From: Alphaproteobacteria bacterium
GTDB lineage: Bacteria > Pseudomonadota > Alphaproteobacteria > Micavibrionales > Micavibrionaceae
DNA: 64,000 bases
Reading direction: 5' to 3'
Assembly (NCBI GenBank): GCA_021775955.1
Contig: JAJFGU010000021.1
Span: 1-64,000 of the forward strand
Below the pieces are notes generated by a model. The model was not told the DNA's origin and did not search any database. It was given only the letters and a program-made list of their open reading frames with translations. This document shows, in pieces, positions 1 to 64,000 of this stretch. The translations under genes were made by a program, and so were the position numbers. Position 1 is the stretch's first letter, and each line of letters begins with the position of its first letter.

Positions 1-1
1 A

Positions 2-178
2 AATGTATATGGGACACACTCAATGCGTCGAACGAAAGCAACGGTGATCTATCGCCGCACAAAAAACATTCGTGCTGTTCAGCTGCTGCTCGGGCATACA
101 AAGCTTGAAAGCACAGTTCGCTATCTTGGAATTGAAGTTGATGATGCTTTGGAGTTAGCCGAGCAAACTGAGGTTTGA
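2..178 (+). CDS. tyrosine recombinase/integrase, C-terminal part (gene enters from left edge)
   Basis: The frame is open from the first bases and ends at TGA 176-178. It encodes about 58 residues with the C-terminal signature of tyrosine recombinases: H-x-x-R in THSMRRTK, then LLLGHTKLESTVRYLG, which contains the second histidine and the nucleophilic tyrosine. These enzymes cut and rejoin DNA at attachment sites through a 3'-phosphotyrosine. The 5' part lies outside the window, so it cannot be told whether the gene is whole. Its place at one end of a region that finishes with a tRNA-Leu 3' half at 9045 suggests it is the integrase of that element. This is inferred, because the left attachment site is not visible. 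Confidence 0.85.
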   Translation, partial: NVYGTHSMRRTKATVIYRRTKNIRAVQLLLGHTKLESTVRYLGIEVDDALELAEQTEV

Positions 179-345
179 TTAATGACGACCAGAAAATGAA
201 ACCATGCGTGAGATTGGTTGCGGGAGTAGGATCACCCTCAAAACACCGCTAACTCACTGTTAAATAATAGAAGTTATTTCATCATTCAAAAGAATGTGTA
301 CCAGTTGTGTGTATCATATTGGACTTTGAAAACAAAAGAAGAATC

Positions 346-858
346 TTAGATAAACGGATCATACGACCACTGTAGTAGGGCCTGTCTTTGACGTGGACGG
401 CACAGAAAGTTACCCGGATCACAATTGGCTCTAATCTGTCCGGCATGTCGCGCAAAACCTCGCCAACGTTTAATCTGAATTTTATCAATCTCTGGAAATC
501 TACGCCCCTGATAATAGCGGCAATACCACTGGAACCATCCTCTGGGGTCCGGCTCTATAATCCAACCCTTCTTTTGCCAGACTTGCAGCGACTGCCGACT
601 TTTTATGCTGAAATAATTGAGGGAAGGATCAGGAGTGTCACTAATTTTGGCTTTCTCGAACCAATCATCGGGGAACTCATCTCGGCAATCGTTCATGTAC
701 TTTCCTTCAAAAACGCCGTGTTCCAGCATTTCCTTGGGCGTAAAGTGAGGGGTGAAATCTAGATCAAAATCTTCACCAGAAGCTACAATGATTTTGTATT
801 TATAATCATTTTGCATGAGATCATTAACTTCAACCCATGTACCAATTTTTAGAACCAT
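346..858 (-). CDS. conserved hypothetical protein, 170 aa
   Basis: The start was placed at ATG 858 (MVLKIGTWVEV) rather than the longest frame, which would run 75 bases into zntB. With this start it overlaps the zntB stop by 10 bases, suggesting co-transcription. The C-terminal half is rich in Trp, Arg and Cys (RGWFQWYCRYYQGRR, then FARHAGQI, NCDPGNFLCRPRQRQALLQW). It resembles a conserved bacterial family I recall only as hypothetical. No signal peptide or membrane segment is visible. The function is unknown. The Cys and Arg pattern could bind a metal or nucleic acid, but nothing here proves it. Confidence 0.75.
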   Translation of the reverse strand: MVLKIGTWVEVNDLMQNDYKYKIIVASGEDFDLDFTPHFTPKEMLEHGVFEGKYMNDCRDEFPDDWFEKAKISDTPDPSLNYFSIKSRQSLQVWQKKGWIIEPDPRGWFQWYCRYYQGRRFPEIDKIQIKRWRGFARHAGQIRANCDPGNFLCRPRQRQALLQWSYDPFI

Positions 859-1838
859 TTTAGTTTTTTGAACAGCAAGGTTTGTAAAGTCACAACCACG
901 ACAAGCATTCCCGAAAAAATCCAAAATGCATTCGCATTGTCCACACCGGGCATGCCGCCAATATTGATGCCCATCAGGCCAGTGAAAAATCCAAGCGGCA
1001 GGAAGATCGCTGCAATGACGGACAGCACATACATATTTTTGTTCATTCTATCAGCCAGCGCATTAGTCAATTCATCCTTAACAATCTGGGCACGTTCGCG
1101 GATTGTATCGAGATCCTCAATATAGCGGACCACCTGATCCAAAGATTCCTGTAAGCGGCGCTTATGCCTCTGATCAAGCCAAGGCTGCTCTGAGGTGCGC
1201 AGATGAGCAATAACATCCCTTTGTGGAGCAATGTATCGCCGGAACATGATTGTCTGCTTGCGGATCGAAGTAATCTCCTGCCGTTCTTTTGCATCGGGGT
1301 CCTCCATGACCCTTTCCTCAACATCGTCCAACCGTTCGTCTAACTCTGAGAAGACAGGCTCCATCCGTTCAAACAAACGCGTTGAGAGCATCGCGATGAA
1401 GTCACCTGAATTTTTAGGCCCCTTGCCAGCTATCAACCGCTCCTGAATATCCTTGGTCGCTTTCAGGGGGCGGCGCTGCGTACTGATAATACGATGTTGG
1501 TCAATCCATAACCGAACAGAGATCATGTCTTCAGCTTGAGCATTTTCATTAAGATTGACACCGCGCAATATCAGAAGGACTCCATCTTCAAACTCAAGGA
1601 TGCGAGGGCGGGTCTCTCCGGCTAACAGGGCATCAATGATGATATTGTCCAGGTAGGTAAGTTCTTGCTCAAGCCATTCACGACTGCCTGTATCATTAAC
1701 GTCAAGATGAACCCAGGACAAAGCATCATCCTTGATGGCTTTAGAGACATCATTACCCTGTAAGGACTTGCCTTCACCGCCGCCATCAATCGTATAGGCA
1801 TGAATAATACCCGGATCATTTTGCATACGGGTTAGCAT
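849..1838 (-). CDS. zntB: CorA/ZntB-type divalent metal transporter
   Basis: A 329-residue protein with the CorA-superfamily layout: a long soluble cytoplasmic domain (1 to about 265) rich in charged helices, then two C-terminal membrane helices. The first helix ends in the pore signature LMGINIGGMPG, where GxN is the selectivity motif; GIN followed by GGMPG is typical of ZntB rather than the GMN of CorA. It should form a pentamer in the inner membrane and move Zn2+ or a similar cation. It is followed with a 10-base overlap by the 170-aa hypothetical. No strong ribosome site precedes ATG 1838, and ATG 1826 is an alternative start. Confidence 0.85.
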   Translation of the reverse strand: MLTRMQNDPGIIHAYTIDGGGEGKSLQGNDVSKAIKDDALSWVHLDVNDTGSREWLEQELTYLDNIIIDALLAGETRPRILEFEDGVLLILRGVNLNENAQAEDMISVRLWIDQHRIISTQRRPLKATKDIQERLIAGKGPKNSGDFIAMLSTRLFERMEPVFSELDERLDDVEERVMEDPDAKERQEITSIRKQTIMFRRYIAPQRDVIAHLRTSEQPWLDQRHKRRLQESLDQVVRYIEDLDTIRERAQIVKDELTNALADRMNKNMYVLSVIAAIFLPLGFFTGLMGINIGGMPGVDNANAFWIFSGMLVVVVTLQTLLFKKLKWF

Positions 1839-1941
1839 ACTATAGGAGAATAATATTCCAACCAGCTTTTTAGAAGTTTTATGGTTATTTCATGATCGAA
1901 AAGAACACACTGGTATCTAAGAAAAAGGCTGGACAATACTG

Positions 1942-2862
1942 TTAGGATAAAGCGGAGAGATGGGTTGTTACACTGGCTTTAAGGCTGACCAGATCATAGC
2001 CGCCCTCCAGAGCGGAGATAACTTTACCGCCACAATGGCGGTTGGCCAGCCCCACGAGCTTCTCAGTGACCCATTTGTAATCATCTTCCGTCAGATTTAT
2101 TTGTGCCAGAGGGTCGTCTCGGTGGGCATCAAACCCAGCGGAAATCATGATAAGATCAGGCTTGAAGGTATCCATGTGAGTTAAAATATCTTCCCATGCG
2201 GCACGAAATTCCTGAGAGCCAGTTTGTGCGGCAAGCGATCTGTTAATAATACGGGCGGCAAGGTCCGGCTCTGGAATATTTATTTCAGGAGCTCGTGATC
2301 CTGAATATAGTGGCCATTGATGTGTAGAAGCAAAAAAAACACCTTTGTGAAGACGGGATATTTCATCTGTTCCGTTTCCATGGTGTACATCGAAATCAGC
2401 TATGGCGACACGCTTTACTTTTGTCAGGGCATGCAGTGCTCCGATAGATATGTTATTTAAAAGACAAAACCCTTCAGATGTGTTTACTCCCGCATGATGT
2501 CCTGGTGGGCGTACGGCGCAAAATGCGCGTGCGCAGGTATGGGACAGCACATCATCAACTGCCTGACACACTGCACCAGCTGCATAAAGAGCGGCATCCC
2601 ATGAGCCGGGAGAGATTGTTGTCTCCGGCACGAAATCAGTATGACCATGATCTGGGATAGCATCCTGTATGGCCGTGAGGTGGTTTTCCGGGTGGACAAG
2701 TGTTAGCTCTTCCCACTCCGCTTTCCGCGCGGAGATCGTTTTTAGATTCATCTCATCGAAAAGCTCCAATAAGACCTCAAGCCGTGCTACGCACTCCGGA
2801 TGACCGAGGCCGGTATCATGTTTTAGGCAAGCGGGGTGAGTGTAGATGTTCATCTTATTCAT
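1942..2862 (-). CDS. histone deacetylase family protein (class II-like amidohydrolase)
   Basis: A 306-residue protein of the arginase/deacetylase superfamily, full length for bacterial single-domain members. Visible signatures are the N-terminal HPACLKHDTGLGHPE, the tandem histidines in RPPGHHAG, the zinc-binding ADFDVHHGNG and the second metal aspartate in SAGFDAHRDDPLA. Bacterial homologues deacylate acetylpolyamines or other acylated amines; no histone role is implied. It lies within the putative mobile element, so it is probably cargo. The start is ATG 2862, with an in-frame ATG three codons downstream. The substrate cannot be told from sequence. Confidence 0.88.
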   Translation of the reverse strand: MNKMNIYTHPACLKHDTGLGHPECVARLEVLLELFDEMNLKTISARKAEWEELTLVHPENHLTAIQDAIPDHGHTDFVPETTISPGSWDAALYAAGAVCQAVDDVLSHTCARAFCAVRPPGHHAGVNTSEGFCLLNNISIGALHALTKVKRVAIADFDVHHGNGTDEISRLHKGVFFASTHQWPLYSGSRAPEINIPEPDLAARIINRSLAAQTGSQEFRAAWEDILTHMDTFKPDLIMISAGFDAHRDDPLAQINLTEDDYKWVTEKLVGLANRHCGGKVISALEGGYDLVSLKASVTTHLSALS

Positions 2863-3571
2863 GAAAATAACGTACTACAAAGATATATTGTCCTCAATCT
2901 TTCTCTATGGAATTCAAAAAACGATAATAAAAAAAGACTACAAAAAACTTTGACAAAAAGCGTCACTCTAAAAGCTATCATTAGACTGGCTGACTAGAAT
3001 GGATATGTAATGTAGATCAGCCTTGTGCAGAATATTTTTGGTGATCAGAAACTCTGGAAGGTCAATTTAATCTATTTTTATAAAATGTAGTGTTTTTTTA
3101 CTTTTAGCCCTATACAGAAAACCCCTTCAAAAGCGCCCTTCTCTAATCCAGTGTTTCCGGCCATTACCCATTAGCAAATCAGATATACAAAAAACTAAAG
3201 ATTATTGGATGTTATTTAGAATGAGTAATGTCCGCTTTGGGTCGAAAACGGACATTTTCTTATTTTTATGGATTGAGGTAGCATATCAAGGTATTAGTGC
3301 ATGCACCAGTAGAGCCCAGCATTTCCACAATCAAACCCATCGCCCTGGATCCCGCTCTTTTGCGCCCCCCCTCCTCACCTACCAGCATCCTAATCTTGAC
3401 CTTTTATACTCAATACGCCCAAAACTTCTTTAGATGTCCGATTGATGTCAGCCTCCCAATTATTAAAAGCCATTGAAATTTGAGAAGTAGCCCGGTTTAT
3501 TCCCAACAACGGAGGGGTAGCTGGGCCTGTGTGCCGAGATCGTAAGAGCGGCGAGCGTCTTATATATAGAC
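2863..3571. other. gene-free interval inside the element, AT-rich with one palindrome
   Basis: About 700 bases with no convincing gene. The longest frame (3209-3433, plus) is formed around a palindrome and has no ribosome site. Around 2951 a TTGACA hexamer occurs without a clear gene downstream. The interval may hold untranslated leaders for the flanking leftward genes or decayed sequence. Confidence 0.5.
3227..3256. repeat. palindromic repeat, AATGTCCG stem
   Basis: Perfect 8-bp inverted repeat AATGTCCG (3227-3234) and CGGACATT (3249-3256) around a 14-base loop reading CTTTGGGTCGAAAA. I recall very similar stretches recurring in many alphaproteobacterial genomes, where they create spurious small ORFs starting MSNVRFG or similar. 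The T-rich sequence after the right arm could also let it act as a weak terminator on the plus strand. The family assignment is from memory. Confidence 0.55.
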
Positions 3572-4621
3572 CTAAACCAAACTATACCATGTGGCCCGTG
3601 CCTTGCCGTGACGCTGAATATGACCTGACTGCACCAACTCCCGCAGCCGAACTTTGAGCGTATTTTGATTTGCGCTCGTATGCTTTACAATTTCTGCAAT
3701 GCTGAGGCGTTCATGTTCTTTAAGAAGCGCCAATACTTGCGCAGACAAAGCAGGTAAAGCCGGATCATCCGCAGTTTTTTCCTTCTCTACTTTAATTGCT
3801 AGATTGCTTTTTTGTTTTTTAAGACAACGCAGGAAAAAGCCAAGCCACGGCTCCCAATCAGGCGCATCATTTTTCAAGCTCGTTTGCGTACGGCGCAGGG
3901 CTTTATAATATAAATCCTTGTTATCCTCGACCACGCTTTCCAGTGAAGCATAAGGCACATAGCTGTATCCAGCTCGCAGCAACATCAACGTTGTTAAAAC
4001 ACGCGATAGCCTACCATTGCCATCCTGGAACGGATGGATGGCTAAAAACACAACAATAAAAACTGCAATAATTAAAAGCGGATGCAGACTTTTTTCTTCA
4101 GTCGCCTTATTAACCCAATGTACCAGCTCTTCTATTTCACGCGGCGTATCAAAAGGTGTTGCTGTTTCAAAGACAACACCAATTTCTTTTCCGTCTTCAT
4201 CAAAGGCTACAACATTATTGGAGAGGTTTTTATATTCGCCCCGATGACGCTCATCCTTGCTGCTATGGCGTAAGAGCATCTGATGAAGCTGCCGGATATG
4301 ATTTTCCGTGATGTTCATATCTTCATAGGCTTGGAAGATCGTATCCATGGCTTCGGCATAACCGGCCACTTCCTGTTCGTCACGACTTTTGAACGAGGTT
4401 ACGCTGAGATTGGACAGCAGCGTTTCCACCTGCACGTCACTCAACTTTGCGCCTTCGATCCGCGTGGATGAACCAATACTTTCAATCGTCGCCACCTTGC
4501 GAAGCTGGCTTAGCCGCTCGGGGGACATGTTTTTAAGCGCTTCCCATTTGCCTTTGAATTCATCAATCTCGGCTATCAGCTTGAGAAGCTCTTGCGTAAC
4601 GGTGATTTTCGGTTCTTTCAT
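3572..4621 (-). CDS. Fic family AMP-transferase with N-terminal inhibitory motif
   Basis: A 349-residue protein. The Fic core carries HPFQDGNGRLSR at residues 196-207, matching the HPFx(D/E)GNGRxxR loop whose histidine drives transfer of AMP (or another nucleotide part) to a target hydroxyl. An upstream helix holds S52-x3-E56-G57, matching the class II autoinhibitory pattern, where the glutamate blocks productive ATP binding. Residues from about 285 to the end look like a winged helix (LSIAEIVKHTSANQNTLKVR), as in Fic proteins that may bind DNA. No antitoxin gene adjoins, which fits self-inhibition. The target is unknown. Confidence 0.9.
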   Translation of the reverse strand: MKEPKITVTQELLKLIAEIDEFKGKWEALKNMSPERLSQLRKVATIESIGSSTRIEGAKLSDVQVETLLSNLSVTSFKSRDEQEVAGYAEAMDTIFQAYEDMNITENHIRQLHQMLLRHSSKDERHRGEYKNLSNNVVAFDEDGKEIGVVFETATPFDTPREIEELVHWVNKATEEKSLHPLLIIAVFIVVFLAIHPFQDGNGRLSRVLTTLMLLRAGYSYVPYASLESVVEDNKDLYYKALRRTQTSLKNDAPDWEPWLGFFLRCLKKQKSNLAIKVEKEKTADDPALPALSAQVLALLKEHERLSIAEIVKHTSANQNTLKVRLRELVQSGHIQRHGKARATWYSLV

Positions 4622-4651
4622 AAAAGCCTGCTATATCCGGTTTCGTACCCG

Positions 4652-4680
4652 ATTATACCCGATTATACCCAATACGCCAA
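4652..4680 (-). promoter_or_regulatory. predicted sigma70-type promoter of the Fic gene
   Basis: Read on the minus strand, TTGGCG (4680-4675) and TATAAT (4657-4652) are separated by exactly 17 bases. The -10 lies in a tandem 10-bp repeat (GATTATACCC at 4651 and 4661), so a second TATAAT sits 10 bases upstream. It is about 30 bases from the Fic start codon. Confidence 0.6.
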
Positions 4681-4683
4681 ATC

Positions 4684-4712
4684 TTGACCTTTAATATTTC
4701 ATAAGCCATAAA
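4684..4712 (+). promoter_or_regulatory. possible divergent promoter for the 199-aa gene
   Basis: TTGACC (4684-4689), 17 bases, then CATAAA (4707-4712). The start codon at 4719 lies at the expected transcription start, so the message may be leaderless. The -10 is a weak match. Confidence 0.35.
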
Positions 4713-4718
4713 GTCTGT

Positions 4719-5318
4719 ATGCATATACCTAACCCGCACTACAATCCCGACTGGGAGACCGTTCATGATTACCATTCTAAGCATTGCGTGCGCTTTGAAA
4801 AAGAGATGAGCGCTCTGCTCAGTGATGAAACGATCACTATAGAGAGTGAAGAATATCAAGAACTCTTTAAAGAATGGGGATTTCACAATAGAACATGCAT
4901 GCAATGCCTCAAAGTTCTTCGATATAAAACCATCCCGGATTTTGCAAAAGCGTGTTTTAAGGAATTCATGCCGCCTCTTGATAAGAGCTTTATTCCGCCC
5001 TATGAAAGCTTCAAGAGCATTGATGAGGTCTACGACTCTCGCCAATATTTAATTAAGCTTGGCATGAAAATGCAAGCAAAGGCTGTGATAGAAAAAAGAA
5101 GCGAGGAGGCCAGTAATGCCCTGTATGATCATGAGGGCGGCATTCCCCCTATAAAAAACAGGTTTGGCTTGATGGATATTGTTTTCTGGATAGAAGAGCA
5201 ATTTGAAAATCTGTTCACCCGGCCTCAGAAAGAAGAGAGCGCTCAATCTGATCAATTCGCAACGCTGTTGGAGGATGTGAGTATAGATACTTACTCAAAA
5301 AACCGCTCTCGCCCCTGA
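4719..5318 (+). CDS. hypothetical protein, 199 aa
   Basis: I recognise no family. The predicted protein is soluble, acidic and mostly helical, with aromatic-rich N-terminal sequence (HYNPDWETVHDYHSKHC) and several cysteines, including a C-x2-C (TCMQC). No signal peptide is visible. It runs opposite to the mobilization operon, and its last 104 bases overlap the 3' end of the M48 peptidase gene on the other strand. Either both genes are real with a long convergent overlap, or this frame was extended by loss of an earlier stop. It starts close to a TTGACC promoter-like site. It is the only plus-strand gene between the integrase and the tRNA fragment. Confidence 0.55.
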   Translation: MHIPNPHYNPDWETVHDYHSKHCVRFEKEMSALLSDETITIESEEYQELFKEWGFHNRTCMQCLKVLRYKTIPDFAKACFKEFMPPLDKSFIPPYESFKSIDEVYDSRQYLIKLGMKMQAKAVIEKRSEEASNALYDHEGGIPPIKNRFGLMDIVFWIEEQFENLFTRPQKEESAQSDQFATLLEDVSIDTYSKNRSRP

Positions 5319-6108
5319 TGTCCTCATCTTCAATACGTTCAAACAACGCTACCATAGCCGGACCAAAACCCATTTCTATCGTGAAACGATCAGCTCTATA
5401 TTCAATGGGCCACTCAGTAAAAAACTCCACGGAGCGCATGAACCAGAGCACAGGGAAACTCACCAACCAGAAAAAAGTAAAATAGCTACAAAACAAAAGG
5501 GAAACGAAGAAAAAGACAAATATAAAGGCAAAATTTATTTCCCCTTCTTCCAAAACGATAAAATGCAACAACAAACGGGTCAAAAAGATCGTTGGAAAAC
5601 TGGCAGCAATCAACGCCATGTTGAAGAGCCCATCCTTATTGTGCAAATGCCCTACTTCATGTGCCAGGATTGCTGCAATTTCTTCATCATTTGCCACTTT
5701 TAACAAACCGGTGGAAACAGCTACAGTTTCCCGCCCCAGTGCCATACCGTTAATGTGCGGAACGTCCATGGCAAAAACGCGTTCTTTTATCTCTTCTCCG
5801 TATTTCTGGAGATAAACATCCCTGATCCTTTCCATGACGGGGTTAACTTTTTCTTCCTCACGCAAGCTCATGTTACGAATTGGAAAAAACAGGGCCGCAA
5901 TACGATCGCCCAAAGGTGAAGCGGCAAGAAGCGTTACGCTGAAAACAAAAGCAGCTGACCAGTAAAAAGAATTAAGAAGTACAGGAATATCAAGAAACCA
6001 GCTTCCACCTTGCGTAGCGGTTCTAATGGAATAGATCAAAGAGCCAAGGAACATACTTGAGAAAAAGGCCACTAAAATAAGAAGGGTAAATCTGGCAAAA
6101 TTAATCAT
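5215..6108 (-). CDS. M48 family membrane-bound zinc metallopeptidase
   Basis: A 297-residue protein with two N-terminal membrane helices (about 5-27 and 40-63), a zinc site HEVGH at 150-154, two more hydrophobic segments (about 165-187 and 193-225), and the third ligand glutamate in EYRAD (E236). This is the layout of HtpX-like M48 proteases, which cleave membrane proteins with the active site facing the cytoplasm. It is the last gene of a leftward operon; its ATG overlaps the TGA of the coupling-protein gene by 4 bases, so the two are translationally linked. A role in element transfer or cargo maturation is only inferred from that linkage. Confidence 0.87.
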   Translation of the reverse strand: MINFARFTLLILVAFFSSMFLGSLIYSIRTATQGGSWFLDIPVLLNSFYWSAAFVFSVTLLAASPLGDRIAALFFPIRNMSLREEEKVNPVMERIRDVYLQKYGEEIKERVFAMDVPHINGMALGRETVAVSTGLLKVANDEEIAAILAHEVGHLHNKDGLFNMALIAASFPTIFLTRLLLHFIVLEEGEINFAFIFVFFFVSLLFCSYFTFFWLVSFPVLWFMRSVEFFTEWPIEYRADRFTIEMGFGPAMVALFERIEDEDIRGESGFLSKYLYSHPPTALRIDQIERSLLSEAG

Positions 6109-7880
6109 ATCTTGCTCAACCTCGCTTTGATCTTGCTAACCTTATTATCCTCCTTGGAGAAGAAAAACGCCTCACCTGTTTTGAGGGATTTGATTTCATC
6201 GGGGTGGGCAATAAAGCCGCGCGTTCGGCGCACCGTTCCCATATGGGTCGGCCCAACCTGACTCACTTGCGCCGTATATTCCAGCGTGTTTCTGGTGCCC
6301 ATCATCTCCGCCAGCTTTTCGGCATCTTCGGGGCTATTCTGACGGTGCAGGATAAAGTTGTTACAATTACCAACAACTTGATTAACAAAATGATCGGCGT
6401 TTTCTTTCCGGCCAGAAGCAATGTCGGACAAGCTTTGTGTTGAGAGCACTGCATGAATACCGGCGCTGCGCCCCATATTAATCACATTTAAAACCTGCTC
6501 TCCGGCAAAAACCGAAAATTCATCGAAGATCACGTAGAGATTGTTTTTTACGCCGCTGCCCAGCTGCTGCGCCATGGTGGCTTTCAGATCATTAATAATC
6601 AAGCGCCCCAAGGTCTGTGACATCGACGGAAATTCCAGAGCAGGAAGACAAAAATAGGCGATGCCGTTTGTTTCAAGAACATTGGCCAGCGTCAAAACCG
6701 GTTTATTCTCTTCGACACGAAAGAGGGGGCCTATTTCAGAAGCCGTAAAGTTGCGGATTTCAGCCACAAGACTTTCAATACTTTTTGAAGCTTGATTCTG
6801 ATTGTTAAGCTCGTCCATCAGGCTTTGTGCATTTGGAATATCGGCTTCATGTTGCCGCACCAAAGCTTTAAGACTTTTTAAATCCAGATTTTCAGATAGA
6901 GACACCATGTTACATGGGATGCCGCATTGATCCATGACCTTGAACACAGATTGCAAATAGCCCTCCGCCAGCTTTTTATAGTGCTCCTCACTCCATTCCC
7001 TGAGTTCGATAATACGGTCTTTTTTCGAGGTAAAACCGCCAACGGCCAAAGGGTTATAAGAAACGCTATCGCCCCTCATAGCAAAGACCGATACCGGTCT
7101 ACCGCGTTCCTGCCCGTAGCGGGCAACCCGGCAAGCCAGGTCATAATCTCCTTTGCCATCAATATAGATCAGAGGAAGTCCGCGATTGATCGCGCTTTCT
7201 ACAATATTACTAACGGTCACAGTCTTTCCTGACCCGGTTGTTCCAAGCACCAGCGTATGCTGGTTTGCAGCCTTATCCGTCAATTCGACAGGCCGGATAT
7301 AACGATCAGTTCCTATCAAAGAACCTTTCGAGGTTTCTGCGGTTCTTTGATTAATGATTTTGGAGGGAAGGTCACCGACCTTCCCATGTGTTCTTTTTAT
7401 AGATCTTTGTCGCTTGAGACGTCCAAGCGGATTTTTGAAATAGACCAAAAATGCGGTGTAAAGGGCTGAGCCGATAAAACCGCCCAAAGGCGCATGATAG
7501 AGCCATGATTTTTGTGATTTTAGAAGTGGCATAATTTGCTTACTCAAAGCCTGCATGGAGGTTTGAAATTCTCCGGCCTTGGTCAGCCAAAAAACCACGC
7601 TCTCCGGTGTGATTAGGGCATAGATACCCCACATGGTTTGCACAGGCTCACTCACCCATGCAATTACATCGCGGTAGACCAGCATGCCCAGCACAGCCGA
7701 TAATAAAGCGGTGTATATTGTAATCTGGAGGTTGGCTCCTATCACGGCCAAAACGACAATCACACAGGCCGCCACAATCAAAACCAGAGGCCCAAACGAA
7801 AAAATCGCCCATAATGTAACCAGCGTTACAATGGCCAGAAAATAATAGATTTCCGATAAAGGTTCGGCTTTTTCTTTCAT
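6105..7880 (-). CDS. TraD/VirD4-like conjugative coupling ATPase
   Basis: A 591-residue protein. The N-terminus has membrane helices (about 12-48, 52-70) and another hydrophobic stretch near 130-147. The ATPase domain follows, with Walker A GTTGSGKT at 213-220 and a Walker B-like VIFDEF near 450. After it come ALSTQSL and a C-terminal region similar to TraD/TraG proteins. Coupling proteins dock the relaxase-DNA complex onto a type IV secretion channel and pump DNA. The gene overlaps both neighbours as ATGA, giving a three-gene operon. No secretion-channel genes or relaxase are in the window, so the element would depend on a helper or on genes outside. Confidence 0.85.
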   Translation of the reverse strand: MKEKAEPLSEIYYFLAIVTLVTLWAIFSFGPLVLIVAACVIVVLAVIGANLQITIYTALLSAVLGMLVYRDVIAWVSEPVQTMWGIYALITPESVVFWLTKAGEFQTSMQALSKQIMPLLKSQKSWLYHAPLGGFIGSALYTAFLVYFKNPLGRLKRQRSIKRTHGKVGDLPSKIINQRTAETSKGSLIGTDRYIRPVELTDKAANQHTLVLGTTGSGKTVTVSNIVESAINRGLPLIYIDGKGDYDLACRVARYGQERGRPVSVFAMRGDSVSYNPLAVGGFTSKKDRIIELREWSEEHYKKLAEGYLQSVFKVMDQCGIPCNMVSLSENLDLKSLKALVRQHEADIPNAQSLMDELNNQNQASKSIESLVAEIRNFTASEIGPLFRVEENKPVLTLANVLETNGIAYFCLPALEFPSMSQTLGRLIINDLKATMAQQLGSGVKNNLYVIFDEFSVFAGEQVLNVINMGRSAGIHAVLSTQSLSDIASGRKENADHFVNQVVGNCNNFILHRQNSPEDAEKLAEMMGTRNTLEYTAQVSQVGPTHMGTVRRTRGFIAHPDEIKSLKTGEAFFFSKEDNKVSKIKARLSKI

Positions 7881-8518
7881 CAGTTTTTTACGCTTTTACT
7901 CAGTTTCTTAATCTTGATAAACGAATATCCCTTGGCTGCTTTTTCTATGGCTCTTGCCACTTCGCTTTGATCTGTAAAATACCAAACCTCGGATACGTCC
8001 AAATTACCACCATAATCTTCAATAATGCTATTAATCCGCGCCCGCGACTTCACCGATAATTCCAGCTCCACCGCTATCGGCTTTTCTTCTCCTATTGTTA
8101 AATATCCATCAGCAATATGCCCCAACTGCCCAACGCCGCTTAAACCCTCATCATGTCTAATGCGCCGATCCGGCTTAAAACTTCCTCCTGTTTCTTTTTC
8201 TAACTGAAGCGCCAAATCCACAAGCTTAAAATCATGCCGAAACGTCCCCAAATTAATCTGCCCCACAGGCCATATGCTATCACCACCCGCCAAAACACCT
8301 TTCTTCGTTACCTTATGAATTCTAGCCTGCCCATGTAAAATCCTCTCCCTTGACATATATCCAGCTTCTACCAGCTTCTTCACCCTCACATACGCTGCTG
8401 TATTTCCAACACCCATCCATCCCTTAATCTGCTCCGCACTTGCAAACCCAAACCCATTCACCCATCGCAACAACTCACTATCTCTTTCCTGAAATATCAT
8501 TCCCCCTTTACCCCTCAT
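7880..8518 (-). CDS. replication-relaxation family winged-helix protein
   Basis: A 212-residue protein. The N-terminus (about 6-75) is a winged helix with a wHTH pattern (FASAEQIKGWMGVGNTAAYVR, then VTKKGVLAG). The C-terminus (about 95-190) resembles the nuclease-like fold of the replication-relaxation family (FRHDFKLVDLAL, then PIAVELELS near 145). Such proteins are found beside coupling ATPases of small conjugative or mobilizable elements and may act in relaxosome assembly or replication. ATG 8518 was chosen because AAGGAG lies 8 bases upstream. It is first in the operon and is preceded by three 12-bp tandem repeats and long inverted repeats. The assignment rests on remembered family resemblance. 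Confidence 0.72.
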   Translation of the reverse strand: MRGKGGMIFQERDSELLRWVNGFGFASAEQIKGWMGVGNTAAYVRVKKLVEAGYMSRERILHGQARIHKVTKKGVLAGGDSIWPVGQINLGTFRHDFKLVDLALQLEKETGGSFKPDRRIRHDEGLSGVGQLGHIADGYLTIGEEKPIAVELELSVKSRARINSIIEDYGGNLDVSEVWYFTDQSEVARAIEKAAKGYSFIKIKKLSKSVKN

Positions 8519-8538
8519 TTCTTCTACTCCTTACTCTC

Positions 8539-8574
8539 TTTTTTCCTTACTTTTTTCCTTACTTTTTTCCTTAC
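8539..8574. repeat. three perfect 12-bp tandem repeats
   Basis: The unit TTTTTTCCTTAC (plus strand) occurs at 8539-8550, 8551-8562 and 8563-8574, with degenerate continuation to about 8600. It lies 20 bases upstream of the first mobilization gene. On the minus strand each unit offers an AAGGA-like motif. Iterons for a replication or relaxation protein, or slippage in a purine-rich leader, are both possible. Confidence 0.8.
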
Positions 8575-8673
8575 TTCTTTACTTACTTCTTACTTTCTAC
8601 CTCTACCCCATACCCACCATTTTTATAACCAAACAACCACTCTTATCAAACATCACCACCATCCCACCACCTA

Positions 8674-8744
8674 CCCCCGCTCCCCCTTCCTGACCTCAAT
8701 CAAAACTATGTTGTTTGGTTGAGGTCAGGAAGGGGGAGCGGGGG
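8674..8744. repeat. perfect 26-bp inverted repeat, candidate origin of transfer
   Basis: Left arm 8674-8699 and right arm 8719-8744 are exact reverse complements (26 of 26) around a 19-base loop at 8700-8718; about five more base pairs can form inside the loop. The arms are GC-rich in an otherwise AT-rich non-coding stretch between the mobilization operon and the tRNA fragment. Position and symmetry fit an oriT, a single-strand origin or a cruciform binding site. No nick-site family is recognised. Confidence 0.7.
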
Positions 8745-8772
8745 CATCTCTTACCTATAAAGGTGTTTGAAC

Positions 8773-8809
8773 AATTAACCTATGAAATACTGTTTTTCAT
8801 AGGTTAATT
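8773..8809. repeat. perfect 15-bp inverted repeat
   Basis: AATTAACCTATGAAA (8773-8787) and TTTCATAGGTTAATT (8795-8809) flank a 7-base loop. It is only 28 bases beyond the 26-bp inverted repeat, and part of the arm (CATAGG) recurs just after it. It is a likely protein-binding site or second hairpin in the same control region. Confidence 0.7.
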
Positions 8810-8989
8810 CATAGGCGTTTTTAAAAAATCAGGTGGGATCGTCCTTCATTCGTATGAAAGCATTTGCTCTTTCCACGGAATCGTATTTATATTGTAAAAC
8901 ATAAGAAAACTTACACATTTTCTTACACATACATAGATATATGGTAAAATTTATCAATTATTTCAAATGGTTATAGTTAGGGCGAAAAT

Positions 8990-9045
8990 ACTTAAAATCT
9001 GTTGTCCGTAAGGACGTGCGAGTTCAAGTCTCGCCGGGCCCACCA
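8990..9045 (+). tRNA. 3' half of tRNA-Leu(TAA): element attachment junction, not a complete gene
   Basis: The sequence from the anticodon loop (CTTAAAA, anticodon TAA at 8993-8995) through a long variable arm (GTCCGTAAGGAC), the T arm (GCGAG TTCAAGT CTCGC) and the acceptor strand to CCA at 9043-9045 matches tRNA-Leu. The 5' half is missing: upstream sequence cannot make the D arm or the acceptor pairing. This is what a tyrosine integrase leaves when it recombines at a tRNA anticodon loop. The intact tRNA would lie at the other end of the element, left of the window. Confidence 0.75.
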
Positions 9046-9881
9046 TCTTTTAGCATTTTCTCCATCAGATCCTCGAAAATTATATTTTCTGAATGCATTT
9101 CTTCTTTGGAGAAACGTTCTTCTGCAGCCAGCGAAATCTCGAGGAATGATATTAAGGAATCTTTTGTCTTTTTATCTTTAAAATCCTGCTTGTCGCTCCG
9201 AAGGTCGCTGAGAATTCTTTGCTTTGAATGCATAAATCCATCGTAGCTATCCTGATTGCTGAGAGAATCCAGCCTTTTGTAATAAATATGCAGCGGCTTA
9301 CAAAAATAATAAATTTTGTCGGTATACTCAAAGCAATCCATCATGAATTGCAGGTCTTCAAGATGCGCTACATCTTCATTGTACGAGACCGGAAAGCGCG
9401 CTTTATCATACAAATGAACACTGTCTCCGGTGTAGTGGATATTCTTATATTCGGAGCTGCTTAAAACTCTGTCCTCAGAAATATTTCCAACAATACGAAG
9501 ATGAGCGCCTTTTTCATCACGTATATCCAGCGCTGATGTCACCATGCCGTGCTCCTGCACTTTGGGAACGCACAGAGACAGCTTATCCGGCATGAAGCAA
9601 TCGTCCGCATCCAGGCTGGCAATGATGTTGCCCCTGGCATGGCGAACCCCTGTATTTCTTCCACGGCAAATTCCTGTTCCCACACCACCCGTCGAAAAAT
9701 GCCGGATGCGCTCATCCGCAACCCCCTGCCCTTTCAAAAACTCCTGATAATCAAACTGGTCGTCGGAAACAATCAGCAGCTCCCAGTCTTCGTAAGTCTG
9801 AGCCAAGACACTCTGGACTGACCTTAGAATATGGTCCCGCGCCTTATAGGCCGGCATAATAATGGATACAAGCTCTGCCAA
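9024..9881 (-). CDS. family 2 glycosyltransferase
   Basis: A 285-residue protein with the GT-A nucleotide-sugar binding start VSIIMPAYKARDHILRSVQS, followed by QTYEDWELLIVSDD and the metal-binding DxD-type motif LDADD near residue 95. The last third is helical and probably confers acceptor choice. It likely transfers a sugar from a nucleotide donor to a cell-surface glycan or lipid. Its C-terminal residues and stop (TGA at 9026-9024) are encoded on the strand opposite the T arm of the tRNA-Leu fragment. It is 13 bases from the CinA-like gene upstream on the same strand. The specific sugar cannot be inferred. Confidence 0.88.
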   Translation of the reverse strand: MAELVSIIMPAYKARDHILRSVQSVLAQTYEDWELLIVSDDQFDYQEFLKGQGVADERIRHFSTGGVGTGICRGRNTGVRHARGNIIASLDADDCFMPDKLSLCVPKVQEHGMVTSALDIRDEKGAHLRIVGNISEDRVLSSSEYKNIHYTGDSVHLYDKARFPVSYNEDVAHLEDLQFMMDCFEYTDKIYYFCKPLHIYYKRLDSLSNQDSYDGFMHSKQRILSDLRSDKQDFKDKKTKDSLISFLEISLAAEERFSKEEMHSENIIFEDLMEKMLKDGGPGET

Positions 9882-9893
9882 AACCCTGCCCCC

Positions 9894-10628
9894 CTAAATC
9901 AAAGTTTTGATGATTTCTTCCAGCTTCCCCACCGCCTCATCGATCTGGCTTTCATCCACGCCGCGCAAAACTAAATTGGTGCCGAAGACGCCATCCTCGT
10001 AAAACGGATAGCTGCCGATATCCATATCTGCGTATTGCTTTTGCAGCGCACCCAGCTTTTCAGCCACGATGCTTTCACGCAAATTGCAACGCACCGTCTT
10101 TGACAAAACCGGCGCGCCGGATTCCAACGTGTCCAGATAACTCTCCAGCATGCCCTGCATAATTCTGGGCACGCCCGCCATGACATAGACATTCTCAATA
10201 ACAAAGCCGGGCGCACCGGAAACCGGATTGGTAATAAGGCTCGCCCCATCGGGAATCATCGCCATTTTCTTTTGCGGCGGCGTGAGCGCCTGCCCCTGAT
10301 AATGATCTGTCATGATCGCCAGAGCCTCGTCATTGACCTTCACAGAGACTCCAAACGCGGCGGCAATACTGGCAGAGGTAATATCATCATGGGTCGGGCC
10401 GATGCCGCCCGTGGTAAAAACATAGTCATTTTCGCCGCGCAGCTCATTCACAGCCTTGACGATTTTATCTTCAATATCCGGCACCACCCGTACTTCCACC
10501 AGCACAATGCCCCGTGCCGCCAGCTTTTTGCCAATGTACGACGTATTCAGGTCCTGCGTCCTCCCTGAGAGGACTTCATTGCCGATCACGACCAGCGCAG
10601 CGCGGTATTGTTTTGAATCTGTCATCAT
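9894..10628 (-). CDS. CinA-like molybdopterin-binding domain protein
   Basis: A 244-residue protein of the MoaB/Mog fold. Signatures are VVIGNEVLSGRTQDLN near residue 14, FTTGGIGPTHDDITS near 70 and the later NPVSGAPGFVIENVYVMAGVPRIM. This matches stand-alone competence/damage-inducible protein A-like proteins lacking the C-terminal NMN deamidase domain, so pyridine-nucleotide recycling should not be assumed. A good ribosome site (AGGAAG) precedes ATG 10628. It is divergent from map, with about 40 bases between the starts, so the two promoters must overlap. The biochemical role of this short form is uncertain. Confidence 0.82.
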   Translation of the reverse strand: MMTDSKQYRAALVVIGNEVLSGRTQDLNTSYIGKKLAARGIVLVEVRVVPDIEDKIVKAVNELRGENDYVFTTGGIGPTHDDITSASIAAAFGVSVKVNDEALAIMTDHYQGQALTPPQKKMAMIPDGASLITNPVSGAPGFVIENVYVMAGVPRIMQGMLESYLDTLESGAPVLSKTVRCNLRESIVAEKLGALQKQYADMDIGSYPFYEDGVFGTNLVLRGVDESQIDEAVGKLEEIIKTLI

Positions 10629-10669
10629 CTTCCTATATATTCCGGTACTTTATAGGGCAAAGGACGACA

Positions 10670-11485
10670 ATGAACCAGCAAAACGCGCAAAAAATCACCG
10701 GCGACGGTATCGAAATCCACGATAAGGCGGATTTCGAAGGCATGCGCGTGGCCGGAAAGCTGGCGGCGCAGACACTGGATATGATCACCGAGCATGTCGT
10801 GCCCGGCGTCACCACCGAAAAACTCGACCAGCTCTGTCACGATTTTATTACCAAAAACGGAGCAATTCCGGCTCCGCTGAATTACAAAGGTTTCCCCAAA
10901 TCGATCTGCACCTCGGTCAATCATGTCATCTGTCACGGCATCCCGGGCGAAAAAATTCTCAAAGACGGTGATATTTTAAACATCGACGTCACGGTAATTG
11001 TTGACGGCTGGCACGGCGATACATCGCGCATGTATCTGCTCGGCGATAAAGTCCCGGTCAAAGCAAAGCGCCTGGTCGACATCACCTATGACTGCCTGAT
11101 GGCCGGAATCGAGGCGGTCAAACCCGGCAACACTTTTGGCGATATCGGCCATGCGATTCAGACCCTGGCGGAAGGGCAGCGCTTTTCCGTGGTCCGTGAT
11201 TTTTGCGGCCACGGCCTTGGCAAAGTTTTTCACGCCCCGCCCTCGATCATGCATGCTGCAGAGGCCGGCACCGGCCCGGTGTTTGAGCCCGGCATGTTCT
11301 TCACCATAGAGCCAATGATCAATGCCGGCGGTTGGCAGATGAAGGTGCTTTCCGATGGCTGGACGGCTGTGACCCGTGATCGTTCGCTCTCGGCGCAATT
11401 TGAGCATACGCTGGCTGTCACCGAAGATGGCTTCGAAATCTTTACACTTTCTCCTAAAGGATATACAAAACCACCTTATGGCTAA
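10670..11485 (+). CDS. map: type I methionine aminopeptidase
   Basis: A 271-residue enzyme that removes the initiator methionine from new proteins using two metal ions. The metal ligands are visible: aspartates in NIDVTVIVDGWHGDTSRMY, histidine in GHGLGKVFHAPP, and glutamates in TIEPMINAG and QFEHTLAVTEDG. ATG 10670 was chosen because AAAGGA precedes it and the protein then has normal family length; the longer open frame runs back into the divergent gene. The stop overlaps the start of radC by 8 bases. Map-radC adjacency is common in alphaproteobacteria. Confidence 0.96.
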   Translation: MNQQNAQKITGDGIEIHDKADFEGMRVAGKLAAQTLDMITEHVVPGVTTEKLDQLCHDFITKNGAIPAPLNYKGFPKSICTSVNHVICHGIPGEKILKDGDILNIDVTVIVDGWHGDTSRMYLLGDKVPVKAKRLVDITYDCLMAGIEAVKPGNTFGDIGHAIQTLAEGQRFSVVRDFCGHGLGKVFHAPPSIMHAAEAGTGPVFEPGMFFTIEPMINAGGWQMKVLSDGWTAVTRDRSLSAQFEHTLAVTEDGFEIFTLSPKGYTKPPYG

Positions 11486-12188
11486 CCCCCGAAAAAAAGA
11501 CGCGCAAAAAGAAGAAACCCCGCATTACGCTGGCCACCGCCAGCGCCTGCGTGCGCGTTTTGCCGAAGGCGGCCCCGATGCACTCGCCGATTACGAGCTG
11601 TTAGAGCTCACCTTGTTCCTGGCCATTCCCCGCCGTGATGTAAAACCGTTGGCCAAACGCTTGCTCGCACGTTTCGGTGGTCTGCCCGAGCTGATGAATG
11701 CCAGCGCCGAAGAGCTGCAAAAAATCGACGGGCTTAGTGAGAGCGCAGCGCTCGCGCTTAAGACCATGACCGCTTTATCCCACCGCGCGCTGAAGGCGGA
11801 AGTAATGAAAAAGCCGGTGCTGAATAACTGGACACGGCTGATGGATTATTGCCACGCCACCATGGCACATGAACAAAAAGAGCATTTTCGCATTTTATTT
11901 TTGAACAAGAAGAACGAGCTCATTGCCGATGAGATTCAAAATTCCGGCACCGTCGATCATACGCCCGCCTATCCGCGCGAGATCATGAAGCGCACGCTAG
12001 AGCTTGGTGCGACCGCGATCATTCTCGTGCACAACCACCCCAGCGGCGATCCGAAACCCAGCCAGGCCGATATCGACATGACCAACGGTATTATAGGTGC
12101 GGCCAAGCCCTTCAACATCATCATCCACGACCATATTGTTGTGTCCCGCAGCGGCTATAGCAGTTTCAAGAATCTGGGATTGATTTAA
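11478..12188 (+). CDS. radC: RadC/JAMM-domain protein
   Basis: A 236-residue protein. The N-terminal half has a helix-hairpin-helix region (YELLELTLFLAIPRRDVKPLA, then LQKIDGLSESAALALKT), and the C-terminal JAMM/MPN+ domain carries VHNHPSGDPKPSQAD, the H-x-H-x7-S-x2-D zinc motif. RadC was once described as DNA repair, but its actual role is unsettled; JAMM folds are usually metallo-isopeptidases or scaffolds. ATG 11478 overlaps the map stop codon, indicating translational coupling. It is convergent with the MFS gene, overlapping by 4 bases. Confidence 0.92.
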   Translation: MANPRKKDAQKEETPHYAGHRQRLRARFAEGGPDALADYELLELTLFLAIPRRDVKPLAKRLLARFGGLPELMNASAEELQKIDGLSESAALALKTMTALSHRALKAEVMKKPVLNNWTRLMDYCHATMAHEQKEHFRILFLNKKNELIADEIQNSGTVDHTPAYPREIMKRTLELGATAIILVHNHPSGDPKPSQADIDMTNGIIGAAKPFNIIIHDHIVVSRSGYSSFKNLGLI

Positions 12189-13426
12189 CCACCGTCTTCC
12201 GTTTCGACCATTTCCGACATCACCGGAGAAATCCGCGCCGGCATCGGCGTAAATTCGCTTTGCTCGGCCACGGGAACGTTGCGCGAAACAATCGTACGCC
12301 AGAGCGAGAGCAAGGTGAACACCGCATGTACGATAGCAATGGTCAAAAAGAACCCGGCATTGCCCAGCGTCACCATCAGCAAGGTTGTCAAAACCGGCCC
12401 CACAATCGCCCCGGCGCCATTGACCAGAATAAGCTTGCCGCTGGCCCGCGTCATCGCCCGCGACGAAAGCTTGTCATTCACGTGGGCGATGCTGAGCGCA
12501 TAAATCGGAAAACTAAAACCACCAATTAAAAATACGGCGCCATGTATCGCCGGTATATTACCCGCCAAAGACCCTTCGAACAAAAATGCGGTAAAGGCCA
12601 GCGCCGCCGACACCAGCGCCGTCATAGTTAGAATCAATTGCCGTCCGACACGATCCGACAACATGCCGAGCGGATACTGCATGACCACACCGCCCAGAAT
12701 AAAAAACGCCATGAAGTTGGCAATTTGCGGCGTGTTAAAACCGATCTGATACGCGTAGACCGCACCAATCGTGAGCACCGCTCCGCCCTGCATGCCACTG
12801 GCAAACACGCCATAGACCCCTTGCGGCGAAAGTTTTAAAAGCTGGCGCAGCGAGATAATCTCCGGCGCTTCGAAATCCGGCGCCGGACGTGGAATCAGCG
12901 CGAGCGGCACCATGGAGAGCGACACCAGCGCCGAAGTTATCACGAACAATTCAACCGCCGCCGGGTTGGCAATATTGATCAGATATTGTCCAAAAATCAG
13001 TCCTGCATAGGACGTCATCATATAGCTGGCCAGCAGCGTACCGCGCGTTTTTTTATTGGCCGCATTGTTAAGCCAGCTTTCCACCACCACAAACAAACCG
13101 GCATAGCCAAAACCTGTCAAAATCCGAAACACGCCCCACAAAACCGGGTTGTCGCTCACCACATGCAACAGCACCGTCACCGACGCGATCGAGGCCAACG
13201 CGGCAAAAACGCGGATATGGCCGACCCGCTCCACTAGATGCGGCGCCATGATCGAGCCGGACAGAAAGCCGATATAATAACACGACATGACAAGGCCGAT
13301 GGTGGGCACCGAAAACCCCTCCAGCCCCGCGCGCACACCCAGCAACGTGCCCTGCAACCCGTTGGCCAGCATCAGAATCGAAAGCCCGAAAAACAAGGGC
13401 CAGGTATCTGCTATTATCTTGCGCAT
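12185..13426 (-). CDS. MFS transporter, YcaD-like
   Basis: A 413-residue integral membrane protein with about 12 helices in two halves and a basic loop near residue 190-200. MFS-A-like motifs appear after helix 2 (HLVERVGHIRV) and in the second half (YPLGMLSDRVGRQ). The layout resembles the YcaD family of putative drug or metabolite exporters; the substrate is unknown. The C-terminal 30 residues form a soluble acidic tail (MSEMVETEDGG). A GGGGGAA ribosome site lies just upstream of ATG 13426. It is convergent with radC. Confidence 0.88.
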   Translation of the reverse strand: MRKIIADTWPLFFGLSILMLANGLQGTLLGVRAGLEGFSVPTIGLVMSCYYIGFLSGSIMAPHLVERVGHIRVFAALASIASVTVLLHVVSDNPVLWGVFRILTGFGYAGLFVVVESWLNNAANKKTRGTLLASYMMTSYAGLIFGQYLINIANPAAVELFVITSALVSLSMVPLALIPRPAPDFEAPEIISLRQLLKLSPQGVYGVFASGMQGGAVLTIGAVYAYQIGFNTPQIANFMAFFILGGVVMQYPLGMLSDRVGRQLILTMTALVSAALAFTAFLFEGSLAGNIPAIHGAVFLIGGFSFPIYALSIAHVNDKLSSRAMTRASGKLILVNGAGAIVGPVLTTLLMVTLGNAGFFLTIAIVHAVFTLLSLWRTIVSRNVPVAEQSEFTPMPARISPVMSEMVETEDGG

Positions 13427-13513
13427 GAATATTTATTCCCCCAGGGCTTTATCTTTACTGATCCTGCCCTGCAAGCAAAGCAGAAAACGTGGGCGCGTTT
13501 TAGGAATTTGGGA

Positions 13514-14326
13514 TTAACTTAGGTCATTCAAAAACAAACCGACTGCTTCTGAAATTTCATCCTTTTTAATATGGCCGTCTTCGTCTTTTAATCTGTGATC
13601 AGCGCCTTCTATTACAACAATCCTGTTGTTAGGATGCTGGTTCGGTAAACTTTTTGCAAATTCGATTGTATCATTTGCTGGACACACAGCATCGTTAAAT
13701 CCAACCAAAAATAAAATAGGCATCGTAAGTCGATCTGCAAGCGGATAAAGATCTTGCTTCAACCAATCATTTTCCCATATGGACCAAGGAACCTGACCTG
13801 GCTCATTGTAAGGCGGCTCCGGATCTTGTTTAAAAGAGCCAGCGGCTTGCCATTGTGCCAAATGGTCCTTGGACCAGGCGGCTTTAAGTTTTTTACCTGA
13901 AATCATGGGTGAAGCGGCAATAACAAATTTTGTCTGATCAGGATTTTCAGCCGCTATTTGAAGAGCTGACATCCCGGCCACACTATGGCCGGCTATGGCA
14001 AAACTTTTCGACAACCAGCCTGGCTTAGCTCTCTGCACCCAAGAAAGAGAATCTCTTATATCCTGAGTATGGCACCCAATAGTATATTCATGAAGCTCGC
14101 CAGCACTGTCATTGATATGTGAATTTGTGGCATCGACTTGCAAAACTGGATGATGATTATCATTGATAGCCCTAACAAAAGCCTGGTTATGAGCTGTCCA
14201 GCAGGCACTAGCAAAGCCATGACTCCAAAGAACAAGGGTTTTTTCAGAACCAGTTACTGGCCTGTAAAACACATGCATGCTGGCTTCACGATCATTAACA
14301 ATTTGAAATAGATCACCTATACTCAT
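13514..14326 (-). CDS. alpha/beta hydrolase
   Basis: A 270-residue soluble protein with the alpha/beta-hydrolase triad in order: nucleophile elbow GHSVAG with Ser115, an aspartate in VGFNDAVCPAND, and histidine in EGADHRLKDEDGH. The oxyanion segment is LWSHGFAS near residue 33. The family covers esterases, lipases and dienelactone hydrolases, and the substrate is not predictable. A minus-strand promoter (TTGACA 14376-14371, 17 bases, TTTAAT 14353-14348) lies just upstream. It is not coupled to its neighbours. Confidence 0.85.
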   Translation of the reverse strand: MSIGDLFQIVNDREASMHVFYRPVTGSEKTLVLWSHGFASACWTAHNQAFVRAINDNHHPVLQVDATNSHINDSAGELHEYTIGCHTQDIRDSLSWVQRAKPGWLSKSFAIAGHSVAGMSALQIAAENPDQTKFVIAASPMISGKKLKAAWSKDHLAQWQAAGSFKQDPEPPYNEPGQVPWSIWENDWLKQDLYPLADRLTMPILFLVGFNDAVCPANDTIEFAKSLPNQHPNNRIVVIEGADHRLKDEDGHIKKDEISEAVGLFLNDLS

Positions 14327-14347
14327 AACGCTCCTTATAGACCGGAG

Positions 14348-14376
14348 ATTAAATCAGATTTTTTGGAATATGTCAA
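14348..14376 (-). promoter_or_regulatory. predicted promoter of the alpha/beta hydrolase gene
   Basis: On the minus strand, TTGACA (14376-14371), a 17-base spacer and TTTAAT (14353-14348). It shares the extended TTGACATA start with several other promoters in the window. Confidence 0.6.
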
Positions 14377-14389
14377 ACTATGCTTGACT

Positions 14390-14418
14390 TTTAAGGACTT
14401 TTTTCCTATAGTAGTGCT
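14390..14418 (+). promoter_or_regulatory. strong sigma70-type promoter without an evident gene
   Basis: TTGACT, a spacer of 17 bases and TATAGT on the plus strand. Transcription would begin near 14425 and cross about 400 bases lacking a recognisable gene before the L,D-transpeptidase at 14840. It could express a small RNA or a long leader. Confidence 0.5.
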
Positions 14419-14662
14419 ATGGAACAGATAGCAACACCACAGCGGTCCGCACCCGTGCAGAGCACCAACGGGAAAGGAAAGGCTTCACCACAACACCCCC
14501 TGCCCTCTTTGCCCACCCTGTCGTGCCGAAGCTCCACAGGAGCGATGGAGGATGGGGCAAACCTAGAAGGCTTAGATTGTGTAAAATTAAATTGTATAAA
14601 ATCACTACCGAAGAGGCGAAATATTCAAATACCATAATGCAGAAATCCATTAGTTTGAAGGC

Positions 14663-14692
14663 AAAAAACCCCTGGAAAGAGACTAAAGGACC
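14663..14692. repeat. 30-base dispersed repeat, copy 1 (inverted relative to 28186-28215)
   Basis: The reverse complement of 14663-14692 matches 28186-28215 at 27 of 30 positions; the three mismatches are in the centre. Both outer 13-base blocks are exact (GGTCCTTTAGTCT and CCAGGGGTTTTTT). Both copies are in non-coding DNA. Confidence 0.75.
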
Positions 14693-14839
14693 TTATTTTA
14701 TCTATTAATATCAACAGCTTATATAGCAAAATCGGCTAAAAAGGCCATAAAAAACCCTTATAAATCAGTGTGATAAAAAAGCTCTGTTTAAAAAAATCCA
14801 CCGCTTGTCCCGCGATTTGGCGCATGGTAATTCATAAAC

Positions 14840-15592
14840 ATGACTCGCATTTTCACAATTCTTATAATTTTTCTGACCCTCCCTGCCCTGACCGGCTGCC
14901 AGACCTGGAAAGAGGCGCAGATGGCGTGGATTCGCACCTATATCCTGCCGCAGATGGAGCAGGAAATGGCGCAGCAGGATGAGGTGGAATTCCAGCTTGG
15001 TGCGCCGACATTCCTGCGTATTTACAAGGAAGAAGCAGTGCTCGAAGCCTGGCTGCAGGATGAGCGAAGCGGGCGTTATGAGCTGTTCAAGACCTATCCG
15101 ATCTGCAATTATTCCGGGACCCTCGGCCCGAAACTCCAGGAAGGCGACAAGCAATCACCGGAAGGGTTTTACGAGGTCAGCGAGGAATGGCTCTGGCCGT
15201 CGAGCAAGTATCATTTGGCGATGAATATCGGCTTTCCCAATGAGTACGACAAGGCGCATGGCCGCACCGGATCGCACCTGATGATCCATGGTGATTGCTT
15301 CTCGGAAGGCTGCTACGCCATGACCGATCCGCAAATCGAGGAAATTTACGTTCTGACCGAGCAGAGCCTTCTGGCCGGCAATGAGAGCGTTCCGGTCCAT
15401 ATTTTCCCGTTTCGCATGAACGGGGTGAAACTGGAAGAACACCGCGGCGATCCGTGGATGCGCTATTGGATCAACCTCAAGCGCGGCCATGACATTTTCG
15501 AGCAAACCCGCGTGCCGCCTATTGTCGGCGTGACGGACGGGCTTTATGTGTTTGAGCCCCAGCGTTATATAACCGCTGAAGGCGGCGTCTGA
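14840..15592 (+). CDS. L,D-transpeptidase (YkuD domain) lipoprotein, YafK-like
   Basis: A 250-residue protein with a lipoprotein signal peptide: hydrophobic residues 4-16, then lipobox LTGC with Cys20. The YkuD catalytic motif is visible as MIHGDCFSEGCYAM, with His150 and nucleophile Cys158. Such enzymes cross-link or trim peptidoglycan stem peptides, or attach proteins to them. It resembles the YafK/ErfK side of the family, whose members may hydrolyse rather than form cross-links. It should sit in the periplasm anchored to a membrane. No strong ribosome site precedes the ATG. It is followed 65 bases later by purB but is probably independent. Confidence 0.88.
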   Translation: MTRIFTILIIFLTLPALTGCQTWKEAQMAWIRTYILPQMEQEMAQQDEVEFQLGAPTFLRIYKEEAVLEAWLQDERSGRYELFKTYPICNYSGTLGPKLQEGDKQSPEGFYEVSEEWLWPSSKYHLAMNIGFPNEYDKAHGRTGSHLMIHGDCFSEGCYAMTDPQIEEIYVLTEQSLLAGNESVPVHIFPFRMNGVKLEEHRGDPWMRYWINLKRGHDIFEQTRVPPIVGVTDGLYVFEPQRYITAEGGV

Positions 15593-15657
15593 TTTGGCCT
15601 TGATATCTGCAAAAAAATGTAATATTTTCAGGGCCCTAAAGAAAGAAAAGCAAGAGA

Positions 15658-16956
15658 ATGATACCTAGATACACACGCCCCGAAATGGCCGCGATATTCG
15701 AGCCCGAGAACCGCTTCAAGATATGGCTGGAGATTGAAACGCTGGCCTGCGAGAAAATGGCCGAGCTTGGCGTCATCCCGGACAGCGTGCCCAAAGCCCT
15801 GCGCGACAAAGGTGGATTTGACGTTGCACGGATTGACGAGATCGAAGCCGAGGTTAAACATGATGTCATCGCCTTCCTGACATCTGTGGCAGAACATATA
15901 GGCGAAGATGCGCGCTTCGTCCACCAGGGCATGACGAGCTCAGACGTCATCGATACAGCCTTCGCCGTACAACTAACGCAAGCTGCCGATATTATATTGC
16001 GGGATCTGGATAAGGTTCTCGCAGCGCTCAAGAAACGCGCTGAGGAGCACAAAGATACAATCTGCATCGGCCGCTCTCACGGTATTCACGCCGAGCCGAC
16101 AACATTCGGTCTCAAGCTCGCCGGGCATTATGCCGCGTTCAAACGTGCCAAAACCCGCCTTATCGCGGCGCGGGCTGAAATTGCGACCTGCTCGATTTCC
16201 GGCGCTGTCGGCACTTACGCCACGATTAACCCAAGTGTGGAAGATTACGTCGCTAAGCGCCTGAACCTGACCCCTGAAACTGTTTCAACGCAGGTCATTC
16301 CACGTGATCGTCATGCGATGTTCTTTGTGACACTTGGTGTGATTGCCTCAAGCATTGAGAACATCTCTGTTGAAATCCGCCATCTACAACGCACCGAAGT
16401 CCGCGAGGCCGAAGAATTCTTCGATGCCAAGCAAAAAGGCTCCTCCGCAATGCCGCATAAACGCAACCCGATTTCAACCGAGAACCTCACCGGACAAGCG
16501 CGTATCATTCGCGCTGCTGTCACGCCAGCGCTGGAAAACGTAGCGCTGTGGCATGAGCGCGACATCTCTCATTCCGCCGTTGAACGTACGATTTTGCCCG
16601 ATGCGCTGATCTCTGCCGATTATGCGCTGAACAGGCTTGCCGGTGTGATCGACAAACTCCTCGTTTATCCTGATACGATGATGGATAATCTCGAGAAAAT
16701 GGGCGGATTGGTGTTCTCACAGCGCGTTTTGCTCGCCCTTACGCAAGCTGACACGAGCCGCGAGGATGCCTATCGTATGGTCCAGCGCAACGCCATGAAG
16801 GTTTGGGAAAGCAAGGGTGAAACCACGTTCATGGAAGCGCTGCTGGGAGATGACGAAGTCACCGCAAAACTCGACGAGGGTAAATTAAAAGGAATCTTTG
16901 ACTACAAACATTACACAACCCATATTGATTCCATATTGAAACGGGCTTTGAGCTAA
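15658..16956 (+). CDS. purB: adenylosuccinate lyase
   Basis: A 432-residue member of the fumarase/aspartase superfamily, full length. Signature segments are GRSHGIHAEPTTFGLK (catalytic histidine region), TSSDVIDTA, and the mobile loop GSSAMPHKRNPI holding the catalytic serine. It removes fumarate from SAICAR and from adenylosuccinate in purine synthesis, and works as a homotetramer in the cytoplasm. bfr follows 11 bases after the stop, so the two may share a transcript although they are functionally unrelated. Confidence 0.97.
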   Translation: MIPRYTRPEMAAIFEPENRFKIWLEIETLACEKMAELGVIPDSVPKALRDKGGFDVARIDEIEAEVKHDVIAFLTSVAEHIGEDARFVHQGMTSSDVIDTAFAVQLTQAADIILRDLDKVLAALKKRAEEHKDTICIGRSHGIHAEPTTFGLKLAGHYAAFKRAKTRLIAARAEIATCSISGAVGTYATINPSVEDYVAKRLNLTPETVSTQVIPRDRHAMFFVTLGVIASSIENISVEIRHLQRTEVREAEEFFDAKQKGSSAMPHKRNPISTENLTGQARIIRAAVTPALENVALWHERDISHSAVERTILPDALISADYALNRLAGVIDKLLVYPDTMMDNLEKMGGLVFSQRVLLALTQADTSREDAYRMVQRNAMKVWESKGETTFMEALLGDDEVTAKLDEGKLKGIFDYKHYTTHIDSILKRALS

Positions 16957-16967
16957 AGGAGAAAACC

Positions 16968-17453
16968 ATGAAGGGCGATAAAAAAGTACTGGCGTGTCTG
17001 AATGACGCGTTGAAAAAAGAGATGACGGCTGTGAACCAGTACTTCCTGCACTCACGCATGCTCGAAGACTGGGGCGTCACCAAGCTCGCCAAGCATGAAT
17101 ACAAGGAATCAATCGAGGAAATGCATCACGCCGATGAGCTGATCCAGCGGATTTTGCTGCTCGAAGGTCTGCCCAACATGCAGGAGCTCGGCAAGCTTTA
17201 TATCGGCGAAAATGTGAAGGAAGTAATTGAGTGCGACCTTAAACTTGAGCACGAAGGTGCAGCCGCCTATCGCGAAGCTGTTGCCGTTTGTGAAACCGCG
17301 AAAGATTTCGTCAGCCGCGATCTGTTTTCCAAAATCCTCGGTGATGAGGAAGGCCATATCGACCACCTGGAAACGCAGCTTGAGCTGATTGAAAAGACCG
17401 GAATCGAAAACTATATCCACCTCAATTCCGAAAGCATCCTCGATGCGGAATAG
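16968..17453 (+). CDS. bfr: bacterioferritin
   Basis: A 161-residue four-helix ferritin-like protein. The ferroxidase ligands include Glu18, Glu51 and His54, and Met52 is the residue that binds haem between subunits. A second site pattern appears in DEEGHIDHLETQLELI. The 24-mer stores iron as a ferric mineral. AAAGGAG lies just upstream of the ATG. The stop overlaps the next gene (PKD-like protein) by 11 bases. The reductive partner Bfd is encoded about 750 bases downstream. Confidence 0.95.
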   Translation: MKGDKKVLACLNDALKKEMTAVNQYFLHSRMLEDWGVTKLAKHEYKESIEEMHHADELIQRILLLEGLPNMQELGKLYIGENVKEVIECDLKLEHEGAAAYREAVAVCETAKDFVSRDLFSKILGDEEGHIDHLETQLELIEKTGIENYIHLNSESILDAE

Positions 17454-18141
17454 CATAAGAGAGTCTATTTTATTTGGACTAACTATTCTTTGTGTTTTAC
17501 TGACTGGCAGCCTAACCCAAAAAAAGTCTTATGCAGATTCTGAGATTGAAAAGTTGTCTTTAAGGGTCCATCCAGAGAAAGCAATAGCTCCAAAATCGGT
17601 CACTTTTAACATACGCCCGCTTATTGAAGATCCTATTGCCTCAATAAAATGGGACTTCGAAGGAGATGGGGTTATAGATTTAGAATCTAACAATCTAAAA
17701 TCCATAGCTGAACTCGAGAAAGAGTATGCGTATAAATCACCCGGAGTATTTTCTCCATCTATTAAGATTACGACCCTTTCTGGGAAGAATGCGATGGCCA
17801 AAACTACAGTGGAAATTCTAGATAAAGATATACTAATCAACTCTCTCCAAAACAAATGGATATATTTTGTAAAAGCACTAAGAGAAAAAAATATTAAGGA
17901 AGCCGTTAAATTTGTCTCCCTAGATAACAGAGAGCAAGAAAAACAAGAACTGATAGCCTTACAAAACAACCTTAAAGGGCTGGCAGATGTATTAGACCAA
18001 CCTTTAGAATTTAAAGAATTTATGGGGGTATTTGTTATTATGGCGCCCGCCGCTACTGTTCAAATAGTAGAGATAACATACCCACTTCAGGTTACCTGGA
18101 TTCAAGATCATGATGGAAAATGGCGCATTGAATCTTATTAG
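17443..18141 (+). CDS. secreted protein with PKD-like domain, between bfr and bfd
   Basis: A 232-residue protein starting at ATG 17443 inside the last codons of bfr. The N-terminus has a signal peptide (basic start, hydrophobic LFGLTILCVLLTG). Residues about 40-125 look like a PKD fold (IKWDFEGDGVIDLES, then YAYKSPGVFSPSIKIT). The C-terminal half (about 130-230) ends in a strand-rich block (VTWIQDHDGKWRIESY) like SnoaL/NTF2-type domains. The coding sequence is visibly more AT-rich than bfr, suggesting separate acquisition. The function is unknown. Its position in an iron-storage cluster may be coincidental. Confidence 0.75.
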   Translation: MRNSIRESILFGLTILCVLLTGSLTQKKSYADSEIEKLSLRVHPEKAIAPKSVTFNIRPLIEDPIASIKWDFEGDGVIDLESNNLKSIAELEKEYAYKSPGVFSPSIKITTLSGKNAMAKTTVEILDKDILINSLQNKWIYFVKALREKNIKEAVKFVSLDNREQEKQELIALQNNLKGLADVLDQPLEFKEFMGVFVIMAPAATVQIVEITYPLQVTWIQDHDGKWRIESY

Positions 18142-18187
18142 CTATCACCCGCGATATTGAGAATCACTTGCATCTGGCCTTAAACTT

Positions 18188-18202
18188 TGATAATGATTCT
18201 TA
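18188..18202. promoter_or_regulatory. Fur-box-like sequence before bfd
   Basis: TGATAATGATTCTTA matches the 7-1-7 Fur consensus (TGATAAT-G-ATTATCA) at all but two positions and ends two bases before the bfd start codon. Binding here would block bfd expression when iron is plentiful, as in known bfd genes. Irr or other regulators of alphaproteobacteria are alternatives. Confidence 0.5.
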
Positions 18203-18203
18203 T

Positions 18204-18392
18204 ATGTATATTTGTCTTTGTAACCCCTTCAGCGATAAAAAAGTCCGTGAACATCTTGAAAAGCAAGATGGTGAAGCGCGGGTTTCCGATGTCTATCACG
18301 CGTGTACAAACGGTGAAAAGCCAGGTTGCTGCTCCTGCATGGAAACACTCAAAGACATGGTAAAAACCCATAACTCCACGGCGGTGGCCTAA
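18204..18392 (+). CDS. bfd: bacterioferritin-associated ferredoxin
   Basis: A 62-residue [2Fe-2S] protein starting at ATG 18204 (MYICLCNPFSDKKVREHLE). Cluster ligands are Cys4 and Cys6 plus the C-x2-C pair in KPGCCSCME. Bfd docks on bacterioferritin over the haem and delivers electrons that release stored iron. It is encoded close to bfr with only the PKD-like gene between. A Fur-like box overlaps its leader. The longer open frame upstream has no start support. Confidence 0.9.
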   Translation: MYICLCNPFSDKKVREHLEKQDGEARVSDVYHACTNGEKPGCCSCMETLKDMVKTHNSTAVA

Positions 18393-18470
18393 CCGCTTCT
18401 GCCCTCTTGCATTCTCCCCTGCTCTATGGCACCACTTAAGTTCATAACCCACTTATTTAGAGGCATAACC

Positions 18471-19112
18471 ATGTTGAAACGTATCGCACTTATTACCTGG
18501 AGCATTTTTATTATGACAGCAGCAACAGCAGGGAGCGCTGAGGCTTCCGATCCCGAAAACACAATTCTGATGGAGGTCTCGACGGGCGGGACAATAACAA
18601 TCGCCCTGCGCCCCGACCTGGCCCCGCAGCATGTCGAGCGCATCAAAAAGCTGACACGCGAAGGCTTTTACAACGACATTGTTTTCCACCGCGTTATTGA
18701 TGGCTTTATGGCTCAAACCGGTGATCCGACCGGCACCGGTATGGGCGGCTCTGACGATCCGGACCTGCCTGCTGAATTCACCGAAGAGAATTTCCTTCGC
18801 GGTACACTCGGTATGGCCCGCAGCTCCAGCCCCGACAGCGCCAACTCGCAATTCTTCTTTTGCTTCACCGATACCGGCTGCAGCTTCCTTAAAGGCCAGT
18901 ACACCGTATTCGGAAAAGTTGAAGACGGCATGGAATACATAGACACCATCGCCAAAGGTGAGCCACCGGCCAGTCCCGATAAAATTGTTAAAATGCAGGT
19001 TGCCGCCGATGCGATGCCGCCTGCGGAAGAAGAGGCGGCTAGCGCAGAACCAAGCGCAGACATGGAGCCTCCTGCCGAGGCTGCTGCGGATACGGAGCCA
19101 GCGGCTGAATAA
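18471..19112 (+). CDS. periplasmic cyclophilin-type peptidyl-prolyl isomerase
   Basis: A 213-residue protein starting at ATG 18471 with AGAGG upstream. A signal peptide (about 1-24, ending SAEA) is followed by a cyclophilin domain: DIVFHRVIDGFMAQTGDPTGTGMGG holds the catalytic arginine, and NSQFFFCFTD and YTVFGKVEDGM complete the fold. The domain catalyses proline cis-trans isomerisation and probably helps fold envelope proteins. The last 40 residues are an Ala/Glu/Pro-rich tail, likely disordered. It ends three bases before the glucosidase gene. Confidence 0.92.
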   Translation: MLKRIALITWSIFIMTAATAGSAEASDPENTILMEVSTGGTITIALRPDLAPQHVERIKKLTREGFYNDIVFHRVIDGFMAQTGDPTGTGMGGSDDPDLPAEFTEENFLRGTLGMARSSSPDSANSQFFFCFTDTGCSFLKGQYTVFGKVEDGMEYIDTIAKGEPPASPDKIVKMQVAADAMPPAEEEAASAEPSADMEPPAEAAADTEPAAE

Positions 19113-19115
19113 TCA

Positions 19116-20666
19116 ATGAGCAATCATGAATGGTGGCGGGGGTCGGTCTTTTATCAGATCTACCCCCGTTCCTTTTTGGACACGAGTGGCAACGGCGTTG
19201 GTGATTTAAGAGGCATCACAGACAGGCTGGATTACGTGGCTGCGCTTGGTGTTGACGGCATCTGGATTTCTCCATTCTTTAAATCACCGATGAAAGATTT
19301 CGGCTATGACGTCTCCGATTACCGCGACGTTGACCCACTTTTCGGCACGCTGGATGATTTCGATGCGCTGCTGGATAAAGCGCATAAACTGGACCTCAAA
19401 GTCATTGTTGATCTTGTGCTATCCCATACCTCCGACCAGCATCCCTGGTTTAAGGATGAGAGCAAAAAGGACTGCTATGTCTGGGCTGATGCAAAACCAG
19501 ATATGTTCGGTGAGCTATGCCCACCCAATAACTGGGCTTCTGTTTTTGGCGGCAGCGCCTGGGAATGGGATGAAGACCATAATCAATATTACCTGCATAA
19601 CTTCCTGAAAGAGCAGCCGGACTTAAACTATCACAACCCCGACGTACAGAATGAAGCCCTCGATATTTGCCGCTTCTGGCTGGAGCGCGGCGTGGACGGT
19701 TTTCGTTTGGATGTCATCAATTTCTTGTTTCATGATCAGGAGTTGCGCGATAACCCGCCGCGCGGCTCCGAGCTTGGTGCGGCAACACAGCTTGAAAAAG
19801 AGGACGACCCTTATAACACGCAAGCTCATATCTATGATAAGTCCCGCCCGGAAAATCTGGAATTCCTAAAAAACCTGCGCAAGCTTATGGATGAATATCC
19901 AGGCACGATGACACTAGGCGAGATTGGTGACGACCACCCTTACGAGCGCGCCGCCGAATACACATCAGGCGATGAGCTGCTCAACACCGCCTACAACACC
20001 CATATGATGGCAGGAACAAGCAAAACTCTTACAGCCGGTTTCATTGGCGATCCTGTTGAAAAATTCCTTATGCAGCCAGGCAATAGCTGGCCATCATGGG
20101 CATTTTCAAACCATGATGTGGTGCGCGCGCCCTCGCGCTGGAATACGGATTCCAGATTGCTCATCGCTCTGCTTTGTTCTTTGCGCGGCACAGTCTTTCT
20201 CTATCAGGGCGAAGAGCTGGGTCTGCCAGAAACCGAAATTCCTTTTGAAAGACTCCAGGACCCATGGGGGAAACATCACTGGCCGGACTGGCCGGGGCGT
20301 GATGGCTGCCGCACGCCAATACCGTGGGATGATAGTGAGAACGCCGGATTCACCAGCGCTGCTCCATGGTTGCCCATACCGGCAGAGCACAAAAAATTAT
20401 GCGCGGACAGCCAGATGGAAGATGCGAGCTCTACCCTCTCATTCACACGAGAGTTTCTATCCTGGCGAAAATCTCAACCTGCCCTCATTGGCGGGGATAT
20501 TAAGTTCATAGACACGGCAGATGAAAAAGTTTTGGCCTTCAAACGCACCTCACAGGAACAGGCGATACTGTGCGCCTTCAACCTGTCAGAAGAAAAAAAG
20601 ACAACCACACTGAATGGAAAATCTATAACCCTGGAGCCTTACGGCCATTTACTGGAAGACATCTAA
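19116..20666 (+). CDS. GH13 alpha-glucosidase
   Basis: A 516-residue protein with the alpha-amylase fold. Conserved regions are DLVLSH (His104), GFRLDVINF with nucleophile Asp199, LGEIGD with acid/base Glu269, and FSNHDV with Asp334. The start VFYQIYPRSFLDTSGNG and overall length fit the oligo-1,6-glucosidase / alpha-glucosidase subfamily, which hydrolyses alpha-glucosidic bonds in short oligosaccharides. No signal peptide is seen, so it acts in the cytoplasm. It starts right after the cyclophilin gene and overlaps the convergent membrane-protein gene by 4 bases. Confidence 0.93.
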   Translation: MSNHEWWRGSVFYQIYPRSFLDTSGNGVGDLRGITDRLDYVAALGVDGIWISPFFKSPMKDFGYDVSDYRDVDPLFGTLDDFDALLDKAHKLDLKVIVDLVLSHTSDQHPWFKDESKKDCYVWADAKPDMFGELCPPNNWASVFGGSAWEWDEDHNQYYLHNFLKEQPDLNYHNPDVQNEALDICRFWLERGVDGFRLDVINFLFHDQELRDNPPRGSELGAATQLEKEDDPYNTQAHIYDKSRPENLEFLKNLRKLMDEYPGTMTLGEIGDDHPYERAAEYTSGDELLNTAYNTHMMAGTSKTLTAGFIGDPVEKFLMQPGNSWPSWAFSNHDVVRAPSRWNTDSRLLIALLCSLRGTVFLYQGEELGLPETEIPFERLQDPWGKHHWPDWPGRDGCRTPIPWDDSENAGFTSAAPWLPIPAEHKKLCADSQMEDASSTLSFTREFLSWRKSQPALIGGDIKFIDTADEKVLAFKRTSQEQAILCAFNLSEEKKTTTLNGKSITLEPYGHLLEDI

Positions 20667-21502
20667 CCGCCAGTCTTGTCATCCTCTTCGGAAGGCGTTT
20701 CTTTTTTAGACTTTTCTGCTTCCAACTCGAGATCAATGTCTTCTTCACCGGTCTTATCATCCACCGACACCATGCGGTCTTCATCTTTTGTTTTTTGACG
20801 CTGCGCGGATAGGCGTTTTGCCTCGCCCTCTTTAAGCTCTAGCACCTTGGCTGTCTTAATAAGAGTTTTAACGATCTTTTCTATTTTTTCGCTCGTCACC
20901 AAAGGGTCCGGCATATCAACTCTGAGCAGCACCCCCTCTTTGCGAAAAATAAAAATAAGCCAGAGGTTTTTAACTTTCATGACAGACGTCAAAGCATTCA
21001 GGCGCTCTGCTGACAAATAACCCTCTATAACATCTCTATTCCTGGTACGAATAATGTAAGAGCTATCCCAGGCCCCATGATCGGGGCGAAACTCCTCGTT
21101 GAAATCGAGACTTTGGATTAAAGGCACCATGCCGCCACTTCCAACAGCCCCCTCGATGGGCATTTCGCTTTTAAGAGCAACTTCAACAGCCGTCAGTTTG
21201 CGCATACCCCGTGCATCAGGACTCGCATGTTCAGCCGTAAAAATACCTATTGTATAATCATCTATCACCCCTGTGATTTCGGGAGCTGATATTGGCTTAG
21301 ACAAACCAAAGCGCAGCTTGTTCTTTTTAGCAAACTCCCGCCAGCTCTTCTTTTGGCTATACAGGACATAAAACGTCCAGGCTGAAAAGCCGAGCAGACC
21401 TGCAGACAACAGAATCCAGATAAAAACCCAAATTGACAAATTGACCCCCGTTAAAGTAAAGAAACCAGCGCTTAGTCTAACGTGAATGCAGGCAACTGTC
21501 AT
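20663..21502 (-). CDS. hypothetical single-span membrane protein, 279 aa
   Basis: No family recognised. The N-terminal region holds one strong membrane helix (about 23-50: WVFIWILLSAGLLGFSAWTFYVLY), followed by a basic stretch and a soluble cytoplasmic-type domain of about 170 residues. The last 50 residues are highly charged (DEDRMVSV, then EEDIDLELEAEK) and probably disordered. ATG 21502 lacks a ribosome site; an in-frame TTG near residue 21, preceded by GGGGG, would give a protein starting just before the helix and may be the true start. Confidence 0.7.
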   Translation of the reverse strand: MTVACIHVRLSAGFFTLTGVNLSIWVFIWILLSAGLLGFSAWTFYVLYSQKKSWREFAKKNKLRFGLSKPISAPEITGVIDDYTIGIFTAEHASPDARGMRKLTAVEVALKSEMPIEGAVGSGGMVPLIQSLDFNEEFRPDHGAWDSSYIIRTRNRDVIEGYLSAERLNALTSVMKVKNLWLIFIFRKEGVLLRVDMPDPLVTSEKIEKIVKTLIKTAKVLELKEGEAKRLSAQRQKTKDEDRMVSVDDKTGEEDIDLELEAEKSKKETPSEEDDKTGG

Positions 21503-21597
21503 TAACTAGGGTCGACATCGATGCCTGTATTATTTTCAATTTTATTTGACTTTTTTACACTATTTCGTAACATGGAAAATACGGAGTTGAGTATATT

Positions 21598-22245
21598 ATG
21601 ATTACAATTGAACAATGCCGCGCTGCGCGAGGGCTTCTTGGCTGGACACAACAGGATCTGGCCGATGCGTGTGGCCTGTCCAAAACAGCTATCAATAATT
21701 TTGAAAAAGGCCACTCGGATATCAAGGCAGAATCCCTGAAGGCCATCCGCATGGCCTTTGAAAGTGCCTATGTCGAATTTCTGAGCGATCAGGGCTTGCG
21801 CAAAAAATCAGATGGGGCAGAGATTTTAAAAGGCGCAGATGTGCTTTCCAGTCTTGTCGATGACATTGTTGAAACGCTCAAAAACGATGGGAGCGGCGGT
21901 GAGCTTTTGATTATCAGCACCAGAGAAGATGAAGCTACGCAGCAACATGCGGCGCGTTTACAGGCACACAATATAAAGCGGCGCGTTATCGGCGCAGAAG
22001 GCATGCCAGACCAGTGGGGCGCACAAGGTTCATATCGAAGAGTTACAAAAGAAAATTTTTCAAACGTAAAGACGTCTTACATATACGGATCAAAAGTTGC
22101 TTTTCAGCTATGGGACCCGAATATTATTATTGTCGTCAATAGCCGCGATGGACAGCAATCCGAGAAAAGATTTTTTGAATCTCTTTGGAGCGAAGCGGCA
22201 GAAATTCCTGAAAAAGAATCTGAAGACGACGCACAAAGCGCGTAA
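21598..22245 (+). CDS. XRE-family transcriptional regulator with long C-terminal domain
   Basis: A 215-residue protein. Residues 5-60 are a typical Cro/C1 helix-turn-helix (CRAARGLLGWTQQDLADACGLSKTAINNFEKG). The remaining 150 residues have no family I recognise and contain an alternating strand-helix pattern (GELLIISTREDEATQQHAA, FQLWDPNIIIVVNSRDG) that could be a ligand or interaction domain. GGAG lies upstream of the ATG, and a TTGACT with TAACAT is a possible promoter. The C-terminal domain is longer than in phage-type repressors; its target is unknown. Confidence 0.82.
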   Translation: MITIEQCRAARGLLGWTQQDLADACGLSKTAINNFEKGHSDIKAESLKAIRMAFESAYVEFLSDQGLRKKSDGAEILKGADVLSSLVDDIVETLKNDGSGGELLIISTREDEATQQHAARLQAHNIKRRVIGAEGMPDQWGAQGSYRRVTKENFSNVKTSYIYGSKVAFQLWDPNIIIVVNSRDGQQSEKRFFESLWSEAAEIPEKESEDDAQSA

Positions 22246-22271
22246 AAGACGGACCATAAAGGCCCGCCTTT
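22244..22271 (-). terminator. rho-independent terminator of the coiled-coil gene
   Basis: On the minus strand, an 11-bp stem (arms 22271-22261 and 22255-22245) pairs fully if G-U pairs are allowed, and ends in UUUU. It lies 25 bases beyond the stop of the 212-aa gene. On the plus strand the same arms have A-C mismatches, so the signal is oriented. Confidence 0.6.
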
Positions 22272-22295
22272 TCACTACAGTTATCTTCTCTAAGG

Positions 22296-22934
22296 TTAGT
22301 TATAGCGGATTTCTTCTCCGTCTTCCGGCTGGTTATAAACGAAATGCGCCAGATTCTTGGGAATAGAAAGCTGCATTTCCGCATTCTGTTGCGGTTCTAC
22401 GTTTTTCTCCTCCAGCCGGCTGGCCAGTGTGCTCATCTGATCAAGCAAATCTTCGGCGTGAGAGACCAGCGCCTCCGCTTTTCCGGTGCTGATGAGATCA
22501 GTATCGGCATGTTTTTCGAGCTTTTCGGAGACAATCTCTTCATGCGCAGAGGCCGTATCGACCTGTTTTTCAAGCTTATGAATGGCGTCAGAGAAAAAGC
22601 CGGTTTGCTTATCGACGATTTCAACTTTTTCTTCCAGCTTGTTCATCGATTCACTAAAGGCGTTCGCCTGATCGCCGACATTGCCGACTTTGGCTTCGAG
22701 CTGATGAATGCTTTGCGTGAAATTGCCGGTCTGTTTGTCGACCACCTCAACCTTTTCTTCCAGCTTGTGAATAGCATCGCTGAAAAATCCGGTCTGTTTG
22801 CGTATCACTTCAAAACCCGAACGGAGACGTTCAAAACCGGCACCGAGTACTATGCTGGTTCCAACGGCAGCCACCGCCGAGAATACGGCCATCATCAATG
22901 AGACAGCCACAATGGTTTCTACTTCTAATGTCAT
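22296..22934 (-). CDS. membrane-anchored coiled-coil protein with four 21-residue repeats
   Basis: A 212-residue protein. One N-terminal membrane helix (about 8-31) is followed by four tandem repeats of exactly 21 residues starting near 49, 70, 91 and 112, each like GFFSDAIHKLEEKVEVVDKQ. Twenty-one residues equals three heptads, so the array should form a long continuous coiled coil. The C-terminal third (about 130-212) is acidic and less regular. It may be a structural or spacer protein of the inner membrane. No enzyme motif is present. I do not recognise a family. Confidence 0.75.
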   Translation of the reverse strand: MTLEVETIVAVSLMMAVFSAVAAVGTSIVLGAGFERLRSGFEVIRKQTGFFSDAIHKLEEKVEVVDKQTGNFTQSIHQLEAKVGNVGDQANAFSESMNKLEEKVEIVDKQTGFFSDAIHKLEKQVDTASAHEEIVSEKLEKHADTDLISTGKAEALVSHAEDLLDQMSTLASRLEEKNVEPQQNAEMQLSIPKNLAHFVYNQPEDGEEIRYN

Positions 22935-23138
22935 GATTCCACCCCTTCTTAGGATTGAGTGTGTAATTTATTGAATGAATCTCTTGCGTTCATGCGGATA
23001 ATGAACAGGACCTTATATTCTTATGTTAATTAAAATACCGCCACGTGTCCATGACTATCGTTTCGGAATTATTTCAATTTTTGTTGAAATTTGTGTGGTG
23101 TCGATTGACGCAGCGCGCAAAACAGGCTTCGATAGGCG

Positions 23139-23477
23139 ATGCCAGAGGATACGGAATACTATAAAAACAAGCTCTTAGAGCGCAAAGCCGAGCTGGAAAA
23201 CCACAGCGCCCAGAGCCGGGAATCACGGGAGCCTGTCGAGCTCGACCAGACAAAAATGGGACGGCTGTCGCGCCAGGATGCGCTCATGCAACAATCCATG
23301 GCTGAAGCCACACAACGCAATCGTAACCTTGAAATCCATAAGATTGAAGCGGCGCTAAAGCGCATCGAAAGCGGTAATTTCGGCTTTTGTGCGGCCTGTG
23401 ATGAAGAAATTGCTAAAGCACGCCTTCAAAACGACCCGGCTGTGCCCACCTGTATTGCTTGCGCTCAAAAAGGTTAG
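23139..23477 (+). CDS. DksA/TraR-type C4 zinc-finger protein
   Basis: A 112-residue protein: a helical N-terminus (about 1-75) and a C-terminal zinc finger FCAACDEEIAKARLQ followed by CIACAQKG (C-x2-C and C-x2-C). It is shorter than classic DksA (about 150 aa) and closer to TraR-like or YbiI-like proteins, which enter the RNA polymerase secondary channel or act as stress regulators. The acidic DxxDA tip of DksA is not obvious. The ATG at 23139 follows AGGCG. Confidence 0.85.
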   Translation: MPEDTEYYKNKLLERKAELENHSAQSRESREPVELDQTKMGRLSRQDALMQQSMAEATQRNRNLEIHKIEAALKRIESGNFGFCAACDEEIAKARLQNDPAVPTCIACAQKG

Positions 23478-23480
23478 AAA

Positions 23481-23834
23481 CTATTTCCGCTGCTTCTCGT
23501 TAAACAGCTTTTCAGCTTCGGCATCATTCATGTTTTTAAGAATTTCCTTGGTTTCCTCCAAAGGCGCTTCTTGCATGACGGGCTGCTCTGTCGCCATCTG
23601 CGGTGCTTCGATAATCTCCGTATTTTCAGGCTGCGCAGCCTCTATCACCGGGCCGCGCTGTGGCAGCATGCTGGCACGAACATAAGCAACGCCATGCCCG
23701 GCTGTACGCTCATTGTTATAAGGAAAGCCGGAATAGGCTGTCATTTCATAGCCTTCCCCGCAACCGGCCAAAGGAAGCATAAGAAGCAATGGTGCAGCCA
23801 GTAATAATTTTGTTTTGAATCGTGACGAAGACAT
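23481..23834 (-). CDS. hypothetical lipoprotein, 117 aa
   Basis: Residues 1-25 form a lipoprotein signal with basic start, hydrophobic core and lipobox LAGC (Cys25). The mature part is Pro/Glu/Ala-rich and probably mostly disordered, ending in a short charged helix (NMNDAEAEKLFNEKQRK). No family is recognised. It is convergent with the DksA-like gene, 3 bases apart. Confidence 0.7.
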   Translation of the reverse strand: MSSSRFKTKLLLAAPLLLMLPLAGCGEGYEMTAYSGFPYNNERTAGHGVAYVRASMLPQRGPVIEAAQPENTEIIEAPQMATEQPVMQEAPLEETKEILKNMNDAEAEKLFNEKQRK

Positions 23835-23949
23835 GGGCCGTCCCCTTATGATGAAATAGAAAAAAGATAAAGTCGTGCGAACGCACGCCCCTATAATATA
23901 GACGACTCGGCGACTCTTGGCAATACAGGGAGTTAGAGGGGCTTAGAAA

Positions 23950-24561
23950 CTATTCGAAGGCCGTTTTCCAGCGGTTTTTAGCATCTTTTTGGATAACTTT
24001 GAGCTCCTGCCAGACTGTGTCATTTTCGCGCTCAATCAACTCGTTATAGCCGCTGCCGATCATGCCCTGCCAGTTGGAAGTATAGCGGCAGCGCTCTTTT
24101 TTGGTTTTATATTCCTGAAAACGCAGACGGTATTGCACTTTCACCTGCTCGACATCAAGGCTGTCAAAGCCAATTCCATCAACATCAAACCCCACACGGT
24201 TGCGGCCACCCCATTCATAGGCCAACACCGCTTTGCGGTCGAAACGGTCCTTAACATTACAGCCTTCGGGGACTGTTTCCTGACTGAGAGCCAGTGTTTC
24301 ATCTATGTCCTCATCTGAAGCTATCTGCTGCTCCATACCCGAAGCCGAACCGGAAGCAGGCTCAATCGCCATTTCCGTGATCGCTTCACGCGGGGCATAA
24401 GGGTTAAATCTTGGGGGATGCGGTGCCAAAGAGGCACTTTCGGATGTCACACAACCCGTCAGGGCCAAAATCACCAATAATAAACATGTAATTTGTGATA
24501 AACGGCCGTTTTGTCTCTGATTTCTGTGTTTTTTATCCTCTTTGTATACCATTGATTCCAT
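23950..24561 (-). CDS. hypothetical lipoprotein, 203 aa
   Basis: A basic N-terminus of about 24 residues precedes a hydrophobic core (ITCLLLVILALTGC) with lipobox Cys near residue 37, so an internal start closer to the core is possible. Residues about 40-95 are low in structure; the last 105 residues hold two cysteines (EGCNVKDRF and ERCRYTSN) and a helical end (YNELIERENDTVWQELKVIQ). No family recognised. Its position beside another small lipoprotein gene on the same strand suggests envelope functions. Confidence 0.7.
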   Translation of the reverse strand: MESMVYKEDKKHRNQRQNGRLSQITCLLLVILALTGCVTSESASLAPHPPRFNPYAPREAITEMAIEPASGSASGMEQQIASDEDIDETLALSQETVPEGCNVKDRFDRKAVLAYEWGGRNRVGFDVDGIGFDSLDVEQVKVQYRLRFQEYKTKKERCRYTSNWQGMIGSGYNELIERENDTVWQELKVIQKDAKNRWKTAFE

Positions 24562-24686
24562 ATTATCACGGAACCCGCGCTCAGCGCCAGTTTACATAGT
24601 TTTCCTTCCACGGGCTGCGCCATATGCCTGCATGTTTTACATTAGAATCTTCTTTTAAGGAATTGAATCAAATGAAACTTATGTCT

Positions 24687-25049
24687 CTATTCATTAAATT
24701 TATGAAAGACAAACATCATAAATGGAATACCAATGAAAAACAGCAGGCCAACCCATAAAAGATAAAAATTGGCGGTCAGAGCGATCCCGAAATTAACATA
24801 GGCAAAACCCGGCAGATAGCGGGTAAAAAAACCGCAGGTCAGCACAAAAACGACGGAAATGATCCCCGCATTACTCGGCAAACTACGCCATGAGCCAGAC
24901 ATAATATAGGCAAAACCAAAGCTGGCAATCGCCAACATAACCCGCATTGGCTCGCCTGAGCTTTCCGCCGTCGTAATCCAGCCGATACCACCTATGATTA
25001 AGGCAGCACTGATAAACCACTTAAGAGCCTGAAAAAACGCCTCTCCCAT
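24687..25049 (-). CDS. small integral membrane protein, 120 aa
   Basis: About four predicted membrane helices (near 8-26, 36-52, 62-80, 88-113) with very short loops. No functional motif is visible. It is 29 bases downstream of the GNAT gene on the same strand and likely co-transcribed. I do not recognise the family. Confidence 0.65.
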   Translation of the reverse strand: MGEAFFQALKWFISAALIIGGIGWITTAESSGEPMRVMLAIASFGFAYIMSGSWRSLPSNAGIISVVFVLTCGFFTRYLPGFAYVNFGIALTANFYLLWVGLLFFIGIPFMMFVFHKFNE

Positions 25050-25078
25050 TTGGTAACCTTACTCAATTATAAAAACGC

Positions 25079-25621
25079 TTAAGCCGCTGCACTGCGGTAA
25101 AGAACATGCTGCGCCAGAGGGTGCCCTTTCGGCAGGCGCGGATATTCAAAATCACCGTCCGGGTCACGCACAAGCCCGATTTTCTCTATCACATGAAGGG
25201 AGCGCTCATTATCATAGACGCTAAAAGCAACAATTTCCGGTATTTTCAATTCCCCAAGCGCATGCGCCAGCACATGCTGCGCCCCTTCTGTTGCATAGCC
25301 ATGGCCCCAATATTCGTAAGACAACCGCCAGGCAATCTCGACAGCAGGCTTAAAGGGAACGTCAACGGCCACATTATCGATGCCGACAAACCCCATAAAT
25401 TCTTCTGTCTCCTTTAACTCTGCTGCATAAAGCCCATAGCCGTGTTTCTTAAAGTGTTTTTCAAACCGGTTCACCAGTTTATCACTGGCCGCTTCATCAA
25501 GACGGCGCGGCATATATTCCATCACCATCGGATCTGCGTTCATCTGGGCAAAGGGCTTTCTATCGCTTTCCTGCCATTCGCGCAGAACAAGCCTGTCCGT
25601 TTCAAGATGTATGTTGCTCAC
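25079..25621 (-). CDS. GNAT acetyltransferase, RimJ/RimL-like
   Basis: A 180-residue protein with the GNAT fold: TDRLVLREWQESDRKPFAQMN at the N-terminus, IAWRLSYEYWGHGYATEGAQ as the acetyl-CoA loop region (motif A), and FSVYDNERSLHVIEKIGL as the C-terminal motif. Members acetylate protein N-termini, antibiotics or small amines; the substrate is not predictable. The start is set by the start of the conserved domain. Confidence 0.88.
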   Translation of the reverse strand: MSNIHLETDRLVLREWQESDRKPFAQMNADPMVMEYMPRRLDEAASDKLVNRFEKHFKKHGYGLYAAELKETEEFMGFVGIDNVAVDVPFKPAVEIAWRLSYEYWGHGYATEGAQHVLAHALGELKIPEIVAFSVYDNERSLHVIEKIGLVRDPDGDFEYPRLPKGHPLAQHVLYRSAAA

Positions 25622-25783
25622 GGCTGAAATCCCCTAACGTATAAAAATTAAAACTTATCGTAGCAGAGTGCCTGAAAAGCCAATGGCCCTTCTCACATTA
25701 TTCCACAAAGGGTTGTGGACAAGTCAGGCAAACACCTTGTATATGCAACCCTATATTGCAAAAATACTACTAGGAGTACTGCT

Positions 25784-26332
25784 ATGAAATATCCTCTGGT
25801 GCTGTTTCTTGGTGCCACTTTAATTCTGACACATGTAACATCCGCCCACGCCAACGACTCTCTTGAGGTTCTCGAACTTCAGGTCAGTAGGATAGGCGAT
25901 GTTGAGCTGAGCTGTGGTGACTTGTCGCAGGAAGCAATGCTGATGCACGACATCATAGGCGTTACCCAGGACATTCAGGATGATTCTAAAATCAAAAGCT
26001 ATGGCATTAATGCAGCAGTCGGGGCCGGTGGATTTTTAATCGGAACAGTAACCGGTGGTATCGGTTTTGCCGCGGCCGGGTTCTTACTCGACCAATCGAC
26101 CAAAGATGATGCTCAGGAAGCCGATGGTGTGCAGGATGTGGCACAGCAACGCCGCTCTTTAATGACAGGCATATTTAACGCCAAGGGCTGCCATGGTCCT
26201 ATCGAGCATGTCATGCAAGACAACGTAGAGGTAGAAGAAACAAAACTCGCTTCAGTTGAGCCCCTTGCCGGAGAAGAGATACTGAACGCAGAAGAAAAAG
26301 CACCCTCCAGAAAACCACACTACAATGATTAG
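25784..26332 (+). CDS. secreted protein with glycine-zipper segment, 182 aa
   Basis: ATG 25784 is preceded by TAGGAG. A signal peptide (about 1-23, ending AHA) leads to a mature protein with two cysteines (SCGDLS and KGCHGP). A Gly-rich hydrophobic stretch (about 85-115: AAVGAGGFLIGTVTGGIGFAAAG) could insert in a membrane as a glycine zipper. The C-terminus is acidic. No family recognised. It is convergent with the PepSY-like pair. Confidence 0.68.
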   Translation: MKYPLVLFLGATLILTHVTSAHANDSLEVLELQVSRIGDVELSCGDLSQEAMLMHDIIGVTQDIQDDSKIKSYGINAAVGAGGFLIGTVTGGIGFAAAGFLLDQSTKDDAQEADGVQDVAQQRRSLMTGIFNAKGCHGPIEHVMQDNVEVEETKLASVEPLAGEEILNAEEKAPSRKPHYND

Positions 26333-26335
26333 AGC

Positions 26336-26869
26336 CTAATCCTGCTTCTTGGCTGAGATTATTTTTCCAGACACCGCATCAACCAGCACACCATAAACCC
26401 GCGCAGATTTTTTAACCTCAACCCTGTAAGCCGGTTTTCGTTCGTGCACCACAATATACGAACTCAGAATTTTTGCTTTTGCCCTGCCCGTGGTTTCACC
26501 CTGAATATGCGACAGGGCCGCTAAATCTGCCACCGATTGTGCAATCAGCCTTCCGGGGAACGTGGCACCCTCGGCGAGGTATTCAACCTCAATATTCTGC
26601 ACCTTGCCACTTAGGGTATTAACCTCAACTTCAAAGATAGAGTTATCGGCCCGCAGTATTTTAAAGCCGAGAAAGAAACGGTCGTTTTCCCACCAGCCAT
26701 CCGTGGACAACACCGCACCAGGCACGGCGCGCAAAGCAATTTCCAGTGCCTGTTGCTCGGAATAGCGCCCCTTTGGCCCGGCACCGAGCTCTTCCTGCGC
26801 CCTGTCCTGCGCCATCACAGGCAGGGACCACAACAGCCCAATGCATAAAAAGAGAATAATACGTATCAT
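26336..26869 (-). CDS. secreted PepSY-like protein
   Basis: A 177-residue protein with signal peptide (about 1-20, ending VMA). Two repeats fit the PepSY pattern: YSEQQALEIALRAVPGAVL with FEVEVNTLSGKVQNIEVEY, and later AKAKILSSYIVVH with YRVEVKKSARVYGVLVDAVSGK. PepSY domains often inhibit peptidases or act in envelope regulation. It follows the next gene (26879) by 9 bases on the same strand, forming a pair of exported proteins. Confidence 0.75.
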   Translation of the reverse strand: MIRIILFLCIGLLWSLPVMAQDRAQEELGAGPKGRYSEQQALEIALRAVPGAVLSTDGWWENDRFFLGFKILRADNSIFEVEVNTLSGKVQNIEVEYLAEGATFPGRLIAQSVADLAALSHIQGETTGRAKAKILSSYIVVHERKPAYRVEVKKSARVYGVLVDAVSGKIISAKKQD

Positions 26870-26878
26870 TGCTAATAT

Positions 26879-27553
26879 CTATTTAGGGGGAGCAACGGGC
26901 CATTTGCTGGCTGCAACGGGCTCTGCTTCAACAAAATGGTTGGCAACCACCCCGCCCCAGGCATCAATCAAAACCTGATAGGGGCCGTCATCGGTTTTAA
27001 AGGTAATGACAAAAACAGGCTGATCACGATGGGCACCATGATAAACGTTAAAGCCCTGCGATGGCGGTGCCGTATCCAGCGCAATGGCAATCGCCACATC
27101 TTCAGTGATACGGCTTGCCTCCTCCATCTCCTCCGCGCTTGGCTTGCGCTGCGGGTAAGGCATGCGGAATTGCTCCCGGTCTTGTTCAATATTTTGATCC
27201 GGCGCGCGCGCTATTTGTTCCGGCGCTGCCTGATAGTCTTCCTGTTCCGGTTCCTGAATAGCTTCTGCGACCGGCTCACGAATAGCAGGCTTGGTACGCT
27301 CGGCCCAGCTCGGCTTGATCCGGGATGGTTTGACCAGATCAGACTCTTTTACACGCGGCGCAGCTCTGGCCTGTGGAGCCGGTTTTGGTTTCGAACGTGC
27401 TTTCTTTTGCGCCGGCTCCGGCTTGCGTACATCAAGCTCCTGCACGCTGCCGTCTTCCTGAATCACGCGGATCTTGAAATCACTGTTATCAGCGGCCCAG
27501 CCAGGCGCAGACACCACAAACATAGCGGTCAATATGAATATTAGAAGTCGCAT
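26879..27553 (-). CDS. secreted Pro/Lys-rich protein with C-terminal PepSY-like domain
   Basis: A 224-residue protein. A signal peptide (1-20, ending GWA) is followed by a short strand region (FKIRVIQEDGSVQELDV), then a long Pro, Lys, Arg and Glu-rich linker (about 45-140), likely extended and able to span periplasm or peptidoglycan. The C-terminal 80 residues (ITEDVAIAIALDTAP, then FVITFKTDDGPYQVLIDAWG) resemble a PepSY unit. It is first in a two-gene unit with the PepSY-like gene downstream. Confidence 0.7.
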   Translation of the reverse strand: MRLLIFILTAMFVVSAPGWAADNSDFKIRVIQEDGSVQELDVRKPEPAQKKARSKPKPAPQARAAPRVKESDLVKPSRIKPSWAERTKPAIREPVAEAIQEPEQEDYQAAPEQIARAPDQNIEQDREQFRMPYPQRKPSAEEMEEASRITEDVAIAIALDTAPPSQGFNVYHGAHRDQPVFVITFKTDDGPYQVLIDAWGGVVANHFVEAEPVAASKWPVAPPK

Positions 27554-27864
27554 GGCGCGGATTATAACAAATTCGGCCCATAGCGCAAGACACCCTGGAA
27601 ATTAAAGTTTGACAGAAGCCCCGATTTCTGGCTTAATCCGGTCAGTTTGATAGATACGAGACTTACGACGACTAATGATTTTTAAAAGACCAAGCCCCCT
27701 TTCAAGCAAGAAAGCGCAGGGCCCGGAAATTTCCCTTTCAAAAATTCAGTTCGGTAAATCGCGACACGGTAAGGCCCCTTAAAAGGCCCCCTACTTATCG
27801 AACGACAAAGCCCGATCCGCGCTGTTGCGGCGGGCAAACAACCGATTTGCAAAGGAGATATTTC
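27554..27864 (+). promoter_or_regulatory. long leader and promoter region of the cold-shock gene
   Basis: The interval is gene-free. TTGACA at 27608-27613 with TTAATC about 18 bases later is a possible promoter, which would give a leader of more than 200 bases. Long structured leaders controlling translation at low temperature are known for cspA-type genes. Several GC-rich local hairpins are possible (for example AAGGCCCCTTAAAAGGCCCC near 27772). The promoter choice is tentative. Confidence 0.4.
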
Positions 27865-28071
27865 ATGGCAACCGGAACAGTAAAATGGTTTAACCCTTCC
27901 AAAGGCTTTGGTTTCATTGAACCCGAAGAAGGCGGTCAAGACGTGTTTGTACACATCAGTGCCGTTGAAAAAGCGGGCATGAGCACGCTGCACGAAGGTC
28001 AAAAAATCAACTACGAACTGCAGGAAGAAAAAGGCAAAACGTCTGCTTCTAATCTGCAGGAAGCCGCTTAA
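27865..28071 (+). CDS. cold-shock domain protein
   Basis: A 68-residue CspA-type protein, full length for the family. RNA-binding motifs are KGFGFIEP (RNP1) and VFVHIS (RNP2), with the opening [13 protein letters not shown]. It binds single-stranded RNA and DNA and melts structured RNA. The start is ATG 27865, since AAAGGAG lies 8 bases upstream. A clear terminator follows within 30 bases, so it is monocistronic. Confidence 0.95.
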
Positions 28072-28096
28072 TTTAGCTGCTTTTATAATTTCAGAA

Positions 28097-28130
28097 AACG
28101 CGGGAATCTTAGGGTTCCTGCGTTTTTTTT
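28097..28130 (+). terminator. rho-independent terminator of the cold-shock gene
   Basis: Ten-bp stem AACGCGGGAA (28097-28106) with TTCCTGCGTT (28115-28124), containing one G-U pair and an 8-base loop, followed by a run of T to 28130. Confidence 0.85.
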
Positions 28131-28185
28131 GTGCGTTTTTTACGGTTTTTAGGGTGTAGCGCTTTGAGATAGAAGGAAAAATCAC

Positions 28186-28215
28186 GGTCCTTTAGTCTGA
28201 ATCCAGGGGTTTTTT
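28186..28215. repeat. 30-base dispersed repeat, copy 2
   Basis: Matches the reverse complement of 14663-14692 at 27 of 30 bases, with exact 13-base outer blocks. Here the right block begins a further inverted repeat: CCAGGGG at 28203-28209 faces CCCCTGG near 28226. It lies downstream of the cold-shock terminator. Confidence 0.75.
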
Positions 28216-28303
28216 AAATTCTGTAAACCCCCTGGTCGGGATTATGTCTTCTTTTCTGCTTGTGCCGTGAGCCTTTTAATTTTACATAATTCAAATTGGT
28301 GGG

Positions 28304-28594
28304 CTAGGTGGTGTGAGCATAGATCGGTTCGGCCAACTGGTCACACTTCCATTCCTGACCCTCCTCTGTTGCGAGCTCGACCTTTCTTCTGAAAAAGGAG
28401 TAAGAATCCCACTTAGATAGATGTTTTAAATCTTTACCTGAAACCCAAAATCGCTGCAGTCCTTCCTCACCATCAAGATTTAAAACAATAATCTTAAGAG
28501 GGTTTAACGTCTCCTTCTCGGTGTTGCTGGAACCAAGATGGCCGATCATTATGGCGTTGAAGGTCTTGGAGGTTGGTTCTACGAGGTTATGCAT
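28304..28594 (-). CDS. hypothetical protein, 96 aa
   Basis: A small soluble protein without recognised family. It has an AAGGA ribosome site shortly before ATG 28594 and a near-consensus minus-strand promoter about 130 bases upstream, which supports expression. The middle (PLKIIVLNLDGEEGLQRFWVSGKDL) looks like a strand-rich domain. The leader between promoter and start contains a GC-rich inverted repeat (around 28667-28700). The function is unknown. Confidence 0.6.
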   Translation of the reverse strand: MHNLVEPTSKTFNAIMIGHLGSSNTEKETLNPLKIIVLNLDGEEGLQRFWVSGKDLKHLSKWDSYSFFRRKVELATEEGQEWKCDQLAEPIYAHTT

Positions 28595-28732
28595 GTCCTG
28601 TTCCTTTTGTTTTATAGGGGGGTTTTACGATATCGCCCGGCCTGGCGTCAATCTTTTTCAATAATACGACGGCCCCTGTCCGGGGAGCGCCGCCGTCCCG
28701 TTTTCCTCTCTGCCATCTAAAATCATGGGGAT

Positions 28733-28761
28733 AGTATAGGAATATTTTCACTTTATGTCAA
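28733..28761 (-). promoter_or_regulatory. near-consensus promoter upstream of the 96-aa gene
   Basis: On the minus strand, TTGACA (28761-28756), exactly 17 bases, TATACT (28738-28733). It belongs to the group of TTGACATA promoters preceding orphan genes in this window. Confidence 0.7.
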
Positions 28762-28766
28762 GGGTT

Positions 28767-30194
28767 TTAAGCTGATTTTTTTCCCTTTGATCTTTTAACT
28801 CTTGTTTTTGATTTTGGATCTGTAATAGGTTTACGCCCTATTTTTGGCTTAGACTTAGACATCTTCTTAGGCTTTGTCTTTTCTGTTTTCTTTGCTCTTT
28901 CTATTTTGTTTTTTTTCTTCAAACTTTCCTCTAAAATTTCTTTGCATTTTTTTCTACTCCTCCTTTGAGCATTAAACACTGGCCACTCCTTAAACTCCTC
29001 AACACTAAGCTTACCATTCGGCTCAAGAACATGAGGCAATAGTTCAAAAAACTCTTTATTTTTATCTAAAAGCGCCAATTTAGCCAACTTGATCAAATCG
29101 TTTGCTGCAGAAAAATCCTTTGCCTCTATCTCCGAACGTACTTCATCTAATCGTCCCTGTTCTTTAAGGCAGATATAGTAGTTCATAGTAAGATAAATTC
29201 TATTTATCTCAGGAATTTTCTTGTTCTTCATTATGTAAGAAGAAAAATGCTCCGCTATCTCATACTTTTTTTCTAAAATGTGCGAGTACACGATTTCGTG
29301 ATTAAACACCCAAAAGTAATATTCTTGTTCATCCTCTGTTTTTATGTTCCTAGACCAGAGCTGTGCAGCAATATCAATAAAAACAATTTCGAACTTTTTA
29401 GATAAGTCAGTTAAATAAGCGACATCGACATGAACATGGCCCCCATTCTTTAACTTCGTTTTTTTCTTATGGCTGCTTGGTAAATTATTTAGATAAGTAT
29501 TATTTACCTTTCCTCCGTTATGCACTATCAGATTTCTTCTTAAAAAAGACTCCTGAACATCATCAAGATAACAAGCAATACGCTCTGTACTAATACCAAG
29601 GTTTTTTTCCAGATAAGATATCCAATCATCAAATTTTGACCTGATAACGTTCTCTACTTTCTTTTCAACAAGAAACTGCCTAGCTTCATTGAGGGACCCA
29701 AATCCTTTTAAATCTTTATAGGTAAAATTGTAATGGCTGTCATCAGTAACCAATTCAGGGAAACCTTCAAAGTGTGTATGTAAAAGTTGACTTAAAAACC
29801 ACTCGGCCGAACTAACGAGTCCCATCAATGATGTACTATAAAGAAATGCTGACCTTGCAATTGAAAACTCTAATCTACTAAGAGCATCTTTTGTCGCAAC
29901 GAGACTCTGAATATCGTTACTGACAATTTGAATACCGTCTCCTTCTTTATTGTCTTTCAGTTCGACATCAACTTTAATTTTTTTCTCTTTTAGTTCTTTT
30001 TCTAAAACTGGATTTTTTTCACGACGGTTATCCATAAGAATCAGCCACGGCAAAAGATCCTTTATATCCTTTGCTATCTGTTTTTCGTCTTCTTTAGAAA
30101 GAAGTGGCTCTACAAGATTTATAAAATCTTGAATAACTCTCAAATTCTGAGAGTAACGCTTTATCAAACGTCCAAACTGACTTTTCCCTTTCAC
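28767..30194 (-). CDS. HEPN-like protein, candidate RNase or abortive-infection factor, 475 aa
   Basis: A 475-residue protein, AT-rich compared with the flanking genes. Residues about 98-230 form a helical block with R220-N-L-I-V-H225-N, matching the R-x4-6-H motif of HEPN ribonucleases, preceded by long helices (SIARSAFLYSTSLMGLVSSAEWFLSQLL). The rest is helical, and the last 60 residues are a Lys/Arg-rich tail (about 415-475) suited to bind nucleic acid. Alone, the motif is suggestive only; many HEPN proteins act in phage defence or as toxins, others do not. No antitoxin-like partner is evident beside it. It ends just upstream of the 96-aa gene on the same strand. Confidence 0.6.
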   Translation of the reverse strand: MKGKSQFGRLIKRYSQNLRVIQDFINLVEPLLSKEDEKQIAKDIKDLLPWLILMDNRREKNPVLEKELKEKKIKVDVELKDNKEGDGIQIVSNDIQSLVATKDALSRLEFSIARSAFLYSTSLMGLVSSAEWFLSQLLHTHFEGFPELVTDDSHYNFTYKDLKGFGSLNEARQFLVEKKVENVIRSKFDDWISYLEKNLGISTERIACYLDDVQESFLRRNLIVHNGGKVNNTYLNNLPSSHKKKTKLKNGGHVHVDVAYLTDLSKKFEIVFIDIAAQLWSRNIKTEDEQEYYFWVFNHEIVYSHILEKKYEIAEHFSSYIMKNKKIPEINRIYLTMNYYICLKEQGRLDEVRSEIEAKDFSAANDLIKLAKLALLDKNKEFFELLPHVLEPNGKLSVEEFKEWPVFNAQRRSRKKCKEILEESLKKKNKIERAKKTEKTKPKKMSKSKPKIGRKPITDPKSKTRVKRSKGKKSA

Positions 30195-30236
30195 ACAAAG
30201 TTTCCTTCCTAATAAACTGACAGCAATACGGCCATA

Positions 30237-32297
30237 CTAAAGCCCCAAATCCAGTTCTTCCAGCTTTTTGAGCTTATCCCGTAAACCCGCCGCTTCCTCA
30301 AACTCTAAATTCTCGGCATGGCTCAGCATTTGCTTACGATAGGCGGCGATTTGTTTGGGCAGGGCTTTGGGATCGCTGCGGAATTCTTCCTGCTCTGTAT
30401 CGCTGAGTACGCTGGCGATATGGGCGCGGTTTCCTTCTTCATAAACATTTTGCAGGGCGCTGGAGATTTTCTTTTTGATACTGGCGGGGGTGATGTTGTG
30501 CTCCACATTATGGGCGCGCTGTTTTTCGCGGCGGCGGTCGGTTTCATCAATCGCCGCCTGCATCGAGCCGGTCACCCGGTCGGCATACAGGATCGCTTTG
30601 CCGTCGATATTGCGCGCGCAACGGCCGATGGTCTGGATCAGCGAGGTGGTCGAGCGCAGAAAGCCTTCTTTATCTGCGTCCAAAATACACACGCGCAGGA
30701 CTTCGGGAATGTCGAGGCCTTCACGCAGCAGATTGATCCCGACCAGAATATCAAACACGCCACGGCGCAGATCCTGCATAATCTCGATGCGCTCTAACGT
30801 ATCAACATCGGAATGCAGATAGCGAACCTTGAGATTGTTCTCAGTCAGATATTCCGTCAGGTCTTCGGCCATTTTCTTGGTCAGCGTGGTCACAAGGACT
30901 CTACCTTGCTGTTTCACCACTTCGCGGCATTCGGCCATGAGGTCATCGACCTGATGCGCGGTCGGCCTTATTTCCACCGGCGGATCGATCAGGCCGGTGG
31001 GGCGGACGATTTGCTCGGTGAAAACGCCGCCGGTCTGCTCTAACTCCCACGGAGCGGGCGTGGCAGACACAAAAATGCTCTGGCCGCGCATGGCGTTCCA
31101 TTCCTCGAATTTCAGCGGGCGGTTGTCGATGGCGGCCGGCAGGCGAAAGCCGTATTCGACCAGCGTCCCCTTGCGTTTGGAATCGCCGGCATACATGGCG
31201 CGCAGTTGCGGCACCATGACGTGGCTTTCATCAAGGAACATGAGCGCGTCATCGGGGAGATATTCGATTAATGTGGGCGGCGGATCGCCGGGCGCACGGC
31301 CGGTGAGATAGCGCGAGTAATTCTCGATCCCCGCGCACATGCCGGTAGCGGTCAGCATCTCAAGGTCGAATTGCGTGCGCTGGTCGAGGCGCTGGGCCTC
31401 CAAGAGTTTGTTCTCGGCCTCGAACTGCGCGAGGCGGGTTTTGAGGTCGGTTTTGATTTGCTTGATCGCCTGCTGGATCGTCGGGCCGGGCGTGACGTAG
31501 TGGGAATTGGCGTAAATGCGCACGCCGTCAAGGTCGCTGAATTTCTCGCCGGTGAGCGGATCAAATTCGGTGATTTTTTCAAGCTCGTCGCCAAAGAGCG
31601 AAAAGCGCCAGGCGCGGTCGTCCATATGCGAAGGGAAAAGCTCGACGGTGTCTCCTCTGACCCTGAACGTGCCGCGCTCGAAGGCGATGTCGTTGCGTTT
31701 ATAGGTGAGCGTGACGAGGCGCTCGATAAGCTCCTGACGGTCGATGCGCTGGCCTTTGTGCAAGTCCACCGTCATGGCGAGGTAGTCTTCCTTGGAGCCG
31801 ATGCCGTAGATACAGGAGACGCTGGCCACAATAATGCAATCGCGGCGTTCAAACAGCGTGCGCGTCGCGGCGTGGCGCATGCGGTCGATTTTCTCATTAA
31901 TCGAGCTGTCCTTTTCGATGAAAGTGTCGGTGCGCGGGACGTAAGCTTCGGGCTGGTAGTAATCGTAATAAGACACAAAATATTCGACGGCGTTATCCGG
32001 GAAGAAGGCTTTCATTTCGCCGTAGAGCTGCGCCGCCAGGGTTTTGTTGGGGGCGAGGACGAGCGCCGGGCGCTGAGTCTGCTCAATGATCTGCGCCATG
32101 GTGAAGGTCTTGCCGGAACCTGTGACGCCGAGGAGGACCTGATCCGTCAGGCCGTCACCCAGACCAGCTACGAGTTGTTTGATGGCGGCGGGCTGATCGC
32201 CGGCGGGTTCAAAATCCGAGACGATCTTGAAGGGCTGCGATGGATCGCCCCCCGGCATCTTGTCCTTATCGTATTGTAGCGGCGCGCGTTCCTGCAT
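30237..32297 (-). CDS. uvrB: excinuclease ABC subunit B
   Basis: About 686 residues from ATG 32297; the longer open frame to 32357 would overlap the upstream gene. Domains: helicase-like module with Walker [11 protein letters not shown] near residue 46, the beta-hairpin region ([12 protein letters not shown]), DESHV motif II, the second RecA-like half ([11 protein letters not shown]), and the C-terminal UVR coiled coil ([24 protein letters not shown]). It verifies DNA damage with UvrA and recruits UvrC in nucleotide excision repair. No strong ribosome site is seen near either start. Confidence 0.96.
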
Positions 32298-32346
32298 GCC
32301 ATAGATATAGCGTGGAAGCGGCGAAAGGCCAAGCTTTGGCTCCGAT

Positions 32347-33264
32347 CTATGCAGCATCCCGCTCTAAGGTTGGCAAGACCTGCTGCTGCGCACTTCTATG
32401 TTCCAACCAAGCTGCCATATCCAACACCTTACCACCGTCAGGAGAAGCGGCCAGCTCGTATTCTTCAGACGTCGTGCCCTTACTCTTATAACCCGGCGCG
32501 ACGGATTCCGTCCCCATAGCGCCCGTGCGATAGGAGCCACCTTTTTCCTCGCCAAACAAGGCCAAAGAATTAAACAAGGACTGGATGACATTGGCAGACC
32601 CTGTTATCTCCCCTGTCCAAGAAGACAGCGCCGCTTGAATCCTTTGTCCAAACGATTTCGGTTCCACAGAGGCAAAAGGGTTTTCTCCTGCGGGGCTGTA
32701 TGCGTGATCAACATTCATAGGGCTCGCTGCTGCGTTGTCATGCGAGATAAGGGAAAAAACTGATGGTAATACAGATATCTCAGAATGCGTGCGATCAACG
32801 CCTGTTCCCAAAGAAGAGGCCGGTGCTTCGCCGGCATCGTTGGCGGCACAGCCTTGGTTCGAAGCATCGCTGAAACGAACAGGCAAGGGCTGGTGGCTCC
32901 TTTTAGGGGCACTCGCGCTTTGTGCGGTGCTATCCCATGTCATCTGGGCCGTAGAACTGCTTGCAAGCCCACCGGAGCCGACCGTACCGCCGGTGCTGTT
33001 AACGGCGACAAACTCCACACCCGTCTCCATATTTTCGCTCGTGACATCCGCCGGGCTCTTTTCAACAACAACCTGCTGCTGCATGGAAAGAAGTCCCCAC
33101 AAGAAAGGCTCTTTTACGGTTTCCGTCGCAAGGACCAGCGTCGTGACGGAGACGCCCGCTTTTTCGCCAACGGTATCGGAAAACGTGCCCGTCAACTTCT
33201 CAATATCTTCTGGCTTATAGTCTATCCAGCCGAACCAGTTCTTTTCTATCGCTGTTTCAGTCAT
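32347..33264 (-). CDS. hypothetical protein, 305 aa, Ser/Thr/Ala-rich
   Basis: No family recognised. The N-terminus ([20 protein letters not shown]) is followed by a hydrophobic-alternating region to about residue 70, then a long low-complexity Ser/Thr/Gly/Ala stretch (about 85-200) and a C-terminal third with some helical content. There is no signal peptide, but the composition would fit a secreted or surface protein using another route. GGAG lies before ATG 33264. The stop at 32347 sits just upstream of uvrB, so the two may share a transcript. Confidence 0.6.
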
Positions 33265-33985
33265 AGCTCTCCTTCTTCTGTTTTGATTTTTAGCTCATAG
33301 CGAAAGTAATAATTATCAAGATTTAAATATTAAATTATTACAAAACCTCACATGAAAAAGGAACATATAGAACTACCCAATAGTTTTCAAGGGGTCTAAA
33401 AGTAAAAACCACCGCTCTTTCTTTTCATTTACTTTGTATTTTATGGACTATTTTTACAAGAAATTGCATTTACTAGTAATTTTATAGTATTTACTACAAT
33501 AAAGCTTAATTATTACTATGTATTTAAAAATAAATACTTATAATTTGAGGTGCCGCTTGGCTGCATACTTTATAAAGCATGTGCTATTAAATGCTGAGTT
33601 CACGATAGAGAGAAATAAAAGATCATTTAAAATCAGTACGTTAAAGTATTCGTGGCAGAGGGGCGCTTTCCGATGCCTCATTACTTCATTAAAAAATTTC
33701 AAAATAAATGTGAAAAAGTCGAAAAAAGGCAAAAACAAAGGCCTATGCCACGCTTTTACCGCTAAGCGACTTTTGATCTTCAATATGCAACGATTTAACC
33801 TGTATCAACTGCAGGAGGTGAATGGAGAGCCTATCCTCCATTGTGACTGGATCGGAAAAAACTGTCGCGAAGAGATCATCACCTAATAAGACAAGCAAAA
33901 GCTCGCCACAAATATCAGGGGCAAGTAAAACGCCGCAAGTCTTTCAACCTGCGGCGCTCTCATAACTTTGCTTATAAAAAGAGTG
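33265..33985. other. AT-rich interval without a convincing gene
   Basis: Strongly AT-rich between 33300 and 33560. A 122-residue plus-strand frame (33518-33886) is open but Lys/Asn/Phe-rich, with no ribosome site or recognisable domain. Its last 33 codons (from ATG 33785) look more protein-like but are too short to judge. The right end carries the terminator of the histone-like gene. Confidence 0.5.
33927..33956 (-). terminator. rho-independent terminator of the histone-like gene
   Basis: On the minus strand, a 9-bp stem (arms 33956-33948 and 33939-33931, one G-U pair) with an 8-base loop is followed by TTTT. It lies 30 bases past the stop of the Lys/Ala-rich gene. Confidence 0.7.
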
Positions 33986-34744
33986 TTATCTCTTCTTTTT
34001 GGCTGCCGGACGCTTTTTAGCGGCTGGCTTTTTCTTGGCAGCGGTCTTCCTTTTAGGAGCAGCCTTTTTCTTAGCGGCCGGACGCTTTTTAGCGGCTGGC
34101 TTTTTCTTGGCTGCAGTTTTCCTTTTAGGAGCTGCTTTTCTCTTAGCGGCTGGCTTTTTCTTCTTAGCCGCGGCAGCTTTTCTCCGTGTAGAAGGACGTT
34201 TCTTAGCCGTTGCTTTTCTCTTAGCGGCTGGCTTTTTCCTTTTAACAGCAGAGCGCTTCTTGGCTGCAGCTTTTTTCTTCTTAGCTGCAGGTCTTTTCTT
34301 TTTAACCGCTGGTTTCTTTTTAGCGGCTGGACGCTTCTTAGCTGCAGTCTTTTTCTTCTTCGCTGCTGGCTTTTTCTTGGCGGCCGGACGCTTTTTAGCG
34401 GCTGTTTTCTTTTTAGCTGCCGGGCGTTTTTTAGCGGTTGTCTTCTTCTTAGCCGCTGGACGCTTTTTGGCTGCAGTTTTTTTCTTCGCTGCTGGACGCT
34501 TCTTTGCAACAGTCTTTTTCTTGGCTGTTGTTTTCTTCTTAGCGGCCGGCTTTTTCTTCGCTGCTGTTGTTTTCTTCTTAGCAGCTGGACGCTTCTTAGC
34601 AGCAGCTCTTTTTACAACAACTTTTTTCTTCGCTGCTGGTTTTCTTTTCGCTTTAGGTTTCATTGCTGGTTTCTTTTTAGCCGCTGTCTTTTTCTTCGCA
34701 GCGGGCTTCTTCTTTGCAGTTGGTTTTTTCTTTGCAGTAGCCAT
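33986..34744 (-). CDS. histone H1-like Lys/Ala/Pro-repeat DNA-binding protein
   Basis: A 252-residue protein built almost entirely of short repeats such as KKRPAAKKKTAAKK, with no acidic residue and hardly any hydrophobic core. This is the composition of eukaryotic histone H1 tails and of bacterial H1-like proteins (Hc1/Hc2, AlgP, BpH1), which bind and compact DNA. It should be disordered and nucleoid-associated. AGGAGAG precedes ATG 34744. A 15-bp palindrome lies 23 bases upstream. The repeats make the length prone to change. Other frames over the region are open only because of the repeated sequence. Confidence 0.85.
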   Translation of the reverse strand: MATAKKKPTAKKKPAAKKKTAAKKKPAMKPKAKRKPAAKKKVVVKRAAAKKRPAAKKKTTAAKKKPAAKKKTTAKKKTVAKKRPAAKKKTAAKKRPAAKKKTTAKKRPAAKKKTAAKKRPAAKKKPAAKKKKTAAKKRPAAKKKPAVKKKRPAAKKKKAAAKKRSAVKRKKPAAKRKATAKKRPSTRRKAAAAKKKKPAAKRKAAPKRKTAAKKKPAAKKRPAAKKKAAPKRKTAAKKKPAAKKRPAAKKKR

Positions 34745-34766
34745 TTGATCTCTCCTGAATATATTT

Positions 34767-34781
34767 TGACCGGAACGGTCA
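34767..34781. promoter_or_regulatory. palindrome TGACCG-GAA-CGGTCA, possible operator
   Basis: A perfect 6-3-6 palindrome 23 bases upstream of the histone-like start codon. It could be a regulator-binding site or a leader hairpin. The regulator is unknown. Confidence 0.5.
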
Positions 34782-34931
34782 GGACGATATAAGTTACAAC
34801 ACTCCGTAAATAATACCCTTCTTTGACCGTTTAACCAATATTTTTTTTAGATTTTAAAAGTACTTTCTGGTACACCTACTCACGATGCCAAATGTTTATG
34901 AAGAAACCATTAAAACAAAACATGAAAACGA

Positions 34932-36530
34932 ATGAGTGATGAGCTAAAAAATGCCGCTGAAAATTGCCGCGCCTGGCCGTTTGAAGAAGCCAAATCGGTT
35001 TTAAAAAGATTGAACGGAAAAACGCCGGATAAGGGCTACGCCTTGTTTGAAACGGGTTACGGGCCATCGGGTCTTCCGCATATCGGAACGTTCCAGGAAG
35101 TTGCACGCACAACGATGGTGATGAATGCGTTCAAACAGCTATCCGACATACCGACAAAATTAATCTGTTTTTCGGACGATATGGACGGCCTCCGAAAAGT
35201 GCCTCCGAATGTCCCAAATCCGGAAATGTTGGAGAAAAATCTTCATAAACCGTTAACAAAAATTCCCGATCCGTTCGAAACACATGAAAGTTTCGCCCAT
35301 CACAACAACAATCGACTCATAGATTTCCTCGATAGATTCGGCTTCGAATACGAGTTTTTGTCCTCGACCGAGTGCTATACGTCAGGTCGTTTTGATGAAG
35401 CCCTTTTAAAGATGCTGCAAAATTACGAAGCCATCCGGCAGGCCGTTTTGCCTCTTTTGGGTGAAGAACGCAAAAAAACCTACTCTCCGTTCTTACCGAT
35501 ATCACCAAAATCGGGAAAGGTTTTGCAGGTTCCGATTTTAGAGACCAGCCCCGAAGCGGGCACAATTGTTTTTGAAGATGAGGACGGAGAGAAAACAGAG
35601 CTTCCCGTCACCGGCGGTCATGTCAAAGCGCAATGGCGACCCGACTGGGCGCTGCGCTGGTACGCGCTGGATGTTGACTACGAAATGGCGGGCGTCGATT
35701 TAAAAAGCGCATCGGAAATTGCCGGTAATATTTTAAAAATTCTCGGCGGCAAAAAACCACCGGGATTCCACTACGAATTATTCCTCGATGAAAACGGCGA
35801 GAAAATTTCCAAATCAAAAGGCAATGGCTTGACGATGGAGGAATGGCTCACTTACGCACCGCATGAGAGTCTGGCCCATTACGTTTTTCAGCGCCCCAAA
35901 TCCGGCAAGAAACTTTATTTTGATGTCATCCCTAAGGCCGTCGATGAATATATTAGCTTTGTGAACGCCCTTGCTTCGCAGGAACCGGATAAGCAGCTGC
36001 AAAACCCGGCCTGGTACATTCATAATGGCACGATCCCGAATTCGCAGCATACGCCGGTGTCTTTTGCGCTGCTTTTGAACCTGGCCAGCGCCGCCAACGC
36101 CGACAATGCTGAAACACTCTGGGGCTTTATTCAAAAGCACAAACCGGATGCTACGCCCGAAAGCGCGCCGTTCCTCGACCGTCTGGTCGGCCATGCGGTG
36201 AAATATTACGAAGATTTCGTCCTGCCGACCAAGCAATACCGCCTGCCCGATGAGCGCGAGCGCGCGGCCATGGAAGATCTGGCGGCACGGCTGGACGCCC
36301 TGCCCGCGGATGCTGCGCTCGATGCCCTGCAAACAGAGGTGTTTTCCGCCGGTAAGGAAAACGGCTATGCCAAGGAAGAGTTGCGCGAATGGTTCCAGGC
36401 TTTGTACCAGGTTCTGCTGGGCCAGGACCAGGGGCCAAGATTTGGATCGTTTATTGAGCTTTACGGCATCAAAGAAAGCATTACACTGATCCGTGATGCG
36501 CTGGATGGGAAATTCGCACAAGCCGCGTAA
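34932..36530 (+). CDS. lysK: lysyl-tRNA synthetase, class I
   Basis: A 532-residue class I synthetase: HIGH-type signature in GPSGLPHIGTF near residue 50 and KMSKS-type KISKSKG near 290, followed by a helical anticodon-binding domain. It charges tRNA-Lys with lysine. Class I LysRS is typical of archaea, but alphaproteobacteria, spirochaetes and a few others also use it in place of the class II enzyme, so its presence supports the assignment of the window. The start is the first ATG of the frame. MscS-like gene follows 35 bases later. Confidence 0.95.
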   Translation: MSDELKNAAENCRAWPFEEAKSVLKRLNGKTPDKGYALFETGYGPSGLPHIGTFQEVARTTMVMNAFKQLSDIPTKLICFSDDMDGLRKVPPNVPNPEMLEKNLHKPLTKIPDPFETHESFAHHNNNRLIDFLDRFGFEYEFLSSTECYTSGRFDEALLKMLQNYEAIRQAVLPLLGEERKKTYSPFLPISPKSGKVLQVPILETSPEAGTIVFEDEDGEKTELPVTGGHVKAQWRPDWALRWYALDVDYEMAGVDLKSASEIAGNILKILGGKKPPGFHYELFLDENGEKISKSKGNGLTMEEWLTYAPHESLAHYVFQRPKSGKKLYFDVIPKAVDEYISFVNALASQEPDKQLQNPAWYIHNGTIPNSQHTPVSFALLLNLASAANADNAETLWGFIQKHKPDATPESAPFLDRLVGHAVKYYEDFVLPTKQYRLPDERERAAMEDLAARLDALPADAALDALQTEVFSAGKENGYAKEELREWFQALYQVLLGQDQGPRFGSFIELYGIKESITLIRDALDGKFAQAA

Positions 36531-36565
36531 AACGACACACTTATATATAGGGAGACATATATATA

Positions 36566-37714
36566 ATGAATAACGACGATATCACCTTATTATGGGCCGA
36601 AGTGGCCGATGTCTGGGAACACGGCTTTATGGGGGTCGATGTGGGTTCCCTTATTGTTGCGCTAGCAATCTTTTTCGGATTTTTGCTATTTCGCGGGCTG
36701 TTCAGTAAGTATGTCCTGGGGCGACTTCATAACATAGCCGCCAAAACTGACAATCAGTTTGATGACAGGGTAATTGATGCCCTGATCCCGCCGATCCGGT
36801 TTATCCCGATTGTTCTCGGTCTTTTCTTTGCCGGGCAGTATCTGGACCTTGGAGACAATCTGGCCGGATTTTTCAGCCAGCTCACGCGCTCGCTGATCGT
36901 CTTTACAATGTTTTGGGGCCTGCACCGCGCGCTGGAGCCCCTCGGTCAAATGTCAAAAAAGCTTGAAGACCTTCTCTCGCCGACCATGATGAACTGGATC
37001 TTCAAGGTGGTGAAGGTTCTCGTTGTATTCATTGGTGCGGCCGTCATTCTCGAGATTTGGGGTATTGCGGTCGGGCCGCTGCTGGCTGGCCTCGGTTTGT
37101 TTGGCGCCGCCGTGGCGCTGGGCGCGCAGGATTTGTTCAAAAACCTGATCGGCGGCATTACGATTATTGCCGAAAAACGCTTTTCTCCCGGTGAATGGAT
37201 CAAGGTCGATGGCGTGGTTGAAGGTACGGTTGCGGATATTGGTTTTCGCTCGACCAAAGTCGTCCGTTTCGACAAGGCGCCAGTGCATGTGCCCAATGCA
37301 AATTTGTCCGATGCGGTTGTCACGAACTTTTCCCGCATGACGCATCGACGGATTAAATGGAAGATTGGAGTCGAGTATCGTACATCCGTCGACCAGCTTA
37401 AAATTATCCGCGATGAAATCACCAAAGAGCTGGAGACAAATGATGCTTTTGCGCCCGCCAGCGAGGTTTCAACCTTTGTAAGAGTCGACAGCTTTAATGA
37501 CAGCTCGATTGATTTTCTGATTTACTGCTTTACCAAAACCACCGACTGGGGCGAGTGGCTGGCGATCAAAGAGGCGTTTGCGATGAAGATCAAGGAGATT
37601 GTCGAGGACAAGGCCGGGACATCCTTTGCCTTCCCGTCGCAGTCTTTATATGTGGAGCAATGGCCCGGTGATACGGCAGAGGTGTTTGTCCCGCCACAGA
37701 AGAAGACTTCTTAA
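36566..37714 (+). CDS. MscS-family mechanosensitive ion channel
   Basis: A 382-residue protein with N-terminal membrane helices (about 25-45, 72-95, 108-122) and the pore helix GLGLFGAAVALGAQDLFKNLIGG near 175-195, which is the MscS TM3 Gly/Ala pattern. The beta domain follows (GEWIKVDGVVEGTVADIGFRST) and then the cytoplasmic vestibule part. Such channels open under membrane tension to release solutes in osmotic downshock. GGGAGA is upstream of the ATG. It is convergent with the tiny genes at 37711-38070. Confidence 0.93.
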   Translation: MNNDDITLLWAEVADVWEHGFMGVDVGSLIVALAIFFGFLLFRGLFSKYVLGRLHNIAAKTDNQFDDRVIDALIPPIRFIPIVLGLFFAGQYLDLGDNLAGFFSQLTRSLIVFTMFWGLHRALEPLGQMSKKLEDLLSPTMMNWIFKVVKVLVVFIGAAVILEIWGIAVGPLLAGLGLFGAAVALGAQDLFKNLIGGITIIAEKRFSPGEWIKVDGVVEGTVADIGFRSTKVVRFDKAPVHVPNANLSDAVVTNFSRMTHRRIKWKIGVEYRTSVDQLKIIRDEITKELETNDAFAPASEVSTFVRVDSFNDSSIDFLIYCFTKTTDWGEWLAIKEAFAMKIKEIVEDKAGTSFAFPSQSLYVEQWPGDTAEVFVPPQKKTS

Positions 37715-37878
37715 GTCGGTGTATCGTTTTTAAGAACCTGCCCCTTAGCAATCACGATTTGATTGCTGGCAACTTCCTGATTAGGGATGATCGGATAGTA
37801 AGCATCAACTGGCTTGCTGTTTTTAGCAAAAATATTGATGAAATCAGGCATTTTAGATGGCGGAGGATTCTTACTCAT
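37711..37878 (-). CDS. hypothetical 55-aa protein
   Basis: ATG 37878 to TAA 37713-37711, sequence beginning MSKNPPPSKMPDFINIF. It starts immediately after the stop of the 63-aa gene (37879), and its stop overlaps the end of the channel gene by 4 bases. The tight head-to-tail spacing is the main support. No signal, membrane segment or known motif. Confidence 0.45.
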   Translation of the reverse strand: MSKNPPPSKMPDFINIFAKNSKPVDAYYPIIPNQEVASNQIVIAKGQVLKNDTPT

Positions 37879-38070
37879 CTAAGCCTCTATCAAGGGTATT
37901 GAAACTGTTTCTTTCTGGCCGTTGCTACCCGCAGTGACCGAATCTTTGCCCTGTTGATTGCCGTTTTCTGTTTTGCCGGCCTCATACTTAGCAGACTTTT
38001 TCAATAGCTGTGCCAGCGTCGTAGCAGGCGTTCCAAAACCATTCAGTGAACCGTTATTAACAAGTGACAT
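37879..38070 (-). CDS. hypothetical 63-aa protein
   Basis: A short protein beginning MSLVNNGSLNGFGTP, with a Gly/Asn/Lys-rich centre. AGGGG lies shortly before the ATG. It directly abuts the 55-aa gene. No family recognised. It may belong to a pair of small secreted or regulatory peptides. Confidence 0.5.
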   Translation of the reverse strand: MSLVNNGSLNGFGTPATTLAQLLKKSAKYEAGKTENGNQQGKDSVTAGSNGQKETVSIPLIEA

Positions 38071-38170
38071 TCCCCTGTCCCTTTCAGTTTTACTAATGTT
38101 CGATATGTAAATCTTAAAACGACGTTACAATGATTCCACTTTGAATGCAAATCCATGCTACACCCTATAT

Positions 38171-40945
38171 ATGAGTGCCGAATCCGCCCCGAAAACCACT
38201 GCTAAAATTGCCCTGCCGGATATTCCGGCTTTATGCGTCAATGCCAGCGAAGCGGCGATTTTAACGCCCGAAGGCGAGATCAAAACCCTGCCGCATGTGC
38301 AGGCGCGGATGCTGATCCACAAAAAGCAGGTTTTGCTCTGCCATACACCTTATATAAAGAGCAGACTCGGCCTGGAGGAATTTCACGGCTTTGACGTGCT
38401 CGAGTTGTTCGCCTTTACCCATCCGACGTTATTTACCGTCCCCACCGTGCACGGCCTCAGCAAAGTCCTGGGCATTAACGAGCTGGGCAGCTTTGAGGAC
38501 CAGCCTCCGGCTCTGTTCGATATTGCCCGCGCGCTCCTCACTGATTTGCAAAACGATCCGCTCAAAGACAAGGCCGATGCGCTATCGATTGCCGGGGTGA
38601 TGGGTCTGGGCGGCAAGGGCTGGGCCTGGGCGCCGTTTATTTTTGAAGCGCTGGGCGAAACTTATGATACGGCGGTGCCTTATAATGCCAAGGCCTCGCT
38701 GAATATCTGGAAGAAGCTGCCCGAATGGGCGGAAGACGCGCCCGAGCCGCCGCCTTCGCACCACGCGGTGACCGGTGAGGAAAGCCGCGCGCGCTTGGAA
38801 CAATTGCTGGGTGATACATCCGAGCAGCGCCCGGAGCAGGTTGAATACGCCACGCAAGTGACCGCCGCCTTTGCCCCGCTGCAGGAGGAAGGCCAACCCC
38901 ATGTGGTGCTGGCCGAAGCGGGCACAGGTGTTGGCAAAACGTTGGGTTATCTTGCACCCGCATCGGTCTGGGCGGAAAAGAACAAGGGTAGCGTCTGGAT
39001 TTCGACTTTTACCAAAAATTTGCAACGCCAGATCGATCAGGAGCTGAACCGCCTTTACCCCGATGCGGAAATTAAGGACGCCCATGTGGCGGTGCGCAAA
39101 GGCCGGGAGAATTATTTGTGTTTGCTGAATTTAGAGGAAAACGCCGCCGGCACCGAGGTCGCGCGTCACCCCAATCATGCCATCGCCGCCGGGATCATGG
39201 CACGCTGGGCGGCTTCATCCAAAGACGGCGATTTGTCGGGCGGGGATTTCCCCGGCTGGCTGCCAGGTATTCTCGGGTTTCAACACACAAGCGGGCTGGC
39301 AGATCGGCGCGGTGAGTGTATTTATTCGGCCTGCGATCATTACCACAAATGTTTTGTTGAACGCAGCGTGCGCAAGGCCAAACGCGCGCAGCTGGTTATT
39401 GCCAATCATGCGCTGGTGATGATTCAAACGGCGCTGTCAAACCCCGGTGATGACATGCCTTCGCGTTATGTGTTCGATGAGGGGCATCATTTGTTCAGCG
39501 CTGCCGACAGCGCTTTCGCCGCGCATTTAAGCGCGCAGGAAACCACGGATTTGCGGCGCTGGATTTTGGGCGCCGAAGGTGGTAAGCGCAGCCGCGCCCG
39601 CGGCCTCAAACGCCGGGTCGAAGACTTGGTTTCCGGGGATATGGAAGCCGAAAAGCTGCTCGACAATATTATCACGGCGGCGCATTGCCTGACCGCGCCG
39701 GGCTGGACGCGGCGGTTCAAAGACAATAACCCATCGGGGCCGTGTGAAAAATTCCTGCTGCTTCTGTATCAGCAGGTCCATGCCCGCGCCGATGGAAGAG
39801 GCGGACCTTATTCGCTGGAGACTCAAACAAGGCCGCTGGTCGACGGGCTGGATAAAGCGGCAGCCACACTTAAAAAGGAGCTGGAAAGCCTCAATAAACC
39901 GATGGGCGCGATGATTGCATTGCTGCGAAAAAAACTCGCCGATGACAACGGCGATCTGGACACCGATACGCGCAAACGGATTGATGCTGTGACACAAGCG
40001 CTGGAGCGGCGCGCGCGGATGACGATTAGCGCCTGGGTTCAAATGCTGGGCACGTTGCAACAAGACGAAGCGCCGCCGGAATTTGTCGACTGGATGGAGG
40101 TCGAGCGCATTGATGGCCGGGCGATTGATGTCGGGCTGTATCGCCATCACGTCGATCCGATGAAGCCGTTCGCCGCCGCGATCGAGCCGCATATGCAGGG
40201 CATGGCGGTGACCTCGGCCACCTTGCTGGACGGCACAGGTGACACGGAAAAAGACTGGCGGGCAGCAAAGCAGCGCACGGGTGCGGATTATCTTTCGCTC
40301 TCCCCGCATGAGGTCGCAGTAAGCTCGCCGTTTGATTACCAAGAGCAAACCAAAGTTTTTATTATTAACGACGTGCGAAAGGATGACCTGGGTCAGGTGT
40401 CAGGTGCGTATCGTGCGTTGTTTGAAGCCTCGGGCGGCGGCGCTCTGGGGTTATTCACCGCCATCTCACGCCTGCGCGCCGTGCATAAAAAAATTGCACT
40501 GCCACTTGAGGAAGTGGGGCTGCCGCTTTACAGCCAGCATGTCGATGACATCGATGCTGGAACGCTGGTCGATATGTTTCGCGACGATACCCATGCCTGT
40601 CTTTTGGGTACTGACGCGGTGCGTGACGGCGTTGATGTGCCGGGAGAATCGTTGCGGCTGATTGTTTTTGACCGCGTGCCCTGGCCGCGCCCGACTATTT
40701 TGCACAAAGCCCGCCGTGAGGCGTTTGGTGGGCGTCAATATGACGAGATGATTACGCGGCTTAAATTAAAGCAGGCTTTTGGCCGCCTGATTCGCAGGGC
40801 CAGCGACAAAGGCGTGTTCGTGATGCTGGATTCGGGGCTGCCTTCGCGCCTGCAGGGCGCTTTCCCGGATGGCGTCGAAATCCAGAAAATAGGGCTTTCC
40901 GAGGCGGCAGCGCAGATAAAGGGATTCTTTCATGTGGAAAAGTAG
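38171..40945 (+). CDS. DinG/XPD-like ATP-dependent DNA helicase
   Basis: About 924 residues from ATG 38171 (a TTG 30 bases upstream is an alternative). An N-terminal domain of about 200 residues precedes the helicase. Walker A is AGTGVGKT (250-257). Four cysteines (in YLCLLN, ECIYSACDHYHKC) fit the iron-sulfur cluster of the XPD/DinG family, and DEGHH is motif II. The second helicase half contains TSATLLDGTG and QAFGRLIRR (motif VI). It is a 5'-3' helicase likely acting on structured DNA in repair. Promoter and ribosome site are not clear. Confidence 0.9.
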   Translation: MSAESAPKTTAKIALPDIPALCVNASEAAILTPEGEIKTLPHVQARMLIHKKQVLLCHTPYIKSRLGLEEFHGFDVLELFAFTHPTLFTVPTVHGLSKVLGINELGSFEDQPPALFDIARALLTDLQNDPLKDKADALSIAGVMGLGGKGWAWAPFIFEALGETYDTAVPYNAKASLNIWKKLPEWAEDAPEPPPSHHAVTGEESRARLEQLLGDTSEQRPEQVEYATQVTAAFAPLQEEGQPHVVLAEAGTGVGKTLGYLAPASVWAEKNKGSVWISTFTKNLQRQIDQELNRLYPDAEIKDAHVAVRKGRENYLCLLNLEENAAGTEVARHPNHAIAAGIMARWAASSKDGDLSGGDFPGWLPGILGFQHTSGLADRRGECIYSACDHYHKCFVERSVRKAKRAQLVIANHALVMIQTALSNPGDDMPSRYVFDEGHHLFSAADSAFAAHLSAQETTDLRRWILGAEGGKRSRARGLKRRVEDLVSGDMEAEKLLDNIITAAHCLTAPGWTRRFKDNNPSGPCEKFLLLLYQQVHARADGRGGPYSLETQTRPLVDGLDKAAATLKKELESLNKPMGAMIALLRKKLADDNGDLDTDTRKRIDAVTQALERRARMTISAWVQMLGTLQQDEAPPEFVDWMEVERIDGRAIDVGLYRHHVDPMKPFAAAIEPHMQGMAVTSATLLDGTGDTEKDWRAAKQRTGADYLSLSPHEVAVSSPFDYQEQTKVFIINDVRKDDLGQVSGAYRALFEASGGGALGLFTAISRLRAVHKKIALPLEEVGLPLYSQHVDDIDAGTLVDMFRDDTHACLLGTDAVRDGVDVPGESLRLIVFDRVPWPRPTILHKARREAFGGRQYDEMITRLKLKQAFGRLIRRASDKGVFVMLDSGLPSRLQGAFPDGVEIQKIGLSEAAAQIKGFFHVEK

Positions 40946-41010
40946 AAAATATCATTTTTGAAAGATTTTACGATGTTGCACACTAGCCGAGACTACCTTT
41001 TTGCCTCCAA

Positions 41011-42480
41011 ATGGACGCCGTAAGCATGAAACCCTTTGTGCACGAGCTTTTTGACATTGACCCGCTGGCTGCGTTTGCGGCCATTTCGGACATGCCTTAC
41101 AGTCTTTTACTCGACAGCTCTGACCAAACCCACAGCGCCGGGCGGTATTCCTTTGTCGTCTGCCAGCCGATTGAAACGCTGGAAGCCAAAAACGGCAAAG
41201 TGACTGTCACCAATTGGGAGCAGCAAACTACTTTCGATAGCGATCCTTTTGCCCTGATTCGTGAGCGCATGGAATGCTGGGTTGAACAAACCGAACATAT
41301 TGCAGGTCTGCCGCCATTTCAGGGCGGAGCCGCCGGACTTTTCGGTTATGATCTGGGCCGCTCGCTGGAAGACTTGCCTTCAAGCGCAGAAGACAACCCC
41401 GCTATTCCCGATATGGCGGTTGGTATTTACGATCAGGTGCTGGCGCATGACCATGTGGCCGAGCGCACATGGATTATTACCCATGCCCGCAATGAAAGCG
41501 AAGCGCGGGTGAAACAAAAGCATTTGCTGCGACTGTTCTCACAACCTCTGAAAACGCGCGCGCATCGGCAAATGCCCATGGACTGGAGGCCGAATTTTGA
41601 GGCGCCCGATTACAAGGACCATATCCGCAAGGTCATCGACTATGTTGAGAGCGGCGATGTATTTCAGGTCAATTTGGCCCAGCGCTTTGATGCCGAATTG
41701 CCGGAGCATTTTTCACCCTTCGCCCATTATTTAAAACTACGCGAGGTGAACCCGGCGCCCTATGCCGCCTATATGGATCTGGGCAAGGTCAAAATTTCTT
41801 CCGCATCGCCCGAGCAATTCCTGAGCGTCATTGACCGCAAGGCACAAACGCGCCCGATTAAGGGCACGCGGCCGCATGTTGAAAACCCTTCGATTGATAA
41901 GCTTTACAGAAATGCTTTGGAGAATTCAGAAAAAGACCGGGCGGAAAATACGATGATCGTTGATTTACTGCGCAACGACCTATCAAAAGTCTGCCGCAAG
42001 AACAGCGTCAAGGTCGAGGAGCTGTGCAAGCTCGAAAGCTTCGCCAGCGTCCATCATCTGGTATCGACCGTAACCGGCAGCCTCAAGCAAAGCGAAGACG
42101 CGCTGGATTTACTGCGCGCGTGTTTCCCCGGCGGCTCGGTGACGGGCGCGCCGAAAATCCGTGCCATGGAAATTATCGAGGAGATGGAGCCGACAAGGCG
42201 TGGGCCCTATTGCGGCTCGCTCGGCTATGTCGGCTTTGATGGCACGATGGATAGCAGCATCCTTATTCGTACGCTGGTTTATGAGGGCGGGCTTGATGGC
42301 CCGGGAAGGGTCAGTCTGCAGACCGGTGGCGGGATTGTTGCTGATTCCAAAGCCGATGACGAGTATCAGGAAACCTTCGACAAGGCCGAAGCCATCTTCC
42401 GCAGCTTTGAAGACGACAGAAATGTTTATGTCGAGGAGATACCCGAAGACTGGACCACAGATTTGGCCGAAAGCGCTTAA
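41011..42480 (+). CDS. pabB: aminodeoxychorismate synthase component I
   Basis: A 489-residue chorismate-utilising enzyme. PIKGTRPH near residue 287 carries the lysine typical of PabB, where anthranilate synthase TrpE has alanine (PIAGTR). Other signatures are SASPEQFLS, ENTMIVDLLRNDL, FPGGSVTGAPKIRAME and QTGGGIVADS. It makes 4-amino-4-deoxychorismate with ammonia from PabA, for folate. pabA and pabC follow directly, so all three p-aminobenzoate genes are contiguous. ATG 41026 is an alternative start. Confidence 0.92.
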   Translation: MDAVSMKPFVHELFDIDPLAAFAAISDMPYSLLLDSSDQTHSAGRYSFVVCQPIETLEAKNGKVTVTNWEQQTTFDSDPFALIRERMECWVEQTEHIAGLPPFQGGAAGLFGYDLGRSLEDLPSSAEDNPAIPDMAVGIYDQVLAHDHVAERTWIITHARNESEARVKQKHLLRLFSQPLKTRAHRQMPMDWRPNFEAPDYKDHIRKVIDYVESGDVFQVNLAQRFDAELPEHFSPFAHYLKLREVNPAPYAAYMDLGKVKISSASPEQFLSVIDRKAQTRPIKGTRPHVENPSIDKLYRNALENSEKDRAENTMIVDLLRNDLSKVCRKNSVKVEELCKLESFASVHHLVSTVTGSLKQSEDALDLLRACFPGGSVTGAPKIRAMEIIEEMEPTRRGPYCGSLGYVGFDGTMDSSILIRTLVYEGGLDGPGRVSLQTGGGIVADSKADDEYQETFDKAEAIFRSFEDDRNVYVEEIPEDWTTDLAESA

Positions 42481-42521
42481 TATCAGCTTGTGCGCCCTTC
42501 TCTGTTATGGTTTCATTCCCC

Positions 42522-43130
42522 ATGTTTCTTGTTATCGATAATTATGATTCCTTTGTTTACAACCTCGCGCGCTATGTCGAGCAGGCGGGTGGAAAATGCA
42601 AAATCGTGCGCAATGATGCGCTGAGCATAAAGGCCATCAAAGCGATGAATCCGGACGGGATTATTCTGTCCCCCGGTCCCTGCACCCCGGATAAGGCCGG
42701 AATTTGTACCGAGTTGGTAAAAAAACTGGGGTCCAGCGTGCCCATTCTCGGGGTTTGCCTCGGCCATCAATGCATTAACGAGGCCTATGGTGGTAAGACC
42801 ATCCGAGCCGAAACGCCCGTCCATGGCAAAGCCGCGACCATTCTGCACAAGGAAGAGGATATCTTTGACGGCCTGCCCAATCCGATGCAGGGCGGGCGTT
42901 ACCATTCGCTGGTCAGTGTTTTGGCCGAAGACTCCCCCCTGCTCGTCACCGCCAAAACCACGGATGACAATATTATGGCCATCAAGCATAAAACCCACCC
43001 GGTTTTTGGCGTACAATTCCATCCGGAATCCATTTTGACCGAGCACGGACTTTCCCTGATTGAAAACTACACCAAAATTGCCGTACACTGGAGCAAGACG
43101 CGCAGCGAGGACACCCGGCAGGCCGCATGA
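42522..43130 (+). CDS. pabA: aminodeoxychorismate/anthranilate synthase glutamine amidotransferase
   Basis: A 202-residue class I glutamine amidotransferase starting MFLVIDNYDSFVYNL. The nucleophile cysteine is in GVCLGHQC, and the His-Glu pair is in FHPESILTEHG. It releases ammonia from glutamine for PabB. In many bacteria one such subunit serves both PabB and TrpE. Its stop overlaps the pabC start as ATGA. An upstream in-frame ATG (42507) is less likely because it precedes the conserved start. Confidence 0.93.
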   Translation: MFLVIDNYDSFVYNLARYVEQAGGKCKIVRNDALSIKAIKAMNPDGIILSPGPCTPDKAGICTELVKKLGSSVPILGVCLGHQCINEAYGGKTIRAETPVHGKAATILHKEEDIFDGLPNPMQGGRYHSLVSVLAEDSPLLVTAKTTDDNIMAIKHKTHPVFGVQFHPESILTEHGLSLIENYTKIAVHWSKTRSEDTRQAA

Positions 43131-43927
43131 CCATCTGGCACAATCACAGACTGAAAGACGACAACACACCCATTTTCCCGTTTTCCGACCGGGTGCGGCT
43201 GGGTGATGGCGTGTTCGACACCATGCTGGCCGTTGGCGGCGAGCTGGTCCATGCCCCGTTGCATTTCCAGCGCATTTTGCGCCATGCCGATGTGATGGGC
43301 ATGGATATTTCCTATGCGGTTGAGGATTTGATCATCGCGGCGAAAACGCTGCTGGCTGAAAGCCATCTCGAAAGCAAGCGGGTGGCCATCAATACGCTGA
43401 TTACCCGCGGCAGCAGCGAACGCGGTCTTTTGCCGCCGGATCTGCCCGAGCCGCAATTTGCCATGCGCGCCAGCGTCGTGCCGGATCATTTGCCGCCCAT
43501 ACAAGCTGTGATTGCCCAGGGCGTGCGGCGCAATGAGGGCTCGCCGCTCTCGCAGATTAAATCGATCAATTACGGCGACAATATTCTGGCACTGATCGAA
43601 GCAAACGAAAAAGGCGCGAACGAAGCGATCATGCTGAACAATGAAGGCAAGGTGACCTGCGCCAGCACCGGCAATGTTTTTATTATCCATGGCGATAAAA
43701 TTTATACGCCGCCGCTGGAAGATGGGGTTTTGGACGGGGTGACGCGCGGGCTTTTGATGCAGGCATATGATGTGATCGAAAAATCACTGAGCGAAGAGGA
43801 TTTAAAAGACGCGCAGGCGCTCTATATCACCAACAGCATTCGCGGCGCTGTGAAGGTCGAAACCCTGGAAGGCAAGCAATACCCGGATTCTGATTCACAT
43901 ATTGATAAGGATTTTCATCTAACATAG
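43127..43927 (+). CDS. pabC: 4-amino-4-deoxychorismate lyase (class IV PLP enzyme)
   Basis: A 266-residue fold-type IV PLP-dependent protein: RLGDGVFDTMLAVGG near residue 24, the PLP lysine in SQIKSINYGDNILA near 145, and EAIMLNNEGKVTCASTGNVF. These fit PabC or branched-chain aminotransferase-like enzymes; the operon with pabB and pabA favours the lyase, which makes p-aminobenzoate and pyruvate. It overlaps pabA by 4 bases. It is followed by a palindromic repeat, then the LOG gene. Confidence 0.88.
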   Translation: MTIWHNHRLKDDNTPIFPFSDRVRLGDGVFDTMLAVGGELVHAPLHFQRILRHADVMGMDISYAVEDLIIAAKTLLAESHLESKRVAINTLITRGSSERGLLPPDLPEPQFAMRASVVPDHLPPIQAVIAQGVRRNEGSPLSQIKSINYGDNILALIEANEKGANEAIMLNNEGKVTCASTGNVFIIHGDKIYTPPLEDGVLDGVTRGLLMQAYDVIEKSLSEEDLKDAQALYITNSIRGAVKVETLEGKQYPDSDSHIDKDFHLT

Positions 43928-43935
43928 TACATTAT

Positions 43936-44013
43936 TGTCATCCTGAAGCGCTTGCGCTGAAGGATCTCATAAATTCACAAGATCCTTCAGACCTAAAGGT
44001 CTTCAGGATGACA
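43936..44013. repeat. 78-bp nested palindromic repeat element
   Basis: Outer arms TGTCATCCTGAAG (43936-43948) and CTTCAGGATGACA (44001-44013) are exact reverse complements. Inner arms CTGAAGGATCT (43957-43967) and AGATCCTTCAG (43980-43990) are too. Small hairpins lie between, so the whole can fold into a branched cruciform. I recall similar TCATCCTGAAG palindromes dispersed in many bacterial genomes. Its right edge sits just before the ribosome site (GAGGGG) of the LOG gene. Confidence 0.8.
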
Positions 44014-44023
44014 CGAGGGGTTC

Positions 44024-44950
44024 ATGTCGCAATTCCATACATTGACGGTTTATCTTGGCTCTTCGGGGCGGGCGCGGCCTGTTTTCAAGGAAGCGGCGGA
44101 AAAGCTCGGCGCGCTGATCGGTGCGCACGGCAAACATTTGATCTATGGCGGCATGGATGCCGGACTGATGGGCATTCTGGCTAATGGCGCGCTGGATGCT
44201 GGGGCGCAGGTCACCGGCATCATTCCCAAAAAACTCCAGGACAGCGAGCGCATCCATCCCGGCCTTGGTGAAACGATTTTGGTTGGTGATTTGTGGGAGC
44301 GCAAAAGAAAAATGTTCATGGATGCCGATGTCGTGGTCGGGCTGCCCGGTGGTTTCGGCACAGTTGATGAATCGCTTGAGGTCTTATATTGGGGCTATCT
44401 GGGGCTGCACAGTAAACCCTTGGCGCTGGTCAATATTGAAGGCTATTGGGACCCTTTGATTGATTACTTTGAAAAGCTCCCGGATTTTGAGCCGCGCTAT
44501 CTGATCGTTGCCGAGACGGTCGAGCATTTGTTTGACGAACTGGAGTCCTGGGACGCGCCGGATATTCAGGGTGCGGATAATGACCTGCCGCATTTCGAAG
44601 ATGAAATCCTGTGCGATACGGACGAGCCGATTATTATTCGTGAGGCTACCATTGAGCAAACCTATTTAGTCATCTCGGCTCTCGGGCTGAAGCAACTCGA
44701 CAAGCATAACCGCCATATGGGTCTGTTAAACGATAAAGGACAGTTTGATCATTTGATCAAATGGATTAAACAGGCCGAAAAAGAGCATTTCATCACGGAG
44801 AAATGTTTAAAGCTGTTTAGCGTTGATAGCGACGAAAACGCACTTAAAAAAAAACTGGATGCGCAAAAGCATATTCACATCAATCTGCATGAGGAAAAAT
44901 GGGGCCCGAGCGAAACCAAGACGCATTTAGAGATTCATGAGGAAGGGTAG
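44024..44950 (+). CDS. LOG family protein with extended C-terminus
   Basis: A 308-residue protein. The first 185 residues are a lysine-decarboxylase-like (LOG) Rossmann domain with LPGGFGTVDE near residue 110 and IYGGMDAGLMG near 41. LOG enzymes release free cytokinins or act as nucleoside monophosphate phosphoribohydrolases. The additional 120 residues (from about 185) are charged and helical, and unusual in length for the family (about 190-200 aa). It is convergent with the atp operon. Confidence 0.85.
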   Translation: MSQFHTLTVYLGSSGRARPVFKEAAEKLGALIGAHGKHLIYGGMDAGLMGILANGALDAGAQVTGIIPKKLQDSERIHPGLGETILVGDLWERKRKMFMDADVVVGLPGGFGTVDESLEVLYWGYLGLHSKPLALVNIEGYWDPLIDYFEKLPDFEPRYLIVAETVEHLFDELESWDAPDIQGADNDLPHFEDEILCDTDEPIIIREATIEQTYLVISALGLKQLDKHNRHMGLLNDKGQFDHLIKWIKQAEKEHFITEKCLKLFSVDSDENALKKKLDAQKHIHINLHEEKWGPSETKTHLEIHEEG

Positions 44951-44962
44951 AGTTTTAGCGGC

Positions 44963-45394
44963 CTAAAATATCGCCTCACCGGTCACGGCGCGGCGTTTGG
45001 CTTTGGCGATTTCTAACCTGGCTTGTACTTTGGCTTTGTCGGTCTCTTCTTCGGCCATGCCAAGATCTTCGTTCAAATCCTTCAGCTCCTGCTCAATCTC
45101 TTTTTGATCGAGATCTTCGAAGGCTATGGCCTGCTCGGCGAGCACCGTACAATTTTCGGCCGTGACATCAGCAAAGCCGCCGGCAACGAAAATCTTGCGC
45201 GGCTCGTCATTGGCACTCGTATAAAGTTTCAATATGCCGGGGTTGAGAGACGAAACAAGCGACGCATGTCCGGGACCGGCGCCGAACTCGCCTTCCTCAC
45301 CGGGAATGACGGCCATCGCCACCGGCTCGGACACCAGTTTACGTTCCGGTGATACCAGTTCAAATTCGATTGTTTGTTTTTCTTCTTCAGCCAT
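44963..45394 (-). CDS. atpC: F1-ATPase epsilon subunit
   Basis: A 143-residue protein: N-terminal beta barrel (FELVSPERKLVSE, VIPGEEGEFGAGPGHASLVS) and a C-terminal helical hairpin. It forms part of the rotor central stalk and may inhibit ATP hydrolysis. AGGAGG lies just upstream of ATG 45394. It is last in the atpHAGDC operon, after a hairpin that separates it from atpD. Confidence 0.94.
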   Translation of the reverse strand: MAEEEKQTIEFELVSPERKLVSEPVAMAVIPGEEGEFGAGPGHASLVSSLNPGILKLYTSANDEPRKIFVAGGFADVTAENCTVLAEQAIAFEDLDQKEIEQELKDLNEDLGMAEEETDKAKVQARLEIAKAKRRAVTGEAIF

Positions 45395-45423
45395 GGATTA
45401 CGCGGCCTCCTTTTAATTACTGG

Positions 45424-45443
45424 ATCCCGGCTTTCGCCGGGAT
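45424..45443 (-). repeat. extragenic hairpin between atpD and atpC
   Basis: Exact 8-bp stem with a GAAA loop when read on the minus strand (ATCCCGGC-GAAA-GCCGGGAT). The GNRA-type tetraloop should be very stable in RNA. It lacks a T run, so it is more likely an attenuating or RNA-stabilising repeat than a terminator. Related GGATCCCGGC palindromes are common in bacterial genomes. Confidence 0.65.
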
Positions 45444-45456
45444 GGCTGCCTCACTG

Positions 45457-46902
<1,446 letters not shown>

Positions 46903-46920
46903 TTAAATTCAGCAAACCCT

Positions 46921-47127
46921 TTATTTGATAATTGGGACAATAATGTCTCTTTCCTTCATACCAGGCTCTCTTCCATACCTTAATGGTGAGCCATCAACGT
47001 TAAAAATTACCCTTGTTTCCTTGTGCCCTAGCAGTTCATCTAATGCCACAATAGCCAAAGTATCCTTCAAACGATTCTCTGGAACCCCCTTACTCTTCAG
47101 CTGCTGCATCATTTTTTCTTCATTCAT
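46921..47127 (-). CDS. hypothetical 68-aa protein inside the atp operon
   Basis: A short soluble protein beginning MNEEKMMQQLKSKGVPENRLK. GGGAG lies before the start region. It occupies the space between atpG and atpD, which are normally adjacent, and its base composition is more AT-rich than its neighbours. No family recognised. A late insertion into the operon is the simplest reading; a regulatory peptide of the ATPase is possible but unsupported. Confidence 0.6.
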   Translation of the reverse strand: MNEEKMMQQLKSKGVPENRLKDTLAIVALDELLGHKETRVIFNVDGSPLRYGREPGMKERDIIVPIIK

Positions 47128-47163
47128 CTCATTTACTCCCTGTTGCTCTGGTTTGCTTTACGC

Positions 47164-48066
47164 TTACACTGCCTCTGCGCCTGAAATAATTTCAATCAGT
47201 TCTTTTGTAATATGCGCCTGACGGGCGCGGTTGTATTGCAGCGACAAATTATCAATCATGTCTCCGGCATTTCTTGTCGCATTATCCATCGCGGTCATCC
47301 GCGCCGCCTGCTCCCCGGCAGAACCATCCAGGAAGGCACGGTAAACCTGCACACCGACATTACGCGGCAGCAGTTTTTTCAAAATCTCCTCTTCACCCGG
47401 CTCAAAATCATACACAGACACGGCGCCAGGTTCTTCCTTCTTGCTTTCCTCTGCATCCTCGGCTTCGGGCAATTTGAATGGAATCAATTGCTGCGTGACC
47501 GGGCTTTGGGTGAGGACAGAAATAAATTCGCTATAAACAAGCGTACAGACGTCAAAGTCACCCGCTTCAAATCTCTCGAGAATATACTCGGTTACCTTAT
47601 TGGCATCTTCATATTCAACCCGCGATTTGCCGATAATGCCGGTGAAGTGCTGCCAGATAGAGCCTTCATATTCGCGCTTCAAAAGATCGCCGCCTTTACG
47701 CCCGGCACAAATAAGAGAGACATCCTTGCCCTCGGCTTTCAGGCCGGAAATCACTCGCCGTGCCATTTTTACAATATTGGAATTAAATCCACCGCAAAGT
47801 CCGCGATCGGCCGTGACCACAACAACCAGGTGCTTTTGATCGGAGCCGGTCCCGGCCAGTAATTTCGGGCTGGAATCGTTAATGGCGATATTTCCGGCCA
47901 CGCGCGCCATCATATCGGCCATGGATTGTGCATAGGGCTGGGCGGCCTCGGCCTGCTCCTGCGCCCGGCGCAGCTTGGATGCCGCCACCATTTTCATGGC
48001 AGAGGTAATCTTGCGGGTCGATTTGACCGATACGATGCGGTCCCTGTAATCACGTAATGAAGTCAT
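47164..48066 (-). CDS. atpG: F1-ATPase gamma subunit
   Basis: A 300-residue rotor subunit: N-terminal helix [32 protein letters not shown], a Rossmann-like middle ([17 protein letters not shown]) and the C-terminal helix ([24 protein letters not shown]) that forms the rotating coiled coil inside the hexamer. An insertion rich in Glu and Lys near 205-220 ([10 protein letters not shown]) is longer than in many homologues. It starts 9 bases after atpA. Confidence 0.96.
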
Positions 48067-48075
48067 TTGGTTAAC

Positions 48076-49623
48076 CTATGCCGCTTCTTTCTTACCGGCG
48101 AAGCCTTTGGTGAAATCATCAAGGAAGCTCTTCATATTGCCTTCAAGGTCATCATTTAGCGCTTTTTCGGTGCGGATTTGCTCAAGCAGTTTCTTACCGC
48201 TGGAGCGAATGTGATCGAGAAGGCGGGTTTCGTATTCTTCGACATGGTCCAGAGGAATATCATCAAGATAGCCCTTGGTTCCGGCGTAAATGACAAAAAC
48301 CTGTTCCTCCACCGTTAATGGCGAATATTGTGCCTGCTTCAAAAGCAAGGTCAGACGCGCACCACGGGCCAGCAATTTCTGCGTTGACGGATCGAGGTCA
48401 GAGGCAAACTGTGCAAAGGCCTCCATCTCGCGGTATTGCGCAAGCTCCAGCTTAATCGAACCGGACACCTGCTTCATCGCTTTAATCTGCGCGGCCGAGC
48501 CAACACGTGACACCGACAGACCAACATTAATCGCCGGGCGAATCCCTTTAAAGAACAGACCGGTTTCAAGGAAGATCTGACCATCGGTGATTGAAATCAC
48601 ATTGGTCGGAATATAAGCCGACACGTCTCCAGCCTGGGTTTCAATGATCGGTAACGCGGTCAGCGAGCCGCCACCTTGCTCTTCCGACATCTTCGCTGCA
48701 CGCTCCAACAATCTGGAATGAATGTAGAAAACATCACCCGGATAGGCTTCGCGGCCCGGCGGACGACGGAGCAGAAGCGACATTTGACGATACGCTACGG
48801 CTTGTTTTGAAAGGTCATCATAAACCGCCAAAGCATGCATGCCGTTATCACGGAAATATTCGCCCATGGTACAGCCAGCATAAGGTGCCAGGAACTGCAT
48901 CGGTGCCGATTCAGAGGCCGTTGCAGCAACAACGATGGAATATTCCATCGCGCCCTGCTCTTCCAGCTCTTTCACCAGCTGGGCGACAGTCGAACGTTTC
49001 TGACCGATCGAGACATAAATACAGTAAAGCTTTTCTTTTTCGTTATCGGACTGATTAATGCTCTTCTGATTAATGATAGCATCAATAGCCACAGCGGTTT
49101 TCCCGGTCTGGCGGTCACCAATGATCAGCTCACGCTGGCCACGACCAATCGGCACCAACGCATCAATGGCTTTTAGGCCTGTTTGCATCGGCTCATGCAC
49201 GGATTGACGCGGAATAATACCCGGCGCTTTGACCTCAATCCGGCTGCTTTGCTTGGCCTTGATCGGGCCCTTGCCGTCAATCGGACGGCCCAGCGCATCA
49301 ACCACGCGGCCCAGAAGCTCCTTGCCAACGGGCACCTGCACGATTTCACCGGTCCGACGCACAATGTCGCCCTCTTTAATGTCACGGTCAGAGCCGAAAA
49401 TCACGATCCCGACATTGTCGACCTCAAGGTTCAGCGCCATGCCCTTAATACCGCTAGGGAATTCAACCATTTCCCCGGCCTGAACGTTATCAAGACCGTA
49501 AACGCGGGCCACGCCGTCTCCAACCGAGAGAACCTGTCCGATCTCGGCGACATCAGCCTGTGCGCCAAAATCAGCAATTTGCTTTTTCAGGATATCTGAA
49601 ATTTCTGCAGCTTTAATTTCCAT
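48076..49623 (-). CDS. atpA: F1-ATPase alpha subunit
   Basis: A 515-residue regulatory nucleotide-binding subunit. P-loop GDRQTGKTA near residue 170; [14 protein letters not shown] and the conserved arginine region [17 protein letters not shown] near 372 complete the interface with beta. Full length. It begins directly after the atpH stop, with no gap. Confidence 0.98.
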
Positions 49624-50220
49624 TTAACCAACCTCTTCTATTTTTGTTACAACGTTTTGGTTTGCCTGTTTGCTCATCGCAGAGCGCAAGCGCTCTAATT
49701 TGCGACGAACGGAATCATCAATCATGCGGGAGCCGACGGTCACGATCATACCGCCGAGAATATCTGGGTCGACTTTGGCCTCTAAAAATACATCCGAGCC
49801 GACGGCCTTGGAAATTACGCCCTGAAGGCCGGAGATTTGCTTGGCCGACAGGGCCGTGGCGGTTTGAACCTGAGCGGATATTTCGCCGCGGCGATGGGAC
49901 AGCTCTTTCCTGGCCGCTTTTAAAATCGTCTCCAACGCATAAAGGCGTCTGTTGTTAATCAGCACACCCAGAAAATTCGCTGTCAGTTCATGAAATTTAG
50001 CCTTCTGTGCCAGAGCCGAAATCGCCTTTTCCTGCTGCTTACGGTTCACCAAGGGTGAACGGATCATCAATTTCAGGTCATCGGAGCTCTTAATCATCGA
50101 TTCCAGATTATTGAGATCGCTTTCAACCGTATCGATCTTTTTGGCCGCTTCCGCCAAATCAATAAGGGCCGTGGCATAACGGGCAGAAACGATGGAAGAG
50201 ACTTGCGGCGCGGCTGTCAC
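49624..50220 (-). CDS. atpH: F1-ATPase delta subunit
   Basis: The start GTG 50220 gives 198 residues opening VTAAPQVSSIVSARYATALIDLA, aligned with the family, and has a GGGA site upstream. The longest frame (from GTG 50274) adds 18 basic residues but has no ribosome site. Conserved end: GGMIVTVGSRMIDDSVRRKLERLR. Delta joins the catalytic head to the stator. It is first in the operon. F0 genes are absent from the window, consistent with the split atp operons of alphaproteobacteria. Confidence 0.92.
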   Translation of the reverse strand: MTAAPQVSSIVSARYATALIDLAEAAKKIDTVESDLNNLESMIKSSDDLKLMIRSPLVNRKQQEKAISALAQKAKFHELTANFLGVLINNRRLYALETILKAARKELSHRRGEISAQVQTATALSAKQISGLQGVISKAVGSDVFLEAKVDPDILGGMIVTVGSRMIDDSVRRKLERLRSAMSKQANQNVVTKIEEVG

Positions 50221-50333
50221 AGATGTTTTCCCTAACTTACTTTTTTGTTTTCTTAAGTGGGCTGGATTTAGCACAGGAACAAGGCCGTGACAAGGCTTTA
50301 GGGTCCTATTTTATGAAGTTTTTTTGCGATTTG

Positions 50334-51164
50334 CTAAAATAACAGGCGCATAAAATATTCACTGCCGCCCGGCGGAAACAGGCTCCATTGATAAAATCCA
50401 TAATCATCGGGATTGATCACCATCGCAATAGCGCGCAGCAACAGGAGATGCAGCACATAAATCTCCAATGTCCGGCGCCCGAGCAGCTTGAGCAAGCCCG
50501 TAATGGGAGGCGTTAGTGCCTGAGAAAGGCGCGGAAAGGTCAGAGGCTGGAAAACACCCAGCAACATGCATACAAATATGCTGCCCAGTGATAATACGGC
50601 AAATTGCGCACCCGAAAGGCTGGGCATCAGCAAAGACTGGCTGATTATGTAGACGAAAAGCGAGGCCGCGATGAATATAACATAAGGTTTCTTTTTCAGC
50701 TCCAGCACCTCCTTATGGCGCACCATAAAGCCAAACATCGCAAACAGACCGCCCATCGTACCGTATTCGACAAAAATTGATGTGGGATAGGTGGCCAGGA
50801 AGAGCAGAAAGAACATACCAGCCAAGGTTTCATAGCTGCGCAACGCGTGGGCCATGATGCGGTCGATCATATGCCGCGTTGCCATCAGGCCGAATAAGAT
50901 GGTCAGCGGGAAGAAATGCGCCCCTGATATCATCGATGTCACCACCAGCAAGCCCGCCCCTATCCACAGGCTTTTTGGGATCTCGCGCGTATTGGCATAG
51001 CCGATAAGGAAAAACCAAATCGGTACACAGAGCCGGCCGAAGGTACGAAACCACATATCATCGGGGTAAAAATAATAACCGAGATGATCGGCGATCATGA
51101 GAGTGACAGCGATGATTTTAAGGAAATCGTAGGAGGTGAGGTCTTTGGGCAGAGTTTTGAGCAT
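50334..51164 (-). CDS. TraX-family membrane acetyltransferase-like protein
   Basis: A 276-residue integral membrane protein with about eight helices. The opening TSYDFLKIIAVTLMIADHLGYYF matches the TraX family; F-plasmid TraX acetylates pilin, and chromosomal members are probable acyltransferases of surface components. GRRTLEIYVLHLLLL near the end is also typical of the wider family of membrane acyltransferases. It sits upstream of atpH on the same strand, with a 114-base gap to the preferred atpH start. Confidence 0.8.
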   Translation of the reverse strand: MLKTLPKDLTSYDFLKIIAVTLMIADHLGYYFYPDDMWFRTFGRLCVPIWFFLIGYANTREIPKSLWIGAGLLVVTSMISGAHFFPLTILFGLMATRHMIDRIMAHALRSYETLAGMFFLLFLATYPTSIFVEYGTMGGLFAMFGFMVRHKEVLELKKKPYVIFIAASLFVYIISQSLLMPSLSGAQFAVLSLGSIFVCMLLGVFQPLTFPRLSQALTPPITGLLKLLGRRTLEIYVLHLLLLRAIAMVINPDDYGFYQWSLFPPGGSEYFMRLLF

Positions 51165-51207
51165 AGAGAAAGGGTATAAGAAAGGCTAAGAATGGGAAAG
51201 CCGTTAA

Positions 51208-51525
51208 TTAACGTACTGCTGTGGGAACATCCTGAGGCTCATCATTATCTGGACTACGTCTTAACTTATTAATTCTATATCCGGAGAAAAACATTGTCAG
51301 GCCACCAACCACCCCAACTGCCCCAGGAATCTCTAACGACTCCAGAGTTTTCGAAGATACTACTCTTGGTTTTTCCTCAACAGCTGCATTGTTAAAATTA
51401 GCTTGAAGTACACCTACAGACGTTATCACACTTGACGCCGTGAGAAGAAGGCCGGCCCAAAAAGATACGCCGGAGTATCGGAAATTATCGTGGAGAGATT
51501 GACGAAAAGATTTTGGAGTACTCAT
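51208..51525 (-). CDS. hypothetical membrane protein, 105 aa
   Basis: Start taken at ATG 51525 (MSTPKSFRQSLHDNFRYSG). Two hydrophobic segments (about 22-42 and 68-85) suggest two membrane helices. No family recognised. A minus-strand promoter (TTGACA 51590-51585, 17 bases, TATAGG 51567-51562) supports transcription. Confidence 0.6.
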   Translation of the reverse strand: MSTPKSFRQSLHDNFRYSGVSFWAGLLLTASSVITSVGVLQANFNNAAVEEKPRVVSSKTLESLEIPGAVGVVGGLTMFFSGYRINKLRRSPDNDEPQDVPTAVR

Positions 51526-51561
51526 TTTTAATGCCCTGTTCAACCCAAACTTTCAGGGTCC

Positions 51562-51590
51562 CCTATATCACCGCAAAAAACTTATGTCAA
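51562..51590 (-). promoter_or_regulatory. predicted promoter of the 105-aa membrane-protein gene
   Basis: On the minus strand, TTGACA (51590-51585), 17 bases and TATAGG (51567-51562). It shares the TTGACATA opening with others listed here. Confidence 0.6.
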
Positions 51591-51640
51591 AATAACTTTT
51601 GCAGGTTTTTTTATGGGGTGCCGTGGCTTATAGTATTTAT

Positions 51641-53083
51641 ATGTTCAAGCTGAATCACGTTCTTCTTCTATTTATTGTCATCGTTCTGGAAGGCTATGTC
51701 GTGCTTTCCACCGAATTGCTGGCGATCCGCCAGACCATCCCCTTTGTCGGCAGCGGCACGGATACGATGTCGATCATTATCGCCGCGGTGCTGATGCCGC
51801 TGGCCTTTGGTTATTATTTCGGCGGGCGCTGGCGACCTACAAAACCAAAGAAATCCAAACGCAAGCGCTCCACTTTGCGCAAAAAGCTGATCTTCAATAT
51901 TATCGCGGCCTCAGTGATTTTGCTGATCGGTTCGTCTTATGCGCTGATCAACACCTTCTTTATCAAGCAGATTGAATTTGGCGTCACCGACCGGCTGATC
52001 CTGACCACGCTATATGCGCTGCTCTTTCTGGTGACTCCGGTTTATCTGTTGGGCCAGACCATCCCGCTGGTCAGTAATTACTTCAACCAGGAAAAATTAT
52101 CGAAGATCACCGGACGCATGCTGTTTTTCTCCACCATCGGCTCGTTTCTCGGCGCGGTGTTTTCGAGCGTGGTGCTGATGGCGACCATCGGTGTGCATTA
52201 TACGGTGTGCGTAAATTTCGTTCTGCTGACGATTCTGGTGTTTCTGCTCAGCAAAAAGAAAATCTCCGAAGCGGTTTTGATATCCCTTGCGCTTACGATC
52301 TCTGCTTTTGCACTGAATTCCGATTACGTGATGAAGAAATTCCACATCGTTGAGAACAACCAGTACAACACCATAGCCGTGTACGAAAACGCCCGCGGCA
52401 CAGTGCGGCAGATGTCGCTCAACAACAACGCCTCGTCGAAATACACTGATTACGGGCGCAAGCACGAATATGTTGAATTTGTCGAACGCATCGTGATTGA
52501 CCCGATCCGTGGCACGGACGAGCCTAAGGACATTCTCGTCATCGGCGCCGGGGCCTTTACCTTCGGGCATGAAGATGCAGTGAATAACTATGACTATGTC
52601 GATATCGACAAGACTCTGCGCCGGGTGGCGGAAGAATATATTTTGAAAGAAAAGCTCAAGAACAATAAATCCTTTCATGCCATGCCTGTGCGGGCGTGGT
52701 TGACCAGGACCGGCAAGAAATACGATTTCATTTTCCTAGATGCGTTTTTGGGTGATCTGACCATCCCCGAGCATCTGGTAACACAAGAGTTCTTCGGCCA
52801 GATCAGAAAGCATTTAAAAGAGGGCGGTATTGTTGTTGCCAATTTCTCGGCCTCTCCCAATATGGCCAGCCGTTTTTCCCGCCATATCGACAATACGTTT
52901 CGATCCGTGTTTCCGCATGTCTCGCGCCATGTGACGCTGGAAAATTACAGCCCGTGGAACCGCGAAGAGCATAAAATCGGCAATGTCATCTATATCTATA
53001 GTGACCACAAAGAGGCCGACCCCGACGAGATCTATACCGATGATAAAAACCGGGTGTTCTACGACAAGCCGCGCAGGAAGTAG
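51641..53083 (+). CDS. membrane-anchored spermidine-synthase-like protein
   Basis: About 480 residues from ATG 51641. The first 220 residues form about seven membrane helices with a basic loop (KPKKSKRKRSTLRKK). The C-terminal 250 residues carry a class I methyltransferase-like aminopropyltransferase domain: DILVIGAGAFTFGHED is motif I, NYDYVDIDKTLRRVAEE holds the acidic ligand, and YDFIFLDAFLGDLTIPEHL is the SpeE-type active-site aspartate region. This fits the membrane-fused SpeE-like family of unknown substrate. No strong ribosome site; a TATAGT 6 bases before the ATG suggests a leaderless message. Confidence 0.82.
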   Translation: MFKLNHVLLLFIVIVLEGYVVLSTELLAIRQTIPFVGSGTDTMSIIIAAVLMPLAFGYYFGGRWRPTKPKKSKRKRSTLRKKLIFNIIAASVILLIGSSYALINTFFIKQIEFGVTDRLILTTLYALLFLVTPVYLLGQTIPLVSNYFNQEKLSKITGRMLFFSTIGSFLGAVFSSVVLMATIGVHYTVCVNFVLLTILVFLLSKKKISEAVLISLALTISAFALNSDYVMKKFHIVENNQYNTIAVYENARGTVRQMSLNNNASSKYTDYGRKHEYVEFVERIVIDPIRGTDEPKDILVIGAGAFTFGHEDAVNNYDYVDIDKTLRRVAEEYILKEKLKNNKSFHAMPVRAWLTRTGKKYDFIFLDAFLGDLTIPEHLVTQEFFGQIRKHLKEGGIVVANFSASPNMASRFSRHIDNTFRSVFPHVSRHVTLENYSPWNREEHKIGNVIYIYSDHKEADPDEIYTDDKNRVFYDKPRRK

Positions 53084-53104
53084 GCACACCTCCCTCTTTT
53101 TTTA

Positions 53105-53133
53105 TTGACATAATAGATAAACATCCTTTATAA
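53105..53133 (+). promoter_or_regulatory. predicted promoter of the 234-aa gene
   Basis: TTGACA (53105-53110), about 17 bases and TTATAA (53128-53133), with ATG at 53144. The message would be nearly leaderless. It shares the TTGACATAAT opening. Confidence 0.55.
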
Positions 53134-53143
53134 AGCAAGCATT

Positions 53144-53848
53144 ATGGGACTTTATAGAGCAAATGACAGGCTGACTGAAGACTGGCGCATCCTATGCATT
53201 GAGGACCCTGAAGAGTTTGTGCTTTTCCGTGAGCGGCATAAACTCGACATTCAAGGAATGTTATACCGCTACCCTCTGACAGAGCAAATGATAGAAGACG
53301 CCGAAGCATTCAATAAAAAAGTCAAAGAAAAAGTTGTGAACGAAACCGGTTATGCTGTTTGTAGCAAGCTCACTTACATGGGACTTGCATCACAGATTTG
53401 CACTACATCATTTTTACAAAACAGGTGGGAATCTTCACTGGGTAAATGGAAGGAATCCCAGGATAGATTAGAAGAGCCCTGCCACTCTAAACGTGAAATA
53501 GAAGTTTCAAAAACCTTGCAAGCAATTGCTCTTGATTTAGCAAGCTACTGGGAGAAAGCAAGACCTAACAACCGGCCCTTTACAAAAGCATCTTTGCGTT
53601 CAGATTCATATTGGCCGCAACCATATTTTTTAAAAAATCCGCATAAGCACGGAGGTGGGACCATAACAATGTCTGTTATTGGTGACGGTTCAGCAGGTGT
53701 TAACGAAGAGAGAAAAATGTATACACTTCCCGCAGGGGAAGTTTTCCTGTTCGATGAAATCGAGCATTACGCACCTCTGGCGCAGGAAGGCACCCCGCTG
53801 CATGACCTAGCACCAAGAGTCAATTTTGTATACGACTGCTGGAGATAA
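53144..53848 (+). CDS. hypothetical protein, 234 aa, with possible double-stranded beta-helix end
   Basis: I recognise no family. The N-terminal half is helical and charged. From about 165 the pattern turns to strands: HKHGGGTITMSVIGDG, then MYTLPAGEVFLFDEIEHYAPLAQ, then PRVNFVYDCW. This resembles cupin or Fe(II)/2-oxoglutarate enzyme cores, where H-x-(D/E) and a later histidine bind iron, but the usual spacing is not clear. It has no signal peptide. It is AT-rich against its neighbours and sits alone with its own promoter. Confidence 0.6.
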   Translation: MGLYRANDRLTEDWRILCIEDPEEFVLFRERHKLDIQGMLYRYPLTEQMIEDAEAFNKKVKEKVVNETGYAVCSKLTYMGLASQICTTSFLQNRWESSLGKWKESQDRLEEPCHSKREIEVSKTLQAIALDLASYWEKARPNNRPFTKASLRSDSYWPQPYFLKNPHKHGGGTITMSVIGDGSAGVNEERKMYTLPAGEVFLFDEIEHYAPLAQEGTPLHDLAPRVNFVYDCWR

Positions 53849-53863
53849 TTACAACCAACCCCT

Positions 53864-56134
53864 CTAAAGAAAACTCTGCGGGTCGATGTCGATTTGAACG
53901 CGCACGGTGGATGGCGTTTTGATGTTGTGCACCCAGGCTCCAATGGTTTTTTGCAGATCAATATTTTTATCCGCGCGCACCAAAAGCCTATAACGGTATT
54001 TCCCGCGCAGCCGCGCAAACGGCGCCGGGGCCGGGCCAAGGGTCTGTATCCCCTGGCCCTCTTTGGTTTTTCCTTGCGGCGCACTCATCCCAAGCGCTTT
54101 TGACACTTCAATCACCTGATCCTCATCGCGGCCGGACACGATAATCCCGGCCAGGCGAGAAAAAGGCGGCATATGGGACTGCTCACGCTCCAGCGCTTCC
54201 ACGCGCAAAAATTCATCGCGCGCACCTGCGGCCAGCGCCTCCATAATCCTGTGCCCGGGCATGAAGCTTTGCAGGTAGACCTTACCCTTTTTCTCTTCAC
54301 GGCCCGCACGGCCCGCGACCTGATGCAGCAATTGATAGGTGCGCTCGGCGGCGCGCAGCTCCCCGCCCTGCAAACCGAGATCGGCGTCAATCACACCGAC
54401 CAGCGTTAAATTCGGAAAGTGGTGACCCTTGGCGATGATCTGTGTGCCGATAATAATATCGACCTTGTGCTCGCGAATATCGGCGAGCATCTTGCGCAGC
54501 TGTTCATTGTTTTCCGCCGTGTCACTGGCGAGCATCATAATTTTGGCGTCAGGAAAATAGCCACGCGCCTCCTCAACGATGCGCTCGACACCGGGGCCAC
54601 ACACAGCGAAAGAATCCGCAGCATCGCATTCCGGGCAATGTTTGGGCAGCATCGTTTCAAAGCCGCAATGATGGCAATGCAAACGCGCGCTTTGTTTATG
54701 TTCGACCAGCCAGGCGGTGCAGCGCGGGCAGTCCATGCGGTGGCCACAGCTCCGGCACAGCGTCAGCGGCGCATAGCCACGGCGGTTGAGGAACAATAGC
54801 GCCTGCTCTCCCGCTTGTATTGTTTCGGCGACGGCATTCTTAAGCGTCGGGGAAATGAAATGCTGGCGCTCGGGCCTGTCTTCGCGCATATCGATGGTTT
54901 CAATCTCGGGCAGCCGCGCGCCGCCAAAACGGTCGGGCAGATGAACCTGGGCGTAACGTCCGCTTCCATGAGGTTTTGGCCAGACATTATGCATCGTCTC
55001 CAGCGACGGTGTAGCCGACACCAGAACAATCGGAATTTTTCCCAGATGCGCCCGCACCACCGCCATATCGCGCGCATGATAGATGACGCCGTCTTCCTGT
55101 TTAAAGGCCGGGTCGTGCTCTTCATCAACCACAATAAGGCCGAGATCCATGTAAGGAAGGAACAACGCCGAACGCGCGCCGACCACGACTTTGGTCTGGC
55201 CCTCGGCAACACCGCGCCAGGTTCTGCGTCTTTGAGCAGGCGATAAATGCGAATGCCACAAAGCGGGCGGACAACCAAAGCGCGATTTGAACCGATCCAG
55301 AAACGCATTCGACAATGCAATCTCGGGCAGGAGAATGAGGACCTGCCGGTCTTGCTTCAACGCCTCAGCCACCGCCTCGAAATACACTTCGGTTTTTCCT
55401 GCCCCCGTCACGCCATCGATCAGCAGCGCGCTTTGCTCTTTCGTCTTTGTGTATTGTGCGATTTGCTTGACCGCTTCGCTCTGCGCATCTGAAAGTTCGG
55501 CACCCGGTCTGTGCGCATCAGGGTTGCGGCACGGCGCAGCGCTATACATCTCCACCGCCCTGACCAGGCCCTTATCGGCCATGCCCTTGATGACGCCGGG
55601 GGTGCAATTTGCGGCTTCTGCTATTTCCGACGGACGGCGGGCAATGTCGTCGCTTAAAATCTCTAAAACGCGCTGGCGTTGGGGCGAAAGACCTTTGCGG
55701 GTTTTGTCATTGATCTCCACGCCCGGCTTATACCCCTTCACCGGCTTGGGCGGGTCCAGCGCCGCCGGCACGCTGAGGGCCATCTTGAGAACCGAGCCCT
55801 TTGGGCTCATATTATACTGCGCCACCCAATCGAGAAATTGGCGCTCCACTTCCGGCATCGGCGGTAATTCATGGCGCGCTACGATGGATTTGAGCTTTTT
55901 GGTCGGCACATCACCAGCGCCTTCACCCCAGACCACACCGGGAATTTCGCGGCCGCGCACGGGCACCGTCACATAATCGCCCGGTTGCAGGATAAGCCCC
56001 TCCGGAACGATATAATCATAAGCTTTATCAACGGGATAGGACACGAGTACGGATAGGCAAGGCTGGCCCTGCGCCGTGCCCTCCGGCCCGTCTTCTTCCT
56101 CAAATAGCTGCGGCTGCGTCATTTTTCTTGACAT
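53864..56134 (-). CDS. priA: primosomal protein N' (replication restart helicase)
   Basis: A 756-residue protein. An N-terminal 3'-end binding domain is followed by the helicase with Walker A GVTGAGKTEVY near 244 and VVDEEHDPAFKQ (DEEH, motif II). A zinc region follows with paired cysteines (CRSCGHRMDCPRC, CHHCGFETMLPKHCPEC). It reloads the replication fork after collapse. The ATG at 56134 overlaps the promoter of the divergent 91-aa gene. Confidence 0.96.
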   Translation of the reverse strand: MSRKMTQPQLFEEEDGPEGTAQGQPCLSVLVSYPVDKAYDYIVPEGLILQPGDYVTVPVRGREIPGVVWGEGAGDVPTKKLKSIVARHELPPMPEVERQFLDWVAQYNMSPKGSVLKMALSVPAALDPPKPVKGYKPGVEINDKTRKGLSPQRQRVLEILSDDIARRPSEIAEAANCTPGVIKGMADKGLVRAVEMYSAAPCRNPDAHRPGAELSDAQSEAVKQIAQYTKTKEQSALLIDGVTGAGKTEVYFEAVAEALKQDRQVLILLPEIALSNAFLDRFKSRFGCPPALWHSHLSPAQRRRTWRGVAEGQTKVVVGARSALFLPYMDLGLIVVDEEHDPAFKQEDGVIYHARDMAVVRAHLGKIPIVLVSATPSLETMHNVWPKPHGSGRYAQVHLPDRFGGARLPEIETIDMREDRPERQHFISPTLKNAVAETIQAGEQALLFLNRRGYAPLTLCRSCGHRMDCPRCTAWLVEHKQSARLHCHHCGFETMLPKHCPECDAADSFAVCGPGVERIVEEARGYFPDAKIMMLASDTAENNEQLRKMLADIREHKVDIIIGTQIIAKGHHFPNLTLVGVIDADLGLQGGELRAAERTYQLLHQVAGRAGREEKKGKVYLQSFMPGHRIMEALAAGARDEFLRVEALEREQSHMPPFSRLAGIIVSGRDEDQVIEVSKALGMSAPQGKTKEGQGIQTLGPAPAPFARLRGKYRYRLLVRADKNIDLQKTIGAWVHNIKTPSTVRVQIDIDPQSFL

Positions 56135-56156
56135 AATAAATATTCTTGCTTATTAT
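56128..56156 (+). promoter_or_regulatory. near-consensus promoter of the 91-aa gene
   Basis: TTGACA (56128-56133), exactly 17 bases, TATTAT (56151-56156). It overlaps the priA start codon on the other strand. Confidence 0.7.
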
Positions 56157-56203
56157 CTCTACATTCAATACGAGTATAGTGATTTTGATGAAAGGCAAAA
56201 GAT

Positions 56204-56479
56204 ATGTCGTTAAATACAAATATACACAAGTATTTAGGAGACCCTGTTCAACCAACTGACGAGGAGCAACGTGCCTTTGATGAGCGAATTGGTGACATTT
56301 CTCATGAGACAGGCTTATCGGAAACTGAAGTTAGAGAGACGTTAAGGTGGTGCGCGAAAGCTCAAATGGGGCCAAACATAAATACACCTAATATCGGTAG
56401 AGCTTTGCTAGACATACGCAAAGATCATTTTGCAGATGAGGCTGCTAATGAAGGCAATATACCACCGCCTAATCCCTAA
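56204..56479 (+). CDS. hypothetical protein, 91 aa
   Basis: A small soluble acidic protein beginning MSLNTNIHKYLGDPVQPTDEE. The helical centre (ISHETGLSETEVRETLRWCAKAQMG) resembles a helix-turn-helix in length but has no clear match. A near-consensus promoter lies 48 bases upstream. It sits between priA and fsa, which are close neighbours in relatives I recall, suggesting insertion. The function is unknown. Confidence 0.62.
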   Translation: MSLNTNIHKYLGDPVQPTDEEQRAFDERIGDISHETGLSETEVRETLRWCAKAQMGPNINTPNIGRALLDIRKDHFADEAANEGNIPPPNP

Positions 56480-56561
56480 CGACAGACAAAACTCCCACTT
56501 GACCGTCTTCACCAATCTGCTTACCTATGGGATGTTTCAAACAAAGCCATAGGGTAAGCAT

Positions 56562-57218
56562 ATGAAATTCTTCGTCGACACCGCCGATATTGATGACATC
56601 AAAGACATGGCCGCCACCGGCCTTTTGGACGGGGTGACCACCAACCCCTCGCTGATCAAGAAAGCTGGCAAGGACTTCATCCCCCTCATTAAGGAAATCT
56701 GCAAGGTCGTTAGCGGCCCGGTCAGCGCTGAAGTTGCCGCCACCGATTATGCCACCATGCGCAAGGAAGCCGAAGTGCTGCGCAAAATCGCCGATCATAT
56801 CGCCGTGAAGGTTCCCCTCACCCCCGATGGGTTGAAAGTGTGTAAGGAATTATCCGATGACGGCACGATGGTGAATGTGACGCTGTGCTTTTCACCGTCG
56901 CAGGCGATTTTGGCGGCCAAAGCGGGCGCCGCGTTTATATCCCCGTTTGTCGGGCGGCTGGATGATATCTCACACGACGGGCTGAGCCTGATTTCCGACA
57001 TTGTGAGGATTTACGAGAATTACGATTATTTCGATACCGAAGTGCTGGTGGCGTCTGTGCGCAACCCGCTGCATATCGTCGAGAGCGCCAAAATGGGTGC
57101 CCATGTCATGACCGCGCCGCCTGATGTGATCCGCAGCCTCTACAATCATCCGCTGACCGATAAGGGTTTAGCGGCCTTTGTTGAGGACTGGAAAAAGACC
57201 GGGCAGAGTATTCTTTAG
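56562..57218 (+). CDS. fsa: transaldolase / fructose-6-phosphate aldolase-like
   Basis: A 218-residue short transaldolase. [17 protein letters not shown] and [11 protein letters not shown] mark the family, and the Schiff-base lysine is in [12 protein letters not shown] near residue 86. Short forms of this size act as transaldolase (TalC-type) or fructose-6-phosphate aldolase; the two cannot be told apart here. It links the pentose phosphate pathway and glycolysis. AGGGTAAG precedes the ATG. Confidence 0.92.
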
Positions 57219-57253
57219 CGCCGACTTCGCTCATTTCGTGGTAAAATGGACAA

Positions 57254-57961
57254 ATGAGTGATTCACAAGTCAAAGAAGCCCCCAATATGACCGAAGACGA
57301 TGTCATTGCCTTTTTGAAGGACAATCCGGAATTTCTGCAGGACAACCCGGATGTGCTGGAGCTTTTGATTCCCGAGCGCAAACGCCCCAAAAAGGGCGAG
57401 GTTGCCGATTTTCAATCCTATGTCATTGACCGCCTGAAATCCGACAAGGAAGAGGTCATCGAGATTTCCAAAGACATCGTCGAGACCAGCCGCGCCAATA
57501 TGAACAACCAGCAGCGCGTGCATGAGGCGGTGCTGCGTTTGCTTGAATCGACCCGCTTTGATGATTTCATCCATACGATCACCATGGATTTATCGAGCAT
57601 GCTTGATGTCGACATTGCCGTGTTTCTGGTCGAAGCGGATAGTAGCGACATTCCGCATATCTCCACCTCCGGCGTGCGGGTTATTCCGGGCGGCACGGTC
57701 GATAAATGGATGGAGGGTAAAAACGTGATGCTCCAGGATAATATTTCCGGCATTGAGCCAATCTATGGCGGCGGCGCGGCGCTAGTCAAATCACAAATAT
57801 TATTGCGCGTTGATATTTCAATGGACACCCCACCGGCCATTTTAGCATTCGGCAGTCGCGACCCCGATATGTTTGTCGATGGCCAGGCCACCGACCAGAT
57901 CATTTTCCTCGCCCGCGTAATCGAACGGTGCTTTCGCACATGGCTCAACCTTCCGATATAA
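57254..57961 (+). CDS. DUF484 family protein (GAF-like)
   Basis: A 235-residue protein. A short helical start (EDDVIAFLKDNPEFLQDNPDVLELL) is the DUF484 signature, followed by a coiled stretch and a GAF-like fold (from about 100). DUF484 genes commonly sit beside xerC, as here, with a 22-base overlap to xerC. The role is unknown; coupling suggests a link to chromosome dimer resolution or a regulator. The start is supported by MSDSQV following the spacing from fsa. Confidence 0.88.
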   Translation: MSDSQVKEAPNMTEDDVIAFLKDNPEFLQDNPDVLELLIPERKRPKKGEVADFQSYVIDRLKSDKEEVIEISKDIVETSRANMNNQQRVHEAVLRLLESTRFDDFIHTITMDLSSMLDVDIAVFLVEADSSDIPHISTSGVRVIPGGTVDKWMEGKNVMLQDNISGIEPIYGGGAALVKSQILLRVDISMDTPPAILAFGSRDPDMFVDGQATDQIIFLARVIERCFRTWLNLPI

Positions 57962-58893
57962 AACCGGTAACACTTAGCAAGTGTGCCCCGGACCTGGCCG
58001 ATAAGCTGCAAAGCTGGCAGGAATTTCTGCGCGTCGAAAAGAACATGTCGCGCCATACGCTGCGTGCTTATTGCGGGGACATTTCACATTTTGTGAACTT
58101 CCTTGCCGATCATTTGGACAAGCACCCATCGCTGAATGATCTCTCGGAAGTATCCTTACGTGATTTTCGTGCCTGGATGTCTCGTAAAGCGATGGACGGT
58201 GCGGGCAATGCATCACGGGCGCGGTCATTGTCGGGCATTAAGAACTTCCTCAGCTGGCTCGACAAACAGGGCATCATGCACAACGCCGCGATTGGCACAG
58301 TCCGCACGCCGAAACAGGCGCATAAGCTGCCGCGCCCATTGCATGAAGCGCAGGCGATGGAGGTGCTGGAGCAGGCCGGATTGCTGGCGAGCGAGGACTG
58401 GATTGCCGCGCGCGACCGGGCGCTGTTCACGCTGCTCTATGGTTGCGGGCTGCGGATTGATGAAGCGCTGTCGCTCAACATGGACGGTTTGCCGCATGAT
58501 GGCTTTTTGCGTGTCACCGGCAAGGGCAACAAGGAACGCCAGGTTCCGGTTCTCCCGATCGTTGAACTGGCGCTTTTGAATTACACGAACTTCAGGCCCT
58601 CTGGGAACAAGCCTGACGCCCCCCTCTTTATAGGCGCGCGCGGTGGGCGGCTCAATCAGGGGGTCGCACAGCGGGCGATGCGGGAGCTGCGTGGGACGCT
58701 CGGCCTGCCCGAAACCGCAACGCCGCATGCGCTGCGCCATAGCTTTGCCACGCATTTGCTGCAAAACGGCGCGAATTTGCGCGAGATTCAGGAGCTTTTG
58801 GGCCATGCGAGTTTGAGCACCACGCAACGCTACACCGAAATCAACGCCGCCGAACTGCTTAAAGTCTATAAAGCCGCCCATCCACGGGCTTAG
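57940..58893 (+). CDS. xerC: tyrosine recombinase XerC
   Basis: A 317-residue protein. The N-terminal SAM-like domain (FLRVEKNMSRHTLRAYCGDI) is followed by the catalytic domain: Arg in YGCGLRIDEAL, the catalytic lysine in GKGNKERQVP, HALRHSFATHLL, and LGHASLSTTQRYT with the nucleophilic tyrosine. With XerD it resolves chromosome dimers at dif. ATG 57940 was taken; GTG 57928 is an alternative. It overlaps DUF484. Confidence 0.93.
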   Translation: MAQPSDIKPVTLSKCAPDLADKLQSWQEFLRVEKNMSRHTLRAYCGDISHFVNFLADHLDKHPSLNDLSEVSLRDFRAWMSRKAMDGAGNASRARSLSGIKNFLSWLDKQGIMHNAAIGTVRTPKQAHKLPRPLHEAQAMEVLEQAGLLASEDWIAARDRALFTLLYGCGLRIDEALSLNMDGLPHDGFLRVTGKGNKERQVPVLPIVELALLNYTNFRPSGNKPDAPLFIGARGGRLNQGVAQRAMRELRGTLGLPETATPHALRHSFATHLLQNGANLREIQELLGHASLSTTQRYTEINAAELLKVYKAAHPRA

Positions 58894-59184
58894 ACGCCCT
58901 TCAGTTCGTTTGCCTCGTTTTTCTCTCAAATTCTATCTCCCTGATTTCATTTGTTTTTCTTTCAGTTCGTTTCAGCCCGCCCGGCTTTTTGCCTTTTGTT
59001 GTTATGTCCATTTCTTCAGTTTGCTCCTTCAAAAGTAATCTTACATACCGCAAAATCCCTTTTATCCTTATAGTCGAACTCAGGCATCTCCCTGATCGTT
59101 AAACCAGCCGTTAATATATGATAAAATTCCTAAAAATGCAAGAAAATAGCGCGAAGAAGCGGGGTGTGGGGAAAGCTTTACGCT

Positions 59185-59280
59185 CGTCATTCCCTGCATT
59201 TGTGAAGCAAAATTCTAAGGGAATCCATCTATCCCATATGGATCACCTTAGAATGCGCTACACGCATTCAGGTGATGACG
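59185..59280. repeat. 96-bp imperfect palindrome
   Basis: Inner arms 59212-59228 and 59238-59254 match at 15 of 17 positions around a 9-base centre. Outer arms starting CGTCAT at 59185 and ending ATGACG at 59280 match in part. The size and shape fit a miniature palindromic repeat element. No transposase is nearby. Confidence 0.6.
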
Positions 59281-59332
59281 ATTTTAGCATTACTCCTCCA
59301 CGCCGCCTGACCACGTAATGTGGTTCAGACTC

Positions 59333-59375
59333 CGGTCGGAATGACAAAAAGGGGGATGCTTTACCTCTCCGTGTT
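59333..59375. repeat. 43-bp direct repeat, copy 1
   Basis: Identical over 43 bases to 59951-59993, in the same orientation. The pair encloses the 160-aa orphan gene; the distance between copy starts is 618 bases. Confidence 0.9.
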
Positions 59376-59387
59376 TCAATAATTTTC

Positions 59388-59416
59388 TTGACATAATCAT
59401 TGATAGCTTGTAGAAA
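59388..59416 (+). promoter_or_regulatory. predicted promoter of the 160-aa gene
   Basis: TTGACA (59388-59393), 17 bases, TAGAAA (59411-59416). It shares the TTGACATAAT opening; the -10 is a moderate match. Confidence 0.5.
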
Positions 59417-59448
59417 GTCACTCTATCAATGGTTTGAGGAGTATTGGT

Positions 59449-59931
59449 ATGCCGAAAGCCACAACGAAACCCCGCACAGAACCTGCATCTTTAAGCAAAA
59501 ACGGCACGTTTTCTGCATCGTCCAATAATAGCACGAATAGCAAAGAGCAAACCTACGAACCTAGAACAGAGCTGGAAAAAGAAATTCATGGAAAGTTTCA
59601 TAAATACCAAAGTGACGGGTTTAAATGGCTTAAGCTAACGCATAGGGCTTGCTGGAAAGGCTATGACATAACCCCCCACAAGAAAGTATCCGTAAAAAAA
59701 GCAGCAGGCCCGCGCATTTTGATCTTATTGGATCTTAAACAGCCTTTTGATAGGCAATGGCCTTCAAATTTACCACCCGGCACACTTAAGGACCTTGGGC
59801 AGCTGGAGCACAGAAGAATCATTACCCCCAAACCTCCCGAAGCAACTATAGGGAAACGGGTAGGCAGCACTGCAAGTGTTGGCAGTAAAACTGCCGCGTT
59901 CCAACCAGGGCAAGCGCCGCTTCCTTGGTGA
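59449..59931 (+). CDS. hypothetical protein, 160 aa, between direct repeats
   Basis: ATG 59449 is preceded by GAGGAG. The first 45 residues are Ser/Thr/Asn/Lys-rich (TKPRTEPASLSKNGTFS). The centre (KEIHGKFHKYQSDGFKWLKL, then RACWKGYDITPHKK) is more structured, followed by ILILLDLKQPFDRQWP. The last five residues (APLPW) and the stop are read from a fragment of an lpd 3' end, so the natural C-terminus has probably been replaced. No family recognised. Confidence 0.55.
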   Translation: MPKATTKPRTEPASLSKNGTFSASSNNSTNSKEQTYEPRTELEKEIHGKFHKYQSDGFKWLKLTHRACWKGYDITPHKKVSVKKAAGPRILILLDLKQPFDRQWPSNLPPGTLKDLGQLEHRRIITPKPPEATIGKRVGSTASVGSKTAAFQPGQAPLPW

Positions 59932-59952
59932 CTTCGGTTAATGTCGGGTGCG
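59915..59952 (-). pseudogene. relic of an lpd 3' end
   Basis: On the minus strand this reads H-P-T-L-T-E-V-T-K-E-A-A, the conserved C-terminal motif of dihydrolipoyl dehydrogenase. It matches the resident lpd (60831-60868) over 24 exact bases plus a diverged part. The codon differences (Pro, Thr, Leu) are all synonymous. No other lpd sequence is recognisable around it. Confidence 0.7.
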
Positions 59953-59993
59953 GTCGGAATGACAAAAAGGGGGATGCTTTACCTCTCCGTGTT
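59951..59993. repeat. 43-bp direct repeat, copy 2
   Basis: Exact copy of 59333-59375. It directly adjoins the lpd relic, so the repeat and the relic meet at the same breakpoint. Confidence 0.9.
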
Positions 59994-60011
59994 AAAATAT
60001 AAAATAATGTC

Positions 60012-60740
60012 TTATCTCTGGTTTGGAGATGGACTGGATTCAGAAGCGTTGGAAGGTTTGGGTTTTAATTCAAGGCCATGGGCCGCTGCGAAATCATCGG
60101 TACACGCAACAGAAAACGGGCCATAAACCCATTTATTAACTTCTACCGGCAAATGTACTTGAGAAAAATGTTCGCCTACAAATGTGTTAGCCCGAAGCTC
60201 AGGCCCCTGGCAAACCACAACCTTAACCCCCGCACGAACAGCGGCATCATGCCAAACATTTGGAGTATAATGTAACCGACTTTGCTTAGTACCTTCGGTT
60301 GCAAATGCAGGCATAGAGTTTCTTATTGCTTCAGCCTTCTCCCAAGCTGAACAGCCGGAACGGTTAAAAATATCAAACGTTACCACCATATCAGCTTTAA
60401 ATTTCCCTGTTAAAAAATCCCAATTTTCTCCAGTCTCCTCAAGATGGTGGCTTTCAATATCTATAGCCTTAACTTCAGGTGCTGGGCGATCGGTTTGAGG
60501 ATAAAGTTGCATACCCAAACTTACAGCAACTGCAGTTGCTGCTGATAAAACTTCGGTATCATCAGGAGAAATAATTTGTTCGTCTGGCCAAGGAGGCGCC
60601 CCAACCAGTAGAATAGTTTTTATTTGGTGCTTCTCAGAGTCATAATGTTCAGTAGTGCTATAGTAAATGCCGAGAATGCCGCTACCATCACAAAACCCGG
60701 AACGCATTGAATTTTTAACATGTGATTGACTTAATATCAT
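60012..60740 (-). CDS. hypothetical protein, 242 aa
   Basis: No family recognised. The layout alternates strands and helices, with IKTILLVGAPPWPDEQI, MVVTFDIFNRSGCSAWEKA and VKVVVCQGPELRANTF, like a Rossmann-type or hydrolase fold. There is no signal peptide. An in-frame ATG 11 codons downstream is an alternative start. A promoter (TTGACA 60795-60790, 17 bases, TACATT) lies upstream on the minus strand. It is AT-rich and sits in the accessory island beside lpd. Confidence 0.6.
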   Translation of the reverse strand: MILSQSHVKNSMRSGFCDGSGILGIYYSTTEHYDSEKHQIKTILLVGAPPWPDEQIISPDDTEVLSAATAVAVSLGMQLYPQTDRPAPEVKAIDIESHHLEETGENWDFLTGKFKADMVVTFDIFNRSGCSAWEKAEAIRNSMPAFATEGTKQSRLHYTPNVWHDAAVRAGVKVVVCQGPELRANTFVGEHFSQVHLPVEVNKWVYGPFSVACTDDFAAAHGLELKPKPSNASESSPSPNQR

Positions 60741-60766
60741 TGTCCATTTTCCTTAAAATCTGAGGA

Positions 60767-60795
60767 AATGTAGCAAATTATTAGAATTATGTCAA
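60767..60795 (-). promoter_or_regulatory. predicted promoter of the 242-aa gene
   Basis: On the minus strand, TTGACA (60795-60790), 17 bases and TACATT (60772-60767). It begins three bases past the lpd stop codon and shares the TTGACATAAT opening. Confidence 0.6.
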
Positions 60796-60797
60796 AT

Positions 60798-62189
60798 TTA
60801 AATATGAATAGGGCGTTTATCCACCGCTAACGCCGCTTCCTTGGTGACTTCGGTGAGGGTTGGGTGCGCGTGACAGGTGCGGGCGATGTCTTCGGCGCTG
60901 CCGTCAAATTCCATCACGGTGACGGCTTCGGAGATTAATTCCCCGACATTGGGGCCGATCATATGCACGCCGAGGACTTTATCGGTTTCCGCATCGGCGA
61001 GAATTTTGACAAAGCCTTCGGTCATGCCCATCGCGCGCGCACGTCCATTGGCCATGAAAGGAAACTTGCCGGCATTATATTTAACGCCGTCTTCTTTTAG
61101 CTGCTCTTCGGTCTTACCGACAGCGGAAATTTCCGGCCAGGTATAAACCACACCCGGCACCATGTTGTAATCGATATGCCCGGTTTGACCATCGAGCAGC
61201 TCTGCCAGGATAACGCCTTCGTCTTCGGCCTTATGCGCCAGCATCGGACCAATAATCGCATCACCAATCGCGTAAATACCTTCGACGGATGTTTCAAAAA
61301 ATTCATCAGTCTTAATACGCCCGCGCTCATCCAGATCGACGCCGATTTTATCCAGCCCCAGCCCGTCGGTATAGGGCTTGCGCCCGACCGCCATCAGCAC
61401 GATATCGGCGACAATGCTTTCGGTGTCGCCTCCGGCCGCCGGCTCAACCTGAAGCGCAACATTCTGCGACGTTGTCACCGCTTTGGTGACTTTAGAGGAT
61501 AGCTTAAAGTCTATACCCTGTTTTTTGAAAATCTTGAGTGCCTCTTTACGGATTTCCTCATCCATACCCGGCAAAATGTTATCGAGAAATTCGACGACCG
61601 TGACCTTGGTGCCGAGCCTGCGCCAGACCGTGCCCATTTCCAGACCAATCACGCCGCCGCCAATGACCACCATCGATTTGGGAACCTCTGATAACTCCAG
61701 CGCGCCGGTGGAAGATACGATTTTCTTTTCATCAATCTCGATGCCCGGCAGGGAAATGACGTCAGAGCCGGTGGCAATGATGATGGAATCCGCTTCATAG
61801 GTTTTATCGCCGACTTTGACCTTACCGGCTTCGATAATTTCGCCGGCGCCTTTGAGATGGTCGATTTTGTTTTTCTTGAACAGAAATTCAATGCCCTTGG
61901 TGTTGGCTTCGACGACTTCGTCTTTGAATCCCATCATGGTTTTAAGGTCTAAGCCGAGCTTGCCGACCTCGATACCCATACCCTTGAAATGATGCCCGGC
62001 TTCTTCGTATTTTTCCGAGGCCGAGAGCAACGCCTTCGAGGGTATGCAGCCAACATTCAGACAGGTACCGCCCAGCGTTTCGCGCTTTTCCACACAGGCG
62101 GTTTTCATGCCGAGCTGGGCGCATCGTATCGCCGCCACATAACCGCCCGGCCCCGCGCCTATTACAATCACATCGTATTTGTCTGCCAT
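60798..62189 (-). CDS. lpd: dihydrolipoyl dehydrogenase
   Basis: A 463-residue flavoprotein. FAD-binding GAGPGGYVAAIRCAQLG at the N-terminus, redox cysteines in GGTCLNVGCIPSK, NAD-binding GGGVIGLEMGTVW near 180, and the C-terminal dimer motif HAHPTLTEVTKEAALA with the catalytic histidine. It reoxidises the lipoyl arms of 2-oxoacid dehydrogenases. odhB lies upstream on the same strand with a divergent gene between, so this is the usual tail of the 2-oxoglutarate dehydrogenase cluster, interrupted. Confidence 0.97.
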   Translation of the reverse strand: MADKYDVIVIGAGPGGYVAAIRCAQLGMKTACVEKRETLGGTCLNVGCIPSKALLSASEKYEEAGHHFKGMGIEVGKLGLDLKTMMGFKDEVVEANTKGIEFLFKKNKIDHLKGAGEIIEAGKVKVGDKTYEADSIIIATGSDVISLPGIEIDEKKIVSSTGALELSEVPKSMVVIGGGVIGLEMGTVWRRLGTKVTVVEFLDNILPGMDEEIRKEALKIFKKQGIDFKLSSKVTKAVTTSQNVALQVEPAAGGDTESIVADIVLMAVGRKPYTDGLGLDKIGVDLDERGRIKTDEFFETSVEGIYAIGDAIIGPMLAHKAEDEGVILAELLDGQTGHIDYNMVPGVVYTWPEISAVGKTEEQLKEDGVKYNAGKFPFMANGRARAMGMTEGFVKILADAETDKVLGVHMIGPNVGELISEAVTVMEFDGSAEDIARTCHAHPTLTEVTKEAALAVDKRPIHI

Positions 62190-62273
62190 AATATTTACCG
62201 CTCACAGAAAGTTGTTTAAGACGGTATAATCTAGCGTATATAAGATGGTCAGTAAACAAAGGCGGGCAAAGAA

Positions 62274-63227
62274 GTGGCACTTTCCGAATACGAATTGATA
62301 CAGCGGGCCGTCGATATTGTCGAAGACAGCCCGCACCCGGCCAATAAGGTTGCGGCAACGATTGCGGGCCAGGACAAGGACGGCAAGGCGTTCCACCTTG
62401 CGCGCACCAATTTTTGGCCGGATAGCATTAAGGAAAAGATCGGCTTTGATACCAAGATCGGCAATTCCAGCGGCACGGTTCATGCCGAAACGGCTTGTAT
62501 CATCAATGCCCCGGTGACGGAAAACGCCGCGCTGTTTGTCACCGACCCGCCCTGCCCCAACTGCATGAAGAACATCGCCGAGGCGCGGATCAAGACGCTC
62601 TATATCGATCATAAGGGCTTCGACAAGGACTGGGCACTGCGCAACGAAGATCATTTCGCCCATATGTCGATGCGTATTGCCGTCCATGCCGGGATCAGTG
62701 TCTATGAAATCTGGCGCAAGGAAGAAAAACTGGTGCCTATTCTGGAAGTCTCCAAAGGTTACGCGCCGGTGATTGAAAAACCACTGCAGATTGAATCGCT
62801 GCCGGAGGGGGACATCAGTGCTTCGCATTTTTTAAGCTATGTGGAATCAAAAAAGACCGAATATGGAGACGCACCTTTTGCGGTTGCCATTGCACACGAC
62901 ATTCTTGGCAATTCTTATGCGCTCTCCGCCGAGCCACACCCGGCGATTGGTTATACATCGCGGACCCTGGACGAGGCGGATGAGAAATACAGCTTTATTC
63001 TGCAGCCCATCAACCGCCTGATCATGGCGGCATCGCGCTACGGCTTTTGGATTGATGCGGATTACTTATATTCCAGCCGTGTCCCCACCGCGCGCGAACT
63101 GGTCAATATGATGGGGGCGGGTTTGACGAAGATTTATATCGGTGACAGAGAAGAGTCCCGCGATGAGAATGGGCTGGAAGCACTGGGGCAGCTAACAGGT
63201 GCAGGGATTTTAAACGTCCAGCAATAG
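62274..63227 (+). CDS. cytidine/deoxycytidylate deaminase-like protein with degenerate second domain
   Basis: A 317-residue protein from GTG 62274. The N-terminal domain has the zinc site of the deaminase superfamily: H70-A-E72 in TVHAETACI and C94/C97 in PPCPNCMKN. The C-terminal part (about 185-310) repeats the same layout: [11 protein letters not shown] replaces the HAE helix, and [20 protein letters not shown] with KIYIGD mirrors [18 protein letters not shown] with TLYID, with the metal ligands lost. This suggests a tandem deaminase with an inactive second copy, as in E. coli cytidine deaminase. The substrate may be a cytosine nucleotide. The gene sits between odhB and lpd on the other strand, overlapping the odhB end. 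Confidence 0.8.
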
Positions 63228-64000
63228 ACGCTGCGGGTCCTCGATCGCCTCTTTGATGCGCACCAGTGTGGTCACGGCTTCGCGGCCATCGACGATCCGG
63301 TGATCATAAGACAGCGCCAGATACATCATTGGCCGCGCCTCAATCGAACCATCCGGCATGACCATCGCGCGCTGGGTGATATTATGCATGCCGAGAATAG
63401 CTGATTGCGGCGTGTTCAAGATCGGCGTCGACATCATTGAGCCGAAAGTACCGCCATTGGTAATGGTGAACGTGCCACCCATCATTTCATCCATGCTGAG
63501 CTTGCCGTCGCGGGCGCGGGTACCAAGATCGTTAATTTTTGATTCAATATCGGCCATCGAAAGCTGATCCGCATCGCGCAGAACGGGAACGACCAGTCCC
63601 TGCGGCGTTGAAACCGCCACGCCGATATCATAGTAATTTTTGTAGATGATATCGGTGCCGTCCACTTCCGCATTGACTGCCGGAAATTCCTTCAGCGCGT
63701 TGATCGCGGCCTTCACAAAGAAACTCATAAAACCGAGCTTGACGCCGTGCTTTTTGACGAAAGTTTCCTGATATTCTTTGCGCAACTCCATCACCGGGCC
63801 CATATCGACCTCGTTAAAGGTGGTGAGCATGGCGGCGGTGTTTTGCGCCTCTTTCAGACGCTTTGCGATCACCTGGCGCAGCTTTGTCATCTTCACACGT
63901 TCTTCGCGCTCACCGGTTTCACGCGGCGCGGCCGGAGCCGCCGGAGCGGGCGCAGGGGTTGGGGCTGAAGCGGCAGCAGGAGCCACACCGGCGTTGATAA
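63210..64000 (-). CDS. odhB: 2-oxoglutarate dehydrogenase E2 (dihydrolipoyl succinyltransferase), partial
   Basis: The frame is open to the right edge, so the N-terminal lipoyl and E3-binding parts lie outside. Visible are an Ala/Pro-rich linker, the start of the catalytic core ([25 protein letters not shown]), [19 protein letters not shown], and [19 protein letters not shown], with the catalytic histidine and aspartate of HRxxDG. The ending RLLLDV is typical of OdhB/SucB rather than PDH E2. It transfers succinyl groups to CoA. The last 18 bases overlap the deaminase-like gene on the plus strand. Confidence 0.95.

Follow-up and report, generated by a model that had tools for sequence, protein, structure and literature searches.

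A predicted MOBC-type origin of transfer in an integrative element of a marine alphaproteobacterium, and its likeness to Bacillota plasmids

Positions 8538-8744 of a 64,000-nucleotide stretch of DNA (the window) from a marine alphaproteobacterium are, judging by their sequence, very probably the origin of transfer (oriT) of an integrative and mobilizable element (IME). The first-pass annotation had read this repeat cluster as a candidate 'oriT or origin'. The first part of that reading is favoured by the adjoining relaxase gene, by covariation in the arms of a large hairpin and by the presence of the hairpin core on distant plasmids, whereas the second part fares poorly, as there is no initiator beside the repeats and the element is integrative. 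A large inverted repeat accompanied by direct repeats is moreover the layout of known MOBC oriTs, so that an oriT fits. While inverted and direct repeats are already documented for MOBC oriTs, what seems to be new is a family of MOBC IMEs in the Alphaproteobacteria with a core that is shared with Bacillota plasmids; we found no earlier description of such a cross-phylum core in the open-licence literature, a body of papers that does not include the key MOBC studies.

Symmetry elements beside a relaxase gene

Three exact copies of the 12-bp unit CTTTTTTCCTTA, the number given in the first-pass annotation, begin at 8538, 8550 and 8562 within a tract for which TRF returned a period of 12, 4.2 copies and 94% matches (8538-8588). 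The 26-bp inverted repeat is perfect, as had also been claimed (8674-8699 pairs with 8719-8744), and reaches 31 bp with one mismatch around a 9-nt loop (8674-8744); the 15-bp repeat described as perfect is indeed so (8773-8787 with 8795-8809), with the search output giving 18 nt at 94%. That such a density of symmetry is unusual for this DNA holds as well: the two hairpins rank first (28) and second (15) in the 64 kb, the next scoring 13, and the best hairpin in dinucleotide shuffles of 8300-9100 never exceeded 11 (n=300). Folded as single-stranded DNA, the large hairpin yielded -39.7 (plus) and -38.2 (minus) kcal/mol with z of about -13, the smaller one a z of about -7. The cluster lies where it had been placed, between the first mobilization gene and the attachment junction (Table 1), with 156 bp separating the large hairpin from mobC.

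The genes beside the hairpin (mobC, the coupling-protein gene and the M48 peptidase gene) are all transcribed from the minus strand, away from the hairpin. By sequence, the mobC product is a homologue of MOBC-superfamily relaxases: it matches the NCBIfam model MobC_subf over the full length (E 4.8e-10), albeit weakly at 39 bits against a curated cut-off of 200, and its best plasmid match, at 38% identity, is on Carboxydocella pCCELLA01, which is typed MOBC by MOB-suite and encodes a VirD4/TraD-type protein in the next gene. In a 12-protein alignment that includes the pAM373 relaxase, E151, E153, K157, R161 and Y180 are invariant and D137 is nearly so, the pattern D137, E151-x-E153-x3-K157, R161 being of the PD-(D/E)XK type. 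The residues E170, E172, K176 and R180, reportedly picked out in work on the relaxase TraX, have the same spacing as those of MobC, and Y181, which is said to have been proposed as the catalytic tyrosine of TraX, corresponds to an isoleucine here. Profile comparison likens the MobC N-terminus to MarR-type winged helices, and an AlphaFold model built from six sequences was poor (pLDDT 53). On account of the winged helix and the PD-(D/E)XK-like residues, the domain layout matches the published MOBC architecture, which combines a winged helix with a catalytic domain of the PD-(D/E)XK type (PMC9299015, PMC12857230). The active site of MOBC relaxases is apparently akin to that of restriction enzymes, and no covalent relaxase-DNA intermediate has been observed (PMC12857230).

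Table 1. Coordinates of the features discussed, numbered from the first position of the window.
Feature	Position	Strand	Evidence or remark
M48 (HtpX-like) peptidase gene	5215..6108	minus	directly 3' of the coupling-protein gene, in relatives too
TraD-like type IV coupling protein, 591 aa	6105..7880	minus	homology
mobC, MOBC-superfamily (MobC/TraX-like) relaxase homologue, 212 aa	7880..8518	minus	homology, conserved residues
12-bp direct repeats in tandem (4.2 copies, three of them exact)	8538..8588	.	probable relaxase binding site, from sequence
GTTGTTTGGTT box	8627..8637	minus	complement of the hairpin loop; in most relatives
Large hairpin of the putative oriT	8674..8744	.	nearly invariant tip TCCTGACCTCAA/TTGAGGTCAGGA, covarying outer stem
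Core left arm TTCCTGACC	8687..8695	.	common to distant MOBC plasmids
Loop box CAACAT	8708..8713	minus	CAACRT in several distant MOBC hairpins
Core right arm GGTCAGGAA	8723..8731	.	sequence comparison
Smaller inverted repeat	8773..8809	.	inner palindrome CCTATGAAA..TTTCATAGG and a TATGAA direct repeat close by are conserved in relatives
Right attachment junction, with the displaced 3' half of tRNA-Leu(UAA)	8994..9045	plus	core ACTTAAAATC at 8990-8999

An element in a split tRNA-Leu gene

The island interrupts a tRNA-Leu(UAA) gene within the anticodon loop. The loop sequence ACTTAAAATC is common to both island ends, and in a genome of the same genus (G003) the gene is intact and represents the empty site, the island flanks aligning on both sides. 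The left end was located on contig C21 of G000, where the 5' half of the tRNA gene is followed by a tyrosine integrase gene. C21 overlaps contig C10 by 137 nt, and the joined sequence (G000 C21:1-1650, C10:1-243; L097, L006) contains tRNA-Leu(UAA) in full, interrupted at the anticodon loop by an intron of 216 nt; contigs C10 and C14 are unjoined. Against the group I intron family (cut-off 50) the intron scored 47.8 bits in the truncated G000 piece and 50.2 in the relative G002. It thus seems that the island brings along a complete substitute tRNA-Leu gene, which here contains a group I intron; this intron might protect the replacement from being used as an attachment site. The elements of NORP106 and G502 follow a like plan at tRNA-Leu(CAA), with no intron.

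The hairpin sits at the right end of the element, which by its gene content would be integrative and mobilizable: it has an integrase, precise tRNA ends and mobilization genes of its own, and no secretion channel was found. Since no VirB4 turned up in G000 or G193, by a search that as a control was positive in 8 of 14 known genomes, the element would depend on a helper for transfer. Putative Streptococcus IMEs likewise have their own MobC relaxase and VirD4 coupling protein, but belong to the Bacillota (PMC5704250).

Several of these elements carry further genes. NORP106 (L025 8011-19302) holds a complete relative of 11.3 kb between both tRNA-Leu(CAA) halves, with integrase, intronless replacement tRNA, hairpin, mobC, coupling protein, M48 peptidase, methylase and Fic. 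The cargo beside the mobilization genes of G193 (L026 9157-19624) comprises AbiE-like, DNA methylase, Vsr-like, helicase and HNH genes and looks like a defence island. Fic proteins that look unrelated to one another are encoded in three elements (window 3572-4621; L012 9103-10146; L025 17959-19005), and near the left island end C10 of G000 has a ParE-type toxin gene and a small gene upstream of it, probably a toxin-antitoxin pair (L006 3082-3563).

Conservation of the hairpin in relatives and on distant plasmids

A scan of 104 genomes from this bacterial family turned up the hairpin pattern in 8; a match in G471 was set aside as chance, the sequence being unrelated. The comparison set comprised G000 and six relatives: G002, G193, G454, G484 (judging by length and sequence, the contig also listed as NORP106), G030 and G502. 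A wider pattern run across the order gave extra matches that were all chance, and those to a one-mismatch pattern (L073, L075, L077, L080-L083) fell in unrelated sequence and were discarded for the same reason. The 28 matches in viral contigs were also attributed to chance, only L061 being long-stemmed and lying on a phage contig without a relaxase; a relaxase scan of the viral contigs found none. Read along the mobC strand, the smaller inverted repeat comes first, followed by the large hairpin, a GTTGTTTGG-type box and mobC; the RS_9_27 contig begins within the hairpin.

Compensating arm changes, the hallmark that the first-pass annotation had proposed to look for, do occur in the related elements: among the seven sequences, 97.2% of pair cells are paired and 9 of the 26 stem pairs are altered on both sides; none of 500 shuffles came as high. 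Covariation stood at 0.308; shuffles gave 0.092, and slid controls did not exceed 0.082. Of the pairs, 14, mostly at the tip, never vary. The outer stem is therefore kept as a structure and the tip as a sequence. It is highly improbable that the inverted repeats are a transcription terminator and nothing more, as their stability, length and position at the edge of an operon might suggest, because neither strand has a T run after the large hairpin, a scan found no terminator-like site there, the hairpin lies upstream of mobC, and a terminator would not need an invariant tip. The few mispairs near the tip (G000, G002, G193, G454 and G030) are A.C on the mobC strand but G.T on the opposite one, which hints weakly that the opposite strand is the one that folds. 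G030 has the hairpin but no mobC; we reject it as a case of cis-only mobilization, since it is probably a decaying remnant in which the neighbouring abiE gene is truncated.

The accessory repeats are less constant. The exact number of 12-bp copies on which the first reading had dwelt is not conserved: in G002, the closest relative with 97% identity in mobC, the tract persists but most of its units are gone, none are evident in G193 and G454, and NORP106 has 6.5 copies of an 11-bp repeat of different sequence. Short tandem repeats that adjoin inverted repeats could be the iterons of a vegetative replication origin; yet nothing beside them was recognised as a replication initiator, the element sits integrated at a tRNA gene, and repeat sequence and period vary between relatives while the iterons of one Rep are normally kept, which makes iterons very unlikely. 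With no initiator beside the repeats and an integrative element, a relaxase binding site is the better reading of the repeat sequences.

Of the smaller inverted repeat only the inner palindrome is kept between relatives. Together with the direct repeat next to it (8773-8815) it could be a set of integrase or excisionase arm sites outside the oriT, a reading that draws on its closeness to the attachment core here (about 180 bp) and on its position between integrase and large hairpin in G193 and NORP106. We regard this as possible but doubtful: the distance to the attachment site varies between elements while the repeat stays near the large hairpin, which arm sites would in any case leave unexplained. 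The smaller inverted repeat may be a separate regulatory or accessory site.

Beyond the Alphaproteobacteria, the distant set consisted of 22 MOBC relaxase genes from Bacillota and Actinomycetota, several of them interrelated (e.g. four from Paenibacillus). A hairpin scoring at least 13 was present within 1,100 bp upstream of 20 of these 22 genes, versus 2 of 22 downstream stretches of equal length; the remaining two relaxase genes had no hairpin upstream. CCYGACC/GGTCRGG occurs in 11 of the 22 plasmids, and several hairpins are without the exact core. The 24-base core TTCCTGACCTCAACCAAACAACAT is matched at 20/24 positions in Alkalihalophilus and Cytobacillus, at 19/24 in three Paenibacillus and at 18/24 in Carboxydocella, where it forms hairpin arms; as shuffles gave a mean of about 14 and a maximum of 16 to 18, Carboxydocella alone would not stand out. 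The closest cores outside the family, on Alkalihalophilus pBpOF4-02 and Cytobacillus pBkBDGP4A, lie upstream of mobC and a coupling-protein gene, but these are Bacillota plasmids with other outer arms, and their hairpins have no oriT annotation.

The comparison with known oriTs that had been envisaged at first reading was rewarding in the case of Enterococcus pAM373 (MOBC relaxase Orf8), which has TTCCTGACC/GGTCAGGAA in a 25-bp perfect hairpin and, as here, a 12-bp repeat (5.5 copies) beside it, although these repeats are on the hairpin's other side relative to the relaxase gene and both their sequence and the outer arms differ. Position and structure suggest that this hairpin is the published oriT of pAM373, which has been studied and contains inverted repeats (PMC5587640). 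The five direct repeats bound by TraX, the MOBC relaxase that belongs to oriT2 of pAD1, lie 70-120 bp away from nic (PMC12857230). Both pAM373 and pAD1 are conjugative or mobilizable Bacillota plasmids, as opposed to the integrative element described here. CloDF13 is mobilizable and, as here, has a MOBC relaxase (MobC, whose reading frame is broken in the sequence record) and its own coupling protein (MobB); its GGGTGGTCGGG at 9752, inside an inverted repeat, is close to the GGTCAGG of the window, but the arms are shorter, the loop is about 50 nt and no CAACRT box is evident. We take the CloDF13 nick to be at GGGTG/GTCGGG. An occurrence of GGGTGGTCGGG downstream of the hairpin in G454 is absent from the other relatives and was dismissed as chance in a G/T-rich stretch. 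Sporomusa pSSP59 (L101) has four different perfect hairpins of 15-17 bp in a row, with the near-identical loop TTTTATGGG/TTTTACGGG, some 300-460 bp upstream of a MOBC-like relaxase gene.

The hairpin might alternatively act as RNA, either as a leader at the 5' end of the mobC mRNA, its loop CCAAACAACAU pairing with AUGUUGUUUGG downstream, or as an antisense RNA, in both cases controlling relaxase synthesis. Most relatives retain the loop complement downstream, several have a TATAG-like box immediately 5' of the hairpin, and SGI1 requires a small RNA from the oriT-side region (PMC9299015). A leader is difficult to reconcile with core-to-relaxase distances that vary from about 130 to 800 bp on the distant plasmids (in pAM373 the hairpin and the relaxase gene are some 630 bp apart), no Rfam family scored above threshold, and no strong promoter emerged from a scan; matches to Rfam microRNA models were rejected as sub-threshold hits triggered by the long stem. 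We therefore consider an RNA element unlikely, and it could coexist with oriT function; the loop complement may have an additional pairing role, in RNA or DNA.

Proposed mechanism and implications for MOBC transfer

We infer the following course of binding, nicking, strand choice and transfer, alongside the sequences, conservation, covariation and co-occurrence with relaxase genes observed above. With its N-terminal winged helix the MOBC relaxase would bind the 12-bp direct repeats, and it would be positioned on the large inverted repeat, which would extrude, or fold in single-stranded DNA, as a hairpin. It would then nick the core at G|GTCAGG near the tip, and the TraD-like coupling protein would deliver the nicked strand to a helper element's type IV secretion channel. 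From the shared arm GGTCRGG and the presumed CloDF13 nick we predict the nick at plus-strand 8723/8724 or at the mirror site, minus-strand 8695/8694; as the core is palindromic, the strand cannot be told from it.

On balance, we lean towards a single ancestral oriT signature for MOBC relaxases from the Alphaproteobacteria to the Bacillota, and in part the Actinomycetota, nicked at G|GTCRGG and consisting of a hairpin tip TCCTGACC...CAACRT...GGTCAGGA with outer arms that covary freely. MOBC is among the least understood relaxase families and few of its oriTs have been mapped. If the proposal is true, oriTs of this poorly mapped family would be predictable from sequence across phyla. The cross-phylum core would provide a defined nick prediction and a route to the oriTs of elements that have no relaxase, as well as evidence for MOBC-driven gene transfer in alphaproteobacteria. 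As some of the elements carry defence-type cargo (abortive infection, restriction-modification), it would also bear on the spread of defence genes.
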